Origin: an uncultured Bacilli bacterium
Lineage (GTDB): Bacteria > Bacillota_I > Bacilli_A > RF39 > UBA660
Reading direction: 5' to 3'
NCBI GenBank assembly: GCA_947627995.1
Contig: CANQYE010000005.1
Span: forward strand, 1-54,311
Length of the DNA stretch: 54,311 bases
Each line of letters starts with the position of its first letter. Position 1 is the first letter of the stretch. The position numbers were made by a program, and so were the translations under genes. This document shows positions 1-54,311 of the stretch, in pieces. The notes beneath the pieces were generated by a model that was not told where the DNA came from, ran no database searches, and saw only the letters and a program-made list of their open reading frames with translations.

Positions 1-46
1 TAATGTATATTACTACTCGAAGAATTTTCCGAGTTTCCTATCAATC

Positions 47-121
47 TGGAGCAAGTGAGGAGAATCGAACTCCCATCCTAGCCTTGGCAAGGCCATATTC
101 TAACCATTGAACCACACCTGC
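47..121 (-). tRNA. tRNA-Gly(GCC), CCA encoded
   Basis: Reverse complement GCAGGTG...TTGCCAA...CACTTGC-TCCA: 7-bp acceptor stem, GCC anticodon in a 7-nt loop, GTTCGATTC T-arm, encoded CCA. Confidence 0.95.
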
Positions 122-222
122 AAATGCCATTTTTAATATTATCAAAAAAAAATAATTTTTTCAAGTATAATTGACTTAAAGTTTTGGAAAATGTATAATA
201 TAGCTAGTTTGGAGTTGGGAAA

Positions 223-1701
223 ATGAGAGAATTTAGCGAACAAGAAATTGTTAGAAGAGAAAAATTGAAATTTTTGACTGAAAATGGTATAGAGCCTTTT
301 GGAAAAAAATATGATGTAAATTCATTTTCAGAAAATATAAAAAAAGAATATGGGCAATATACAAAAGAAGAACTAGAATCAAAAAGAATAATTGTAAATA
401 TAGCTGGCCGAATTATGTCTAATCGTCGTAAAGGGAAAGTTGGATTTATGCATATTTTAGATAAATTAGGTAAAATTCAAATTTATATTGGTATCAATGA
501 TATAGGTGAAGAAAATTACGAAATATATAAAAAAAGTGATATTGGTGATATCGTAGGTATTGAAGGTATCATAATGAAAACTAATACCGGTGAATTAACT
601 ATTAAGGCATTAAAATATAATCATTTAGTAAAAGCTTTAAGACCACTTCCAGAAAAGTTTCATGGATTAAATGATATAGAAGAAAGATTTAGAAGAAGAT
701 ATGTTGATTTAATAATGAATGACGAAGCAAGAAAAGTAGCATTTGCTAGACCTAAAATAATTAGATCAATTCAAAAATATTTGGATAATTTAGGCTATGT
801 TGAAGTAGAAACACCAGTATTAGGAACTATATTAGGTGGAGCAGCGGCAAGACCATTTATTACTCATCATAATACACTAGATATAAATATGTATTTACGT
901 ATTGCAACAGAATTAAATCTAAAAAGATTACTTGTTGGTGGTATGGATGCTGTATATGAAATAGGAAGACTTTTTAGAAATGAAGGAATGGATAAAAATC
1001 ATAATCCTGAATTTACAACTATTGAAGTATATAAAGCTTTTAGTGATTTAGAAGGAATGATGGATTTAACAGAAAATTTGATTGCAAATGCTGCGATGGA
1101 ATTAAATGGTACATATGAAGTAACATTTAGAGACCAAAAAGTTTCATTAAAACCAGGATTTAAAAGAGTGCATATGGTTGATTTAATCAAAAAAGAAACA
1201 GGTATAAATTTTTTCGATAATATAAGTTTTGATGATGCAAAAAAGCTTGCAACTGAACATGGTATAGAAGTGGAAAATCATTTCGGTTATGGGCATATTG
1301 TTAATGCATTTTTTGAAAAATATTGCGAAGAAAAAATAATTGAACCGACATTTGTTTATGGTCATCCAGTAGAAATATCACCGTTAGCTAAAAAAAGTGA
1401 AGATGAAAGATTTACTGAACGATTCGAACTTTTTATATTAGGCAGTGAATATGCTAACGCGTTTACAGAATTAAATGATCCGATAGATCAATATGAAAGA
1501 TTTGAAAATCAATTAAAAGAGAAAGATTTAGGAAATGAAGAAGCAAACGAAATGGATTTAGATTTTGTTGAAGCTTTAGAATATGGAATGCCTCCAGCTG
1601 GAGGAATGGGAATGGGAATTGATCGCTTAGTCATGCTACTTACGGGCAGCGATACTATAAGAGAAGTAATATTGTTCCCTACAATGAAACCTAAAAATTA
1701 A
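223..1701 (+). CDS. lysS: Lysyl-tRNA synthetase (class II)
   Basis: Full-length ORF with class II LysRS signatures (RFRRRYVDLI, GRLFRNEGMDKNHNPEFTTIE, GMGIDRLVMLLT). Confidence 0.95.
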   Translation: MREFSEQEIVRREKLKFLTENGIEPFGKKYDVNSFSENIKKEYGQYTKEELESKRIIVNIAGRIMSNRRKGKVGFMHILDKLGKIQIYIGINDIGEENYEIYKKSDIGDIVGIEGIIMKTNTGELTIKALKYNHLVKALRPLPEKFHGLNDIEERFRRRYVDLIMNDEARKVAFARPKIIRSIQKYLDNLGYVEVETPVLGTILGGAAARPFITHHNTLDINMYLRIATELNLKRLLVGGMDAVYEIGRLFRNEGMDKNHNPEFTTIEVYKAFSDLEGMMDLTENLIANAAMELNGTYEVTFRDQKVSLKPGFKRVHMVDLIKKETGINFFDNISFDDAKKLATEHGIEVENHFGYGHIVNAFFEKYCEEKIIEPTFVYGHPVEISPLAKKSEDERFTERFELFILGSEYANAFTELNDPIDQYERFENQLKEKDLGNEEANEMDLDFVEALEYGMPPAGGMGMGIDRLVMLLTGSDTIREVILFPTMKPKN

Positions 1702-1717
1702 TAAAAAAGTTATATTA

Positions 1718-1761
1718 TAAGAAGAAATAGCTAATTTATTACTACTTCTTCTTATTTTTTA
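1718..1761 (+). terminator. Rho-independent terminator after lysS
   Basis: TAAGAAGAAATAG...CTACTTCTTCTTA followed by TTTTTT. Confidence 0.65.
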
Positions 1762-1789
1762 TGATATAATATTTATAAGGAGGTAGAAG

Positions 1790-3226
1790 ATGAAGAAATT
1801 TTTTGAAAAATATGATCTTTTCAAAATCATTGGATTAGTAATTCTATTCGTTGTTGCTTTATCTTGGATTATCCCTACTGGATCCATTTCAGGTAGCGAT
1901 TTAGTAGTAGGTGAAATAACAAGAATAGGAATTAGCGACATAGGTCAATACTTACTTTTAGGTATTTACTATTTTGCAGTTATTGTAACTTTCTTACTAA
2001 TATTAGGAGGATTTTATAGTATACTATCAAAAACAAGTGGATACCAACGTATTATTGAATCAGTTGCAAAAAAAATAAAAGGAAAGGAATATATTTTTGT
2101 TTTAATAGTTTCATTTGTTTTTGCAGGACTTACTTCAATTAGTAATGAAATTTATCAATTATTAATTTTTGTGCCATTTATTATAACAATAATGTCAAAA
2201 TTAAAATTTGATAAAATTACTGCTTTTTGTACTACTTTTGGCTCAATTCTAATTGGTGTAATTGGTGCAACTTATAGTCCGGTAATTTTTGAATATATTA
2301 ATTATTATTTCTCATTAACATATTCATCAGAAATTTTAACTAAAGTTGCTTTATTTGCTATAGCATACGTTATATTTAATTTCTTTACAATCCGTCATTT
2401 AAAGAAAGTATTAAATAGTAATAGTAAAGATGTAATTGAAGATAAGTTTGCTATACCAGAAACAAAAACTAAGAGCAAAAAAACAAATAAAGAAAAAGCT
2501 AAAATATTACCTGTAATTATAGTTCTTGCATTATTATTTGTCTTACAAGTTATGGGCTATATTGGCTGGGATACATCATTTGGTGTAAAAGTATTTGATA
2601 ATTTCCATAATTGGGTAATGGGATTAAGTATTGGTGATTTTAAAATTGTTTCAGCAATTTTAGGAACTATTAATGCTTTTGGTTCATGGGATTTATATAC
2701 GATTCAAATTATGATGATAATTGCTTCAATTATTCTTGCTATCGCATATAAAATAAATTTTAATGATTACTATGAATCATTCATAAATGGTGCTAAAAAA
2801 ATGTGTAGGACAACAATTTTAGTATTATTAGCATTTACAGTTTGTGTATTTGTAACAGTATATCCATTCTTACCTGTAATTGTTGATTGGATTATGGGAC
2901 TTACTAAATCTTTCAACATTTATTTAGCATCAATAAGCACTGCTATAGCTTCATTCTTTACAGTTGAAATGCGTTATACTGTATCAAGTATTGGTACATT
3001 GTTTGCAGGCCAATTTGCAAGTGAAGCAAATAATCCAGTTATTATGCTAATCCTACAATCATTCTATGGTTTGGTACAATTCGTTGCTCCAACAAGTATG
3101 ATGGTTGTAATTGGATTGAGTTACTTAAATATTTCTTATAAAAAATATTTAAGCTACATCTGGCGTTTCTTAGTTGGCATGCTAGTTTGCGTATTAGTGA
3201 TAATTTCATTAGTAGCATTTTTATAA
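1790..3226 (+). CDS. Multi-TM carboxylate/basic-amino-acid-type transporter (YfcC/DcuC-like superfamily)
   Basis: 478-aa hydrophobic ORF with about 10-12 TM segments. Family by residue pattern only. Confidence 0.5.
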   Translation: MKKFFEKYDLFKIIGLVILFVVALSWIIPTGSISGSDLVVGEITRIGISDIGQYLLLGIYYFAVIVTFLLILGGFYSILSKTSGYQRIIESVAKKIKGKEYIFVLIVSFVFAGLTSISNEIYQLLIFVPFIITIMSKLKFDKITAFCTTFGSILIGVIGATYSPVIFEYINYYFSLTYSSEILTKVALFAIAYVIFNFFTIRHLKKVLNSNSKDVIEDKFAIPETKTKSKKTNKEKAKILPVIIVLALLFVLQVMGYIGWDTSFGVKVFDNFHNWVMGLSIGDFKIVSAILGTINAFGSWDLYTIQIMMIIASIILAIAYKINFNDYYESFINGAKKMCRTTILVLLAFTVCVFVTVYPFLPVIVDWIMGLTKSFNIYLASISTAIASFFTVEMRYTVSSIGTLFAGQFASEANNPVIMLILQSFYGLVQFVAPTSMMVVIGLSYLNISYKKYLSYIWRFLVGMLVCVLVIISLVAFL

Positions 3227-3304
3227 AAGACTTAATGTCTTTTTTTTTGAATAAAATTATTAAATAAAAAACATTATAATCATAGAATTGTAATGGAGGG
3301 AACA

Positions 3305-5446
3305 ATGTATAATAATTTTGATTTGAGAATAAGTAAAATATTAAAAAATGCTGAAAAAGAAATGCAAGAATTAAATCATCCTTATGTTGGGAGCGAACAT
3401 TTATTGCTAGCTATTTTAAATAGTAATGATGAAATAGTGAAAATATTAAATAAATATGGTCTAAACTATAAAAATTTTAAACAAAGTTTAATAAATGTAG
3501 TAGGTAAAGGCAGAAAAAAAAGTGAAGTAATTTTATACACACCTTTGTTAAAGCGAGCAATTGAAAATGCAATTAATGATTCTGAAGAAACAACAGATAA
3601 AAAAGTAACTTCTTCCCTTTTGTTTTTGGGGCTTTTAGAAGAAGGAGAAGGCATTGCAATCAGATTGATGCTAAGTCTAAATGTTGAAATAGATAAATTA
3701 TATAAAGAATTAAAAAATAAAAAAAATAAAAAAGAAAATTTATTAGTTTTTGAAATTGGAACCTTATTAAATGATAACGTGGATTTAGATGAAATAGTAG
3801 TTGATAGAAATGAAGAAATCAATACAATTATTGAAACACTTTTGAGAAAAAATAAGAATAATCCATTATTGATTGGTAAAAGCGGGGTGGGGAAAACTGC
3901 AATAGTAGAAGAATTAACAAGAAAAATTATTCGAAATGATGTGCCTAAAGAATTATTGAATAAGAAAATAGTATCTTTAGAAATGAGCTCTTTAATTGCT
4001 GGTACAAAATATCGTGGAGAATTTGAAGAGAGACTATCTAAAATTATTAAAGAGATAAAATCTGAAAAAGATATCATATTGTTCATTGATGAAATTCATA
4101 CTTTAATTGGTGCAGGGGGCGCTGAGGGAGCAATCGATGCGTCTAATATTTTAAAACCTTATCTTGCTCGTGGCGAAATAAAATGTATTGGTGCTACTAC
4201 AACTGAAGAATACAATAAATTTATTGCAAAAGAAAAGGCTTTAGATCGAAGGTTTCAAATTATAGATATTAAGGAACCAAATAATGATCAAACAAAAAAT
4301 ATTTTGATAAAAATAAAAAAAACATATGAAAAACATCATGGCATCAATATTACTATTAGAAATATTAATGACATTGTTGAATTAAGTCAAAAGTATATAT
4401 TTAATCGTAATAATCCAGATAAATGTATTGATGTATTAGATTCGGTGTGTGCTAAGGTTAAAGTTGCTAATATTTCTCCTAGTGAATATGTACTTAAAAA
4501 TGAAAAATTAAAAAATATAATCAGTCAAAAAGAAAAAGAAGTACTAAATAATAATTATAAAAATGCTATAAATTTAAAAAATGAAGAAGAAAAAATAAAA
4601 AAAGATATTGCTAAAATTAGTAATAATAAAAAAAATATTTTAAAAAAAGATATATTGAAAGTAATTTCTGAGAAGACAAATATACCATTACTAAATAGTA
4701 AAAATAATCTTTTATTAAATTTAAAAACAGCTTTGTTTAATAAAATATATGGACAAAAATCAGCAATTCAAAATATAATGGATGTGTTAAAATTAAATTT
4801 ATATAAAAAAAATAAACCTATTTCTTTTTTATTTACTGGAACTTCTGGTATTGGAAAGACTGAAACAGCTAAAATTATTGCTAAAACATTAACAAATAAT
4901 AATTTAGTTAGAATAGATATGAGTGAATATAATTTAGATATAAGCGTTAACAAATTAATAGGAGTTTCATCTGGATATGTTGGTTATGATGATGAACCGA
5001 TTTTAAGTAAAGTACGAAGAAATCCTTTTTCAGTAATTTTATTAGATGAAATAGAGAAAGCTTCTTCTCAAGTTTTAAATTTATTTTTGCAAATATTAGA
5101 TGAAGGATTTATCACTGATAATAAGGGAGAACAAATAAACTTTAATAATTGTATAATTATTATGACATCAAATATTGTTAATAATAGATGCGTAGGTTTT
5201 AATGAAAGCTTTAATAATAAAATAAAAGAATGTTTATCTCCCGAACTAATAAACAGATTGGATAAAATTATTCAATTTCAAACATTTGATGAAGAAACAA
5301 TTAGAAAGTATATAAAGGGAACCGCCTTAAATATTTGTGATAAAGATATTGATTTTATCATTAAAAATAGTAATTATGAAGAATATGGTTTAAGAAATAT
5401 TAATAGATATATTGAGAAATATAATAATAATTTATTAACAATTTAA
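3305..5446 (+). CDS. clpC: ClpC-type AAA+ ATPase
   Basis: Clp N-domain (HPYVGSEHLLLAIL), two AAA modules (GKSGVGKTA, TGTSGIGKTE), Clp-specific ALDRRFQ. The upstream ATG at 3293 overlaps the SD GGAGGG, so ATG 3305 is preferred. Confidence 0.85.
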   Translation: MYNNFDLRISKILKNAEKEMQELNHPYVGSEHLLLAILNSNDEIVKILNKYGLNYKNFKQSLINVVGKGRKKSEVILYTPLLKRAIENAINDSEETTDKKVTSSLLFLGLLEEGEGIAIRLMLSLNVEIDKLYKELKNKKNKKENLLVFEIGTLLNDNVDLDEIVVDRNEEINTIIETLLRKNKNNPLLIGKSGVGKTAIVEELTRKIIRNDVPKELLNKKIVSLEMSSLIAGTKYRGEFEERLSKIIKEIKSEKDIILFIDEIHTLIGAGGAEGAIDASNILKPYLARGEIKCIGATTTEEYNKFIAKEKALDRRFQIIDIKEPNNDQTKNILIKIKKTYEKHHGINITIRNINDIVELSQKYIFNRNNPDKCIDVLDSVCAKVKVANISPSEYVLKNEKLKNIISQKEKEVLNNNYKNAINLKNEEEKIKKDIAKISNNKKNILKKDILKVISEKTNIPLLNSKNNLLLNLKTALFNKIYGQKSAIQNIMDVLKLNLYKKNKPISFLFTGTSGIGKTETAKIIAKTLTNNNLVRIDMSEYNLDISVNKLIGVSSGYVGYDDEPILSKVRRNPFSVILLDEIEKASSQVLNLFLQILDEGFITDNKGEQINFNNCIIIMTSNIVNNRCVGFNESFNNKIKECLSPELINRLDKIIQFQTFDEETIRKYIKGTALNICDKDIDFIIKNSNYEEYGLRNINRYIEKYNNNLLTI

Positions 5447-5470
5447 AAAAAGACTAATCGTCTTTTTTAT
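5447..5470. terminator. Bidirectional terminator between clpC and galE
   Basis: AAAAAAAGACTAATCGTCTTTTTT hairpin shared by convergent genes. Confidence 0.7.
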
Positions 5471-6455
5471 TTGCAAAATTATAAGAGCTCCGGCACATTT
5501 CTTCTAGATTTTTTTCGGCTTTCCAGCCTAATTTTTCTAATGCATAGCTTGGATCAGCATAACATTCAGCTATATCGCCTTTTCTTCTATCAACTATCTC
5601 ATAATCTATTTTACAGTTATTAACTGTAGCAAAAGTATTAATAATTTCTAAAACACTATAACCTTTACCAGTTCCTAGATTATAAGCATCTATTCCTTTT
5701 TCCTGCATTATTTTTTCAACAGCTTTAATATGACCTTCAGCTAAGTCAACAACATGTATATAATCTCTAACACCAGTGCCATCTTTTGTTTCAAAATCAT
5801 TACCAAATACTCTAACTTTCGGCAATTCTTTTTTTGCTACTTTAACAATATAAGGCATTAAATTATTAGGTATACCATTAGGTTCTTCACCAATTAAACC
5901 ACTTTTATGAGCTCCAATTGGATTAAAATACCTTAATATAGCAATGCTCCAAGAATCATCAGATATATACAAATCATTTAAAATTCTTTCAATAAATAAT
6001 TTTGTTGTACCATAAGGATTAGTAGTTGAAAGTGGAAAATCCTCTTTAATTGGTAAGAATTTTGGTTTTCCATATACTGTAGCACTTGATGAAAAAACAA
6101 ATTTTTTACAATTATTACTATTCATTACCTCTAGTAAAGATAATGTAGAATCGATGTTATTTCGATAATATTTTAAAGGATGCTCAACTGATTCACCTAC
6201 AGCTTTATATCCTGCAAAATGAATAACAGCATCAATTTCATTTTCGGTAAAAATTTTTTTTAGTAAATTTTTATTACAGACGTCTCCTTCGTAAAATTTA
6301 ACTTTTTTATCAGTTATTTTTTCAATTTTTTCAATAACTTCTTTTTTAGAATTAGAAAGATTATCTATGATTATAACTTCATAATTATGATTAAGTAATT
6401 CTACGCAGGTATGACTTCCAATGTAACCGCAACCACCTGTTACTAATATTTTCAT
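5454..6455 (-). CDS. galE: UDP-glucose 4-epimerase
   Basis: GGCGYIGSHT Rossmann motif, YGTTK active site, IDNLSNS. Confidence 0.95.
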   Translation of the reverse strand: MKILVTGGCGYIGSHTCVELLNHNYEVIIIDNLSNSKKEVIEKIEKITDKKVKFYEGDVCNKNLLKKIFTENEIDAVIHFAGYKAVGESVEHPLKYYRNNIDSTLSLLEVMNSNNCKKFVFSSSATVYGKPKFLPIKEDFPLSTTNPYGTTKLFIERILNDLYISDDSWSIAILRYFNPIGAHKSGLIGEEPNGIPNNLMPYIVKVAKKELPKVRVFGNDFETKDGTGVRDYIHVVDLAEGHIKAVEKIMQEKGIDAYNLGTGKGYSVLEIINTFATVNNCKIDYEIVDRRKGDIAECYADPSYALEKLGWKAEKNLEEMCRSSYNFANKKDD

Positions 6456-6576
6456 AAGCTCCTCCTTACAATAATTTTATCATACAAAAATTTTATTTTC
6501 ACTAATTTATTTAATAAAATTTAATAAAAAACTTAAGTTTTTTAAAATTGTTAGATATAATATAATTGGTGATAAT

Positions 6577-9500
6577 ATGAAACAAATTTTAGATGGGAAT
6601 ATTGCGGCATCGAATATCGCATATTTATTTAGTGAAATGTGCATGATTTATCCAATAACTCCTTCAAGTCCAATGGCTTCAAATATTGATAAATTACGTG
6701 TAATCAATAAAAAAAACTTATTTAATACGAATGTAGATGTAATTGAAATGCAAAGCGAAGCCGGAGTAGCTGGAGCATTACATGGAGCATTAATTACAGG
6801 GTCTTTGGCAACAACATTTACATCGAGTCAAGGATTGTTATTAATGATACCGAATATGTATAAAATAGCTGGTGAAATGCTACCGTGCGTTATTCATGTA
6901 GCATCACGAAGCCTATCTACTCATGCTTTGTCTATATTTGGTGATCATCAAGATATTTATGCTGTTTCTAATACAGGATTTAATATTCTTGCTTCAACAA
7001 ATGTTTTTGAGTGTTTATATAATGCCGCTTTAGCACATTTGTGTGCAATAAAATCTTCTTTACCTTTTTTACATTTTTTCGATGGTTTTAGGACTAGTCA
7101 TGAAATAAATACTATTGAGAATTACGACGAACAACATTTTAAAAAATTTTTATCTTCTATTATCGACAAAGAAGCTTTAAATAATTTTAAATTAAATGCG
7201 CTAAAACCTGGTAGAACAATTCAGAAAGGTTTAGCTAATAATGAAGATGTCTATTTTCAAATAACGGAAGGAAAAAACCAAGATTATCAAAAAGTAGTAC
7301 AAAATGTAAAATATTACATGAATTTATTAAATGATTATTTTAAAGTAAATATTAAACCATTTAATTATTATGGAGATGAACATGCAAGCAATATTATTGT
7401 CGCTATGGGTAGTATAAATGATACAATTAAATTAGTAGTAAACGATTTAAATAAGCAAAATAAAAAAGTTGGTTTAATAGAAGTACATTTATATCGCCCT
7501 TTTGATAAAAAAAGTTTTATAGAAATTTTGCCAAAATCCGTTAAAAATATCGCTGTATTAGATCGAACGAAATGCCATGGTAGTGTTGGGGAACCTCTCT
7601 ATTTAGATGTTTGTGCTACTTTAAAAAATAAAAATATTAATATAGTCGGCGGACGCTATGGCTTGTCATCAAAAAATACATCACCCAAAGAAATTAAAAG
7701 TGTTTATGATATGTTAGAAAAAGAACTAAAAGAAAGTTTTACGATTGGTATCAACGATGATATTACCAATTTAAGTTTAGAAATAAAAAATGATTATAAT
7801 TTAAATTTAAATGCTAAAGAACTTAAAATTTATGGCTATGGGTCAGATGGGATGGTTAGTGCAAGTAAAGATATTTTAAAAATAGTAGGACATTCATTAA
7901 ATAAATATGTTCAAGGTTATTTTAAATATGATTCTCATAAAAGTGGAGGACTTACCGTAAGTCATTTAAGAATATCTGATGACATTATTAATGCGCCTTT
8001 TTATGTAGAGAATCCTAGTATCGTAGTAGTTACCAAATTAAAATATTTAAATCGCTTTAATACATTAGAAAAAATAACTCAAAACGGTATTTTAATAATT
8101 AATACAAATAAAGATTTTGATTATTTAAACAAATATATTAATAATAATACAAAACGAATAATAAATGAAAAAAATATTAAAGTAATAACTATTAATGCTG
8201 ATGAAATTGCTAATCAAAATAATATTTCTGGTAAGATTAGCAAGATTATAGAAGCATTGATTTTAAAAGAACTAAATATTAATGATTACCAAAAATATAT
8301 GATAAAAAGCATTGAAGATAAGTTTAAAACTAAAGGACAAGATATTGTTATAGCGAATATTAATTCCATTAAAGATATTTCTTCGCAAACAAAAATAATT
8401 ACAGAAAAATTTACAGTTGAAAAAGTGGAAAATAAAAATAAAGATATTTTTGAAACGATTAATTCAGATGAAGGGGATAAATTACCTGTTTCATCTTTGC
8501 TACCATTAAAAAATGGATCTTTTGTCGGAGCTATGTCAAAGTTAGAAAAAAGATCTATTAGTAAACAAGTCCCAAAATGGGATAAAAATAAATGTATAGA
8601 ATGTAACCAATGCTCATTTATTTGCCCACATGCAGTTATTAGACCATTTAAGTTAAATGATAATCATAAATATGCTTCAATTGCTAAAGATAGTATTACA
8701 AAAGATGGAAAATTTATAATAAGTATTAGTGAAAAAGATTGTACAGGTTGTGGTTTGTGTATTAAACATTGTCCAACAAAATGTTTAAGCTTTGGAAATC
8801 TAGAGGAAACTAATCAAGCTATAGCTGATGATTTATTTAACAATTATGAAAATCCTAAGAATGATAATATTTATAATGTTAGAAACAGTCAATTTATAAA
8901 GCCTGGTTTTGAATTTTCCGGAGCATGTGCAGGCTGTGGAGAAACTTCATATATTAAATTATTAACGCAATTATTTAAAGATAAACTCATTATTGCTAAT
9001 GCTACAGGATGTTCAAGCATTTATGGCGGCTCTTTACCTAATACGCCTTATAGTGTTCCTTGGGCAAGCAGTTTATTTGAAGATAATGCTGAATTTGGGT
9101 ATGGTATGGACTTGTCATTAAAAAGACAATATGATGAAAAAAAACACACTACTTGGGTAATTGGAGGTGATGGTTGGGCATATGATATTGGATTTGGCGG
9201 AATTGATCATATCCTTTCTAGTAATGACAATATTAATATCTTAGTTTTAGATACAGAAGTCTATTCCAACACTGGTGGCCAAATGAGTAAGTCTACTCGA
9301 ATGTCTGCTGTAGCCGAATTTGCTGAAATGGGTAAAAGAACTCATAAAAAGGATTTATTTAAAATAGCAATGACTTATCCAAATGTTTATGTTGCAAGTA
9401 TTTCCTTAGGGGCTAATTACAATCAAACTTTACAATCATTTAAAGAAGCTGAAGAACATGATGGACCATCTATAATAATTGCTTATTCTCCATGCGTTGA

Positions 9501-9786
9501 ACAGGGAATTAAAGGTGGCATGTCTAATGCAATTGATGAACAAAAATTAGCTGTAGAATGCGGCTATATCTTACTTATGAGGTATAATCCTAAATTAAAA
9601 CAACTTAAAATGGATTCAAAAGAACCGGATTTTTCAAAGTTTGAACAATTTCTAAACAATGAAGTACGTTATAATGCTTTAAAAATAAAAGATGCAAAAT
9701 TAGCAGAAAACTTATTCGATAAAATAAAAGAAAATGAAATAGAAAAATATAAATATTATAAAAAATTGAGTGAAGAAAATATTTAA
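6577..9786 (+). CDS. nifJ: Pyruvate:ferredoxin (flavodoxin) oxidoreductase
   Basis: ITPSSPMAS N-terminus, two 4Fe-4S clusters (CIECNQCSFICP, CTGCGLCIKHCP), TPP domain (GGDGWAYDIGFGGIDH, NVLVLDTEVYSNTGGQ-type). Confidence 0.95.
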   Translation: MKQILDGNIAASNIAYLFSEMCMIYPITPSSPMASNIDKLRVINKKNLFNTNVDVIEMQSEAGVAGALHGALITGSLATTFTSSQGLLLMIPNMYKIAGEMLPCVIHVASRSLSTHALSIFGDHQDIYAVSNTGFNILASTNVFECLYNAALAHLCAIKSSLPFLHFFDGFRTSHEINTIENYDEQHFKKFLSSIIDKEALNNFKLNALKPGRTIQKGLANNEDVYFQITEGKNQDYQKVVQNVKYYMNLLNDYFKVNIKPFNYYGDEHASNIIVAMGSINDTIKLVVNDLNKQNKKVGLIEVHLYRPFDKKSFIEILPKSVKNIAVLDRTKCHGSVGEPLYLDVCATLKNKNINIVGGRYGLSSKNTSPKEIKSVYDMLEKELKESFTIGINDDITNLSLEIKNDYNLNLNAKELKIYGYGSDGMVSASKDILKIVGHSLNKYVQGYFKYDSHKSGGLTVSHLRISDDIINAPFYVENPSIVVVTKLKYLNRFNTLEKITQNGILIINTNKDFDYLNKYINNNTKRIINEKNIKVITINADEIANQNNISGKISKIIEALILKELNINDYQKYMIKSIEDKFKTKGQDIVIANINSIKDISSQTKIITEKFTVEKVENKNKDIFETINSDEGDKLPVSSLLPLKNGSFVGAMSKLEKRSISKQVPKWDKNKCIECNQCSFICPHAVIRPFKLNDNHKYASIAKDSITKDGKFIISISEKDCTGCGLCIKHCPTKCLSFGNLEETNQAIADDLFNNYENPKNDNIYNVRNSQFIKPGFEFSGACAGCGETSYIKLLTQLFKDKLIIANATGCSSIYGGSLPNTPYSVPWASSLFEDNAEFGYGMDLSLKRQYDEKKHTTWVIGGDGWAYDIGFGGIDHILSSNDNINILVLDTEVYSNTGGQMSKSTRMSAVAEFAEMGKRTHKKDLFKIAMTYPNVYVASISLGANYNQTLQSFKEAEEHDGPSIIIAYSPCVEQGIKGGMSNAIDEQKLAVECGYILLMRYNPKLKQLKMDSKEPDFSKFEQFLNNEVRYNALKIKDAKLAENLFDKIKENEIEKYKYYKKLSEENI

Positions 9787-9831
9787 AAATATAAAATTTT
9801 TATTTTCATCCTCAATTTTTATTTTTAATAA

Positions 9832-9967
9832 TAAAAAAGGAACTGTCCCCCTGAGAAACAGTTCCAAAAAAAGAATAAAAAGGGGTTGGCTAGTGTGATA
9901 CTAGCACCAATTCGCCTAAAAGTGAATTGGTAGGATATATACTAATAGAAGAATGTTTATTTGTCAA
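9832..9967 (-). ncRNA. Candidate small RNA between nifJ and recG, minus strand
   Basis: Minus strand: TTGACA (9967-9962), 17-nt spacer, TAGTAT (9944-9939), two hairpins (CCAATTC/GAATTGG; GCTAGT/ACTAGC), unpaired CCAACCCCUUUUU, terminator GGAACTGT-N11-ACAGTTCC-TTTTTT. No ATG. Confidence 0.6.
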
Positions 9968-10020
9968 CACTTTTTTACAATTTTTTTAAATTTTTTTGTA
10001 TAATTAATGTGGAGGCAGTT

Positions 10021-12015
10021 ATGAATTTAGAAGATATTAAAGGAATTGGAACAAAAACTATAGAAACATTAAATAAAATGCATATTTTTAATATTCTAGA
10101 TTTAGTAACTTATTATCCTTATAAATATCAAATATTAAAATTAAGTAATATTAATGAAAATACAAATTCGTCAATAGTTGTGGAAGGTATTATAGAATCA
10201 ATACCCAAAGTAAATTATGTAAAAAGAAATCTTAATCGATTAACATTTTCTGCAATAATTAATAATTTAAGAGTAAACGTTGTTATTTTTAATCGTGCTT
10301 TTATGAAAAACAATTTAAAGGTAGCAGACCAAATAACACTTATAGGTAAATATAACAAAATAAAAAATCAATTTATCGCAAGTGATATAAGACTTTCTAA
10401 AATTAAAGGGGTGAAAATAGAAGGAATTTATCATCTTATTAATGGCATAAAAAGAAATAGTTTAAATAAGATTATAAATAGCGCTTTAACCACTAATTAT
10501 TATTTAATAGATTATATACCTAATTTTTTAGTGACAAATTATAATTTTTTAGCTAAAGATGAAGCTATTAAAATATTACATAACCCAATTACAATTAGTG
10601 ATTTAAAAAAAGCTAAGTTAAGAACTATTTATGAAGAATTATTTTTATTTATGTTTAAAATGAATTATTTAAGTTATAAAAGAAAATTAGAAAGTAAAGC
10701 TATAAAAAGGAATGTTAACAATAAAGATGTAGAAAAATTTATTAATAATCTTCCTTTTAAACTGACAATAGATCAAGAAAAAGCAGTAATGGATATATTT
10801 AATGATTTAAATAATGAAAAAAGAATGAATCGCTTGCTTCTTGGGGATGTTGGAAGTGGAAAAACAATAATATCTGTAATTGCAATTTATATTAATTTTT
10901 TAAGTGGTTATCAAAGCGCTTTAATGGCTCCTACTGAAATTTTAGCAACCCAACATTATAATTCCATTATGGAAATATTTGATAATTATGGAATAAAAGT
11001 AAGACTTTTAGTTGGAAGTATTAATAAAAAAGAAAAAGATAATATTATTTTGCAGTTAAAAAATGGAGAAATAGATTTAATAGTTGGAACTCATGCAATT
11101 ATTAGTGAAAATATAAAATTTAAAAATTTAGGATTGGTGATAACTGATGAACAACATCGTTTTGGTGTTAATCAGCGAAAAAATTTGCAAAATAAAGGGG
11201 TAAAAACTGATGTTTTATATTTAAGTGCAACTCCAATACCTAGAACATATGCTTTAACATTATATGGAGATATGGATATTTCGATAATTAAAACTAAACC
11301 AAAAGGAAGAAAGGAAATCATAACAAAAGTAAAAAAAGAAAAAGAAATTAAAGACATTTTATTACATGTGTTAGAAAGTGTAAAAAATCATCATCAAGTT
11401 TATGTAGTTGCCCCAATGATTGAAGAAGATGAAGAAAGCACTTTAAATAATGTTAATAATTTGGCTGAAAAATTTAAATTAGCTTTTCATAATAAAGTAA
11501 ACATTGGTGTTATTCATGGCAAAATAAAGCCACAAGAAAAAGATAACATTATGAATAAATTTCAAAATAATGAAATAAATATTTTAATTTCAACTACGGT
11601 TATTGAAGTAGGTATTGATGTAAAAAATGCTAATATGATGATTATATTTAATGCCGAAAGATTTGGACTTGCAACACTTCATCAACTAAGAGGACGTGTT
11701 GGCAGAGGAGAAGATCAATCATATTGTTATTTAATAAGCAACTATGATACTAAAAGATTAAAAGTAATGGAAGAATCAAATGATGGGTTTTATATTAGTG
11801 AAAAAGATTATGAAATAAGAGGAGAAGGAGATATTTTTGGTACAATCCAAAGTGGAGATATGTCTTTTAAAATGGCAAATTTAAAAAAAGATTTTAAAAT
11901 TCTTTTACAAGCTAAGAAAGATAGTGCAAAATTTATTGAAGAAAATATAAAAGATAATTTTGATAAATATCCCCAATTTAAAAATATAATATCTGAAATA
12001 ACTTTCATAAATTAA
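10021..12015 (+). CDS. recG: ATP-dependent DNA helicase RecG
   Basis: LLGDVGSGKT, TDEQHRFGV, LSATPIPRT, QLRGRVGRG. ATG 10021 has an SD (GGAGG); the called upstream start 9961 does not. Confidence 0.95.
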   Translation: MNLEDIKGIGTKTIETLNKMHIFNILDLVTYYPYKYQILKLSNINENTNSSIVVEGIIESIPKVNYVKRNLNRLTFSAIINNLRVNVVIFNRAFMKNNLKVADQITLIGKYNKIKNQFIASDIRLSKIKGVKIEGIYHLINGIKRNSLNKIINSALTTNYYLIDYIPNFLVTNYNFLAKDEAIKILHNPITISDLKKAKLRTIYEELFLFMFKMNYLSYKRKLESKAIKRNVNNKDVEKFINNLPFKLTIDQEKAVMDIFNDLNNEKRMNRLLLGDVGSGKTIISVIAIYINFLSGYQSALMAPTEILATQHYNSIMEIFDNYGIKVRLLVGSINKKEKDNIILQLKNGEIDLIVGTHAIISENIKFKNLGLVITDEQHRFGVNQRKNLQNKGVKTDVLYLSATPIPRTYALTLYGDMDISIIKTKPKGRKEIITKVKKEKEIKDILLHVLESVKNHHQVYVVAPMIEEDEESTLNNVNNLAEKFKLAFHNKVNIGVIHGKIKPQEKDNIMNKFQNNEINILISTTVIEVGIDVKNANMMIIFNAERFGLATLHQLRGRVGRGEDQSYCYLISNYDTKRLKVMEESNDGFYISEKDYEIRGEGDIFGTIQSGDMSFKMANLKKDFKILLQAKKDSAKFIEENIKDNFDKYPQFKNIISEITFIN

Positions 12016-12137
12016 AAATATGAGAAAGTGAGAAAATAGACTAAGGTAAATCCCAATAGTTTTATAAAAATTAAAAAAAAATTAATTATATTTTCCATTT
12101 GAAAACATATTATGTAGTACATAAAAAGGATGTATTT

Positions 12138-12166
12138 TTGACAAAATTAAAGAAATATGATAAAAT
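12138..12166 (+). promoter_or_regulatory. Sigma-A-type promoter for structured RNA
   Basis: TTGACA (12138-12143), 17 nt, TAAAAT (12161-12166). Confidence 0.75.
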
Positions 12167-12171
12167 TTATT

Positions 12172-12540
12172 TATTAATTGATTGTGGTGCATTATTCTAG
12201 TTGCGGAAAAATTATCGGAAGGTAGGGCTAAAAATCTACTGCTTGTTAATCAATTAACATGTCGTGCGAAATATAAAGATATTGTACTGATCAGACAATG
12301 ATATACTTTATATTTTTATAGCGAATAAGGGTAATTTAAAGCATTAGGGAAAACCTCTAGAGTGTTAAGTTATAAAGATTAAAATACGGACTAAGTGGCA
12401 ATCGAGTCATTAATTTGGCGACAGTTAATTATTTTCTATAAAGAGAAATCGCCCGAGGGTAACCAAAGGAGAGAAAATAGAGAAATTCAACTCGACCTAA
12501 AGCCGTAAAATTAATTTATAATTAACCACACAAATTAAAG
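12172..12540 (+). ncRNA. Candidate large structured RNA or leader, about 365 nt
   Basis: No ORF. Multiple helices: terminal GTGGT/ACCAC plus TTAATT/AATTAA, AAATATAAAG/CTTTATATTT, TACGG/CCGTA, GGCGA/TCGCC. Starts about 6 nt after a consensus promoter and ends at the SD of the next gene. Confidence 0.65.
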
Positions 12541-12549
12541 GAGAATTAT

Positions 12550-13068
12550 ATGAATAAAAAGAGATCAATAATAAAAATATTTATAATCTCTTTTTTTCTA
12601 GCAATAATTTTTGGCCTTGGGACAAATGCTTTTGCTAGCAAATTTAATGAGATTATTCTTATAATACTTACTTTTCTAATTATAATAGTAGGTATAATAT
12701 TTGATATGATTGGCACAAGTGCTTTAACAAGTAAAGAATCCACTTTTCATGCTATGTCTGCAAAAAAAATAAAAGGAGCATCTAAAACAGTCGATTTAAT
12801 TAAAAATTCAGCAAATGTATCAAGTATTTGTAATGACGTTGTTGGAGATGTGTGTGGTGTAATAAGTGGTTCGCTTGGAGTTTCTTTAAGTATTTTAATT
12901 TCCAATAGATATAATATATCTTTATCTTTAATTACTGTTTTAATTGCAGCAATAATTTCAGCATTAACTGTTGGCGGTAAAGCAATATTTAAACAAGTTG
13001 CTATTAAAAACAACGATAAAATTATATATAAAGTTGGGTTTATATTATCAGGATTTAAGAAAAAATAA
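12550..13068 (+). CDS. Small membrane protein resembling clostridial proteins annotated CorB/CNNM (DUF21-like)
   Basis: 172 aa, TM segments, motif IIFDMIGTSALTSKESTFHAMSAKKIKGA. Confidence 0.6.
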   Translation: MNKKRSIIKIFIISFFLAIIFGLGTNAFASKFNEIILIILTFLIIIVGIIFDMIGTSALTSKESTFHAMSAKKIKGASKTVDLIKNSANVSSICNDVVGDVCGVISGSLGVSLSILISNRYNISLSLITVLIAAIISALTVGGKAIFKQVAIKNNDKIIYKVGFILSGFKKK

Positions 13069-13117
13069 AATATTAATATATTTTTTTTATAATCATACTA
13101 TTTAATGGTGAAAAATA

Positions 13118-13846
13118 TTGTATCAAATAAAAAATTATTTTATTGATTCAAAAGGCATTAAATATAATATTAAAAATATTAATTTTTCTGAGAAAAGTAA
13201 TTTAATTGGAAGCTTCGGAAATTTAATTGCAGAAACGGATTATAAAAATAACCCTTTTTTTTCTTCGTCAAATGGGATGGGTGTATATATTTATAAATCA
13301 AGATATGATAAAAACAGAGCTTTTAGAATTTATAAAGATTTTGCAGATTATGAATATACATTTCATGATGATGCCAAATTGATTCTAGAATTACAAAGTA
13401 GACAAGAAAAAATAAATTTAACAACATTTCCCATGGGAGTAGTAACAATTAAAAATAAAATTATTGGTCAAGAAATCCCACTTTTTGAAAAATATAAAAC
13501 TCTCTTTGAATATTTTTCTAATAAAAAAAATGCTACGGATTTATTTTTAATTTATTTAAAAATAATAGAAATTTTAAGTGAACTTTATAAAGCAGAAATT
13601 TTTTATATTGATATACATTCAAAAAATTTTTTAATAAATCCTATTACAAAACATGTTAAATTAATTGATTTTGAAAGTTCTTCATTAGCTTTTGATAATA
13701 AAAAAGCTTATAAAAAAATGCTTGAAAATTTGAAAATAATGATAAAAGAACTTAATTCTTTTTATAATTATAATAATGAAATATTTGAAAAAGCTAGTGA
13801 TTTAGAACAAATGAAAGTAGTAATAAAAAAAGAATTGAAAATTTGA
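13118..13846 (+). CDS. Atypical kinase/phosphotransferase-fold protein
   Basis: TTG start. YIDIHSKNFLI (HxDxxxxN-like catalytic loop) and KLIDFESS (DFG-like). Confidence 0.55.
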   Translation: MYQIKNYFIDSKGIKYNIKNINFSEKSNLIGSFGNLIAETDYKNNPFFSSSNGMGVYIYKSRYDKNRAFRIYKDFADYEYTFHDDAKLILELQSRQEKINLTTFPMGVVTIKNKIIGQEIPLFEKYKTLFEYFSNKKNATDLFLIYLKIIEILSELYKAEIFYIDIHSKNFLINPITKHVKLIDFESSSLAFDNKKAYKKMLENLKIMIKELNSFYNYNNEIFEKASDLEQMKVVIKKELKI

Positions 13847-13896
13847 CAATTTAATATTAATTCTTATATAATATTTCCTAATTTAGGGGGGATATT

Positions 13897-14391
13897 ATGA
13901 TAAAAAAAGAGATTACTAATATTATTATTCATTTAGTATTAGTTATAATTTTAACAATAATAAGTTATTGTGTATGGAATAGCAATGGATTACAAAATAT
14001 TTTAAAAAATTCAAAGTCTTTTGTAAATAATCAAGACGTAATTTTTACTAATGAAAAAATAAATAATATAATTACAAATGATATTAATAATACAATTACT
14101 CATAATATTAAAATAAATAATACAAAAGATCAAAATAGAAAATATAAAATAATATTAATTGTTAATAAAGTATCTACGATGAATTTAGATGATCTGTATA
14201 TTATATATGATAAAAAAGAATTTAAATTAAATAACTTACAAAAAGAAGATGATTATAATTACTATTACCAAATACAAACAATTAAATTAAAACCTTATGA
14301 AAAAAAACAATTGCAATTACAAATATTTTTAAATAAACATTATACGCAAAATGTCAATAAGTCTTTAAATTATAACATCGACATTATATAG
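13897..14391 (+). CDS. Hypothetical single-TM surface protein
   Basis: N-terminal TM helix; SD AGGGGGG. Confidence 0.5.
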   Translation: MIKKEITNIIIHLVLVIILTIISYCVWNSNGLQNILKNSKSFVNNQDVIFTNEKINNIITNDINNTITHNIKINNTKDQNRKYKIILIVNKVSTMNLDDLYIIYDKKEFKLNNLQKEDDYNYYYQIQTIKLKPYEKKQLQLQIFLNKHYTQNVNKSLNYNIDII

Positions 14392-14475
14392 AAAAAAATA
14401 AAAGATATAAGTGAACTAGCTTGTATTTTTTTTTATTTTTTGTTAAGATATATCTATAATAAAAGGGGCGATGTT

Positions 14476-16878
14476 ATGTTACCTGAATATTTTAAGGTAG
14501 ACTATAACAAATCTGTAAGTAATCCAAATGCAACGTTTACTGGACATAAGTATCGTATTACAGTTTTAAGTGAAATGTTATTAAGACTTGAATATGATGC
14601 CAATGGTGCATTTGAAAATAGACCAACCGAACTTGCTATATGCAGGGATTTTAAAGTGCCAGATTTTCAAGTAAAACAAGATAATAATATAATAATTATA
14701 GAAACTAAGTATTTTAAATTAGAGTATCATAAAGAAAAACCATTTGTTGGTTCAAAAATTGCTCCAGATGCTAATCTTCGTGTTACATTATTAAATTCCG
14801 ATCGTGTTTGGTATTATAATCATCCTGAGGTTAGAAATTTTAAAGGAACAGCTATTAGTTTAGATGATAATAAAATGGAATTAAAAAAAGGATTATATTC
14901 AACTGATGGATTTGTTTCAATTGATGATTCAACTTCTTTAATTTTTGAAAAAGATGGTACCTTTGTTAAAGGGAATCAAAAAAGAATTGATTTATATTTA
15001 TTTACTTATCGAAAAGATTTTGGATTATGTTTAAAAGATTATTTTACATTAACAGGATTTCCTCCTTTAATTCCAAGATATGCATTAGGTATATGGTGGT
15101 ATAAAAACGAGAGATATAACGAAGATGATATTAAAGAATTAGTTAATAAATTTAATCATTATAAAATACCTATATCAGTTATTTTATTAGGACATTATTG
15201 GCATGAGCAAAAATTAGTTAATAAAAAATTAGTTAAAAGTGGTTATTCGTTTAATCCAAAGCTTTTTCCAAATCCAAAAGAATTTATAAATTATTTGCAC
15301 GAGCGAGCAATACATTTAGGAGTTAATATTAATCCTATTAATGGTGTCCTTCCAACAGAGCCAAATTATATGTCTTTTGCCAAAGATATTAATGTTGATA
15401 AAAACATTATAGTGCCATTAAATGTATATGATAAAAATTTTATTAATTCTTATTTTAATAATCTTATTCGACCTTTAACGGAAAGTAAAATAGATTTTTT
15501 TTGGATAGACTATTTTAAAGGAGGAAATTTACAAACGTTAAGAGCTTTAAATCATTATCATTTTAATTATTATAAACAATATGAAACACAAAGAGGTATG
15601 ATACTTTCTCGAAATGGACTTATAGCGCCTCATCGTTATCCTATACATTATTCGGGAGAAACGTATGTTAGTTGGGAAACATTAAAATCACTTCCAGCTT
15701 TTAATGCATCTGCTAGTAATATTGGAGTCTCTTGGTGGAGTCATGATATTGGTGGATACAAAAATGGAACAGAAGATGAAGAATTGTATAGACGATTTGT
15801 ACAATTAGGAGTTTATAGCCCAATTTTTAGATTTGCAGCAGAGGAAGGAAGATATTATAAAAGAGAACCATGGAAATGGGAAATTAAAACTTTAAATATT
15901 GTGCAAGATTATTGTATTTTAAGGCAAAGATTAATTCCTTATATATATAATGAGGGTTACAAATATCATAAAACCGGGTTACCTTTAGTTCAACCACTTT
16001 ATTATACTTATCCAAAAATATTTGATGAACCAATATATAAAAATGAATATTTTTTTGGTAGTGAACTATTTATTTCGCCAATTACTACGCCTAAAGACAC
16101 TGTCATGAATAGAGCTATGGAAAGAATTTTTTTACCGAATGGCACATGGTATGATTTTAAGACTGGGAAAAAATTCCCAGGCGGCAAACGTTATGTTGCT
16201 TTTTATAAGGATGAAGATTATCCAGTGTTTGCCAAAAGTGGTTCAATAATCCCATTAGCTATTTTAGAAAAAAATCGAAATGTAACAAATCCTCCAAAAG
16301 AAATGGAAATTCATATCTTCCCAGGTAAGAGCAATACTTATAATTTATATGAGGATGATGGATTTAGTTCACTTTATGAAAGTGGCTATTATATTACAAC
16401 TCAAATTGATTACAATTATCAAGCTAATAATTATACAGTTATAATTCGCCCTATTGATGGAAAAACTGGAATTATTCCTGATGAAAGAAATTATAAAATA
16501 AGATTTAGAAATACAAAACAAGCTGATGATGTAATAGTGTATTTGGGTTCAGAACAAATTGAAGTTAACTCATATGTTGATGACACTGATTTTATTGTTG
16601 AAATTTTAAATGTCCCAACTACAAAACAATTAAGTATTAATTGCAAAGGGAAAGATATTGAAATTGATGCAGTAAGATTGATTAATGAAGATATTGAATC
16701 TATTATAAATGATGCCAAAATTAAAACTGAACTTAAAGGAAAAATTGCAAATATTATATTTAGTGAGCTTGATATAAGAAAAAAGAGAATTCAGATTAGG
16801 AAATTAAAAAAACTAGGTCTTGAAAATATGTTTGTTAAAATGTTTATTAGACTTTTAGAATATGTAGCAGAATTTTAA
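14476..16878 (+). CDS. Glycoside hydrolase family 31 (alpha-glucosidase/xylosidase-like)
   Basis: ALGIWWYKNERY, FFWIDYFKGG, WWSHDIGGY, C-terminal beta domains. Start moved to ATG 14476 after SD AAGGGG. Confidence 0.85.
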   Translation: MLPEYFKVDYNKSVSNPNATFTGHKYRITVLSEMLLRLEYDANGAFENRPTELAICRDFKVPDFQVKQDNNIIIIETKYFKLEYHKEKPFVGSKIAPDANLRVTLLNSDRVWYYNHPEVRNFKGTAISLDDNKMELKKGLYSTDGFVSIDDSTSLIFEKDGTFVKGNQKRIDLYLFTYRKDFGLCLKDYFTLTGFPPLIPRYALGIWWYKNERYNEDDIKELVNKFNHYKIPISVILLGHYWHEQKLVNKKLVKSGYSFNPKLFPNPKEFINYLHERAIHLGVNINPINGVLPTEPNYMSFAKDINVDKNIIVPLNVYDKNFINSYFNNLIRPLTESKIDFFWIDYFKGGNLQTLRALNHYHFNYYKQYETQRGMILSRNGLIAPHRYPIHYSGETYVSWETLKSLPAFNASASNIGVSWWSHDIGGYKNGTEDEELYRRFVQLGVYSPIFRFAAEEGRYYKREPWKWEIKTLNIVQDYCILRQRLIPYIYNEGYKYHKTGLPLVQPLYYTYPKIFDEPIYKNEYFFGSELFISPITTPKDTVMNRAMERIFLPNGTWYDFKTGKKFPGGKRYVAFYKDEDYPVFAKSGSIIPLAILEKNRNVTNPPKEMEIHIFPGKSNTYNLYEDDGFSSLYESGYYITTQIDYNYQANNYTVIIRPIDGKTGIIPDERNYKIRFRNTKQADDVIVYLGSEQIEVNSYVDDTDFIVEILNVPTTKQLSINCKGKDIEIDAVRLINEDIESIINDAKIKTELKGKIANIIFSELDIRKKRIQIRKLKKLGLENMFVKMFIRLLEYVAEF

Positions 16879-16954
16879 GGGGATAATCCTCCTTTTTTTA
16901 TTTGACAAAAACTGAATTTAATGTATAATATTTTCGAAATGAAGGGGGAAAATT

Positions 16955-17977
16955 ATGAGCAACCTTCTTGAGGCAAGAGAAAAAGCATTTGAATTAGTTA
17001 CAATACCACATAAAAATGAAAATATTTCTTTTAATCAATATAGTTCAATTTATTTGGCTTCAACTTCAAATGTTATTGATACAATGTCTTTGTATAACGA
17101 TTATAAAAAAGTATTAGCAGTTGGTTCTACTGGTGCACACGGTTATGAAGCTTTATTAAATGGTGCTACTAAAGTAGATTTATTTGATATTAATGAACTG
17201 CAAAGATTATACTTTGAATACATGAAGACTGCAATAATTCATTTAAAATATAAAGATTTTATAAAACATTTTACATTAAAATATCAAAAAAATATATTTC
17301 AAAAAAGCGAAATTTCAAATTTTCTTTCTAATGAGCTTTATTCAAAATTATCGCCTTTTGTTCCAAAAGATGTAGAGTTTGTTTTTGGTCCATTATTTGA
17401 AATGTTTTATAGCCCAGATTTAATATTAAGCGGATTGTTTAAATTTAATCATAACTTAACTTTAAACTATTTAAAAAAATATATTTCATTTTACAATGAG
17501 GACGAGTATTATAAATTACAAAACATTTTAAGAAAAGGGAAAAGTACTATACAATATTATCAAGCCAACTTATGTGACATCCCAATAAAATTTGCTGATA
17601 AATATGATTTAATTATTTTAGATAATATTTTACAATATTATAAAAATATTTCTGAAATTTCAACACCTTATAATGTAAATATGTTTATACATAAAAAGCT
17701 TAGTACTTTGTTATCAGAAAATGGTTGTATCCAAGCTTGTTATGGTTTTGAAATAGCAGCAGATGGATTAAAGAAAGGTTTTAATATACCATATAAAAAT
17801 AAAATAAATAGCACTATTTTTGCACAATTATTATTAGAAAAAGAACTTAAAGAAGGTATTTGTTATCAACTTGCAAAAAAATGGAATCATTATTCATATA
17901 ATTTTATAGAGGGTGTTGAAAAAAATCATAATGAGAATGCTCAAAACGTAGTATTAACTTATAAACCAAGAATTTAA
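16955..17977 (+). CDS. DUF3419-like (BtaA-type) SAM-binding protein, copy 1
   Basis: VLAVGSTGAHGYEALLNGATKVDLFDINELQ, YDLIILDNILQY. Confidence 0.6.
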   Translation: MSNLLEAREKAFELVTIPHKNENISFNQYSSIYLASTSNVIDTMSLYNDYKKVLAVGSTGAHGYEALLNGATKVDLFDINELQRLYFEYMKTAIIHLKYKDFIKHFTLKYQKNIFQKSEISNFLSNELYSKLSPFVPKDVEFVFGPLFEMFYSPDLILSGLFKFNHNLTLNYLKKYISFYNEDEYYKLQNILRKGKSTIQYYQANLCDIPIKFADKYDLIILDNILQYYKNISEISTPYNVNMFIHKKLSTLLSENGCIQACYGFEIAADGLKKGFNIPYKNKINSTIFAQLLLEKELKEGICYQLAKKWNHYSYNFIEGVEKNHNENAQNVVLTYKPRI

Positions 17978-18034
17978 AAATAAATATGAACCAAATATTA
18001 TACTAATTTAAAGGAAAAAAATAAGGAGAATTTT

Positions 18035-18859
18035 ATGGAAGCACTTAAAGATATACTAGAATTAAAAGAATCGTTATATAACATATATGGTGATTTTTAT
18101 AATATTGACCAAAATTTTTATAAAGCGTATAAATTTTCTAATGAGGATATTTATGGCTATTACAAATTATTTGATTTAGAAAACAAAGATGTCTTAACGG
18201 TTTGTGGATCTGGAGATCAAGCATTGAATGCAATATTAATGGGCGCAAAAACAGTAGATACTTTTGATATAAATAAACTAGCATATTATTTAATGCAATT
18301 TAAAATGTATGCTATTAAATATTTAAATTATAATGAATTTAATAAACTTTATGATAATTTCCAATATTATGCATACTTTTTTTACAGACAAATAAAAAAA
18401 AGTATAAAAGATTATAATTTTATATTATTTTGGGATGAATTTATTAAAAATGTTAATGTTTTCTTTATTGGAGACGATTGCGATATTAACCCTGATAAAA
18501 TACCTTATTTAGATAAAGAATTATTTATAAGATTAAAAAACAAATTATTAAATTATGATTTAACTTTTAAAAGAGCGGATATTTATGAAATTCCTAATGT
18601 TTTTGAAAAAAAATATGATTTTATAAATTTGTCTAATATTTTAGATTATCGTGGAGGAAGCTTTCATTCTTTTAAAAATTTTATGATAAAAGTAATACAA
18701 AATAATTTAAACGACGAGGGCTCTATTCTTTTAAAATATGGTTTTAAAAATGATGATGATTTATTGCAAAAGTATATTAGGAAATTGCATTTATCCACTG
18801 CGAAAAAACTTATTTTAGAAGATTCTCAAGATAAAATATATGTTTATACAAAAAAATAA
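18035..18859 (+). CDS. DUF3419-like SAM-binding protein, copy 2
   Basis: VLTVCGSGDQALNAILMGAKTVDTFDINKLA, KYDFINLSNILDY; similar to the preceding gene. Confidence 0.6.
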   Translation: MEALKDILELKESLYNIYGDFYNIDQNFYKAYKFSNEDIYGYYKLFDLENKDVLTVCGSGDQALNAILMGAKTVDTFDINKLAYYLMQFKMYAIKYLNYNEFNKLYDNFQYYAYFFYRQIKKSIKDYNFILFWDEFIKNVNVFFIGDDCDINPDKIPYLDKELFIRLKNKLLNYDLTFKRADIYEIPNVFEKKYDFINLSNILDYRGGSFHSFKNFMIKVIQNNLNDEGSILLKYGFKNDDDLLQKYIRKLHLSTAKKLILEDSQDKIYVYTKK

Positions 18860-18913
18860 TAGTTTATAGAAATAATTATTGACTTCGACTTATAAATAAT
18901 TTATTATATTAAT

Positions 18914-19098
18914 AAGCAAAGAAAAAGAGTAGTAATTAATGAATAATACATAGAGAATTAGTGGCTGGTGGAAACTAATATTTGAAATTAATGAACTTGC
19001 TTTTTTAAGTGTTAGGTTTATTACCTTTATCGAATATTAGAGAAATAAATTAAGGTGGTACCACGGCATTTTCGTCCTTAGATGAGAGTGCTTTTTTT
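18914..19098 (+). promoter_or_regulatory. T-box leader (Leu)
   Basis: Distal stem I GGTGGAAACT, AAGGTGGTACCACGG T-box, terminator GCATTTTCGTC...GATGAGAGTGC-TTTTTTTT. Probable CTT specifier. Promoter TTGACT-17-TATTAT upstream. Confidence 0.9.
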
Positions 19099-19116
19099 TA
19101 ATAAAAAGGAGGCAAC

Positions 19117-19491
19117 ATGAATTTTTTAATATTTTTTGTATTAATATTTATTATTATTTATTTATTTTATATTTTGGTTTTGAATAAGTATAGATTAAAA
19201 AAGAAAAAATATGAAAATATGGGAGAACTAAATTATTTAGTATATAAATTTAATTTGGATATTCAAAAAATTAATCGAAAAAAGCTTCTTAATATTATTG
19301 GCTTTGTAAATGCATTTATTATATCATTTACGGGAGCAGTAGTTTCATTAATTCCTTTGAATTATATTTTCCAAATGATTATAGGTTTTATTATATTATT
19401 AATTCTTATTTACATATGCTATGAATTGCTAGGACGTAAGCTGGTTAAGAAAGGATTGAAAAAAGAAAATGTACGACGCAAAAAAAATTGA
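19117..19491 (+). CDS. Small membrane protein between T-box and leuS
   Basis: 124 aa, 2-3 TM segments, SD AAAAGGAGG, overlaps leuS start by 23 nt. Confidence 0.6.
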
Positions 19492-21871
19492 AACAAAATG
19501 GCAAAATTATTGGGAAGAAAATAAATGTTTTGAAACAAAAAATAAAAGTGAAAAAGACAAATATTACATATTAGTGGAATTTCCTTATCCATCTGGGGCC
19601 GGTCTTCATGTAGGTCATGTTAGAAGTTATACTGCTTTAGATGCTATGGCAAGACTTAAGAGAATGCAAGGATTTAATGTATTATTCCCAATGGGTTGGG
19701 ATGCTTTTGGCGCACCTGCTGAACAATATGCAATTAAAAATCATATTTATCCCGCAGATGCTGTCAAAGAAAACATTAAAACATTTAAAGGACAAATTAA
19801 ATCTTTAGGTTTAAGTTTTGATTGGAGTAGAGAGTTTTCTACAACTGATCCAGAATATTATAAATGGACACAATGGCAATTTTTACAATTTGTAAAACAT
19901 GGTATGGCATACAAAGCAGAAGCACAAATTAATTGGTGCCCTAATTGTAAAACAGGGCTTTCTAATGAAGATGCTGCTGGCGGAGTTTGTGAACGTTGTG
20001 GAAATAAAACAACAAAAAAGTTAAAAAGCCAATGGATGTTAAAAATGAGTTCTTATGCTGAAAGATTGTTAGATGGCTTACAAGATACAGATTTTATGGA
20101 TAAAATTAAGACTGCACAAATAAATTGGATAGGTAAAAGTGTAGGAGCAGAAGTTGATTTTAATATAAAAGAAGTAGATGCCAAATTAAAAGTGTTTACA
20201 ACTAGATGTGATACTTTATATGGAGTAACATTTATGGTTATTTCACCTGAACATCCTTATTTATCTAAATATGCTAATAATATAAAAAACATTAAGGAAA
20301 TAAATAAATATCAGGAAGAAGCTAAAAATAAAAGTGAAATTGAAAGAACAGATAATACAAAAGAAAAAACTGGAGTTAAAATAGAGGGACTTACTGCAAT
20401 AAATCCAGTTAATAATGAAGAAATACCGATATATGTTTCTGATTATGTATTAATGGGATATGGAACAGGAGCAATTATGGCGGTTCCTGCTCATGATGAA
20501 AGAGATTACGCTTTTGCGAAAAAATATAAGATTCCAATTATTGAAGTTATTAAAGGTGGAGATATTTCTAAAGCAGCTTATACTGAGGATGGAGAAATGA
20601 TAAATTCTGGCATTTTAACTGGAATGACTAATAAAAAAGAATCAATAGACAAGATGCTTAAATTTTTAGAAGAAAAAAGAATTGGCAAAAAAACAACAAA
20701 TTATCGTTTACAAGATTGGATTTTCTCTCGTCAAAGATTCTGGGGAGAACCAATACCGATGATTTATTGCGATACTTGTGGATGGGTACCAGTTCCGGAA
20801 AAGGATTTACCAGTATTGCTTCCTAAAGTCGCTAATTATGAGCCGACTGATAATGGAGAAAGTCCACTCGCAAATATTAAAGAATGGGTAAATACAACTT
20901 GTCCTAAATGTGGTAGAAATGCTAAAAGAGAAACTGATACTATGCCAAACTGGGCCGGATCTAGTTGGTATTATTTAAGATATATGGATCCAAAAAATGA
21001 TCAAGAATTCGTTTCAAAAGATGCAATGAATTATTGGGGTATGGTAGATTATTATAATGGTGGAATGGAGCATGCAACAAGACATTTATTATATGCAAGA
21101 TTTTGGCATCAATTTCTTTATGATCAAGGCTTGGTTGTAACAAAAGAGCCATTTAAAAAGCGTGTTGCTCATGGCATGATATTAGGTGAAAATGGTGAAA
21201 AAATGAGTAAAAGCCGTGGAAATGTTATAAATCCAGATGATTGTGTTGAAGAATTTGGAGCGGACGCTTTACGAACTTATGAAATGTTTATTGGTGATTA
21301 CGAAAAAGATGCTTCATGGAGTGAAAATGGTTTAAAAGGGTGTAGAAGATTTTTAGATAGAATTTATCGTCTTAAGAATAAACTAAATGATTCAATTGTT
21401 TATTCTAAAGAATTAGAAAATATTATTCATAAAACAATTAAAAAAGTCACAGAAGATATTTTAACTATGAATTACAATACCGCAGTTTCATCTTTAATGA
21501 TTATGTTAAATGAATATGATAAACTTCCATCTATTTCTAAAGCCGACTATCGTATTTTACTTCAATTATTAAACCCAATAGCACCGCATATTACAGAAGA
21601 ACTAAATGAAATATGTAATTTGGGAGATGCTTTTGTAAATAGTCGTTGGCCAAAATATGATGAAGAAAAGACAAAAGATGAAACAAAACAAATTGGGGTT
21701 CAAGTAAATGGAAAATTAAGAGGCGCTATTAATATAACTATTAATGAGGATGAAATGTCAGTTAAAGATAAGGCTTTAAGTGTTGAAAATGTCCAAAAAT
21801 TTATTGAAGAAAAACAAATAGTTAAGTTTATTTACATCCCAAACAAAATAGTTAATATTGTCGTAAAATAA
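19469..21871 (+). CDS. leuS: Leucyl-tRNA synthetase
   Basis: [17 protein letters not shown] (HIGH), [13 protein letters not shown] (KMSKS), 800 aa. Confidence 0.97.
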
Positions 21872-21905
21872 ATAATGTGAAACTAATTTCAGTTTCACAT
21901 TATTT
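21872..21905. terminator. Bidirectional terminator between leuS and the HipA-like gene
   Basis: AATAATGTGAAACT-aatttc-AGTTTCACATTATT. Confidence 0.85.
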
Positions 21906-22724
21906 ATTTATTAATTTTTTAGTAATAATTTCATTTTGCTTTTTAGCTATACAATTAGTATAATTAAATCTTTCTTCACTAGAAAATTTAATAGGATATA
22001 TATTTTCAATTTGATTTAAACGATCATTTATATTTAAGCTCATAGCTTTAATAAAAAGAAATTGTAAATATTTGTCATGTCGAATAAATTGCAAAACTTT
22101 TGGACTATTTAAATCAAGGTTAAACATATTATAAAATATAACATCTTTTGTTGAATCTAATGATTTTTCATAATCAAAAACAGGACATAATTTCACATAG
22201 CCTAGTTTGTCTTTTTCAAACATAAAATTACCAATATGTCTATCTAATTGATTAGTTAAAAAATCACAAACTATCATTTTGCGAAGATCATTACCTAATT
22301 CTTGCAAATTTTTTGGTGAGAGTTTATAGTGATTTATATATTCTAAATGATTTAAATTATCTAAGCCAATATCATCGTTAATTTTAATTTGATTAAAATC
22401 GCCAAAAGAAAAATATTGATGGCTTTCATTAGTGAAAACTTCTGTTAATAAAATACAAATGGATTTGTGAGAAAAACGTTTAAATTTAATTTTAGAAATT
22501 TCACTATGTACAGTTTGTAAATCGAAAAAATCTGAAATATTTTCTCCAACTAACTCTTCAGCTATTCTAGGAGTAATTTTAAAATGATAAATTTTATTAT
22601 TAAATTTAAAAAATTGATTTCTATATTTTGCATCGCATAAATATAAAAGACTTGCCTCTGATTCAAAAGATAATTTTTCTGTATTACGTAAATAAATCAT
22701 AGGTAGATTTTTAATTATTTTCAT
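21900..22724 (-). CDS. HipA-like kinase-fold protein
   Basis: DFLTNQLDRHIGNFMF (NxDRHxxN) and LCPVFDYEKSL (PVFD metal site). Confidence 0.65.
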   Translation of the reverse strand: MKIIKNLPMIYLRNTEKLSFESEASLLYLCDAKYRNQFFKFNNKIYHFKITPRIAEELVGENISDFFDLQTVHSEISKIKFKRFSHKSICILLTEVFTNESHQYFSFGDFNQIKINDDIGLDNLNHLEYINHYKLSPKNLQELGNDLRKMIVCDFLTNQLDRHIGNFMFEKDKLGYVKLCPVFDYEKSLDSTKDVIFYNMFNLDLNSPKVLQFIRHDKYLQFLFIKAMSLNINDRLNQIENIYPIKFSSEERFNYTNCIAKKQNEIITKKLINK

Positions 22725-22881
22725 ATGATTTTAGCTCCTAGTGTTAACTTTTTATTTGTATTTGTTATAAATTTTTAATTTTAAAGTAGTTATTATGCTA
22801 TCATAGTATTATAAAATCGTCAATTTTTATCGACAAAAATTTTTATTTATTTATAATATTATTTAAAATAGAGGTGCACAT

Positions 22882-23064
22882 ATGCAAGTAAAAATATTTG
22901 ACGAAAATCATGAAAAAGATCTAGAAAAAAGCATTAATAGTTTTATTAATAGTGGTAATTATGATATAATTGATATTAAGTATCAAGTGGCAATAGGTAT
23001 ATTTAGTGAAGAACAGGTTTATTGTTTTTCTGCTATGATTTTATATAAAGTTAAAGAGGTGTAA
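22882..23064 (+). CDS. cse60: Sporulation protein Cse60-like
   Basis: 60 aa; FDENHEKDLEKSINSF...DIKYQVAIG...EEQVYCFSAMILY. Confidence 0.8.
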   Translation: MQVKIFDENHEKDLEKSINSFINSGNYDIIDIKYQVAIGIFSEEQVYCFSAMILYKVKEV

Positions 23065-23068
23065 ACAT

Positions 23069-24703
23069 TTGAAAAAAAATTCATTCATTGAAGGTACTAT
23101 AATTGCGACGCTAGCTATAGTAATGGTAAAAATATTAGGAATGCTTTATGTTATACCATTTTATGCTACAGTTGGCGAAAAAGGTAGTGCTTTATATGGC
23201 TATGGCTACAATATATATTTAATTTTTTTAGGAATATCTTCTGCAGGAATACCTGTAGCAATGAGTAAAATAACTAATGAATATGCTACATTGGGTATGC
23301 AAGAAGCAAAAGTAAGAGCTTTTAAACTAGGTAAAAAAATAATTTCTTATATTTCTATTTTTGTATTTTTAATATTATTTATTTTTGCCAAACCAATTGC
23401 TTCATTAATTATAGGGGATTTATCTGGTGGAAATACAATTAATGATGTAGCTTTTATTGTCCGATGCGTTTCTTTTGCGTTACTTGTTATTCCATATTTA
23501 AGTGTTTCAAAAGGTTTTTTGCAAGGACATAAATTTATTGCTCCATCTTCTAAAAGTCAATTGATTGAACAAATAGTAAGAGTTTTAATAATTATTGTCG
23601 GAAGTTATATTGCAATCAATATTTTTAAAACTTCTACTACTTTTGCAGTAGGTATAGCTATATTAGGTGCTTTTGTTAGTGGCTGTGTTGCTTATGCTTA
23701 TATTTTAAGAAAGATAAAAAATAATAAATCAGATTTAAGTTTGGACAGACCTTTAAAAAAAGATAAGGTATCTGATAAAGAAATTTTAAAAAAAATAGCA
23801 TCATATGCTATTCCATTTATTATCATTAATATAGCAGCTAATATTTATAATTTTGTTGATATGATTTTAATTTTACGAACTTTAACTTCTTTAAATTATA
23901 ATGCATCTGATGTTGAGTTTATTACTAGCGCAATTACGACATGGGGTGGGAAACTTAATATGATTGTTGTGGCGATTGCTTCTGGGATGGTTATTAGCTT
24001 AATTCCAAATATAGTTCAATCTTTTACATTAAAAAAATGGAATGAAGTTAGTGATAAGCTAAATAAAGCAATTGAAATTATATTTTTTGTTTCCTTACCA
24101 ATGGTTATTGGCTTATCTTTTTTAGCTAAACCTGTGTGGACTATTTTTTATGGGAATAGTTTTTATGGTCCAATAATATTTGAAGTTAGTATCTTTAATG
24201 CAATTTTTACAAATATGTACATGGTAATTTCAAGTACACTACAAGGTGTTAATAACTTTAAAGCAGTTTATAAATGCTCATTAACTGGATTTTTAGTTAA
24301 TGCAATTTTAGATGTACCATTAATGCTATTATTTAACAGAATAGGAATTTATCCTTTTTATGGGGCTTTAATTTCAACCATGATAGGTTATACACTTTCA
24401 GTAATTATTGGACTTAAAATAATAAAAAAAGATTTTAATATTAAATACAAAAAGGCTTTTCAGACTTGTTTAAAAATATTAATTCCGACTATAATAATGC
24501 TTATGTCTTTAATCGTATTAAAAATGTTTATTCCTTTCAATACAACATCGAAATTAAATAGTATTTTAATAGTAATCTTATATACATTTGTCGGACTTAT
24601 AGCTTACGTATTACCATCTTTAAAATTGAATTTATTTAAGGAAGTATTAGGCGCTTCATACATAAATAAAATAAAGAAAAAACTTACTAAAAAAGTAAGC
24701 TAA
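23069..24703 (+). CDS. SpoVB/MurJ-type MOP flippase
   Basis: 544 aa, about 14 TM segments, TTG start after SD AGAGGTG, GSALYGYGYNIYLIFLGISSAGIPVAMSK. Confidence 0.85.
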   Translation: MKKNSFIEGTIIATLAIVMVKILGMLYVIPFYATVGEKGSALYGYGYNIYLIFLGISSAGIPVAMSKITNEYATLGMQEAKVRAFKLGKKIISYISIFVFLILFIFAKPIASLIIGDLSGGNTINDVAFIVRCVSFALLVIPYLSVSKGFLQGHKFIAPSSKSQLIEQIVRVLIIIVGSYIAINIFKTSTTFAVGIAILGAFVSGCVAYAYILRKIKNNKSDLSLDRPLKKDKVSDKEILKKIASYAIPFIIINIAANIYNFVDMILILRTLTSLNYNASDVEFITSAITTWGGKLNMIVVAIASGMVISLIPNIVQSFTLKKWNEVSDKLNKAIEIIFFVSLPMVIGLSFLAKPVWTIFYGNSFYGPIIFEVSIFNAIFTNMYMVISSTLQGVNNFKAVYKCSLTGFLVNAILDVPLMLLFNRIGIYPFYGALISTMIGYTLSVIIGLKIIKKDFNIKYKKAFQTCLKILIPTIIMLMSLIVLKMFIPFNTTSKLNSILIVILYTFVGLIAYVLPSLKLNLFKEVLGASYINKIKKKLTKKVS

Positions 24704-24704
24704 A

Positions 24705-25040
24705 TTAAATCATATACATAGAAGAATTTAAATTTATATCGTTGCTTTCTATATTGTTTAATGATGTAGGGTTAGTTTCTAATTTAGAAACCCTAGCTTC
24801 TAAACGATTGATTTGTCTTTCCATTTTGGCTAAACGGGAATCAATTTCGCTGCTCATAGTATTAGTTTGCATACTCATATTTGCCGGCCCAGAATAAAAG
24901 CTTGAACTTTGAGTAGCGCTTGAATACGGCATCATATTATTGTTTGGGTACATCATATTCATATTCGGTGTATTATTTGGAAAAAATCCGCTTTGTTGCA
25001 TACTTGATTCACCAAAAAAAGCATTCCTATCCTTTCTCAT
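24705..25040 (-). CDS. Hypothetical Met/Asn-rich protein with C-terminal coiled coil
   Basis: SEIDSRLAKMERQINRLEARVSKLE; SD AAGGAGG. Confidence 0.5.
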   Translation of the reverse strand: MRKDRNAFFGESSMQQSGFFPNNTPNMNMMYPNNNMMPYSSATQSSSFYSGPANMSMQTNTMSSEIDSRLAKMERQINRLEARVSKLETNPTSLNNIESNDINLNSSMYMI

Positions 25041-25108
25041 AAAAACCTCCTTAGTCTAAAATATTATATTCTAAATAGATAAAAAGTTTCAAAGAAAAGA
25101 GTGATGTT

Positions 25109-25744
25109 ATGCGTCTTAGAAATTTAAAAAACACTAAAGAAATATTAGAAAATTGTGAATTTATAATAAATAATCCTGAAAAATTCAAAGGTCATTTTAT
25201 TGATAATTTTAATAATAATAATGCCATACATTTAGAAATTGGCATGGGAAAAGGAAGATTTATTTATGAGATGGCTTTAAAATATCCAGATATAAATTTT
25301 ATTGGTTTAGAAAAATTTGATAGTGTTATCGCTAGAGCAATTTTAAAAATTGAAGCTACTAAAGAAATCCCTAAAAATTTAAAAGTTATTAGGGAGGATG
25401 CTAATAATTTAGCAAATATTTTTGATCATGAAATTGATACATTATATTTGAATTTTTCTGATCCCTGGCCTAAAAAAAGATATCATAAAAGAAGATTAAC
25501 ACATGAAAATTTTTTAAAAATATATGATCATATTTTTAGGGGTACTAAAAAAATTATTTTAAAAACTGATAATAATGATTTGTTTAATTTCAGCTTAGAA
25601 AGTTTAAAAGCTTATGGCTATAAGATAGATTATTTAACAACCGATTTGCACAATGAAAATATAGATAATGTAGAAACAGAGTATGAGATTAAATTTAAAA
25701 ATTTAGGAATTAAAATAAACTCATTAATAGCTACAAAAAAATAA
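25109..25744 (+). CDS. trmB: tRNA (guanine-N7-)-methyltransferase
   Basis: LEIGMGKGRF, LNFSDPWPKKRYHKRRLT. Confidence 0.93.
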   Translation: MRLRNLKNTKEILENCEFIINNPEKFKGHFIDNFNNNNAIHLEIGMGKGRFIYEMALKYPDINFIGLEKFDSVIARAILKIEATKEIPKNLKVIREDANNLANIFDHEIDTLYLNFSDPWPKKRYHKRRLTHENFLKIYDHIFRGTKKIILKTDNNDLFNFSLESLKAYGYKIDYLTTDLHNENIDNVETEYEIKFKNLGIKINSLIATKK

Positions 25745-25794
25745 TATTTAAATTCTTTTTAATTTTTGTTATAATTAATAAGGTAGGTTTTAAT

Positions 25795-26427
25795 ATGAAA
25801 AAAATATGTTTAATACTATTAATGTCTTTGATAATTTGTGGTTGCACAAATATTGCATCTAGTAACTATAATGAAATTATCAAAAATGTTCTTAGCCAAA
25901 AAATAAACATTAGCAATACTTATCGCAATGGTTATAAATATTATATACCAAGAGAAATGCGATCTATTAGATATAGTGATTTTAATGAGACGATTACTGA
26001 CAATAAAACTAATTATTATTTATATATTGATTTAGTAAGTTATTATAATAAAGCTACTTTCGATTACAAGGATATAAACGATAATAATGTAATCCCAATA
26101 AATCATAAAGATAAAAGCGGCTATTTAACGATAAATAAGAAAAATGATAAATATCTAGTTGAAATGATGTATAATTATGCTAAAATAGAAGTAATAGTAG
26201 ATAGTAAAAATATAAATCAAGCAATTCTTAATTCAATTACTATATTATCTTCTATTAAATATAATCGCAAAATCATAAATAATATAATCGGTGATGATAT
26301 CTTAAACACTAATGAAAGTGATTATAGTATTTTTGAAAAAAATAAAGATAATAGTGAATTTATTCATTATGAAGAAATTTATGATAATTATGAAGAAGAA
26401 ATTCCAGATATGGATTTGATTAATTAA
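25795..26427 (+). CDS. Putative lipoprotein
   Basis: LLMSLIICGC lipobox. Confidence 0.6.
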   Translation: MKKICLILLMSLIICGCTNIASSNYNEIIKNVLSQKINISNTYRNGYKYYIPREMRSIRYSDFNETITDNKTNYYLYIDLVSYYNKATFDYKDINDNNVIPINHKDKSGYLTINKKNDKYLVEMMYNYAKIEVIVDSKNINQAILNSITILSSIKYNRKIINNIIGDDILNTNESDYSIFEKNKDNSEFIHYEEIYDNYEEEIPDMDLIN

Positions 26428-26442
26428 GGAAGGTGCTAAACA

Positions 26443-27282
26443 ATGGGATTATTTAGTAAGATAAAAGATATACTTTTTGAAGAAGAAGTAGAAACAGAAG
26501 AAATAAAAGAAACACCAAAGAAAGAAAAATTTCAATTACCTAAGAAAGAGGATTTGAAAATCCAACAACAAGAAGAAAAAAAAGAATCATATTATGAGAT
26601 AAAAAAACCACAACCTAAAAAAACTGAGGAAGTAAGTGAAAAAGATTTATACAAGTCAGAGCCTACTTTTCCATTTCCTCTTGCTTTTGATGAAGATGTA
26701 AAAGTAAAAACTAGAAGTGAAAAAACTTCAGGACATAGAGAATTTAGAGAACCAAAAAGAAAAGTTGATGTAGATAAAAAATACTTTGACTCGTTAAAAG
26801 AGGAACCAAAAAAATCTAGTTCTACTCCGTTTAAGCCATCTCCAGTTATTTCACCAGTATATGGAATATTAGATAAAAATTATAAAAAGGAAGATATTCA
26901 ATCTAAACAACATAAGAATGAAAAACCGCTAGATATTGATAAAATTCGTAAGAAAGCTTTTGGACCTTTGGAAACTGATATAGAAAATACTTTTTCAACA
27001 ACAGCTACAGAAATAAAATTGGAAAACGTTGAAAATGATAAATCTATTGATGATTTATTAATCGATACAATTAGTATTAATTTAGATCAAGATAAATCTA
27101 AAAATCCTGAAAAAGAAGAGAAAAATAATCCTTTGGACATATTGGATGAAATTGAAAATGGATTAGACGAAATAAATAATAAGGCAGAGAAAGAAAAAGA
27201 AAATTTAGAAAATGATACGTTAGAAACGGATTTGTTTAATTTAATAGATTCAATGTATGATAAGAAAGAAGGAGAAGAATAA
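26443..27282 (+). CDS. Hypothetical, highly charged and probably disordered protein
   Basis: Lys/Glu-rich 279 aa, good SD, in operon. Confidence 0.5.
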   Translation: MGLFSKIKDILFEEEVETEEIKETPKKEKFQLPKKEDLKIQQQEEKKESYYEIKKPQPKKTEEVSEKDLYKSEPTFPFPLAFDEDVKVKTRSEKTSGHREFREPKRKVDVDKKYFDSLKEEPKKSSSTPFKPSPVISPVYGILDKNYKKEDIQSKQHKNEKPLDIDKIRKKAFGPLETDIENTFSTTATEIKLENVENDKSIDDLLIDTISINLDQDKSKNPEKEEKNNPLDILDEIENGLDEINNKAEKEKENLENDTLETDLFNLIDSMYDKKEGEE

Positions 27283-27584
27283 TGAACTTTTTAACTCAGT
27301 TGTTGCCAATATTAGTATATATTTTATTAATAATTATGTTAGTGGTTGGCATAATATTAGGTATAAAGATTATTAGAACTTTAACGAAAGTTGAAAAAGT
27401 TGTAGATGATGTAAATAATAAAGTTCAATCTTTAAATGGGGTATTTCATATTTTAGATTATGCAACTGATAAAATAGTTTCATTATCAGATAAAATTGTA
27501 GATGGGATAACCTTTATTATAAAGAAATTGTTTTCTAAAAAAAAGAAAAAAACAGAAGAAAAAATAGAGGAGGAAAATAAATGA
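27282..27584 (+). CDS. DUF948-like membrane protein
   Basis: N-terminal TM plus EKVVDDVNNKVQSLNGVF amphipathic helix. Confidence 0.55.
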   Translation: MNFLTQLLPILVYILLIIMLVVGIILGIKIIRTLTKVEKVVDDVNNKVQSLNGVFHILDYATDKIVSLSDKIVDGITFIIKKLFSKKKKKTEEKIEEENK

Positions 27585-28003
27585 GCAAGAAAAAAGGATT
27601 TGGAAAATTTATTGCTGGTGCAGCAATAGGAACAGGAATTGGGATGTTATTTGCACCAAAAAAAGGTAGTGAAACTAGAAAGGATTTAATGAAAAAGTTA
27701 AACGAGTTAGCAAACACTATTAAAAATATAGATTTTAAAGATGTTAAAGATAACATAAATGAAAAAATCGATGAAATAAAAGAAGAACTTCAAGAACTTG
27801 ATAAGGAAAAAGTTTTAAAGATAGCAAAGAAAAAAGGACAAGATATTTTAAAAAAAGCTGATGATCTATGTAAACTTGCTATAAAAAAAGGTACGCCTAT
27901 ACTTGAAAAAGCTACTAAAGAAATTAAAGATAAAACTGTAAAAGTTTTAGAAGAAACTATAAAAAAATTAGAAAAAGAAGAAAATAAGAAAAAAAAGAAT
28001 TAA
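27581..28003 (+). CDS. YtxH-like protein
   Basis: FGKFIAGAAIGTGIGMLFAPKKGSETRKDL. Confidence 0.75.
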   Translation: MSKKKGFGKFIAGAAIGTGIGMLFAPKKGSETRKDLMKKLNELANTIKNIDFKDVKDNINEKIDEIKEELQELDKEKVLKIAKKKGQDILKKADDLCKLAIKKGTPILEKATKEIKDKTVKVLEETIKKLEKEENKKKKN

Positions 28004-28030
28004 TTTTGATAATTTTATCAAAATTTTTTT
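28002..28030 (+). terminator. Terminator after ytxH-like gene
   Basis: ATTTTGATAATTTTATCAAAAT-TTTTTT. Confidence 0.8.
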
Positions 28031-28074
28031 GTGATAATGTTTGCAATTTAATGAAAATTTGTTATAATTTTATT

Positions 28075-28206
28075 GTTAGCGAAGAAAGAATTTACAACTC
28101 TGGAGCTAAATCGTTATTCGCGTTAAGAATAAAGTGTATGATTAAATCATAAATTTGGGTGGTACCGCGGGAATTAAACTCGTCCCATTATTTATGATTT
28201 TTTTAT
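28075..28206 (+). promoter_or_regulatory. T-box leader (Tyr), unusually short stem I
   Basis: TGGGTGGTACCGCGGG T-box, terminator AATCATAAAT...ATTTATGATT-TTTTTT, TTTACAAC specifier region (TAC), promoter TTGCAA-16-TATAAT at 28041-28068. Confidence 0.85.
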
Positions 28207-28224
28207 TATAGAAAGGACTAGATT

Positions 28225-29424
28225 ATGACATTATTTGAGGAACTTAAATGGCGTGGATTAATAAAAGATATAAGCGATCCAAAGATTGAAAAAATATTAA
28301 ATGACGATAAAATAACATTTTATATTGGTACAGATCCAACTGGAGATTCTTTGCATATTGGACATTTATCATCATTTTTAATTTGTAAAAGATTAAAAGA
28401 TTATGGACATAATCCCATTATTTTAGTTGGCGGTGCTACTGGGTTAATAGGAGATCCTAAACCTGATACAGAAAGGCCTATGATTACAAAAGAAGAAGTT
28501 ACTCATAATTTTAATGAATTAAAAAAACAAGTGAATAATTTATTTGATTGTGAGGTAGTAAATAATTTTGATTGGTGCAAAGACATTAATTTTATTGATT
28601 ATTTAAGAGATTATGGAAAGTATTTTAATGTTAATTATATGTTATCAAAAGATATTGTTTCAAGAAGATTAGATGATGGAATAACTTATACAGAATTTTC
28701 TTATATGATAATGCAAGCATTAGATTTTTTACACTTATACCAAAGTAAAAATTGTATTATGCAAGTTGCTGGACAAGATCAATGGGGTAATATTACGGCA
28801 GGGATTGAATTAATTCGAAAAAAACTTGGAAAAGAAGCGTATGCTTTTACTATGCCGTTGGTAACGAAAAAAGACGGAACTAAATTTGGTAAAACAAATG
28901 GAAAAGCAATATGGTTATCCAAAGAAAAAACAACACCATATGAAATGTATCAATTTTTTGTTAATGTTGAAGATGATATGGTTATTAATTATTTAAAAAT
29001 ATTTACTTTTTTAAGCAAAGAAAAAATAGAAACAATAGAAAATGAAAATAATCAAAATCCGCATTTACGTATAGCAGCAAAAACTCTAGCATATGAAGTA
29101 GTAAAATTTGTCCATGGACAAATTGAAGCTGATAATGCTAAAAAAATGAGCGAAGAAATTTTTGGACAAAATAATACTTCTAACGCTCCAAAAATATATA
29201 TAAATAGTTTAGAAGAAAACTATAAATTATCTAGTCTTTTATTCGACACTAAAATTGTTCCTTCTAAAAGTGAAGGTAGAAGGTTAATAATGCAAGGCGG
29301 AATAAAATTAAATGACAAAAAAATAACTGATCCTGATTATATTGTAACTAAAAATAATTTTGAAAATAATGAAATAATTATTAATAAGGGAAAGAAAAAC
29401 ATATTTAAAATTATAACAAAATAA
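28225..29424 (+). CDS. tyrS: Tyrosyl-tRNA synthetase
   Basis: TDPTGDSLHIGHLSSF, AGQDQWGNITAGIELIRK, KFGKTNGKAIWL, C-terminal S4-like domain. Confidence 0.95.
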   Translation: MTLFEELKWRGLIKDISDPKIEKILNDDKITFYIGTDPTGDSLHIGHLSSFLICKRLKDYGHNPIILVGGATGLIGDPKPDTERPMITKEEVTHNFNELKKQVNNLFDCEVVNNFDWCKDINFIDYLRDYGKYFNVNYMLSKDIVSRRLDDGITYTEFSYMIMQALDFLHLYQSKNCIMQVAGQDQWGNITAGIELIRKKLGKEAYAFTMPLVTKKDGTKFGKTNGKAIWLSKEKTTPYEMYQFFVNVEDDMVINYLKIFTFLSKEKIETIENENNQNPHLRIAAKTLAYEVVKFVHGQIEADNAKKMSEEIFGQNNTSNAPKIYINSLEENYKLSSLLFDTKIVPSKSEGRRLIMQGGIKLNDKKITDPDYIVTKNNFENNEIIINKGKKNIFKIITK

Positions 29425-29448
29425 AAAATTTCAATTATGAAATTTTTT
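29422..29448. terminator. Bidirectional terminator
   Basis: AAAAATTTCAATTATGAAATTTTTTT. Confidence 0.7.
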
Positions 29449-29760
29449 TTAAATTATGTCTTTAATATATTTTTTTAATTGTTTTGCATCTCTTCCAAAA
29501 ATTATTTTTAATTGATTATCGATTTCGACAATGCCTTTTGCTCCTAGTTTTTGTATTCCATCTTTATCTACAATACTAACATCTTTTAAAATTACTTTAA
29601 ATCTCGATAAATTACATTCAGCATTAATGATATTATCTTTCCCACCTAAATAAGTTATTAATTTATTAGCTTGAATATTAAAATCTTTTTTTGAAAGTTT
29701 AACAGCTATTAATGATATAAGTAAAAGTATTGCAAATATAATTAAATATTGTAGCCACAT
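29449..29760 (-). CDS. Membrane-anchored stand-alone PTS EIIB (glucose-type) domain
   Basis: One TM then ITYLGGKDNIINAECNLSRFKVILKD...GAKGIVEIDNQLKIIFG; start at MWLQ with an SD. Confidence 0.7.
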   Translation of the reverse strand: MWLQYLIIFAILLLISLIAVKLSKKDFNIQANKLITYLGGKDNIINAECNLSRFKVILKDVSIVDKDGIQKLGAKGIVEIDNQLKIIFGRDAKQLKKYIKDII

Positions 29761-29819
29761 ATTTTCTTCACCAATATAATTATACACTAAATTAAAAAAA
29801 AATAAAACATTAACTATTC

Positions 29820-29846
29820 ACTAAATTCAATAATAATCATAAATTA
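29820..29846 (+). promoter_or_regulatory. Sigma-K-like promoter of the CotY/CotZ-like gene
   Basis: AC-N16-CATAAATTA, matching AC-N16-CATANNNTA. Confidence 0.55.
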
Positions 29847-29876
29847 TTAATGAGAATACATGAAAGGGTGAAAAAT

Positions 29877-30329
29877 ATGTGTAATAAGAACAATAATAAC
29901 AACGATAACAATAATTGTTGTCAAAATTGTGTTGCTGAAATACTTGCTGTTATTCTTATTTTACAACAAAATGCATGTCCAGAAAATTGTTTAGATACTT
30001 GTGATAGACCAGCTTTAGGTGGAGGGCCAAATTGTTTAGTATGCAATACAAGACCAGTTATGTTATACACATGCTGTGGAAATGGAGTGCCATGGAGCAT
30101 GCCTACAACTAAAGAAAATGTTACTTGTGGCGATACTGGAGTAGAATGTTCTACTGTTTTCCGAGTAGAAAAATTAGATGGAAATTGTGCTACATTTAGG
30201 GTTCTTGCCGATAATCCTGACACTACTTCTACACTTCCATATATAGCAACAAATTCTTTCTTTACGATGGACTTAGATTGTTGTTGTGTAATAAGATGTT
30301 TAAATGATACTTACGTTGATTGCGTTTAA
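29877..30329 (+). CDS. Spore coat/exosporium protein CotY/CotZ-like
   Basis: Cys-rich; CNTRPVMLYTCCGNGVPWSMP, TFRVLADNP, FFTMDLDCCCVIRCL. Confidence 0.75.
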   Translation: MCNKNNNNNDNNNCCQNCVAEILAVILILQQNACPENCLDTCDRPALGGGPNCLVCNTRPVMLYTCCGNGVPWSMPTTKENVTCGDTGVECSTVFRVEKLDGNCATFRVLADNPDTTSTLPYIATNSFFTMDLDCCCVIRCLNDTYVDCV

Positions 30330-30350
30330 AGGACATTAAGTCCTTTTTTA
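30329..30350 (+). terminator. Terminator after CotY/CotZ-like gene
   Basis: AAAGGACATTAAGTCCTTTTTT. Confidence 0.75.
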
Positions 30351-30453
30351 AATTATCAAAATTATAAACTTTAGACTAATTTAAAAATAATTATTTATTA
30401 TTCGATAATAAATTAAAAACTATTTTATTGCATAAAAAAAGCAAGTAAACTTG

Positions 30454-30765
30454 CTAATCAATCTTGATATCTACTATATCATCAATATTTATTTTTTCAT
30501 TTTCTTTTGTAATTAATGAATTATTTGTTCTTCCTATTATTATATAATTTTTTTTACCATTTTTTTGTGTTTCTATTGTAACATTTTTTTTGTAAATATA
30601 ATCTTTCGAATTAAATATACGATTAATTTTATTTTCTATTGTTAAATAGTCTAAATCATTATTGTCTTTTCTTTCTTGATTTAAATTATCGTAAAATAAT
30701 TCTTGAGTGTTATGAAGTTTTTTATTAAATGGTACAGGAAAAACTTCTGGTAATTTATCTTTCAT
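30454..30765 (-). CDS. Hypothetical protein with sigma-K-like promoter (candidate sporulation protein)
   Basis: 103-aa ORF with SD AGAGGTG and AC-N16-CATAAAATA upstream (minus strand, 30808-30782). Confidence 0.55.
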   Translation of the reverse strand: MKDKLPEVFPVPFNKKLHNTQELFYDNLNQERKDNNDLDYLTIENKINRIFNSKDYIYKKNVTIETQKNGKKNYIIIGRTNNSLITKENEKINIDDIVDIKID

Positions 30766-30841
30766 CGTTTCACCTCTACATTATTTTATGTCATTAACCT
30801 AAATTTGTTGTATAAATTTTATTTTTGGTTAAAATAAAATT

Positions 30842-31957
30842 ATGATGAAAAAAAAGATCTTTAAAATAATATTTTTGATACTACCACTTATTATATTTAT
30901 TATTTTTAGTTTTTTAAATTTGAAAAATGCTGAACTTATATCTGATAAATATAATAATTTTTTAAAAAAACAATTTCTATGGGATATGATAGGATTTATT
31001 TTTATTGTCATTATTTTATTTATAAAACCAAAAATATTATTTAAATATAGCTTTTTTTATTACTTAATTGGTAATTTATTATTAATTTTTGTTTTAATAT
31101 TTGGAGATGCAATAAATGGTGCTAAAGCATGGTTGGATTTTGGTTTTTTTAGTATTCAACCAAGTGAAATCATGAAAGTTTTTTTGTTATTATATTTATG
31201 TGAATTTATTAGTAAAAGAAAGAAAAATAAGCAAAATTGTAAAGAAGAATTTTTATTAATTATAAAGTCTTTTATTATTGTATTAATTCCTTCAATAATA
31301 ACATTTTTAGAACCAGATACAGGGGCCATAATGGTTTATTTTGCTATTTATTTTGCTATATTATTTTTTTCCAATTTTAAAAAAAGATGGTTTATTGTTT
31401 TTTTAATTTTAGTTATTTTAGGCACAATTTCATTTTTATATTTATATTTTAAACAAGAAAATATATTTATTAAAGTATTTGGGACTAAGTTTTTTTATCG
31501 AATGGATCGGATAATTGATTTTAAAAATAATCAAGGTTTACAACTTGAAAATGCTTTAATTGCATTAGGATCATCTGGACTATTTGGACATGGTATTAAT
31601 AAAGTAGCTCTTTATTTTCCCGAAGCTCCTACTGATTTTGCTTTTGCTTTATTATTAAGTAATTGTGGATTTATTGGTGGATGCATAGTAATAATTAATA
31701 TAATAATAATAGATATTAACATTTTAAATATAATGAGTGAAACTAAAAAGAAAAAATACAAATATTTTTGTGCTGGTTTTTTAGGTGCTTTATTTTTTGG
31801 CCAACTACAAAATATACTGATGAATCTTGGATTATTGCCAATTATGGGTATTACTTTGCCATTTATTAGTTATGGCGGAAGCTCAACAATAGTATATTTA
31901 ATTTGTATAGGAATTATTTTAAAAATATTAACTGTAAAGAAAAAAGAAGAAATATAA
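30842..31957 (+). CDS. FtsW/RodA/SpoVE family SEDS protein
   Basis: GAKAWLDFGFFSIQPSEIMK, FLEPDTGAIMVY, LPFISYGGSS. Confidence 0.9.
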   Translation: MMKKKIFKIIFLILPLIIFIIFSFLNLKNAELISDKYNNFLKKQFLWDMIGFIFIVIILFIKPKILFKYSFFYYLIGNLLLIFVLIFGDAINGAKAWLDFGFFSIQPSEIMKVFLLLYLCEFISKRKKNKQNCKEEFLLIIKSFIIVLIPSIITFLEPDTGAIMVYFAIYFAILFFSNFKKRWFIVFLILVILGTISFLYLYFKQENIFIKVFGTKFFYRMDRIIDFKNNQGLQLENALIALGSSGLFGHGINKVALYFPEAPTDFAFALLLSNCGFIGGCIVIINIIIIDINILNIMSETKKKKYKYFCAGFLGALFFGQLQNILMNLGLLPIMGITLPFISYGGSSTIVYLICIGIILKILTVKKKEEI

Positions 31958-32044
31958 AACTAAAGTAATTGTCAAGTTAGAAAAAAATTACTTTTTTTTA
32001 TTTATATTTTAACATATAATTAGATTAGGAAAGGAAGTAAAATT

Positions 32045-32572
32045 ATGTATTATGATTATAACTATGGCTATACCACTGCTGCAACAATAACAGGGTGGGC
32101 AATAATTCTTTATCTTTTTATTATTGCTATAGGAATATTTACTATTATTTGCCAATGGAAAGTATTTAAAAAAGCTGGAAAAAATGGTTGGGAAGCAATT
32201 ATACCTATCTATAATACTATTGTTGCATTAGAGATTGCAGAGCTACCAATTTGGTATGTTGTACTTACATTTGTACCAATAGCAAATATTTTTGTAGTAT
32301 TCAAGCTTAATATTGAATTAGCTCATAAATTTAATAAATCAACAGGCTTTGGTATACTTTTAGCATTTTTCTCATTCATTGGTTATGCAATTTTAGCATT
32401 TGATAAAAATATTACTTATGTTGGAAATAATTCAATTAATAATATTCAAAATGATGCTTCATTCAACAATATCGCTGAACCTAATGAAGGCGAAGTAAAA
32501 TATTGTGCTAATTGTGGAACAAAAAATGAAAAAAACACTGAATTCTGTAGCAAATGTGGAACAAAATTTTAA
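32045..32572 (+). CDS. DUF5684-like membrane protein with C-terminal zinc ribbon
   Basis: KAGKNGWEAIIPIYNTIVALEI and CANCGTKNEKNTEFCSKCGTKF. Confidence 0.7.
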   Translation: MYYDYNYGYTTAATITGWAIILYLFIIAIGIFTIICQWKVFKKAGKNGWEAIIPIYNTIVALEIAELPIWYVVLTFVPIANIFVVFKLNIELAHKFNKSTGFGILLAFFSFIGYAILAFDKNITYVGNNSINNIQNDASFNNIAEPNEGEVKYCANCGTKNEKNTEFCSKCGTKF

Positions 32573-32651
32573 GGCTTAAAAAGCCTTTTTTTATTTAAAA
32601 ACTTAGCTTGATTTTAATAAAATATTATGTTATATTAAAATCGGTGATAAT

Positions 32652-33227
32652 ATGAATGAAGTAAAGAAAATAACAAATATTTTGATAACGTCCACTTTGT
32701 TTTTAATTGCAGTTTCAATATTTATAATTTATAAGCAAAATATGAATATTAAAAACTTAAGTTGTCTGTTGGGCTTTAGTATTATTATTGAAGGATTTTT
32801 ATGCTTGGCAATTAGAAAATTCAATGCTGATAAATATAAAATATTTAATTATTATCTTCATTATGGGTTGGCTACAATTTTAATTGGGTTAATAGTGATT
32901 TTAAATATAGGAATATTTAAAATGCCACTTAATAGTATTATAGGAGTTTATTTTATTTTTGGAGGATTAATTAAGTTTTCAATGGTTATTTTAAGCAACA
33001 AAATAAGTAAACAATTGAAAACTATTACTATCATTAATTCTATTTTATCTATAATATTTTCACTTTTAATGTTTATAAATCCTTTCGCAAGTACTATTTA
33101 TGTAGCAAAAACAATCGGAATTTTTATGTTGATACATAGTATTTTACTTATTATGAATTATAGTTCGATTAGAAAAAATAGTGACAAATTTGTAATTAAA
33201 AGTAAAAAAACTGCGAAAGGAAAATAA
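32652..33227 (+). CDS. DUF308/HdeD-like membrane protein
   Basis: Six-TM pattern, 191 aa. Confidence 0.5.
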   Translation: MNEVKKITNILITSTLFLIAVSIFIIYKQNMNIKNLSCLLGFSIIIEGFLCLAIRKFNADKYKIFNYYLHYGLATILIGLIVILNIGIFKMPLNSIIGVYFIFGGLIKFSMVILSNKISKQLKTITIINSILSIIFSLLMFINPFASTIYVAKTIGIFMLIHSILLIMNYSSIRKNSDKFVIKSKKTAKGK

Positions 33228-33229
33228 AT

Positions 33230-34462
33230 ATGACAAAAATTCAAGATATAAAAGCTAGAGAAATTCTTGATTCTAGAGGAAACCCGACTGTTGAGGTCGA
33301 GCTTTTTTTAGATAATATGAGAAAAGTAACAGCAAGTGTTCCATCTGGGGCATCAGTAGGAAACAAGGAAGCATTAGAATTAAGAGATAACGTTTTTAAT
33401 AGATATCATGGAATGGGCGTTCAAAAAGCAGTAAAAAATATTATGGATATAATTCGCCCTAACATAATAGGTATGGAACTTAATCAGTTACACATGGATA
33501 AATTTTTACTTAGTCTCGATAAAACCGCAAACAAAAGTAATTTAGGAGCAAATGCAATTTTAGCAGTGTCATTGGCTAATTTAAAAGCATGTGCAATTTC
33601 TGAAAATAAAAAATTATTTCAATATGTATCTGATGGGAAATATACATTACCAATTCCAATGATGAATATCTTAAATGGGGGAGCTCATGCTAACAATGGA
33701 GTAACATTTCAAGAGTTTATGATTGTACCGGTTATGAATACTTTTAAAGAAAGATTAAGAGCAGGTAGTGAAATATTTCATACTTTAAAAAATATATTAA
33801 AAGCAAATGGTATTTCAACGGCGGTTGGCGATGAAGGAGGTTTTGCACCTAAGTTAGCAAATACTTCAATTGCTCTTGATTTAATAGTTAAAGCCATAAA
33901 TGAAAGTGGTTATCAAGCTGGGGAAAATGTTTATATAGCAATAGATGCAGCTGCAAATAGTTTCTATTTGAAAGATGAAAATAAATATCTATTAGACAAT
34001 CATAAAATCGATGCCTCAGATCTTATAAATTATTATTTAACTTTAATTAATGAGTACCCAATTATTTCAATTGAAGATCCTTTTTATGAGGAAGATTTTA
34101 AAACGTTAAATGAATTTACAAGTTTAGTGGGAAACAAGATAATGATTGTTGGAGATGATTATTTTGTTACAAATAAAAACTATTTACAAAAAGGAATACG
34201 TTATAATTGTGCTAATGCAATACTTTTAAAAGCTAATCAAATAGGAACAATAACGGAAATGATAGAAACAATTTCTGTCGCTAGAAAAAATAATTATAAA
34301 ATGATTATATCTCATAGAAGCGGTGAAACTGAAGATACATTTATTTCTGATTTGGCCGTAGGGTTAAATATACCATATATTAAAACAGGGTCTTTATGCC
34401 GTGGAGAAAGAATTGCAAAATACAACCAATTACTTCGTATTGAAGAAGAACTTACAAAATAA
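33230..34462 (+). CDS. eno: Enolase
   Basis: AREILDSRGNPTVEVE, GDEGGFAP, SHRSGETED, KTGSLCRGERIAKYNQLLRIE. Confidence 0.96.
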   Translation: MTKIQDIKAREILDSRGNPTVEVELFLDNMRKVTASVPSGASVGNKEALELRDNVFNRYHGMGVQKAVKNIMDIIRPNIIGMELNQLHMDKFLLSLDKTANKSNLGANAILAVSLANLKACAISENKKLFQYVSDGKYTLPIPMMNILNGGAHANNGVTFQEFMIVPVMNTFKERLRAGSEIFHTLKNILKANGISTAVGDEGGFAPKLANTSIALDLIVKAINESGYQAGENVYIAIDAAANSFYLKDENKYLLDNHKIDASDLINYYLTLINEYPIISIEDPFYEEDFKTLNEFTSLVGNKIMIVGDDYFVTNKNYLQKGIRYNCANAILLKANQIGTITEMIETISVARKNNYKMIISHRSGETEDTFISDLAVGLNIPYIKTGSLCRGERIAKYNQLLRIEEELTK

Positions 34463-34514
34463 GTTGATTTTAATATAAAAGTGTGTTAAATTAAGGCATG
34501 GAAAGAGGAAAATG

Positions 34515-34730
34515 ATGGAAACAATATTATTAATTATTTCAGTTTTAATAATTGCGATAGTATTATTACAAGGAAATAAAGCAAGCGATGCAGGACAAAT
34601 TATTACAGGAGGAAATGAATCCTTATTTAAAAAACAAAAAGAAAGAGGTATTGAACTTTTTATTACTAGATTAACATTATTTTTAGGATTAATTTTCTTA
34701 ATTATTTCATTTATATTATTTATAAAATAA
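34515..34730 (+). CDS. secG: Preprotein translocase SecG
   Basis: Small two-TM protein next to eno (VLLQGNKASDAGQIITGG). Confidence 0.75.
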   Translation: METILLIISVLIIAIVLLQGNKASDAGQIITGGNESLFKKQKERGIELFITRLTLFLGLIFLIISFILFIK

Positions 34731-34826
34731 AGCTTCGAATCTACAAAATTCGAAACTTTTTTTGCAAAAAAGATATTGAATTAATATTTAAAATATAGTA
34801 TATTTATATCATAAAGGAGGATCGAA

Positions 34827-35477
34827 ATGGAAGAAGAAAAAAATAATAATAATAAAAGACATACTATTTTATTAACTGTTATTGGTATTGCAACACTTTT
34901 AGTTGCTGTTGTAGGTGCAACATTTGCGTATTTTACTGCTACTGTATCTGGAAATGCAAGTAACGATAATGTACAAGTTCAAACTGCAACATATGGTTTG
35001 GAAGTAGCATATCAAGATAGTAATAACTCAATTAATTTAACTAATCAAGATTTAAAACAAACTGAAGCTGAGACAAATTATGAAGAAACATTAGGACTAT
35101 CTATACATAATACAGGAACAGTAAGTCAAACTTTTAATATTGATTTAAGTTCAGTAGCAAATACTTTCTGTCAAAAAGTTAATGCTCAAGAAGATACTAC
35201 ATGTAGTGAAAGTGGAAGCATGGATGTTTCTAAAGAATTATATTATAAAGTAAATAAATGTACAGATGCAGAATATACATCTTGTACTACCGAAATTACT
35301 TCTGAAACTGCTGCTCCAACTAAAGATGGTTCTATTGCATCCAATATAACTATTGCTTCTCAAGCAACTGAGTATTATCAAGTTGTAGTTGGTATAAAAA
35401 ATGAAAACAAACTTCAAAATTACAACCAAGGGAAAAGTTTTAGTGGAAAAGTTGTAATTTCAGCTGTAGTTAATTAA
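34827..35477 (+). CDS. TasA/camelysin-like secreted fibre protein with SipW-type signal
   Basis: LLVAVVGATFAYFTATVSGNAS signal; sipW-like gene downstream. Confidence 0.7.
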   Translation: MEEEKNNNNKRHTILLTVIGIATLLVAVVGATFAYFTATVSGNASNDNVQVQTATYGLEVAYQDSNNSINLTNQDLKQTEAETNYEETLGLSIHNTGTVSQTFNIDLSSVANTFCQKVNAQEDTTCSESGSMDVSKELYYKVNKCTDAEYTSCTTEITSETAAPTKDGSIASNITIASQATEYYQVVVGIKNENKLQNYNQGKSFSGKVVISAVVN

Positions 35478-35595
35478 AAAAATACATTTTAATGTATTTT
35501 TTTTAATGCTTATCTAAAGTATTGTGTAAAATTTTATAATATTGCTTAATATATTTTTTTATGATAAAATTTAAAAAGAATAAGGAGTGTTTAAA

Positions 35596-36927
35596 ATGAC
35601 AAATAGTCCACTTATTAACACGATTACTAAAAAAAATATATTATTAATAGATAAATTTAACCAATTAGATGAGGATAGTAAAATTGGAGTTTTAAAACAA
35701 ATATTTTTTTCCATTTATGAAGGGGAACGTTTATCATTAAAAAATATTAATGATGTTTTAAGTTTAATTAATAATGGTCAAAAAAATGAAAGTCTTAATT
35801 TACCAGAAAAAGTTTTAGTTAAAAAAATAAAAGATAATGAAATAAAATTTTTTTATCATAAAAATAAATTAAATAGTTTACTAATATTTTTATTATTATT
35901 TACTTTTTTATTTGCCTGTGTCGGAGCAACTTATTCTATTATTGACTATTTTAATGTAGCAAGCATGAACAAAGATTTAGACAATGATGGTATTGCTGAT
36001 ATAAATATAGATTTAAATAATGATAGGATATGTGATATCAATTGTGATTCTAATCATGATAATATTCCAGATTATAATATTGACTATAAAGGCAATCGCC
36101 AAAGTATATTTAATGTTGATAAAAATCATGATAAAAAACAAGATTTTAATTTATTAAATCAAGATCTCAATAACGATGGTGTATGTGATATTAATTGTGA
36201 TATAAATAATGATGGCTGGCCAGATATTAATATTGATATTAATGGAGATGGGAAAGCGGATTTAGATATCGATACTGATAATGATCGAAAGGCTGATTTA
36301 AATTTAGATTTAGATGGCGATAAAAATTGTGATTTAAATTGTGATATAAATAATGATTTAAAATGTGACAACATGTGCACGTTAGATTGTAGTTTACAAA
36401 ATAATAAAAACAAATGTGAAATTATAAGTGAAAATAATAGCATTAGCGAAGTAGTTGTAGTAACAGAGCCTAAAGAAAATGGAACGTCTAAAAATAATAA
36501 CCCTAATATATCTGTTTCTGTAACTCCATATTTAAGATTAATATTTGAAGATACTAATACACTTAATATAGAAAATGTCTTGCCTACTGATCAACCAAAT
36601 TCTACTCCAATACCTACTAAAACTTTTACAATAGAAAATGATTCTGATATAGAGTTAAAATATAATTTAAAATGGATAATAGGCAGTTCTACATTTACTT
36701 CAAACAATTTTAAATATAAAGTAGAATCGAATAATGGTGGTGGAATAATTGCTGAATACATACCAGTTCCAAAAACGAATAATACATTTTTAACAAATAT
36801 TTCAATTGCACCACATGCAAAGCAACAATATGTTGTAAGTTTTCAACTAGAAGGAATTAATCAAGCACAAGATGAAGATCAAGGTAAAGAATTCAATGCT
36901 CGTATAAATGCTGAAATAGCTGATTGA
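35596..36927 (+). CDS. Membrane/surface protein with tandem Asp/Asn-rich 12-aa calcium-binding-type repeats and TasA-like C-terminal region
   Basis: DLNNDGVCDINC DINNDGWPDINI DINGDGKADLDI repeats; internal TM with CVGATYSIIDYFN; SD AAGGAG before ATG 35596. Confidence 0.65.
   Translation: MTNSPLINTITKKNILLIDKFNQLDEDSKIGVLKQIFFSIYEGERLSLKNINDVLSLINNGQKNESLNLPEKVLVKKIKDNEIKFFYHKNKLNSLLIFLLLFTFLFACVGATYSIIDYFNVASMNKDLDNDGIADINIDLNNDRICDINCDSNHDNIPDYNIDYKGNRQSIFNVDKNHDKKQDFNLLNQDLNNDGVCDINCDINNDGWPDINIDINGDGKADLDIDTDNDRKADLNLDLDGDKNCDLNCDINNDLKCDNMCTLDCSLQNNKNKCEIISENNSISEVVVVTEPKENGTSKNNNPNISVSVTPYLRLIFEDTNTLNIENVLPTDQPNSTPIPTKTFTIENDSDIELKYNLKWIIGSSTFTSNNFKYKVESNNGGGIIAEYIPVPKTNNTFLTNISIAPHAKQQYVVSFQLEGINQAQDEDQGKEFNARINAEIAD
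35974..36392 (+). repeat. Tandem 12-codon Dx[ND]xDxxxDxN repeats
   Basis: About 11 imperfect copies, several ending CDxNC. Confidence 0.8.
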
Positions 36928-37008
36928 CATTAAAAAAAATACATTTTTACTTTTTATTGTATTTTTTTTTTTAATCTTTTATAATATATTTAGACTAGGA
37001 GCATACAT

Positions 37009-37770
37009 ATGGATGGAAAAAAAATAAAATTTAATAATTTTAAAAATGTAATAAAAAACATATTTAACGTTATTATATGGACAATTTTTATTCTTGTTAT
37101 TTTAATAGGATTATTAGTTGTGTACTATGTTGTAACTTCTAAAGTATATGCATCCAAAGGAATAGAATATAAACCACCTTTTTCATTATATATGATAATT
37201 AGCCCTAGTATGGAACCAAATATAAAAGTTTATGATGTTGTGTTAAATAAAAAAGTTAATGATGTTAAAGATTTAAAAGTAGGTGATGTCATAACTTTTA
37301 AATCAACAAGTAATATTAGTAAAGGATTAACTGTAACACATAGAATAAATCAAATAATATCTACAGATCATGGTTTAAATTTTATTACTAAAGGAGATAA
37401 TAATTCACAGGCTGATTCTGGGATAATAACAGAAAAAGAACTATACGGAAAAGTAATTTTAAAAATACCCCAACTTGGTAGAGTAACATCATTATTGGCA
37501 TCAAAAGGCGGATGGTTTATTGTAGTTTTATTACCAGCTTTCGGTATAATTATATATGATGTTTTAAAATTATTAAAATTATTTAATTTAAAAGATGAAG
37601 TTATTACTCTATCTTCGAGAAAAAAAGACAATGAATTAAAAAAGAAAATGGAAGAACAACGAAAACATGATCTTTTGATCAAATTACAAAAAGATGATAA
37701 AAATTGTAAGAATATTAATATTGCACCTATGTATTTACCTAAAAAAAATAAAAAGTTTATTAAAAAATAG
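37009..37770 (+). CDS. sipW: Signal peptidase I, SipW/ER type
   Basis: SPSMEPNIKVYDVV, TVTHRI (His dyad), TKGDNNSQAD. Confidence 0.9.
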   Translation: MDGKKIKFNNFKNVIKNIFNVIIWTIFILVILIGLLVVYYVVTSKVYASKGIEYKPPFSLYMIISPSMEPNIKVYDVVLNKKVNDVKDLKVGDVITFKSTSNISKGLTVTHRINQIISTDHGLNFITKGDNNSQADSGIITEKELYGKVILKIPQLGRVTSLLASKGGWFIVVLLPAFGIIIYDVLKLLKLFNLKDEVITLSSRKKDNELKKKMEEQRKHDLLIKLQKDDKNCKNINIAPMYLPKKNKKFIKK

Positions 37771-38566
37771 GCTTTTTATTTTTTCTTAATTTTTTTTCTA
37801 AAATAGTAATAATTTTATATAAAAGATAAGATATTATAATTAAAATTATGATTGAAGTCATTACTAAATCTAAATTAAACATTTGCTTACCATACATTAT
37901 TAAATAACCAAGCCCACTTTTTGATACTAAAAACTCACCCATTATAACTCCAATTAAAGACATAGAAATATTTAATTTTAAAGAAGAAATAATAGTATTT
38001 AAAGAACTTGGAATAATTAACTTGAATAATATTTGTGTTTTTGTTGCTTTAAAAGATAATAATAATTTTATTTTATTTTTGTCTATATCCATAAATCCAT
38101 TATATATGGTTATAATATTTATAATTAAATTTATTAAAAGAGCCATAAAAATTATAGAGTTTTTATTTGCACCAATCCAAATAATAATTAGTGGACCTAA
38201 TGCAACTTTTGGAAGAGAATTTAACAATGTTAAAAAAGGATCAAATACTTTAGCTAAAAATTGGAAAGAATATAATATTATAGCTATTATTATTCCTAGT
38301 GTAATACCTAACATAAAAGCTATAAGTGTTTCTGTTAAAGTAGTAAAAATATGCATAAATAAATCGCCAGTTTTTAATAGGGATATAAAAGTTTTTGCAA
38401 TAGAACTAGGACTAGAAAAAATAAATGAATTTATTATATTAAATTTTGCTAAAAATTCCCAAATAGAAAAAAATATAATTACGATAGACAATTGAGTTAC
38501 AGAAACTAATATTCTTTTTTTTCTTTGCTTTTTTAAAAATAATCTTTGCTCATTTGACATTAACAT
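37760..38566 (-). CDS. ABC transporter permease, NitT/TauT (SsuC/ThiX-like) family
   Basis: GPLIIIWIGANKNSIIFMALLINL; BPD permease topology. Confidence 0.85.
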   Translation of the reverse strand: MLMSNEQRLFLKKQRKKRILVSVTQLSIVIIFFSIWEFLAKFNIINSFIFSSPSSIAKTFISLLKTGDLFMHIFTTLTETLIAFMLGITLGIIIAIILYSFQFLAKVFDPFLTLLNSLPKVALGPLIIIWIGANKNSIIFMALLINLIINIITIYNGFMDIDKNKIKLLLSFKATKTQILFKLIIPSSLNTIISSLKLNISMSLIGVIMGEFLVSKSGLGYLIMYGKQMFNLDLVMTSIIILIIISYLLYKIITILEKKLRKNKKPIF

Positions 38567-38735
38567 CTAAATCCTTCCAAATTTTTTCATAATATATTGA
38601 AAATTCTGGAGCTTTCCTATTCTCTATAGGATTTTTTTTATTAGTCAATTTTATATCATAAATTTTTTTTATTTTAGCCGGACGCTTTGATAATACTATT
38701 ATTTTATCCGCTAGACTTATTGCTTCACTTATGTA
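38550..38735 (-). pseudogene. 3' fragment of ABC ATPase gene split by element A
   Basis: SEAISLADKIIVLSKRPAKIKKIYDIKL matches the C-terminus of SsuB/TauB-type ATPases; continues the gene at 43231-43866. Confidence 0.85.
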
Positions 38736-38765
38736 TAAATTAAACATAAAAAAATATAATTTATT

Positions 38766-39920
38766 ATGAATACTGGAATATATATAAGAGTTTCTACGGA
38801 AGAACAAGCACAAAAAGGGTTTAGTCTAGAAGCTCAAAAAGAAAAGCTTACATGGTTAGCTCACATTAAAGATTGGAACATAATTAATGTCTATGAGGAT
38901 AAAGGAATAAGTGGTAAAGATTTAAATCGTCCAGAAATTATTCGAATGATAAATGATATTAAAAATAAAGTAATAGAAAATGTTTTAGTTTTTAAAATAG
39001 ATAGATTAACTCGAAGTACTAAAGATTTAATATATTTAGTGGAAATTTTTAATAAATATAATTGTGCTTTTAATTCTTTGACTGAATCAATTGATACCAC
39101 TAGTGCAACAGGTAGAATGTTTATAAAAATAATTGGAATTTTTGCAGAATTTGAACGAGAAAATTTAATAGAACGAGTGAAACTTGGTATTGATCGTAAA
39201 GTGAGCGAAGGATATTCTATATGTTCAAGTACTCCTTCTTATGGTTATTATAAAAATAAAGGTGATAATATTTTGAGACCTTTAAAAAAAGAAGCTATAA
39301 TAGTTAATTTAATTTTTGATCTTTATTTAAAAAATTATAGTTTTTTACAAATTGCTAAAATTTTAGATAGAAAAAAAATACCTACGAAAAAAAATAAAAC
39401 TTGGACGGCAAAAACTATTCAATTAATATTAACTAATCCTAACTATATCGGAAAAGTAAGGCATAATATTAATTCAAAAAAATATGAAGAAATTAATGGT
39501 AAACATAAAGGTATAGTGAGTAATGAAAAATTTGCTAAAGTAAAAGAAAAAATTTATAAAAACAAATTATTGCATATTACAAAAAAAACAAATAATGATG
39601 CGTTTTATGTTAATTATTTAAAATGTGGTTTTTGTAATAATAATTTTTATCCTAAAAGGACCATAATTAATAAAAAAACATTTATAAGTTATTATTGCAA
39701 AAATAAAAAAATTAAAAAATGTTCGCAGAAATCTATAAGCCATAATAGGTTAGATAAAGAAATAAAATTATTTTTACAAAAAAAGGGATTTTATATTAAC
39801 TGGGATGATTTGTCATATGAATTAAAAAATCAATTTTTAAAATTAACAAATATAAAAATAGTTATAAAAACATTTGAAAAAAAAGCGTTACCAATTATTA
39901 AAATAGATTCTTTATTGTAA
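38766..39920 (+). CDS. Large-serine-recombinase-family integrase, compact (384 aa)
   Basis: YIRVSTEEQAQKGFSLEAQKE resolvase domain, recombinase domain, Zn ribbon CGFCNNNF...YYCKN...C. Confidence 0.92.
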   Translation: MNTGIYIRVSTEEQAQKGFSLEAQKEKLTWLAHIKDWNIINVYEDKGISGKDLNRPEIIRMINDIKNKVIENVLVFKIDRLTRSTKDLIYLVEIFNKYNCAFNSLTESIDTTSATGRMFIKIIGIFAEFERENLIERVKLGIDRKVSEGYSICSSTPSYGYYKNKGDNILRPLKKEAIIVNLIFDLYLKNYSFLQIAKILDRKKIPTKKNKTWTAKTIQLILTNPNYIGKVRHNINSKKYEEINGKHKGIVSNEKFAKVKEKIYKNKLLHITKKTNNDAFYVNYLKCGFCNNNFYPKRTIINKKTFISYYCKNKKIKKCSQKSISHNRLDKEIKLFLQKKGFYINWDDLSYELKNQFLKLTNIKIVIKTFEKKALPIIKIDSLL

Positions 39921-39931
39921 AGAATCTATTT
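39901..39931. terminator. Bidirectional palindromic terminator between recombinase and glycosyltransferase
   Basis: AAATAGATTCTTTA-TTG-TAAAGAATCTATTT, 14-bp perfect stem covering both stop codons. Confidence 0.85.
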
Positions 39932-40997
39932 GGTTTATTATAATTTTTTTGTTTTCAAGCAATCTTTTGTTATTCTTATCCATTTTTATGGCTTTATCAA
40001 TATAGAATAATGCAAGATCATATTCATTTTCATTAAAATAAGCTATTGACAATAAATCATAAGGTGTAATATCCCAACTAAAAGGTTCATTTATGTATGT
40101 TTTGTTATGATTTTTAATTTTTAAGGCCATATTAACGTATTTTATTACATCGGACCAATTATGACATTCATATTCTAGAAGAGCCCTTTCTATATAAGGA
40201 TCTCTTAAATAAGGAGCTTCGTTAATAGCCTTATCTAACCACATTCTCGCTTCATCAAATCTTTTTAAATTTTTATAACTCCTAGCAATAAATCTCATAG
40301 ATGCACATCTTTCATCTTTCCATACAGCGGTTTTTAAATTTAAGTGTTTAATTAATGTATCAATACATTTATTCCATTTTTGATAATACATATATTCACG
40401 ACCTAAATAGTGCATATTTCGATCATCATTAGGATTTTCTTTGACTGAAAGTTCTAATAAAGGCAAATAAGAGCTTCTAGATTTATTATCATCAGGATAA
40501 TGATTAACAGTTATTTCATTTGTTTCTTCAAATATTTCATTATCTTTTTCATATGATAGTATTTCGTGAACAGGATGTGTCCATTTATAATTATGTCTGG
40601 TGTGAATTTTGTCGATATAAAAATTTATGATTGGATTATTATTTTCATCTAATTTCCAATTATAATTATATCTAAGTCTAGTAGTTTTATCTTTCCAAAT
40701 TTCTTCTAATTTTTTTCGCCAACCGGGCAGTATTACTTCATCTAAATCTAGACAAACACAAATATCATAATCATCAGGTATTAGTTTAAGAGATTCATTT
40801 CTTGCTACATCAAAACGCCAAGGATGAATTTTTTTAACTTTAACAATAGCTCCTAGTTCTTTTAGTTTAGAAACTGTTTTATCTGTAGATCCCGTATCTA
40901 ATACATAAATAGCATCAGCTTCTTTTGCAGAATTCATAAATCTTTCTACAAATTTTTCTTCATTTTTAGCTATTGCATATACGCAAATTTTTTTAAT
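39912..40997 (-). CDS. GT2-type glycosyltransferase with TPR-like C-terminus
   Basis: KKICVYAIAKNEEKFVERF, DICVCLDLDEVILPGW. No ATG near the SD; ATT at 40997-40995 is 7 nt after AAGAAGG and matches the expected N-terminus. Confidence 0.75.
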   Translation of the reverse strand: MKKICVYAIAKNEEKFVERFMNSAKEADAIYVLDTGSTDKTVSKLKELGAIVKVKKIHPWRFDVARNESLKLIPDDYDICVCLDLDEVILPGWRKKLEEIWKDKTTRLRYNYNWKLDENNNPIINFYIDKIHTRHNYKWTHPVHEILSYEKDNEIFEETNEITVNHYPDDNKSRSSYLPLLELSVKENPNDDRNMHYLGREYMYYQKWNKCIDTLIKHLNLKTAVWKDERCASMRFIARSYKNLKRFDEARMWLDKAINEAPYLRDPYIERALLEYECHNWSDVIKYVNMALKIKNHNKTYINEPFSWDITPYDLLSIAYFNENEYDLALFYIDKAIKMDKNNKRLLENKKIIINQIDSLQ

Positions 40998-41017
40998 GAT
41001 TATACCTTCTTTCTTTA

Positions 41018-41026
41018 TAATATATG
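41018..41026 (-). promoter_or_regulatory. Sigma-K-like -10 box upstream of glycosyltransferase
   Basis: CATATATTA on the minus strand; -35 AC not matched. Confidence 0.3.
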
Positions 41027-41067
41027 AGAAAATTAGAATAAATTGAAAAAAACGAATATTATTCGTT

Positions 41068-41919
41068 TTATTCAGCATTTGCAGATGGACTAAGTAATTT
41101 TATATTAAGAGATGCATTATTAACATTTCCTGTAGCAGCAGTAGTAGATTCTAATGCTAAGTCTATTTCATCGCCTTCAGATAAGTCTACTATAATACTA
41201 CCATTATAATTATATTGTCCACCAGCTTCAAAAGTGTTAGAAATAGTTGTTCCATTAATATCTTCTGTATTATTTCTAACGGAAAAAGCAATTGTATCTG
41301 CATTAGTTGAAGTAACATTTGCCATATAACTAATTTCATAAGTTCCAGCTTCACTAACATTTAATGAATTAGTTCCAGTTGTAACATTAGAAAGTGGAGT
41401 TGGAGTAGCTAATGCAATTTGATCTGGTGTATTTGGTGTTAATGTAAAAGCATCAGTAGTATTATTATATAATCCTCCATATGCTCCAAGGCCATTTCCT
41501 GTAGGTCCAGTCGGTCCTTGAGGAACTGTAAAAGTTAAGGTATAGTTACCATTTTCACCAGAAATATCTACGGCTGCATTCTCACCTGGAGCGGCAGTAG
41601 TAGTATCACCTATAGCAATTGTTGGAGCTGGCCCAGTTTCTCCCGTAGGTCCAGTTGGTCCCGTAGGTCCCGTAGGCCCAGTAGGTCCTGTAGCACCTGT
41701 TACACCAACCGGTCCAATAAATCCTTGTGGTCCCGTAGGTCCAGTCGGCCCAGTAGGTCCTGTAGGTCCTGTAGGCCCAGTCGGTCCAGTCGGTCCTCCA
41801 CTAGGTCCAGTCGGTCCAGTCGGTCCAATAGTTCCGGATGCTAAAAAACCACAACAACATGATGGGCATTTCCCTTGATTGTTTTGTATATAATTTAAGG
41901 CTTTTTGATATGAATTCAT
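41068..41919 (-). CDS. Collagen-like (GPT)n protein with BclA/TNF-like C-terminal domain
   Basis: [10 protein letters not shown] repeats; C-terminal beta-rich domain; N-terminus [21 protein letters not shown]. Confidence 0.88.
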
Positions 41920-41937
41920 AATTTCTCCTTTCTAATA

Positions 41938-41964
41938 TAAAATATGACGATATTGATTTTTTGT
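41938..41964 (-). promoter_or_regulatory. Sigma-K-like promoter of collagen-like gene
   Basis: Minus strand AC-N16-CATATTTTA. Confidence 0.55.
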
Positions 41965-42047
41965 AGCTTATTTAAACCCAAGTATATGATTATTAAAACA
42001 ATTATATTATTTTGATTTAATTAATATAATTTTATTAAAAGATTTAA

Positions 42048-43199
42048 CTAGCCTAAATACTGAATTAAAATAGTTATAATAGGATTAACAAAATAAGAAT
42101 TTGAAATAGTATTATCTAAAAAAGGAGTGTTCAAATTTAAAGTTTCTTTAGACATGTTTATTAATTCCATTTTTTCTGTTTCGGGATTTTTTATTACAAA
42201 CATGCCTTGGCCTATGATTGTTGTAGTTTTTGTGGTTTGCCATGAAGATGCACCAGCATAGACAATATCTTCGTTAATTTTTTTAAAACCAACAGCGACT
42301 ACATTTTCTTTATTAAGTTGTGCACTTTCAGAAAATGTTTGGACTACAAAACTAACTTTATAAACTCCACCTTTTTCAAACCCAATAGTATTATCATCTA
42401 AAGTAAATGCACCAGTATTATCTACTTCTTTTCGTAAAATAGGTAATCGTTGATTGCTTTCTATACTATAGCCAGCAGTATCGTTATTATTAAAAGTAAC
42501 AAAAAGTGCTGTGGTAATTTCTTCTGGTCCCGGAGCCCCAGTTGGTCCTGTTTCACCTTGGGGGCCAGGAATTCCAGGGACACCTTGTTCACCTCGAATT
42601 CCTCTAGGACCTGTTGGGCCTTGTATGCCTGGTAGACCTTGTGGTCCTCTAATTACTCCTACATCATTCCAATTTCCATTTTCTGCAGACCAAACATATA
42701 AATTATCGCCAACTAAATAACTTTGACCTGGGCTTCCGATAGGGTGTGAGTCTTCTAAATCTTTTAAATTATCAAAAGATCCTAGTATTGTGACACTTGT
42801 GCCTGCAGGTCCAGTTGGCCCCATTGGCCCTTGTTCACCATTAGCACCTTTAGGAAGTACAAAATTTAAAATGTGATCATAACCATTACCAGAATCAATA
42901 ACATCAGCGCTACTTTCTGAATTTCCAATAGTAATTGTTCCAATAGAAAAGTTTATTGGAACAGCTTCTCCTTGTGGCCCAGTAGGTCCAGTCGGCCCAG
43001 TAGGTCCAGTCGGCCCAGTTGCCCCAGTTGGTCCGTTGCTAGGGCCAATCGGTCCAGTCGGTCCAGTCGGTCCAGTCGGTCCAGTTTCTCCCGTAGGTCC
43101 CGTAGGTCCAGTAGCCCCAGAAATAGGAATATAATTACATGATGGGCATTTTTTTTGATTGTTTTCTACATAATTTAAAGCTTTTTGAAAATAATCCAT
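42048..43199 (-). CDS. Second collagen-like protein
   Basis: N-terminus [21 protein letters not shown] is paralogous to the neighbour; GPTGPTG and [16 protein letters not shown] repeats; C-terminal beta domain. Confidence 0.88.
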
Positions 43200-43218
43200 A
43201 AATATCTCCTTTCTATAA

Positions 43219-43245
43219 TAAAATATGAATTTATATAGATAAAGC
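43219..43245 (-). promoter_or_regulatory. Sigma-K-like promoter of second collagen-like gene
   Basis: Minus strand GC-N16-CATATTTTA (-35 one base off). Confidence 0.4.
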
Positions 43246-43866
43246 CACTAGAAAACATAAGTATTTTATGTTTATGTTGAATATAACTTCAGCTAGGTCA
43301 TGAGTAACCATTATTGCTGTCTTATTTTCTTGTTTAATAATTTTATATACATCATCTGATACAGCTAATCTTGTTTGATAATCCAATGCTGAAAAAGCTT
43401 CGTCTAAAAGCAAAATATCTGGTTTAATTGCTAAAGTCCTTATTAAAGCAACTCTTTGGCGCATTCCTCCAGAAAGTTCATCAGGGTATTTATTAAGGAA
43501 ATCTTTTAAGCCATAAGTTTCTAATAAATTTTTTGCGTATTCTACATTTTCTTTAGTTCTCATTTTCATTATATTTAGTCCAATTAATGTATTATCAAGA
43601 ATATTTAGCCATGGGAATAATGCATCATCTTGTAACATATAGCCAATCTTAGGATTTTTTTTATTGAATTTAAATTCTCCACTAGTTAAAGTGTCTAATG
43701 ATGCTAAAATAGTTAAAAGGGTGCTTTTTCCACACCCTGAACTTCCTACAATAGCTATAAATTCACCCTCATTAACATCTAAACTAATATCTTCTATAGC
43801 TTTTATTTCTCCATTTACTGTATGATAAGTCTTGCTTAAATTTTTAATTGATAAAATATTTTTCAT
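43231..43866 (-). pseudogene. 5' fragment of NitT/TauT-type ABC ATPase gene, split by element A after the H-loop
   Basis: Walker A GSSGCGKST, signature LSGGMRQR, Walker B ILLLDEAFSALD, MVTHD then element-derived [21 protein letters not shown]. Confidence 0.9.
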
Positions 43867-44435
43867 TACTTGTTATTAACCAAATCTTTGTATGGAACAT
43901 ATTCTTTTAAGTTTCCTGATTTAATCATAATATCTTCTAAATTTATAAAAGTTTGTTCTTTAATATTTGTATTATCTAACCAAGAATCAGCCTCTTTGTA
44001 TCTTTTTATCATTGTAGTTAAATCAGTTAATGATGAGTCTGGGAATTGATTTAAAATAGATTTAGCGATTTTTTCTGGAATATTATCTTTAACATATTTA
44101 ATTCCTTTATTTAAAGCTTTAGAAAAATTCTTGATTATTTTTTCATTATCTTTTATATAACTTTTCCTTGCATAAAATGTAGTATAAGGAACTTCTCCAG
44201 AAAATTTTCCTACAGATCCAACTACGTAGCCATATCCTTGTTTTTCAAGTAAAGTAGCATTTGGTTCAAATAAGTTTACAAAATCTCCTGATCCAGAAAT
44301 AAAAGCACTGGATAAATCAGCAAATTCTATTGTTGTATTCATATTTATTCTTTTTTTATTTGCATTACTTTTATCAACTGCATTTTCAAAATTTAAATAA
44401 GGCATTCCGCCCCATCTCAACAAGAGTGATGACAA
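43866..44435 (-). pseudogene. 3' fragment of ABC substrate-binding protein gene, split by element B
   Basis: GGMPYLNFENAVDKSN...YVPYKDLVNNK; SBP C-terminal half; host part ends at about 44411. Confidence 0.88.
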
Positions 44436-44515
44436 ATTAAACGAAGTTAATAGTTATAAGGGTTAAAATATATTTTTCTAATTACAAAAATATGTATATG
44501 AAAGAGGTATTTATA

Positions 44516-44740
44516 GTGAAAATGGAAGATTTAAGATTTAATTTAACTGAAGAAATGAGTAATATGATGATAGAAATGTTAATTACTCAACAAATGTTAA
44601 AAGAGATAAAGAACTTATCTAAAAGGCATAGAGAACTTTTAGAAAATCATAAGTTAGAAATTATGGAAGAGTTTAAGAAAGAATTTCAAAAGCATAATGT
44701 AGAACAAATCAAGAAATATAATGAACTTATGAATAAATAA
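44516..44740 (+). CDS. Hypothetical small helical protein
   Basis: SD AAAGAGG 9 nt before GTG 44516 (ATG 44522 possible). Confidence 0.5.
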   Translation: MKMEDLRFNLTEEMSNMMIEMLITQQMLKEIKNLSKRHRELLENHKLEIMEEFKKEFQKHNVEQIKKYNELMNK

Positions 44741-44801
44741 TTGGAATAAGAAAAAACTTGTTCCTTTTCTTATGGTATAATATTTTGTGGGTGGTATTAC
44801 T

Positions 44802-45575
44802 ATGGTCATAATAGAAAATGGATTTTTAGATGAAAAATTTAACAATTTAATTATTTCTAATAAAACTTCAAATAAGGAATTTTTTGATTTGTTATATGAT
44901 TATAATAAACTTTTACATAAAGTACTTTATAATTTTGATGGAATAAAACAAAACAATGAAATAAATTATATTGTTCCTGCCTTTGCTAAATTAGTTAAAT
45001 TATTTCAGTCTTGTGTTATAATGCTAGAATATGGAATGCCTGATATTAGCGAAAGTATGTTAAGAAGTATTTATGATTTAAAATTTCAAATGCTATATGT
45101 ATTAAAAAATGATATCAATTATCAAAGGTTGATTAAAAGAATGTTTAGTAAAGAATTAGGAAAACTGAATTATATTGATAAACACTCTTTATATGATTAT
45201 GTTTCAAAAGATGATGTAGAAAATTTTAGAAAAGTATGGAATTTTACAATAGAACAATTAAAAGATATAAGTTGTGCCCCAGATACTAGGCAAATGTGTG
45301 AAGAATTAGGTTTAGAAGAAGAATATGTATTTTATTCTATGTTATGCAATAATTCTCATCAAAGTTGTGATGTTATATATTCTTTAAATAAAGATTTTGG
45401 AATTGATATATTACCTGATTTTGTAAATATATATCTAGTAGGATTTAGATTATGTAATGCTATTGATTTAGTACTTAATAAAATAATTACAAAATATGCA
45501 CCTCATTTAAATGAAGAATATAATAAACTAATTGAACAATGTAATAAACTTTTTGAAAAAACAAAAGAGGAATAA
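44802..45575 (+). CDS. DUF5677-like helical protein
   Basis: KLFQSCVIMLEYGMPDISESMLRSIYDLKFQM pattern; family by recall only. Confidence 0.45.
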   Translation: MVIIENGFLDEKFNNLIISNKTSNKEFFDLLYDYNKLLHKVLYNFDGIKQNNEINYIVPAFAKLVKLFQSCVIMLEYGMPDISESMLRSIYDLKFQMLYVLKNDINYQRLIKRMFSKELGKLNYIDKHSLYDYVSKDDVENFRKVWNFTIEQLKDISCAPDTRQMCEELGLEEEYVFYSMLCNNSHQSCDVIYSLNKDFGIDILPDFVNIYLVGFRLCNAIDLVLNKIITKYAPHLNEEYNKLIEQCNKLFEKTKEE

Positions 45576-45584
45576 GCGACAAAC

Positions 45585-45965
45585 TTATTCCTTTCTTTTT
45601 GGCTTTCCATATTGCTTTGATAAATCCATACCTTTGATACAAGTATAGCAATTTACTGGTATTCTTTTATGTGGGTCAAATTCTATAATTTTAACTATAT
45701 CATTATAGTTTCGTTTAAATAATTCTATAAACTCCCTATCTTTTCTTTTTTCGTTCTCTTGTAGTTTAAGGTATTCATCTATACCATTGTTTATGATAAA
45801 GTTTAGGTCATATTCTAAACTATCTTTACTTGGTTCTTTAAGTCTTAGTAAATCTTCTATATCTAATTCTATATTTATTTTTTGGTTTTTCACTCTTCTT
45901 TCTCCTCGTAGTAGGTGGGGATGGGTTTTATCGGTTTTTCCTATGATTTTCCTATATAACCCCAT
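45585..45965 (-). CDS. Hypothetical protein
   Basis: 126-aa ORF just downstream of the helicase gene. Confidence 0.45.
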   Translation of the reverse strand: MGLYRKIIGKTDKTHPHLLRGERRVKNQKINIELDIEDLLRLKEPSKDSLEYDLNFIINNGIDEYLKLQENEKRKDREFIELFKRNYNDIVKIIEFDPHKRIPVNCYTCIKGMDLSKQYGKPKRKE

Positions 45966-45988
45966 TGCCCCTACATAAAACTACTTAA

Positions 45989-46858
45989 TTATTTTTCAAT
46001 AAATGTATGGTATGTAGTGTAAAAGTCAAAATTAACTTTACCTAAAGCACCATACCTATTTTTGATAACACTTAAAGTTATCTTTCTTGGGTTTCTTTTA
46101 GCCTCGTATTCTCGTTCATTGGCACCGTTATTAACATACTCTAAACCTATAAGAATATCGCTAGTGTATTCTATACTACCACTTTCTTTAAAACTTTCCA
46201 TACTGATACTACCACTATAATTAGTTCTATTAAGGCTACTGATTTCTATGATACAAATATTAAGTTCTTTAGCTAACTCTTTTAACCTTTTAGTTATGAT
46301 ATCAATAACTTGTTTATCGTTGCCATTATTTCCACACAAGATATATTGTAAGTAGTCTATAATTACAACAATGTTATCATTCTCGTGTAAGTCCTTAAAT
46401 TGTCTTATAAAAGCCTCAATATCTCGTATATCATAGATATAGTCTATTGTATATAAGTTATTTGCTATTGGCTCGTATTGGCTTAATAATGCCTCATAAT
46501 CTACCATCTTATTATTAGATAACAAATCATCAAAGGTATAGTTGTTTAAATTATCATTTACATAACTTAATCGGCTTAAACTCTTTGAGATAATATCAAA
46601 TCTAGACATTTCCAAAGAGAACAATAAAACTTTTGTGTTTTCCATACTTGCCATATTATCAGCAACTTGTAAAGCAAAAGTAGTTTTACCTAAACTTGGT
46701 ATAGCACCTAAAGTTATTAACCCATTAGGTAAACCACCATTAAGCAAGTTATCTAATTTACTAAAACCTGTTCTTATTTTTTTAACTTGTGTGTCATCTT
46801 GGATGTATGACAAATAATCTTGTAATGTATCAGTAGTATTCTTTAACTCTGTATTCAT
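45989..46858 (-). CDS. DnaB-like replicative helicase C-terminal domain protein
   Basis: RTGFSKLDNLLNGGLPNGLITLGAIPSLGKTTFALQ, VVIIDYLQYI, SLNR. Confidence 0.85.
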   Translation of the reverse strand: MNTELKNTTDTLQDYLSYIQDDTQVKKIRTGFSKLDNLLNGGLPNGLITLGAIPSLGKTTFALQVADNMASMENTKVLLFSLEMSRFDIISKSLSRLSYVNDNLNNYTFDDLLSNNKMVDYEALLSQYEPIANNLYTIDYIYDIRDIEAFIRQFKDLHENDNIVVIIDYLQYILCGNNGNDKQVIDIITKRLKELAKELNICIIEISSLNRTNYSGSISMESFKESGSIEYTSDILIGLEYVNNGANEREYEAKRNPRKITLSVIKNRYGALGKVNFDFYTTYHTFIEK

Positions 46859-47107
46859 TTCTTTTGTTCCTCCTAGAGTATATAGTTAATATAATATACT
46901 CTTGTATAGCTTTGTTAAATCTTTACTCCTAAAACTCCTCATTTTCATTAGATAGACCACCACTCCTCAAAGAGTTGGTGGGCTCTATTAGTATTATTAG
47001 TATAATTAGAGAATAGACTACCTCTCAAACCCTTATAGATAAAGGTTTTGTAAGAGTAGCACCTACTATCTAAAATAGAATATCTACTATCTAACTAACT
47101 AAACCTA

Positions 47108-47899
47108 CTAACTAACATAGATTTTGGCTTTTACAAACTCAATATAGTTGGTTGGCTCATCATCAATATAGTGCCATACTTTACCGAGTAGGCTACAAGC
47201 AAAGTTTAGGTTGCTTTCAAAAGGCTTAATAATACATTTAGACACTTGCCTTTGTCTTGTGTCTAGTTCTTCGTATTTTGGTATAAATGGGCTATTATCA
47301 AGTAGTTTAGCAACAGATATAGTATGTCTATATTTTTCCTTATCTTGCCTCATATTTCGCCTTTGGTGTAGCAAGATATAGTTAGCCATAAAAATACTAT
47401 TTCTATAATACCTAATATCACTATTTAAAAGGCTTTTAGGCACTTGATAGAATTGTTTAGACCTATCAAGTAAAGTAATGAATTCATCACTAAATACAAT
47501 CTTAAAATAGCCTTTAAATTGGGTATAAGATACAAAGATATTATCTACATATTGCCACTTGTTAATTTTTTCTAACTTGTAATTAAAAGTTAGTGATGAT
47601 ATGTAATCTAGTGAGCCTTTAAATGAGTTAATGTTGCTTATGCTTAACTTTCTTTGTATGTCATCAGTTGATATGATACAAGTGTTATCATTAAGCCCAT
47701 TATCAGTTAAAAGGCTAACAAGATATAACATAACCTTAAATGTAATAGAACTATTATCATATTGTCTATTAGCATTGTTTAAGTATAAGTAAAAATCTTC
47801 GGTATCAATAGTATTGTCGGCAATATACTTTACCTTTACCATATTGAGTAGTAAGTTGTTGAAATACTTGTTTTGATAAACTTTGTAGATGTTAAACAC
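47108..47899 (-). CDS. Putative replication initiator (winged-helix Rep-like)
   Basis: Position next to DnaB-like gene; SITFKVMLYLVSLLTDNGLND... SYTQFKGYFKIVFSDEF. Start ambiguous: the called GTG overlaps the SD. Confidence 0.55.
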   Translation of the reverse strand: MFNIYKVYQNKYFNNLLLNMVKVKYIADNTIDTEDFYLYLNNANRQYDNSSITFKVMLYLVSLLTDNGLNDNTCIISTDDIQRKLSISNINSFKGSLDYISSLTFNYKLEKINKWQYVDNIFVSYTQFKGYFKIVFSDEFITLLDRSKQFYQVPKSLLNSDIRYYRNSIFMANYILLHQRRNMRQDKEKYRHTISVAKLLDNSPFIPKYEELDTRQRQVSKCIIKPFESNLNFACSLLGKVWHYIDDEPTNYIEFVKAKIYVS

Positions 47900-48089
47900 C
47901 TCCTTATAAAATCTCTATTAGATTTTACAATTCAATTATATTTCAAATTATAACCTCGTGTGAAGATTCAAACCTTTACAGAGGTAGCATATTTTTTAAC
48001 AAAAACATTTTCTCATAATTTTGTATGATATTATGTTAAAAAAATAAAAAATGTGGTAGAATTGATAATAGAGAGGTAGAGTGATAAAA

Positions 48090-49403
48090 ATGAATCAAGA
48101 GCAAAACAACTTGAATCCAAATAATTTTAATACACAAGGTAATAATGGAATACCTAATAATCAACCATTAAATAATCAAAGTTTTAATCAAGGTATTGGT
48201 GTTAATCAACAACCAATTAACCCCCAACCACAACCAACAACTAGTTTTCAACAATCGGTAAATCAAATAAATATACAACCACAAACACCTAGTTACGAGC
48301 AACCTGTACCACAACCTATGAATACATTTGAAAGTGGTAATACTAGCAATCAAAATTTTAATAGTAAGCCACCAAAGAAAATGAACTTAGGTTTAATTAT
48401 AGGAATAGTTGCTGTAGTTGCAGTTATAGGTATTGGAGCACTATTATTATTTAATAAGCCATCAAGTCAAACTAATAATAATGGGACAACAAACAACAAT
48501 GCTAATGTTGTCTATAATGATAATTCAAGAAATATTAAATCAACGTATACTTTTGATGAGGCAACAAGCCAATTTGCTTTTAAAGAATATGAAACTTCTT
48601 TAATATTTAAACAAACAGATAATGTTAAATTTTCATCAATAAGTTTTAAACCTTTATCAAATGTTGTATCTTTTTACTATGAGAAAGATGATGCTACTTA
48701 TTTTACTTTTAAATTTGAAGAAAGTGGTTCAACAAATATAAATGAGTTTGTTAATAATTTCAATAATGGAATTTTAGGTGGGGGAAAAAGTCAACTTTCA
48801 TTTGAAAATATAAAGATACTTGAATCTAATGATGAATATGTTTTTGTTTCTTGCCAACAAAAAGGAAATTCTTCATATAATTATTATTTTGCTAAGCAAA
48901 TAGGAAATAAAGTATTCTATGGTCATAACAATCGTCGTTTGGAATTAGACGATAATACAAAATCTAAAATGTTAATAGGATTTAAAGAGTTATTTAATGC
49001 TCTATCTATTGATGATAATAAAGAACCATATATTAGTGATAAAATTTTAAATGTTCCTGTTGTTTTAGATAAGCAAATAGCTAGTTATGAATTGATTAGT
49101 GAGATAAAATTAGTTCATCCTAAATCATCAACTGCACATTATAAAAATTATATGAAAGGTTCTGTTGATTTATCTAACGAAGAATCTAAATACATTGTGG
49201 TTGATTATGATGCAGAACAACTTTATAATAAAGTTGTATGGAGTGAGACTTTAAATTCAAAATTAAAATATAGTGTAGAAGATAATTATTTCGGAATAAA
49301 AGATAATAATATCACTCAAATGTTTAGTATAAGTAAATCAGAAAATATAAATGGCGAAAAAAGTTTTAATGAATATTTAAATAATTTTTTCATTAACAAA
49401 TAA
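48090..49403 (+). CDS. Single-TM protein with Asn/Gln/Pro-rich N-terminus and extracellular domain
   Basis: NQQPINPQPQPTTSFQQ low complexity, TM LGLIIGIVAVVAVIGIGALLLF. Confidence 0.6.
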   Translation: MNQEQNNLNPNNFNTQGNNGIPNNQPLNNQSFNQGIGVNQQPINPQPQPTTSFQQSVNQINIQPQTPSYEQPVPQPMNTFESGNTSNQNFNSKPPKKMNLGLIIGIVAVVAVIGIGALLLFNKPSSQTNNNGTTNNNANVVYNDNSRNIKSTYTFDEATSQFAFKEYETSLIFKQTDNVKFSSISFKPLSNVVSFYYEKDDATYFTFKFEESGSTNINEFVNNFNNGILGGGKSQLSFENIKILESNDEYVFVSCQQKGNSSYNYYFAKQIGNKVFYGHNNRRLELDDNTKSKMLIGFKELFNALSIDDNKEPYISDKILNVPVVLDKQIASYELISEIKLVHPKSSTAHYKNYMKGSVDLSNEESKYIVVDYDAEQLYNKVVWSETLNSKLKYSVEDNYFGIKDNNITQMFSISKSENINGEKSFNEYLNNFFINK

Positions 49404-49415
49404 GGAATATTAATT

Positions 49416-49874
49416 ATGAATACAGAAACTATAGCAAATTTAATTTTAGCGTTTTGTTTTGGTATTGCAATAGCCATTTTTATAACTCCAATATTTGTAT
49501 ATTTAAAAAAAGTGATGTATCATCCTACACAAAAGAAAAAACTGTTAGATGAAGCTATAAAAAAAGGTCATGTAGTAAAAGCAAAACTTATCAAAATCCA
49601 AGATATTAACAAATATACTAAATTTGGAGTACAAAGTACACCTAAAAAAATGGCAACATATGAGTATAATTATAATGAAAAAACATATAGAAGAAAATTT
49701 ATAAGTATTAATAAATTTGGTGATGAAGTAGACTTATATTTTATAAGTAATCCAAGAAAAGCAGAATTTGGTGGTAATTTATGGACAACAGCAAAAAATC
49801 ATTGGATTAGGTCATTTTTGCTTATGACATTATTATGTTCAATAATTTCTTGGTATATATTAGTTTTTAAATAA
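49416..49874 (+). CDS. DUF3592-like two-TM protein
   Basis: Two terminal TM helices with a beta segment between them. Confidence 0.45.
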   Translation: MNTETIANLILAFCFGIAIAIFITPIFVYLKKVMYHPTQKKKLLDEAIKKGHVVKAKLIKIQDINKYTKFGVQSTPKKMATYEYNYNEKTYRRKFISINKFGDEVDLYFISNPRKAEFGGNLWTTAKNHWIRSFLLMTLLCSIISWYILVFK

Positions 49875-49908
49875 AAAATGCTAACACTTAATTGTGTTGG
49901 CATTTTTC

Positions 49909-50334
49909 TTAATCTTCGTAAGTCATATGTCTATATAATAAATTTTCTATATCACTATTAACAAATTCGTGTACAATTAAATCTATTTTTGTTTCTTCCC
50001 TTAAATTAGATTTAATCATATATTCGTTATCTCTAGTATACATTAAACATCTCAAATATAAAGTGAAATTTAAATCTTCTTCTTCTTCAGTTAAATTACT
50101 TCTATCAGTACAACCATGTTCATCAAATGTTTTAAGTGCTCTAACTAATAGAGGTGTTTTTGTTTCATCTGTTACATATTTTTTTAATAAAGGTATAATA
50201 TATTCAGTACATAGTTCTTCCATTTCTTCTTCGTATGCTTTTTTACCTAAATTAACTCTGTTTTCTTTTTGCTCTTTTAAAAAATTTAATCCGTGTATTT
50301 GTTTCATAAATCCTAACTTGCTCTTACGAACCAT
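49909..50334 (-). CDS. Hypothetical protein, downstream gene of pair
   Basis: 141-aa ORF overlapping the upstream gene. Confidence 0.5.
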   Translation of the reverse strand: MVRKSKLGFMKQIHGLNFLKEQKENRVNLGKKAYEEEMEELCTEYIIPLLKKYVTDETKTPLLVRALKTFDEHGCTDRSNLTEEEEDLNFTLYLRCLMYTRDNEYMIKSNLREETKIDLIVHEFVNSDIENLLYRHMTYED

Positions 50335-51152
50335 CTTTCGTTTGCTTTTATAAATTTTATAGTTTCTTCATATGCTTCTTCATATTTTTTATCAATTATT
50401 AAAAATGAAATTTTTTCAAATCTATCTAATTCATCTACAAATTTATTATTAAGATACATTGGTCTTTCTTGTTTTAAGAAGGCTATAATTTCTTTTAATG
50501 CATTATCATATTCTTCTGCTTTTAATTGATAAGATAATTCTGCATAGAGCATATATATGCCTCTTATATATGAGATTTCATCACTATCTATAGATTCTTG
50601 AATAGTATTATATTCATTTTCAGTGTTAAATGCTTTTATAAAATCATAAACATCATCAACATATTCTAGAATAGTTGCATAGTGTCTTTTTGTTTTGTTA
50701 CTAGCATTTCTTTTATAGTAGAAATAGCCATTGTCAACAAAATCAAAATTAACTTCTTCTAGTTCTTCTAAAATCTCAGTTATCTTAGATTTAATACTAT
50801 TACATTTCTTGTCTAGATTTCTAGTTTCAATATCATACATTTCATCTAGCCAATTTTCAAAAAGTCTATATAATTCTATACAGAACAAATCAACACTTTT
50901 ATTTATATCTCTTTCATGTTTTTTGATATAAGATTCTAATTCTTTTTTATTCTTTGCAAAACTTTCATCAGTTTTGTTTGAATAATTAGACCACTCATTA
51001 TTAACCTTTAGAAGTGTCCTAAAGGTATCTTCTATGATTTGTTTTTCTAGAGTAGTAAGATTTCTTTCTAATTGCTTTTCAAATTCTTTTACATATTTTA
51101 TTGTACTAAAATAATCAGTATTGATTAAGTCATGGTGTTTTGTTAATGCCAT
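50313..51152 (-). CDS. Hypothetical all-helical protein, upstream gene of pair
   Basis: 279-aa ORF, SD AGGGGGGAT. Confidence 0.55.
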   Translation of the reverse strand: MALTKHHDLINTDYFSTIKYVKEFEKQLERNLTTLEKQIIEDTFRTLLKVNNEWSNYSNKTDESFAKNKKELESYIKKHERDINKSVDLFCIELYRLFENWLDEMYDIETRNLDKKCNSIKSKITEILEELEEVNFDFVDNGYFYYKRNASNKTKRHYATILEYVDDVYDFIKAFNTENEYNTIQESIDSDEISYIRGIYMLYAELSYQLKAEEYDNALKEIIAFLKQERPMYLNNKFVDELDRFEKISFLIIDKKYEEAYEETIKFIKANERWFVRAS

Positions 51153-51266
51153 AATAATCCCCCCTAAAATTGTTTTCTATTATAACACATAGCAAGCAAT
51201 TTTTACTAATAAAGTTATGATTTGGTTATGATATTGCTTGCTTATGGTTATAAAGTAGTTATATAT

Positions 51267-51530
51267 CTAGTTATTTTTAGTATAGATATCATTAACTTTT
51301 TTGAATTTATCGTAATAACATTCTTTGATTACACTTTGTAATCCTCTAATTCTTCCCTCGATACTATTCTTAGATTTGTTTTTATTAAGTATAGCATTTA
51401 TGAAGAAGATAAAGTTTTCAGTTTCTTCGTGAGATATTTTGTTATCTGTTTCATTTTCAATAAGTATTTTTATTATGTCGTGTTTAATCGCTAACATATT
51501 ACGAATATCTTTTTCTATGTTATCTGTCAT
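51267..51530 (-). CDS. Hypothetical small protein
   Basis: 87-aa ORF, SD GGAAG. Confidence 0.4.
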   Translation of the reverse strand: MTDNIEKDIRNMLAIKHDIIKILIENETDNKISHEETENFIFFINAILNKNKSKNSIEGRIRGLQSVIKECYYDKFKKVNDIYTKNN

Positions 51531-51841
51531 TTTTCATCTTCCTTTCTTTTGGTGTAAAAGTTTGAGCTCTTGCCTTTACAAACTCATCATACATAAAAAA
51601 ATAGAGTTTGAAAATAGGTTTGAGGCTCATTTTTTCAACTTGCATTTTTACATATTCTTCGGAATATTTTAAGAAAAAACTTTAACAATCCCTTATTTTA
51701 AAAGAAGTCATTTTGAAAAAAGTGGTTTTTTTGCTTATTTTACTAAAAATTCACTTATTGCTATTCTAGAAGCACTCGAGGAAAAATAGAAAGGACTTAT
51801 AAAAGAATTGCTTCTAGCATAGGGTTTAATAGGTGGAATTT

Positions 51842-51949
51842 ATGATTATAAAAAGTGAGTTTAATGAAGAAGGCAAAAGTTTGCAAGAAATTATAGAACA
51901 ATTTTTAGTAGATTTTTACTATGAATTTTATGAATTGGATTTAGTCTAA
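51842..51949 (+). CDS. 35-aa small ORF upstream of recombinase, absent from the ORF track
   Basis: ATG after AGGTGG; MIIKSEFNEEGKSLQEIIEQFLVDFYYEFYELDLV*. Confidence 0.5.
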   Translation: MIIKSEFNEEGKSLQEIIEQFLVDFYYEFYELDLV

Positions 51950-52026
51950 ACCCTTTAAAAATAAGGCGAAAAGTGGTATAATATATATGTAATTAGATTA
52001 TATATTTTACCCTTGGAGGAGGTAAT

Positions 52027-53655
52027 ATGAAAGGTAGTAAAATATATAATGTTGGTATCTATATTCGTTTATCTCGTGAAGATGAAGATAAAAAGAAAAT
52101 GGAAAGTGAAAGTATTTCTAATCAAAGAAATATTATTCTAGATTATATCAACAAACAAGATGAAAATTTTAAAATTTATGATGAGTATGTAGATGATGGT
52201 GTTAGTGGAACTACATTTGATAGACCTGATTTTAATAGACTTATAAAAGATATAGAAAGTGGCTATGTTAATTGTGTTATTACTAAAGACTATTCAAGAC
52301 TTGGTAGAGATTATATTAAGGCTGGGGAATATATGGAAAAATATTTTCCCGAACACAATGTAAGATATATTGCTATACTAGATGATATAGACACTTATCT
52401 AGATAATGTTAGTAATGATATAGCACCTTTTAAAGCAGTATTCAACGACCAATATGCAAAAGATACATCAAAGAAAGTTAAAAGAACTTTAAGAAATAGA
52501 AAAGAACAAGGTTTATTTTTAGGGTGGAAAGCCGTATATGGCTATAAACTTGATGAAAATGATAGATATAAGTTAGTTGTAGATGAAGAGGCTGCTAAAG
52601 TTGTTAAAAGAATATTTAAAATGGCTTATGATGGTATGGGGTGTAAGGTTATTGCAGATACATTATCAAAAGAGGGTGTGCCTATTCCTAGTGTATATGC
52701 CGATTTAAATCGTGGTAGAAAATCTAGTGCTTATGGTTTATGGAATTCTAGAACTATTGATGAAATGTTAAATAATGAAACTTATATAGGTAATATGACA
52801 CAAGGTAGAAGAAAAAGAATTAACTATAAGATTAAGAAAGAAATTAGGACACCTAAAGAAAGTTGGATTATAGTAGAAAATACACATGAGCCAATTATAG
52901 ATAAAGAAATGTTTGATGTAGTTCAAAAAAGTTATAAAAAGAATAAAAATCAACAAAGCAACACCAAAAATCATTTGCTTAAAGGTTTTATGTTTTGTGA
53001 AGAGTGCGGTCATGCAATATCTATATCAACTAAGAAAGATGGTAGGGCTTATATAAATTGTTCTTACTATCAAAAGTATAGTAAATTTAAAGTATGTACT
53101 CCACACACTATGAATTATTTTCTATTAGAAGAAATGGTGCTTAAAGAGGTTAGAGATATGTGTAAGAAATATGTTAAGAGCACTAACTTTGAAACGATAC
53201 TTAAGAACTCATCTAAAAGAAATAAGTTAAGAGAAAATTTGTTAGGGCAAATAAATGCTTGTAAGTTAGAAAAAGAAAAATTGAGTAATAGAAAAAAACA
53301 AATCTATTTTGATAAAGCAGATGAAGTAATTACTCTTGAAGAATATAGAGATTTTAGTAATCAAATAGTAAATGAGATAATTAAGCAAGATGAAATACTA
53401 AATGAACTAGAGAAGCAATTAGGTATTCTAGAAAACAAGATTACACCAAATGATGAATACCAAGAAATTATCAAAGAGTATTTAAAAATGAGAAAACCAA
53501 ACAAAAGACTTTTATCTTATATAATTGATAAAATTATCATCAATCAAAATAAAGAAATAACAATAAAGTATAACATTAAAAATCCACAGGATTTACTAAA
53601 TGAAATTAGTGCAAAAAAAACAGCCAAAAATGGCAATGTCATAGACGGCAACTAG
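52027..53655 (+). CDS. Large serine recombinase (TnpX-like)
   Basis: GIYIRLSREDEDKKKMESESISNQRNII, recombinase domain, Zn ribbon CEECGHAI, long coiled coil. Confidence 0.93.
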   Translation: MKGSKIYNVGIYIRLSREDEDKKKMESESISNQRNIILDYINKQDENFKIYDEYVDDGVSGTTFDRPDFNRLIKDIESGYVNCVITKDYSRLGRDYIKAGEYMEKYFPEHNVRYIAILDDIDTYLDNVSNDIAPFKAVFNDQYAKDTSKKVKRTLRNRKEQGLFLGWKAVYGYKLDENDRYKLVVDEEAAKVVKRIFKMAYDGMGCKVIADTLSKEGVPIPSVYADLNRGRKSSAYGLWNSRTIDEMLNNETYIGNMTQGRRKRINYKIKKEIRTPKESWIIVENTHEPIIDKEMFDVVQKSYKKNKNQQSNTKNHLLKGFMFCEECGHAISISTKKDGRAYINCSYYQKYSKFKVCTPHTMNYFLLEEMVLKEVRDMCKKYVKSTNFETILKNSSKRNKLRENLLGQINACKLEKEKLSNRKKQIYFDKADEVITLEEYRDFSNQIVNEIIKQDEILNELEKQLGILENKITPNDEYQEIIKEYLKMRKPNKRLLSYIIDKIIINQNKEITIKYNIKNPQDLLNEISAKKTAKNGNVIDGN

Positions 53656-53713
53656 GGGCTCATCAAAAGTGAGGACGGGTTAAACCCTTATTTTTCAAGG
53701 GTGTGTTCTCACT

Positions 53714-54154
53714 TTAATTGAGCGACCCTGTTCTTCCGACTAATACTTCTTTGTTTTCTAAGTCAGTCATTTCAAAATCTTTAATTTTTTTTCTGCTAAC
53801 AATAAATTGTCCATCTCTTTTTGTAAGACCTGCAAATGCTTGAATATAATCTTTTTCTCCACCATTATATACATATATTGCACTTTCTGGTCCAGCAAAT
53901 CCAATATTAACATCATTAGATAAAACAGCTGCAGCTACATTATCTGCTCCGCTAGTAAGGATAAGTTCTACATCTAATCCAACCTCTTTGAAATAGCCTT
54001 TTTCTATAGCTACATACCAAGGAGCGTAAAAAGTACTATGAGTTACTTCTGCAACTTTAATTGTTTTTAAATTTTCATCATTTGATTTATTGATCTTATT
54101 ATAAGTTAAAAAAACAATAAAAGCTGCTAGTAAAATAATTAAAAATATTATCAC
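53714..54154 (-). pseudogene. 5' fragment of ABC substrate-binding protein gene (NMT1/THI5-like), split by element B
   Basis: Signal helix, HSTFYAPWYVAIEKGYFKEVGLDVELILTSGADNVAAAVLSNDVNIGFAGPES; ends VGRTG then element sequence. Confidence 0.9.
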
Positions 54155-54311
54155 AATTTTTTTCGTTTTAAAAACCTCCTTTAATTTTCATTTGTATTAT
54201 ATTCAAAATTAAATAGATAGGTGAATATAAGTATTTTAATTTTATTTTTCCAAAAAAATATTTACTTTTTAATTCAATATGATATAATTAAAACATAATA
54301 GACTAGGAGTG

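Follow-up and report, generated by a model that had tools for sequence, protein, structure and literature searches.

The locus described here lies in a 54,311 nt contig of an uncultured bacterium of the Bacilli, and we refer to this whole stretch of DNA as the window. It comprises a promoter, the gene of a noncoding RNA (about 360 nt) and that of a membrane protein. The RNA is a shortened OLE RNA, for which we use the name mini-OLE, and the protein gene is oapA. The features are given below; helix names follow published text descriptions and the position within the RNA.

12138–12166, + strand: ole promoter TTGACA, 17 nt, TAAAAT (from the sequence; also in front of OLE genes elsewhere in the family, the two other mini-OLEs among them)
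12172–12530, + strand: mini-OLE RNA, about 360 nt (RF01071 match at 12168–12545, 138.9 bits)
12183–12188, + strand: 5′ strand of P1, UGUGGU, with partner ACCACA at 12525–12530 (90% of cells paired; name provisional)
12193–12200, + strand: 5′ strand of P2, UAUUCUAG, with partner CUAGAGUG at 12357–12364 (covariation; named after PMC12265935 and by position)
12202–12216, + strand: 5′ strand of the putative P3/P3.1, 11 bp (permutation test)
12221–12240, + strand: P4 hairpin GGUAGG/UCUACU with the conserved A-rich loop GCUAAAAA (Rfam alignment, covariation)
12244–12259, + strand: P4a stump UGUUAA-UCAA-UUAACA with a four-base closing loop (covariation; presumptive name, from position)
12262–12324, + strand: shortened P9 (comparison of mini-OLEs, covariation)
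12286–12294, + strand: P9 loop ACUGAUCAG with the palindrome GAUC at 12289–12292 (UGAUCA identical in 3/3 mini-OLEs)
12346–12356, + strand: conserved hairpin AGG-GAAAA-CCU, probably P10 (Rfam alignment, covariation)
12370–12521, + strand: 3′ domain 2, the P11–P15 region (Rfam alignment, conserved motifs, covariation)
12537–12543, + strand: Shine-Dalgarno sequence AAAGGAG of oapA (from the sequence)
12550–13068, + strand: oapA, membrane protein of 172 aa (DxxxD motif, OapA alignment, CNNM-like fold)

OLE RNAs are large, membrane-linked bacterial RNAs and are typically about 600 nt long. The initial annotation had recognized a large structured RNA of about 365 nt which did not look like tmRNA, RNase P, SRP or 6S RNA, and had left the choice between a known large family, with raiA as its named example, and a new one. 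The Rfam search that it proposed (raiA, OLE, ROOL, GOLLD) settles the identity. With Rfam 15, positions 12168–12545 match OLE (RF01071) with 138.9 bits at a cut-off of 50 (E = 1.2e-36 for the whole window); the only other match above the gathering cut-off in the window is a tRNA at 50–121, and none of the 14 control genomes contains a match to RF01071. The alignment spans model positions 1–616, with about 200 inner positions missing, and the sequence blocks of OLE are present (GUGGUGCA.UAUUCUAGU, GCUAAAAAUC, GGAAA..CUAGA, GGACUAAGUGG.AAUC and GACCU..AAGCCG). Thus the RNA does belong to a known family; a new family is excluded, and what can be new is only a short form within a known class. In the genome, which is 94% complete with 969 kb on 27 contigs, this is the single OLE.

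The covariance score, the conserved blocks, the covarying structure and the adjacent oapA are all as in OLE RNAs. What differs is the length of about 600 nt with the arms P5–P8, as the mini-OLE has about 360 nt and P5–P8 are absent. Published variants already lack P7 and P8, as is the case for variant 2 of the RF39 clade (Fernando & Breaker 2024, PMC11332333). We therefore regard this length as typical of OLE and not as defining.

The promoter noted in front of the noncoding stretch is present and of the sigma-70 type, with TTGACA at 12138–12143 and TAAAAT at 12161–12166 matching the consensus at 11 of 12 positions and a TG preceding the −10 element. Transcription probably starts at about 12172. 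Of the family's 65 OLE loci, 62 have a promoter-like element with at least 10 of 12 matches, in most cases 9–19 nt upstream of the conserved GG.GCA. Between 12172 and 12530 there is no open reading frame of at least 60 aa, in agreement with the noncoding stretch described before. The closing helix said to abut AAAGGAG is the one between UGUGGU and ACCACA, and the start codon ATG of oapA follows at 12550. The fold of the mini-OLE (−74 kcal/mol) shows a modest excess stability over shuffles (−63.7 ± 5.2 kcal/mol, z = −2.0). Such a weak signal is expected for an AT-rich RNA, and fold energy is thus weak evidence for the structure, which homology to RF01071 and the covariation among 20 related RNAs establish.

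The covariation check had also been proposed at the outset. We built a gap-free alignment of the shared core of these 20 RNAs, anchored on conserved motifs, because plain MAFFT misplaced the 3′ strand of P4a. In total 96.0% of the cells are paired, where shuffles give 85.8% and slid partners no more than 48%, and two-sided changes occur in 28 of 61 pairs (shuffles 17.1) and in 125 cells (shuffles 36.6). The shared core is thus supported. The core alignment set the register for P4a and for the base of P9, where 4/4 pairs were required; as these registers were selected to pair, the pairing figures of both helices are slightly generous. For all other helices the source was the Rfam alignment or the window sequence.

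In P2, one pair shows the exchange U-A/G-C/A-U. For the helix UAUUCUAG/CUAGAGUG the name P3 was also considered, but what has been published on P2 fits it better, and we take another helix as P3/P3.1. The latter joins the linker between P2 and P4 with the segment before P10, pairing UGC (12202–12204) with GCA (12341–12343) and AAAUUAUC (12209–12216) with GGUAAUUU (12330–12337). The helix is longer with its own partners than with swapped ones (equalled in none of 2000 permutations). For P3/P3.1 of OLE, which has been proposed to cross the membrane, 12 pairs have been quoted (PMC12265935), and the 11 pairs of the mini-OLE come close to this number. P4a has two-sided changes in 5 of its 6 pairs. 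In relatives it encloses P5 and P6, and in full-length OLE also P7 and P8. In the mini-OLE everything above P4a (P5, P5.1, P6, P6.1, P7, P8) is replaced by the four-base loop, which differs in the two other mini-OLEs. The shortened P9 consists of a base UCGU/GCGA (12262–12265/12321–12324), a 10-bp stem (12268–12277/12307–12316) and a tip AUUGU/ACAAU. The 3′ domain is made of the nested helices UUAUAAA/UUUAUAA, UACGG/CCGUA and UCGAGU/ACUCGA with two side hairpins and the conserved GGACUAAGUGG..AAUCGAGU.

The DxxxD motif has been described as distinctive of OapA, and the MtCorB structure was published as OapA-like (PMC11332333). The protein encoded in the window carries this motif as D96VVGD100, both aspartates being invariant in the OapA alignment, as well as a basic cluster KKIKGA. 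Identity is 91% among the OapAs of mini-OLE genomes and 37–51% to OapAs beside longer OLEs. A match to the CNNM domain is found for 14 of 17 family OapAs; the protein of the window alone is below the cut-off (E = 0.78). In relatives, the genome-wide CNNM matches lie directly behind OLE in 6/6 cases, and a search of the window's genome and of 12 relatives gave no separate CNNM protein. An AlphaFold2 model (pLDDT 87) has CNNM MtCorB as its three best PDB matches (probability 1.00, E = 0.01–0.1, with a modest TM-score of 0.49–0.60); a poor model built without an alignment (pLDDT 54) was set aside. The protein thus has the DxxxD motif and, as modelled, a CNNM-like membrane domain. The RF01071 match, the membrane protein with DxxxD, the OapA alignment, the CNNM matches and the fold match to MtCorB identify the stretch as an ole–oapA locus. 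We are confident that an RF39-type gut Bacillus has its ole gene here, RF39 being presumed from the published link with variant 2; the size-reduced OLE RNA would form a membrane-bound ribonucleoprotein with the adjacent OapA.

How common is this form? OLE was found in 25 of 60 relatives, mostly of the same family, and in 189 of 294 family genomes. The family has OLEs of about 530–620 nt, of about 470–516 nt (variant 2, without P7/P8) and of about 380 nt as matched, the last being the mini-OLE with about 360 nt from the likely start of transcription. The distance from L4 to GGAAA is 112–116 nt in mini-OLEs, 213–250 in variant 2 and 279–348 in longer OLEs, without overlap among the measured loci. 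The Rfam scores are graded likewise: 134–139 bits for mini-OLEs, about 190–250 for relatives classed as variant 2 and about 310–437 for typical OLE. The mini-OLE occurs in 3 of 389 family genomes (that of the window, G035 and G195), which belong to two genera. A pattern scan of 85,462 species, limited to L4-to-GGAAA distances of 100–130, returned only the pair of genus g36, presumably of rabbit-gut origin; the scan may have masked the genome of the window itself. In the OapA tree, the three mini-OLE genomes form one clade (100/100) inside a group with variant 2 (100/100) and apart from the longer OLEs. We found no description of an OLE RNA shorter than variant 2, or of a form without P5 and P6, in the searchable papers. 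A survey of 2024 used a lower score limit of 235 bits with another model (PMC11332333); the mini-OLE would fall below this limit if that model scores like Rfam's. Judged by these papers, what is new is the form without P5 and P6; OLE as such, its association with oapA and reduced forms of it in gut Bacilli were already known.

Other short-looking matches (L053, L059, L060, L062, L065 and G311) are contig-end fragments or split matches. In G311 (C28:5907–6399; L064, L066, L067) the OLE match is broken up at the end of a contig into three parts, which may be due to a low-quality assembly or a decaying copy. We also considered whether a mini-OLE can be the second, paralogous OLE of one genome; the candidate L026 in G025 runs off the contig end. 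That genome (4% contamination) carries an OLE of full length and, in addition, a piece of another (loci L005 on C14 and L026 at C3:70010–70423). This piece has its own TTGACA promoter, lacks the 5′ part with P1–P4 and ends at the contig end; it could be a paralogue that was truncated, a contaminant or the result of misassembly.

In the window, within the stretch 9961–13068, ole–oapA lies 3′ of recG, and the murA of this genome is on another contig (C2). In G035, G195 and a variant-2 genome (loci L025, L063, L024) ole–oapA lies 3′ of murA and a GDSL-type gene. The locus thus seems to have moved as a unit, ole and oapA remaining neighbours through the rearrangement. Directly behind oapA the window has an open reading frame of 242 aa (13118–13846) with a weak match to Pkinase (E = 2e-5, below the cut-off), which is not conserved 3′ of oapA in the other mini-OLE genomes.

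Since the RNA ends 6 nt upstream of the oapA Shine-Dalgarno sequence and no terminator was found on the + strand between the two, it could be mainly a cis-acting, riboswitch-like 5′ leader of oapA and not a free component of a ribonucleoprotein. However, the OLE RNA of H. halodurans is known from the literature as an abundant component of a ribonucleoprotein which binds OapA directly, and several relatives (e.g. L057, L058, L012, L003; judged by eye) have a terminator-like hairpin with a T-run 3′ of OLE. A leader role is in our view improbable.

Among the mini-OLE genomes oapA has a dN of 0.045–0.053 and a dS of 0.58–0.80, thus a dN/dS of about 0.06–0.08 and purifying selection, and the 3′ domain of the RNA differs at 2–3 of 185 positions (1.1–1.6%), compared with 40–53% in the 5′ leader. 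Constraint on both and the covarying helices show that the mini-OLE is maintained and not a relic. One could still take the large deletion, in a reduced genome of about 0.97 Mb, as a step in the decay of an OLE gene that has lost its function, and rare defective OLE genes have been mentioned, yet in organisms without OapA (PMC11332333). Decay is very unlikely: the 3′ domain is at 1–2% divergence where oapA has reached a dS of 0.6–0.8 under a low dN/dS, the promoter is kept, the remaining helices are kept with compensatory changes, and three genomes from two genera share the form. Still less credible is an artefact of assembly or binning in which the arms were lost by misassembly. All three genomes are probably metagenome assemblies (two are so stated), but the same junction is found on three separate contigs with differing short loops and 5–12% local divergence, and P4a is cleanly closed. 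That a new RNA class merely borrows OLE domains, as the low score of 139 bits against about 310–437 for typical OLE could be read, is hardly conceivable given the whole-model alignment, the oapA partner, the same promoter position and the phylogenetic position with the variant-2 OLEs.

With the mini-OLE taken as a maintained OLE RNA, the retained and lost elements can be compared with the known contacts of OLE. By cryo-EM, OLE dimers are bridged by L4 (B1, A-A pairs), by L5/L6/L7 (B2) and by a kissing loop of L9.3 (B3), the tetranucleotide of which varies between GGCC, GAUC and AGCU (PMC12286853). The mini-OLE has the A-run of L4, lacks L5, L6 and L7, and has the GAUC loop of P9 in all three genomes; by our estimate, roughly 7% of 9-nt loops would contain one of these palindromes by chance. 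Judged from these loops, the mini-OLE would dimerize through B1 and B3, a reading which rests on one evolutionary lineage. The observations fit a rule by which B1 is retained in every variant together with one or both of the other bridges; as it rests on a single loss of B2, this rule is only a suggestion. Long P9 stems usually end in GGCC or AGCU loops, a general trend taken from an automatic loop table which mis-picked L4 in several loci (e.g. L063, L030, L035). In several longer OLEs of the family (e.g. L004, L007, L009, L013), P9 seems to be short and its loop not palindromic, with L5 and L6 retained. This pattern, the reverse of the mini-OLE and drawn from heuristic loop calls, suggests that B2 and B3 may replace each other.

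OapC binds a k-turn at J4a/5 (PMC9723947), and this site is gone from the mini-OLE. Proteins of the L7Ae family (OapC/YbxF) were found in none of 13 family genomes, those with full-length OLE included, and the control genomes were positive. Thus OapC is absent across the sampled clade and not merely where OLE is short. The proposed bS21 site in P6 is lost as well; bS21 itself is present. Two OapA sites have been reported in or near P2 and P4a (PMC12265935), and both regions are retained.

We suggest that the locus works as follows. Its own promoter would produce an OLE RNA of about 360 nt, which together with the product of the adjacent oapA would form a membrane-bound OLE ribonucleoprotein. 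The parts that would tie the RNA to the membrane protein and lead it through the membrane (P2, P3/P3.1, P4, P4a) are kept. So is the entire 3′ domain, and of the three known dimer contacts two still have their loops (L4 for B1, the GAUC loop of P9 for B3). The minimal particle, RNA plus OapA dimerized via B1 and B3, could then carry out the task of OLE without OapC, the bS21 site or bridge B2. In the one species studied, this task is the adaptation to stress and to Mg2+: OLE RNA, joined with OapA in the membrane, helps H. halodurans to cope with cold and alcohol, with Mg2+ and with poor carbon sources (OLE literature). We give an even chance to the proposal that the mini-OLE is a naturally minimal working OLE of RNA and OapA alone, dimerized by the A-A contacts of L4 and the GAUC kissing loop of P9, for which the k-turn module, the bS21 pocket and B2 are dispensable.

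If this is true, the essential OLE machine would consist of the P2-P3-P4-P4a neck at the membrane and the 3′ domain. Known for some 20 years, OLE RNA is still without an assigned biochemical function. The mini-OLE is a natural form in which about 40% of the RNA, two proposed partner sites and one of three dimer interfaces are gone. It thereby narrows the essential core, and its strong conservation despite the lost arms marks the dispensable parts of OLE. The mini-OLE also offers a construct of about 360 nt for structural and complementation work, and since the helix is kept and the arms above it are lost, it allows a direct test of P3/P3.1 as membrane-crossing helix.

Compared with known systems, the mini-OLE is closest in kind to variant 2. 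Both are without P7/P8, stand in front of oapA in what is probably the same type of clade, lack OapC and have the same conserved sequences in P1–P4 and in the 3′ domain. Unlike variant 2 (470–516 nt), which keeps P5 and P6, the mini-OLE of about 360 nt is also without P5/P5.1, P6/P6.1 and most of P9. With full-length OLE of H. halodurans and C. acetobutylicum it shares the promoter, P1/P2, P3/P3.1, P4 with its A-rich loop, P4a, a P9 with palindromic loop, the 3′ domain and the adjoining oapA. It is, however, about 240 nt shorter and has neither the k-turn module for OapC, nor the P6 region with the proposed bS21/RpsU site, nor the L5/L6/L7 bridge B2. OapA finally resembles the CNNM/CorB Mg2+ transporters (MtCorB 7M1T/7M1U; MpfA) in the modelled fold of its membrane domain, but has no CBS domains and carries the DxxxD motif.
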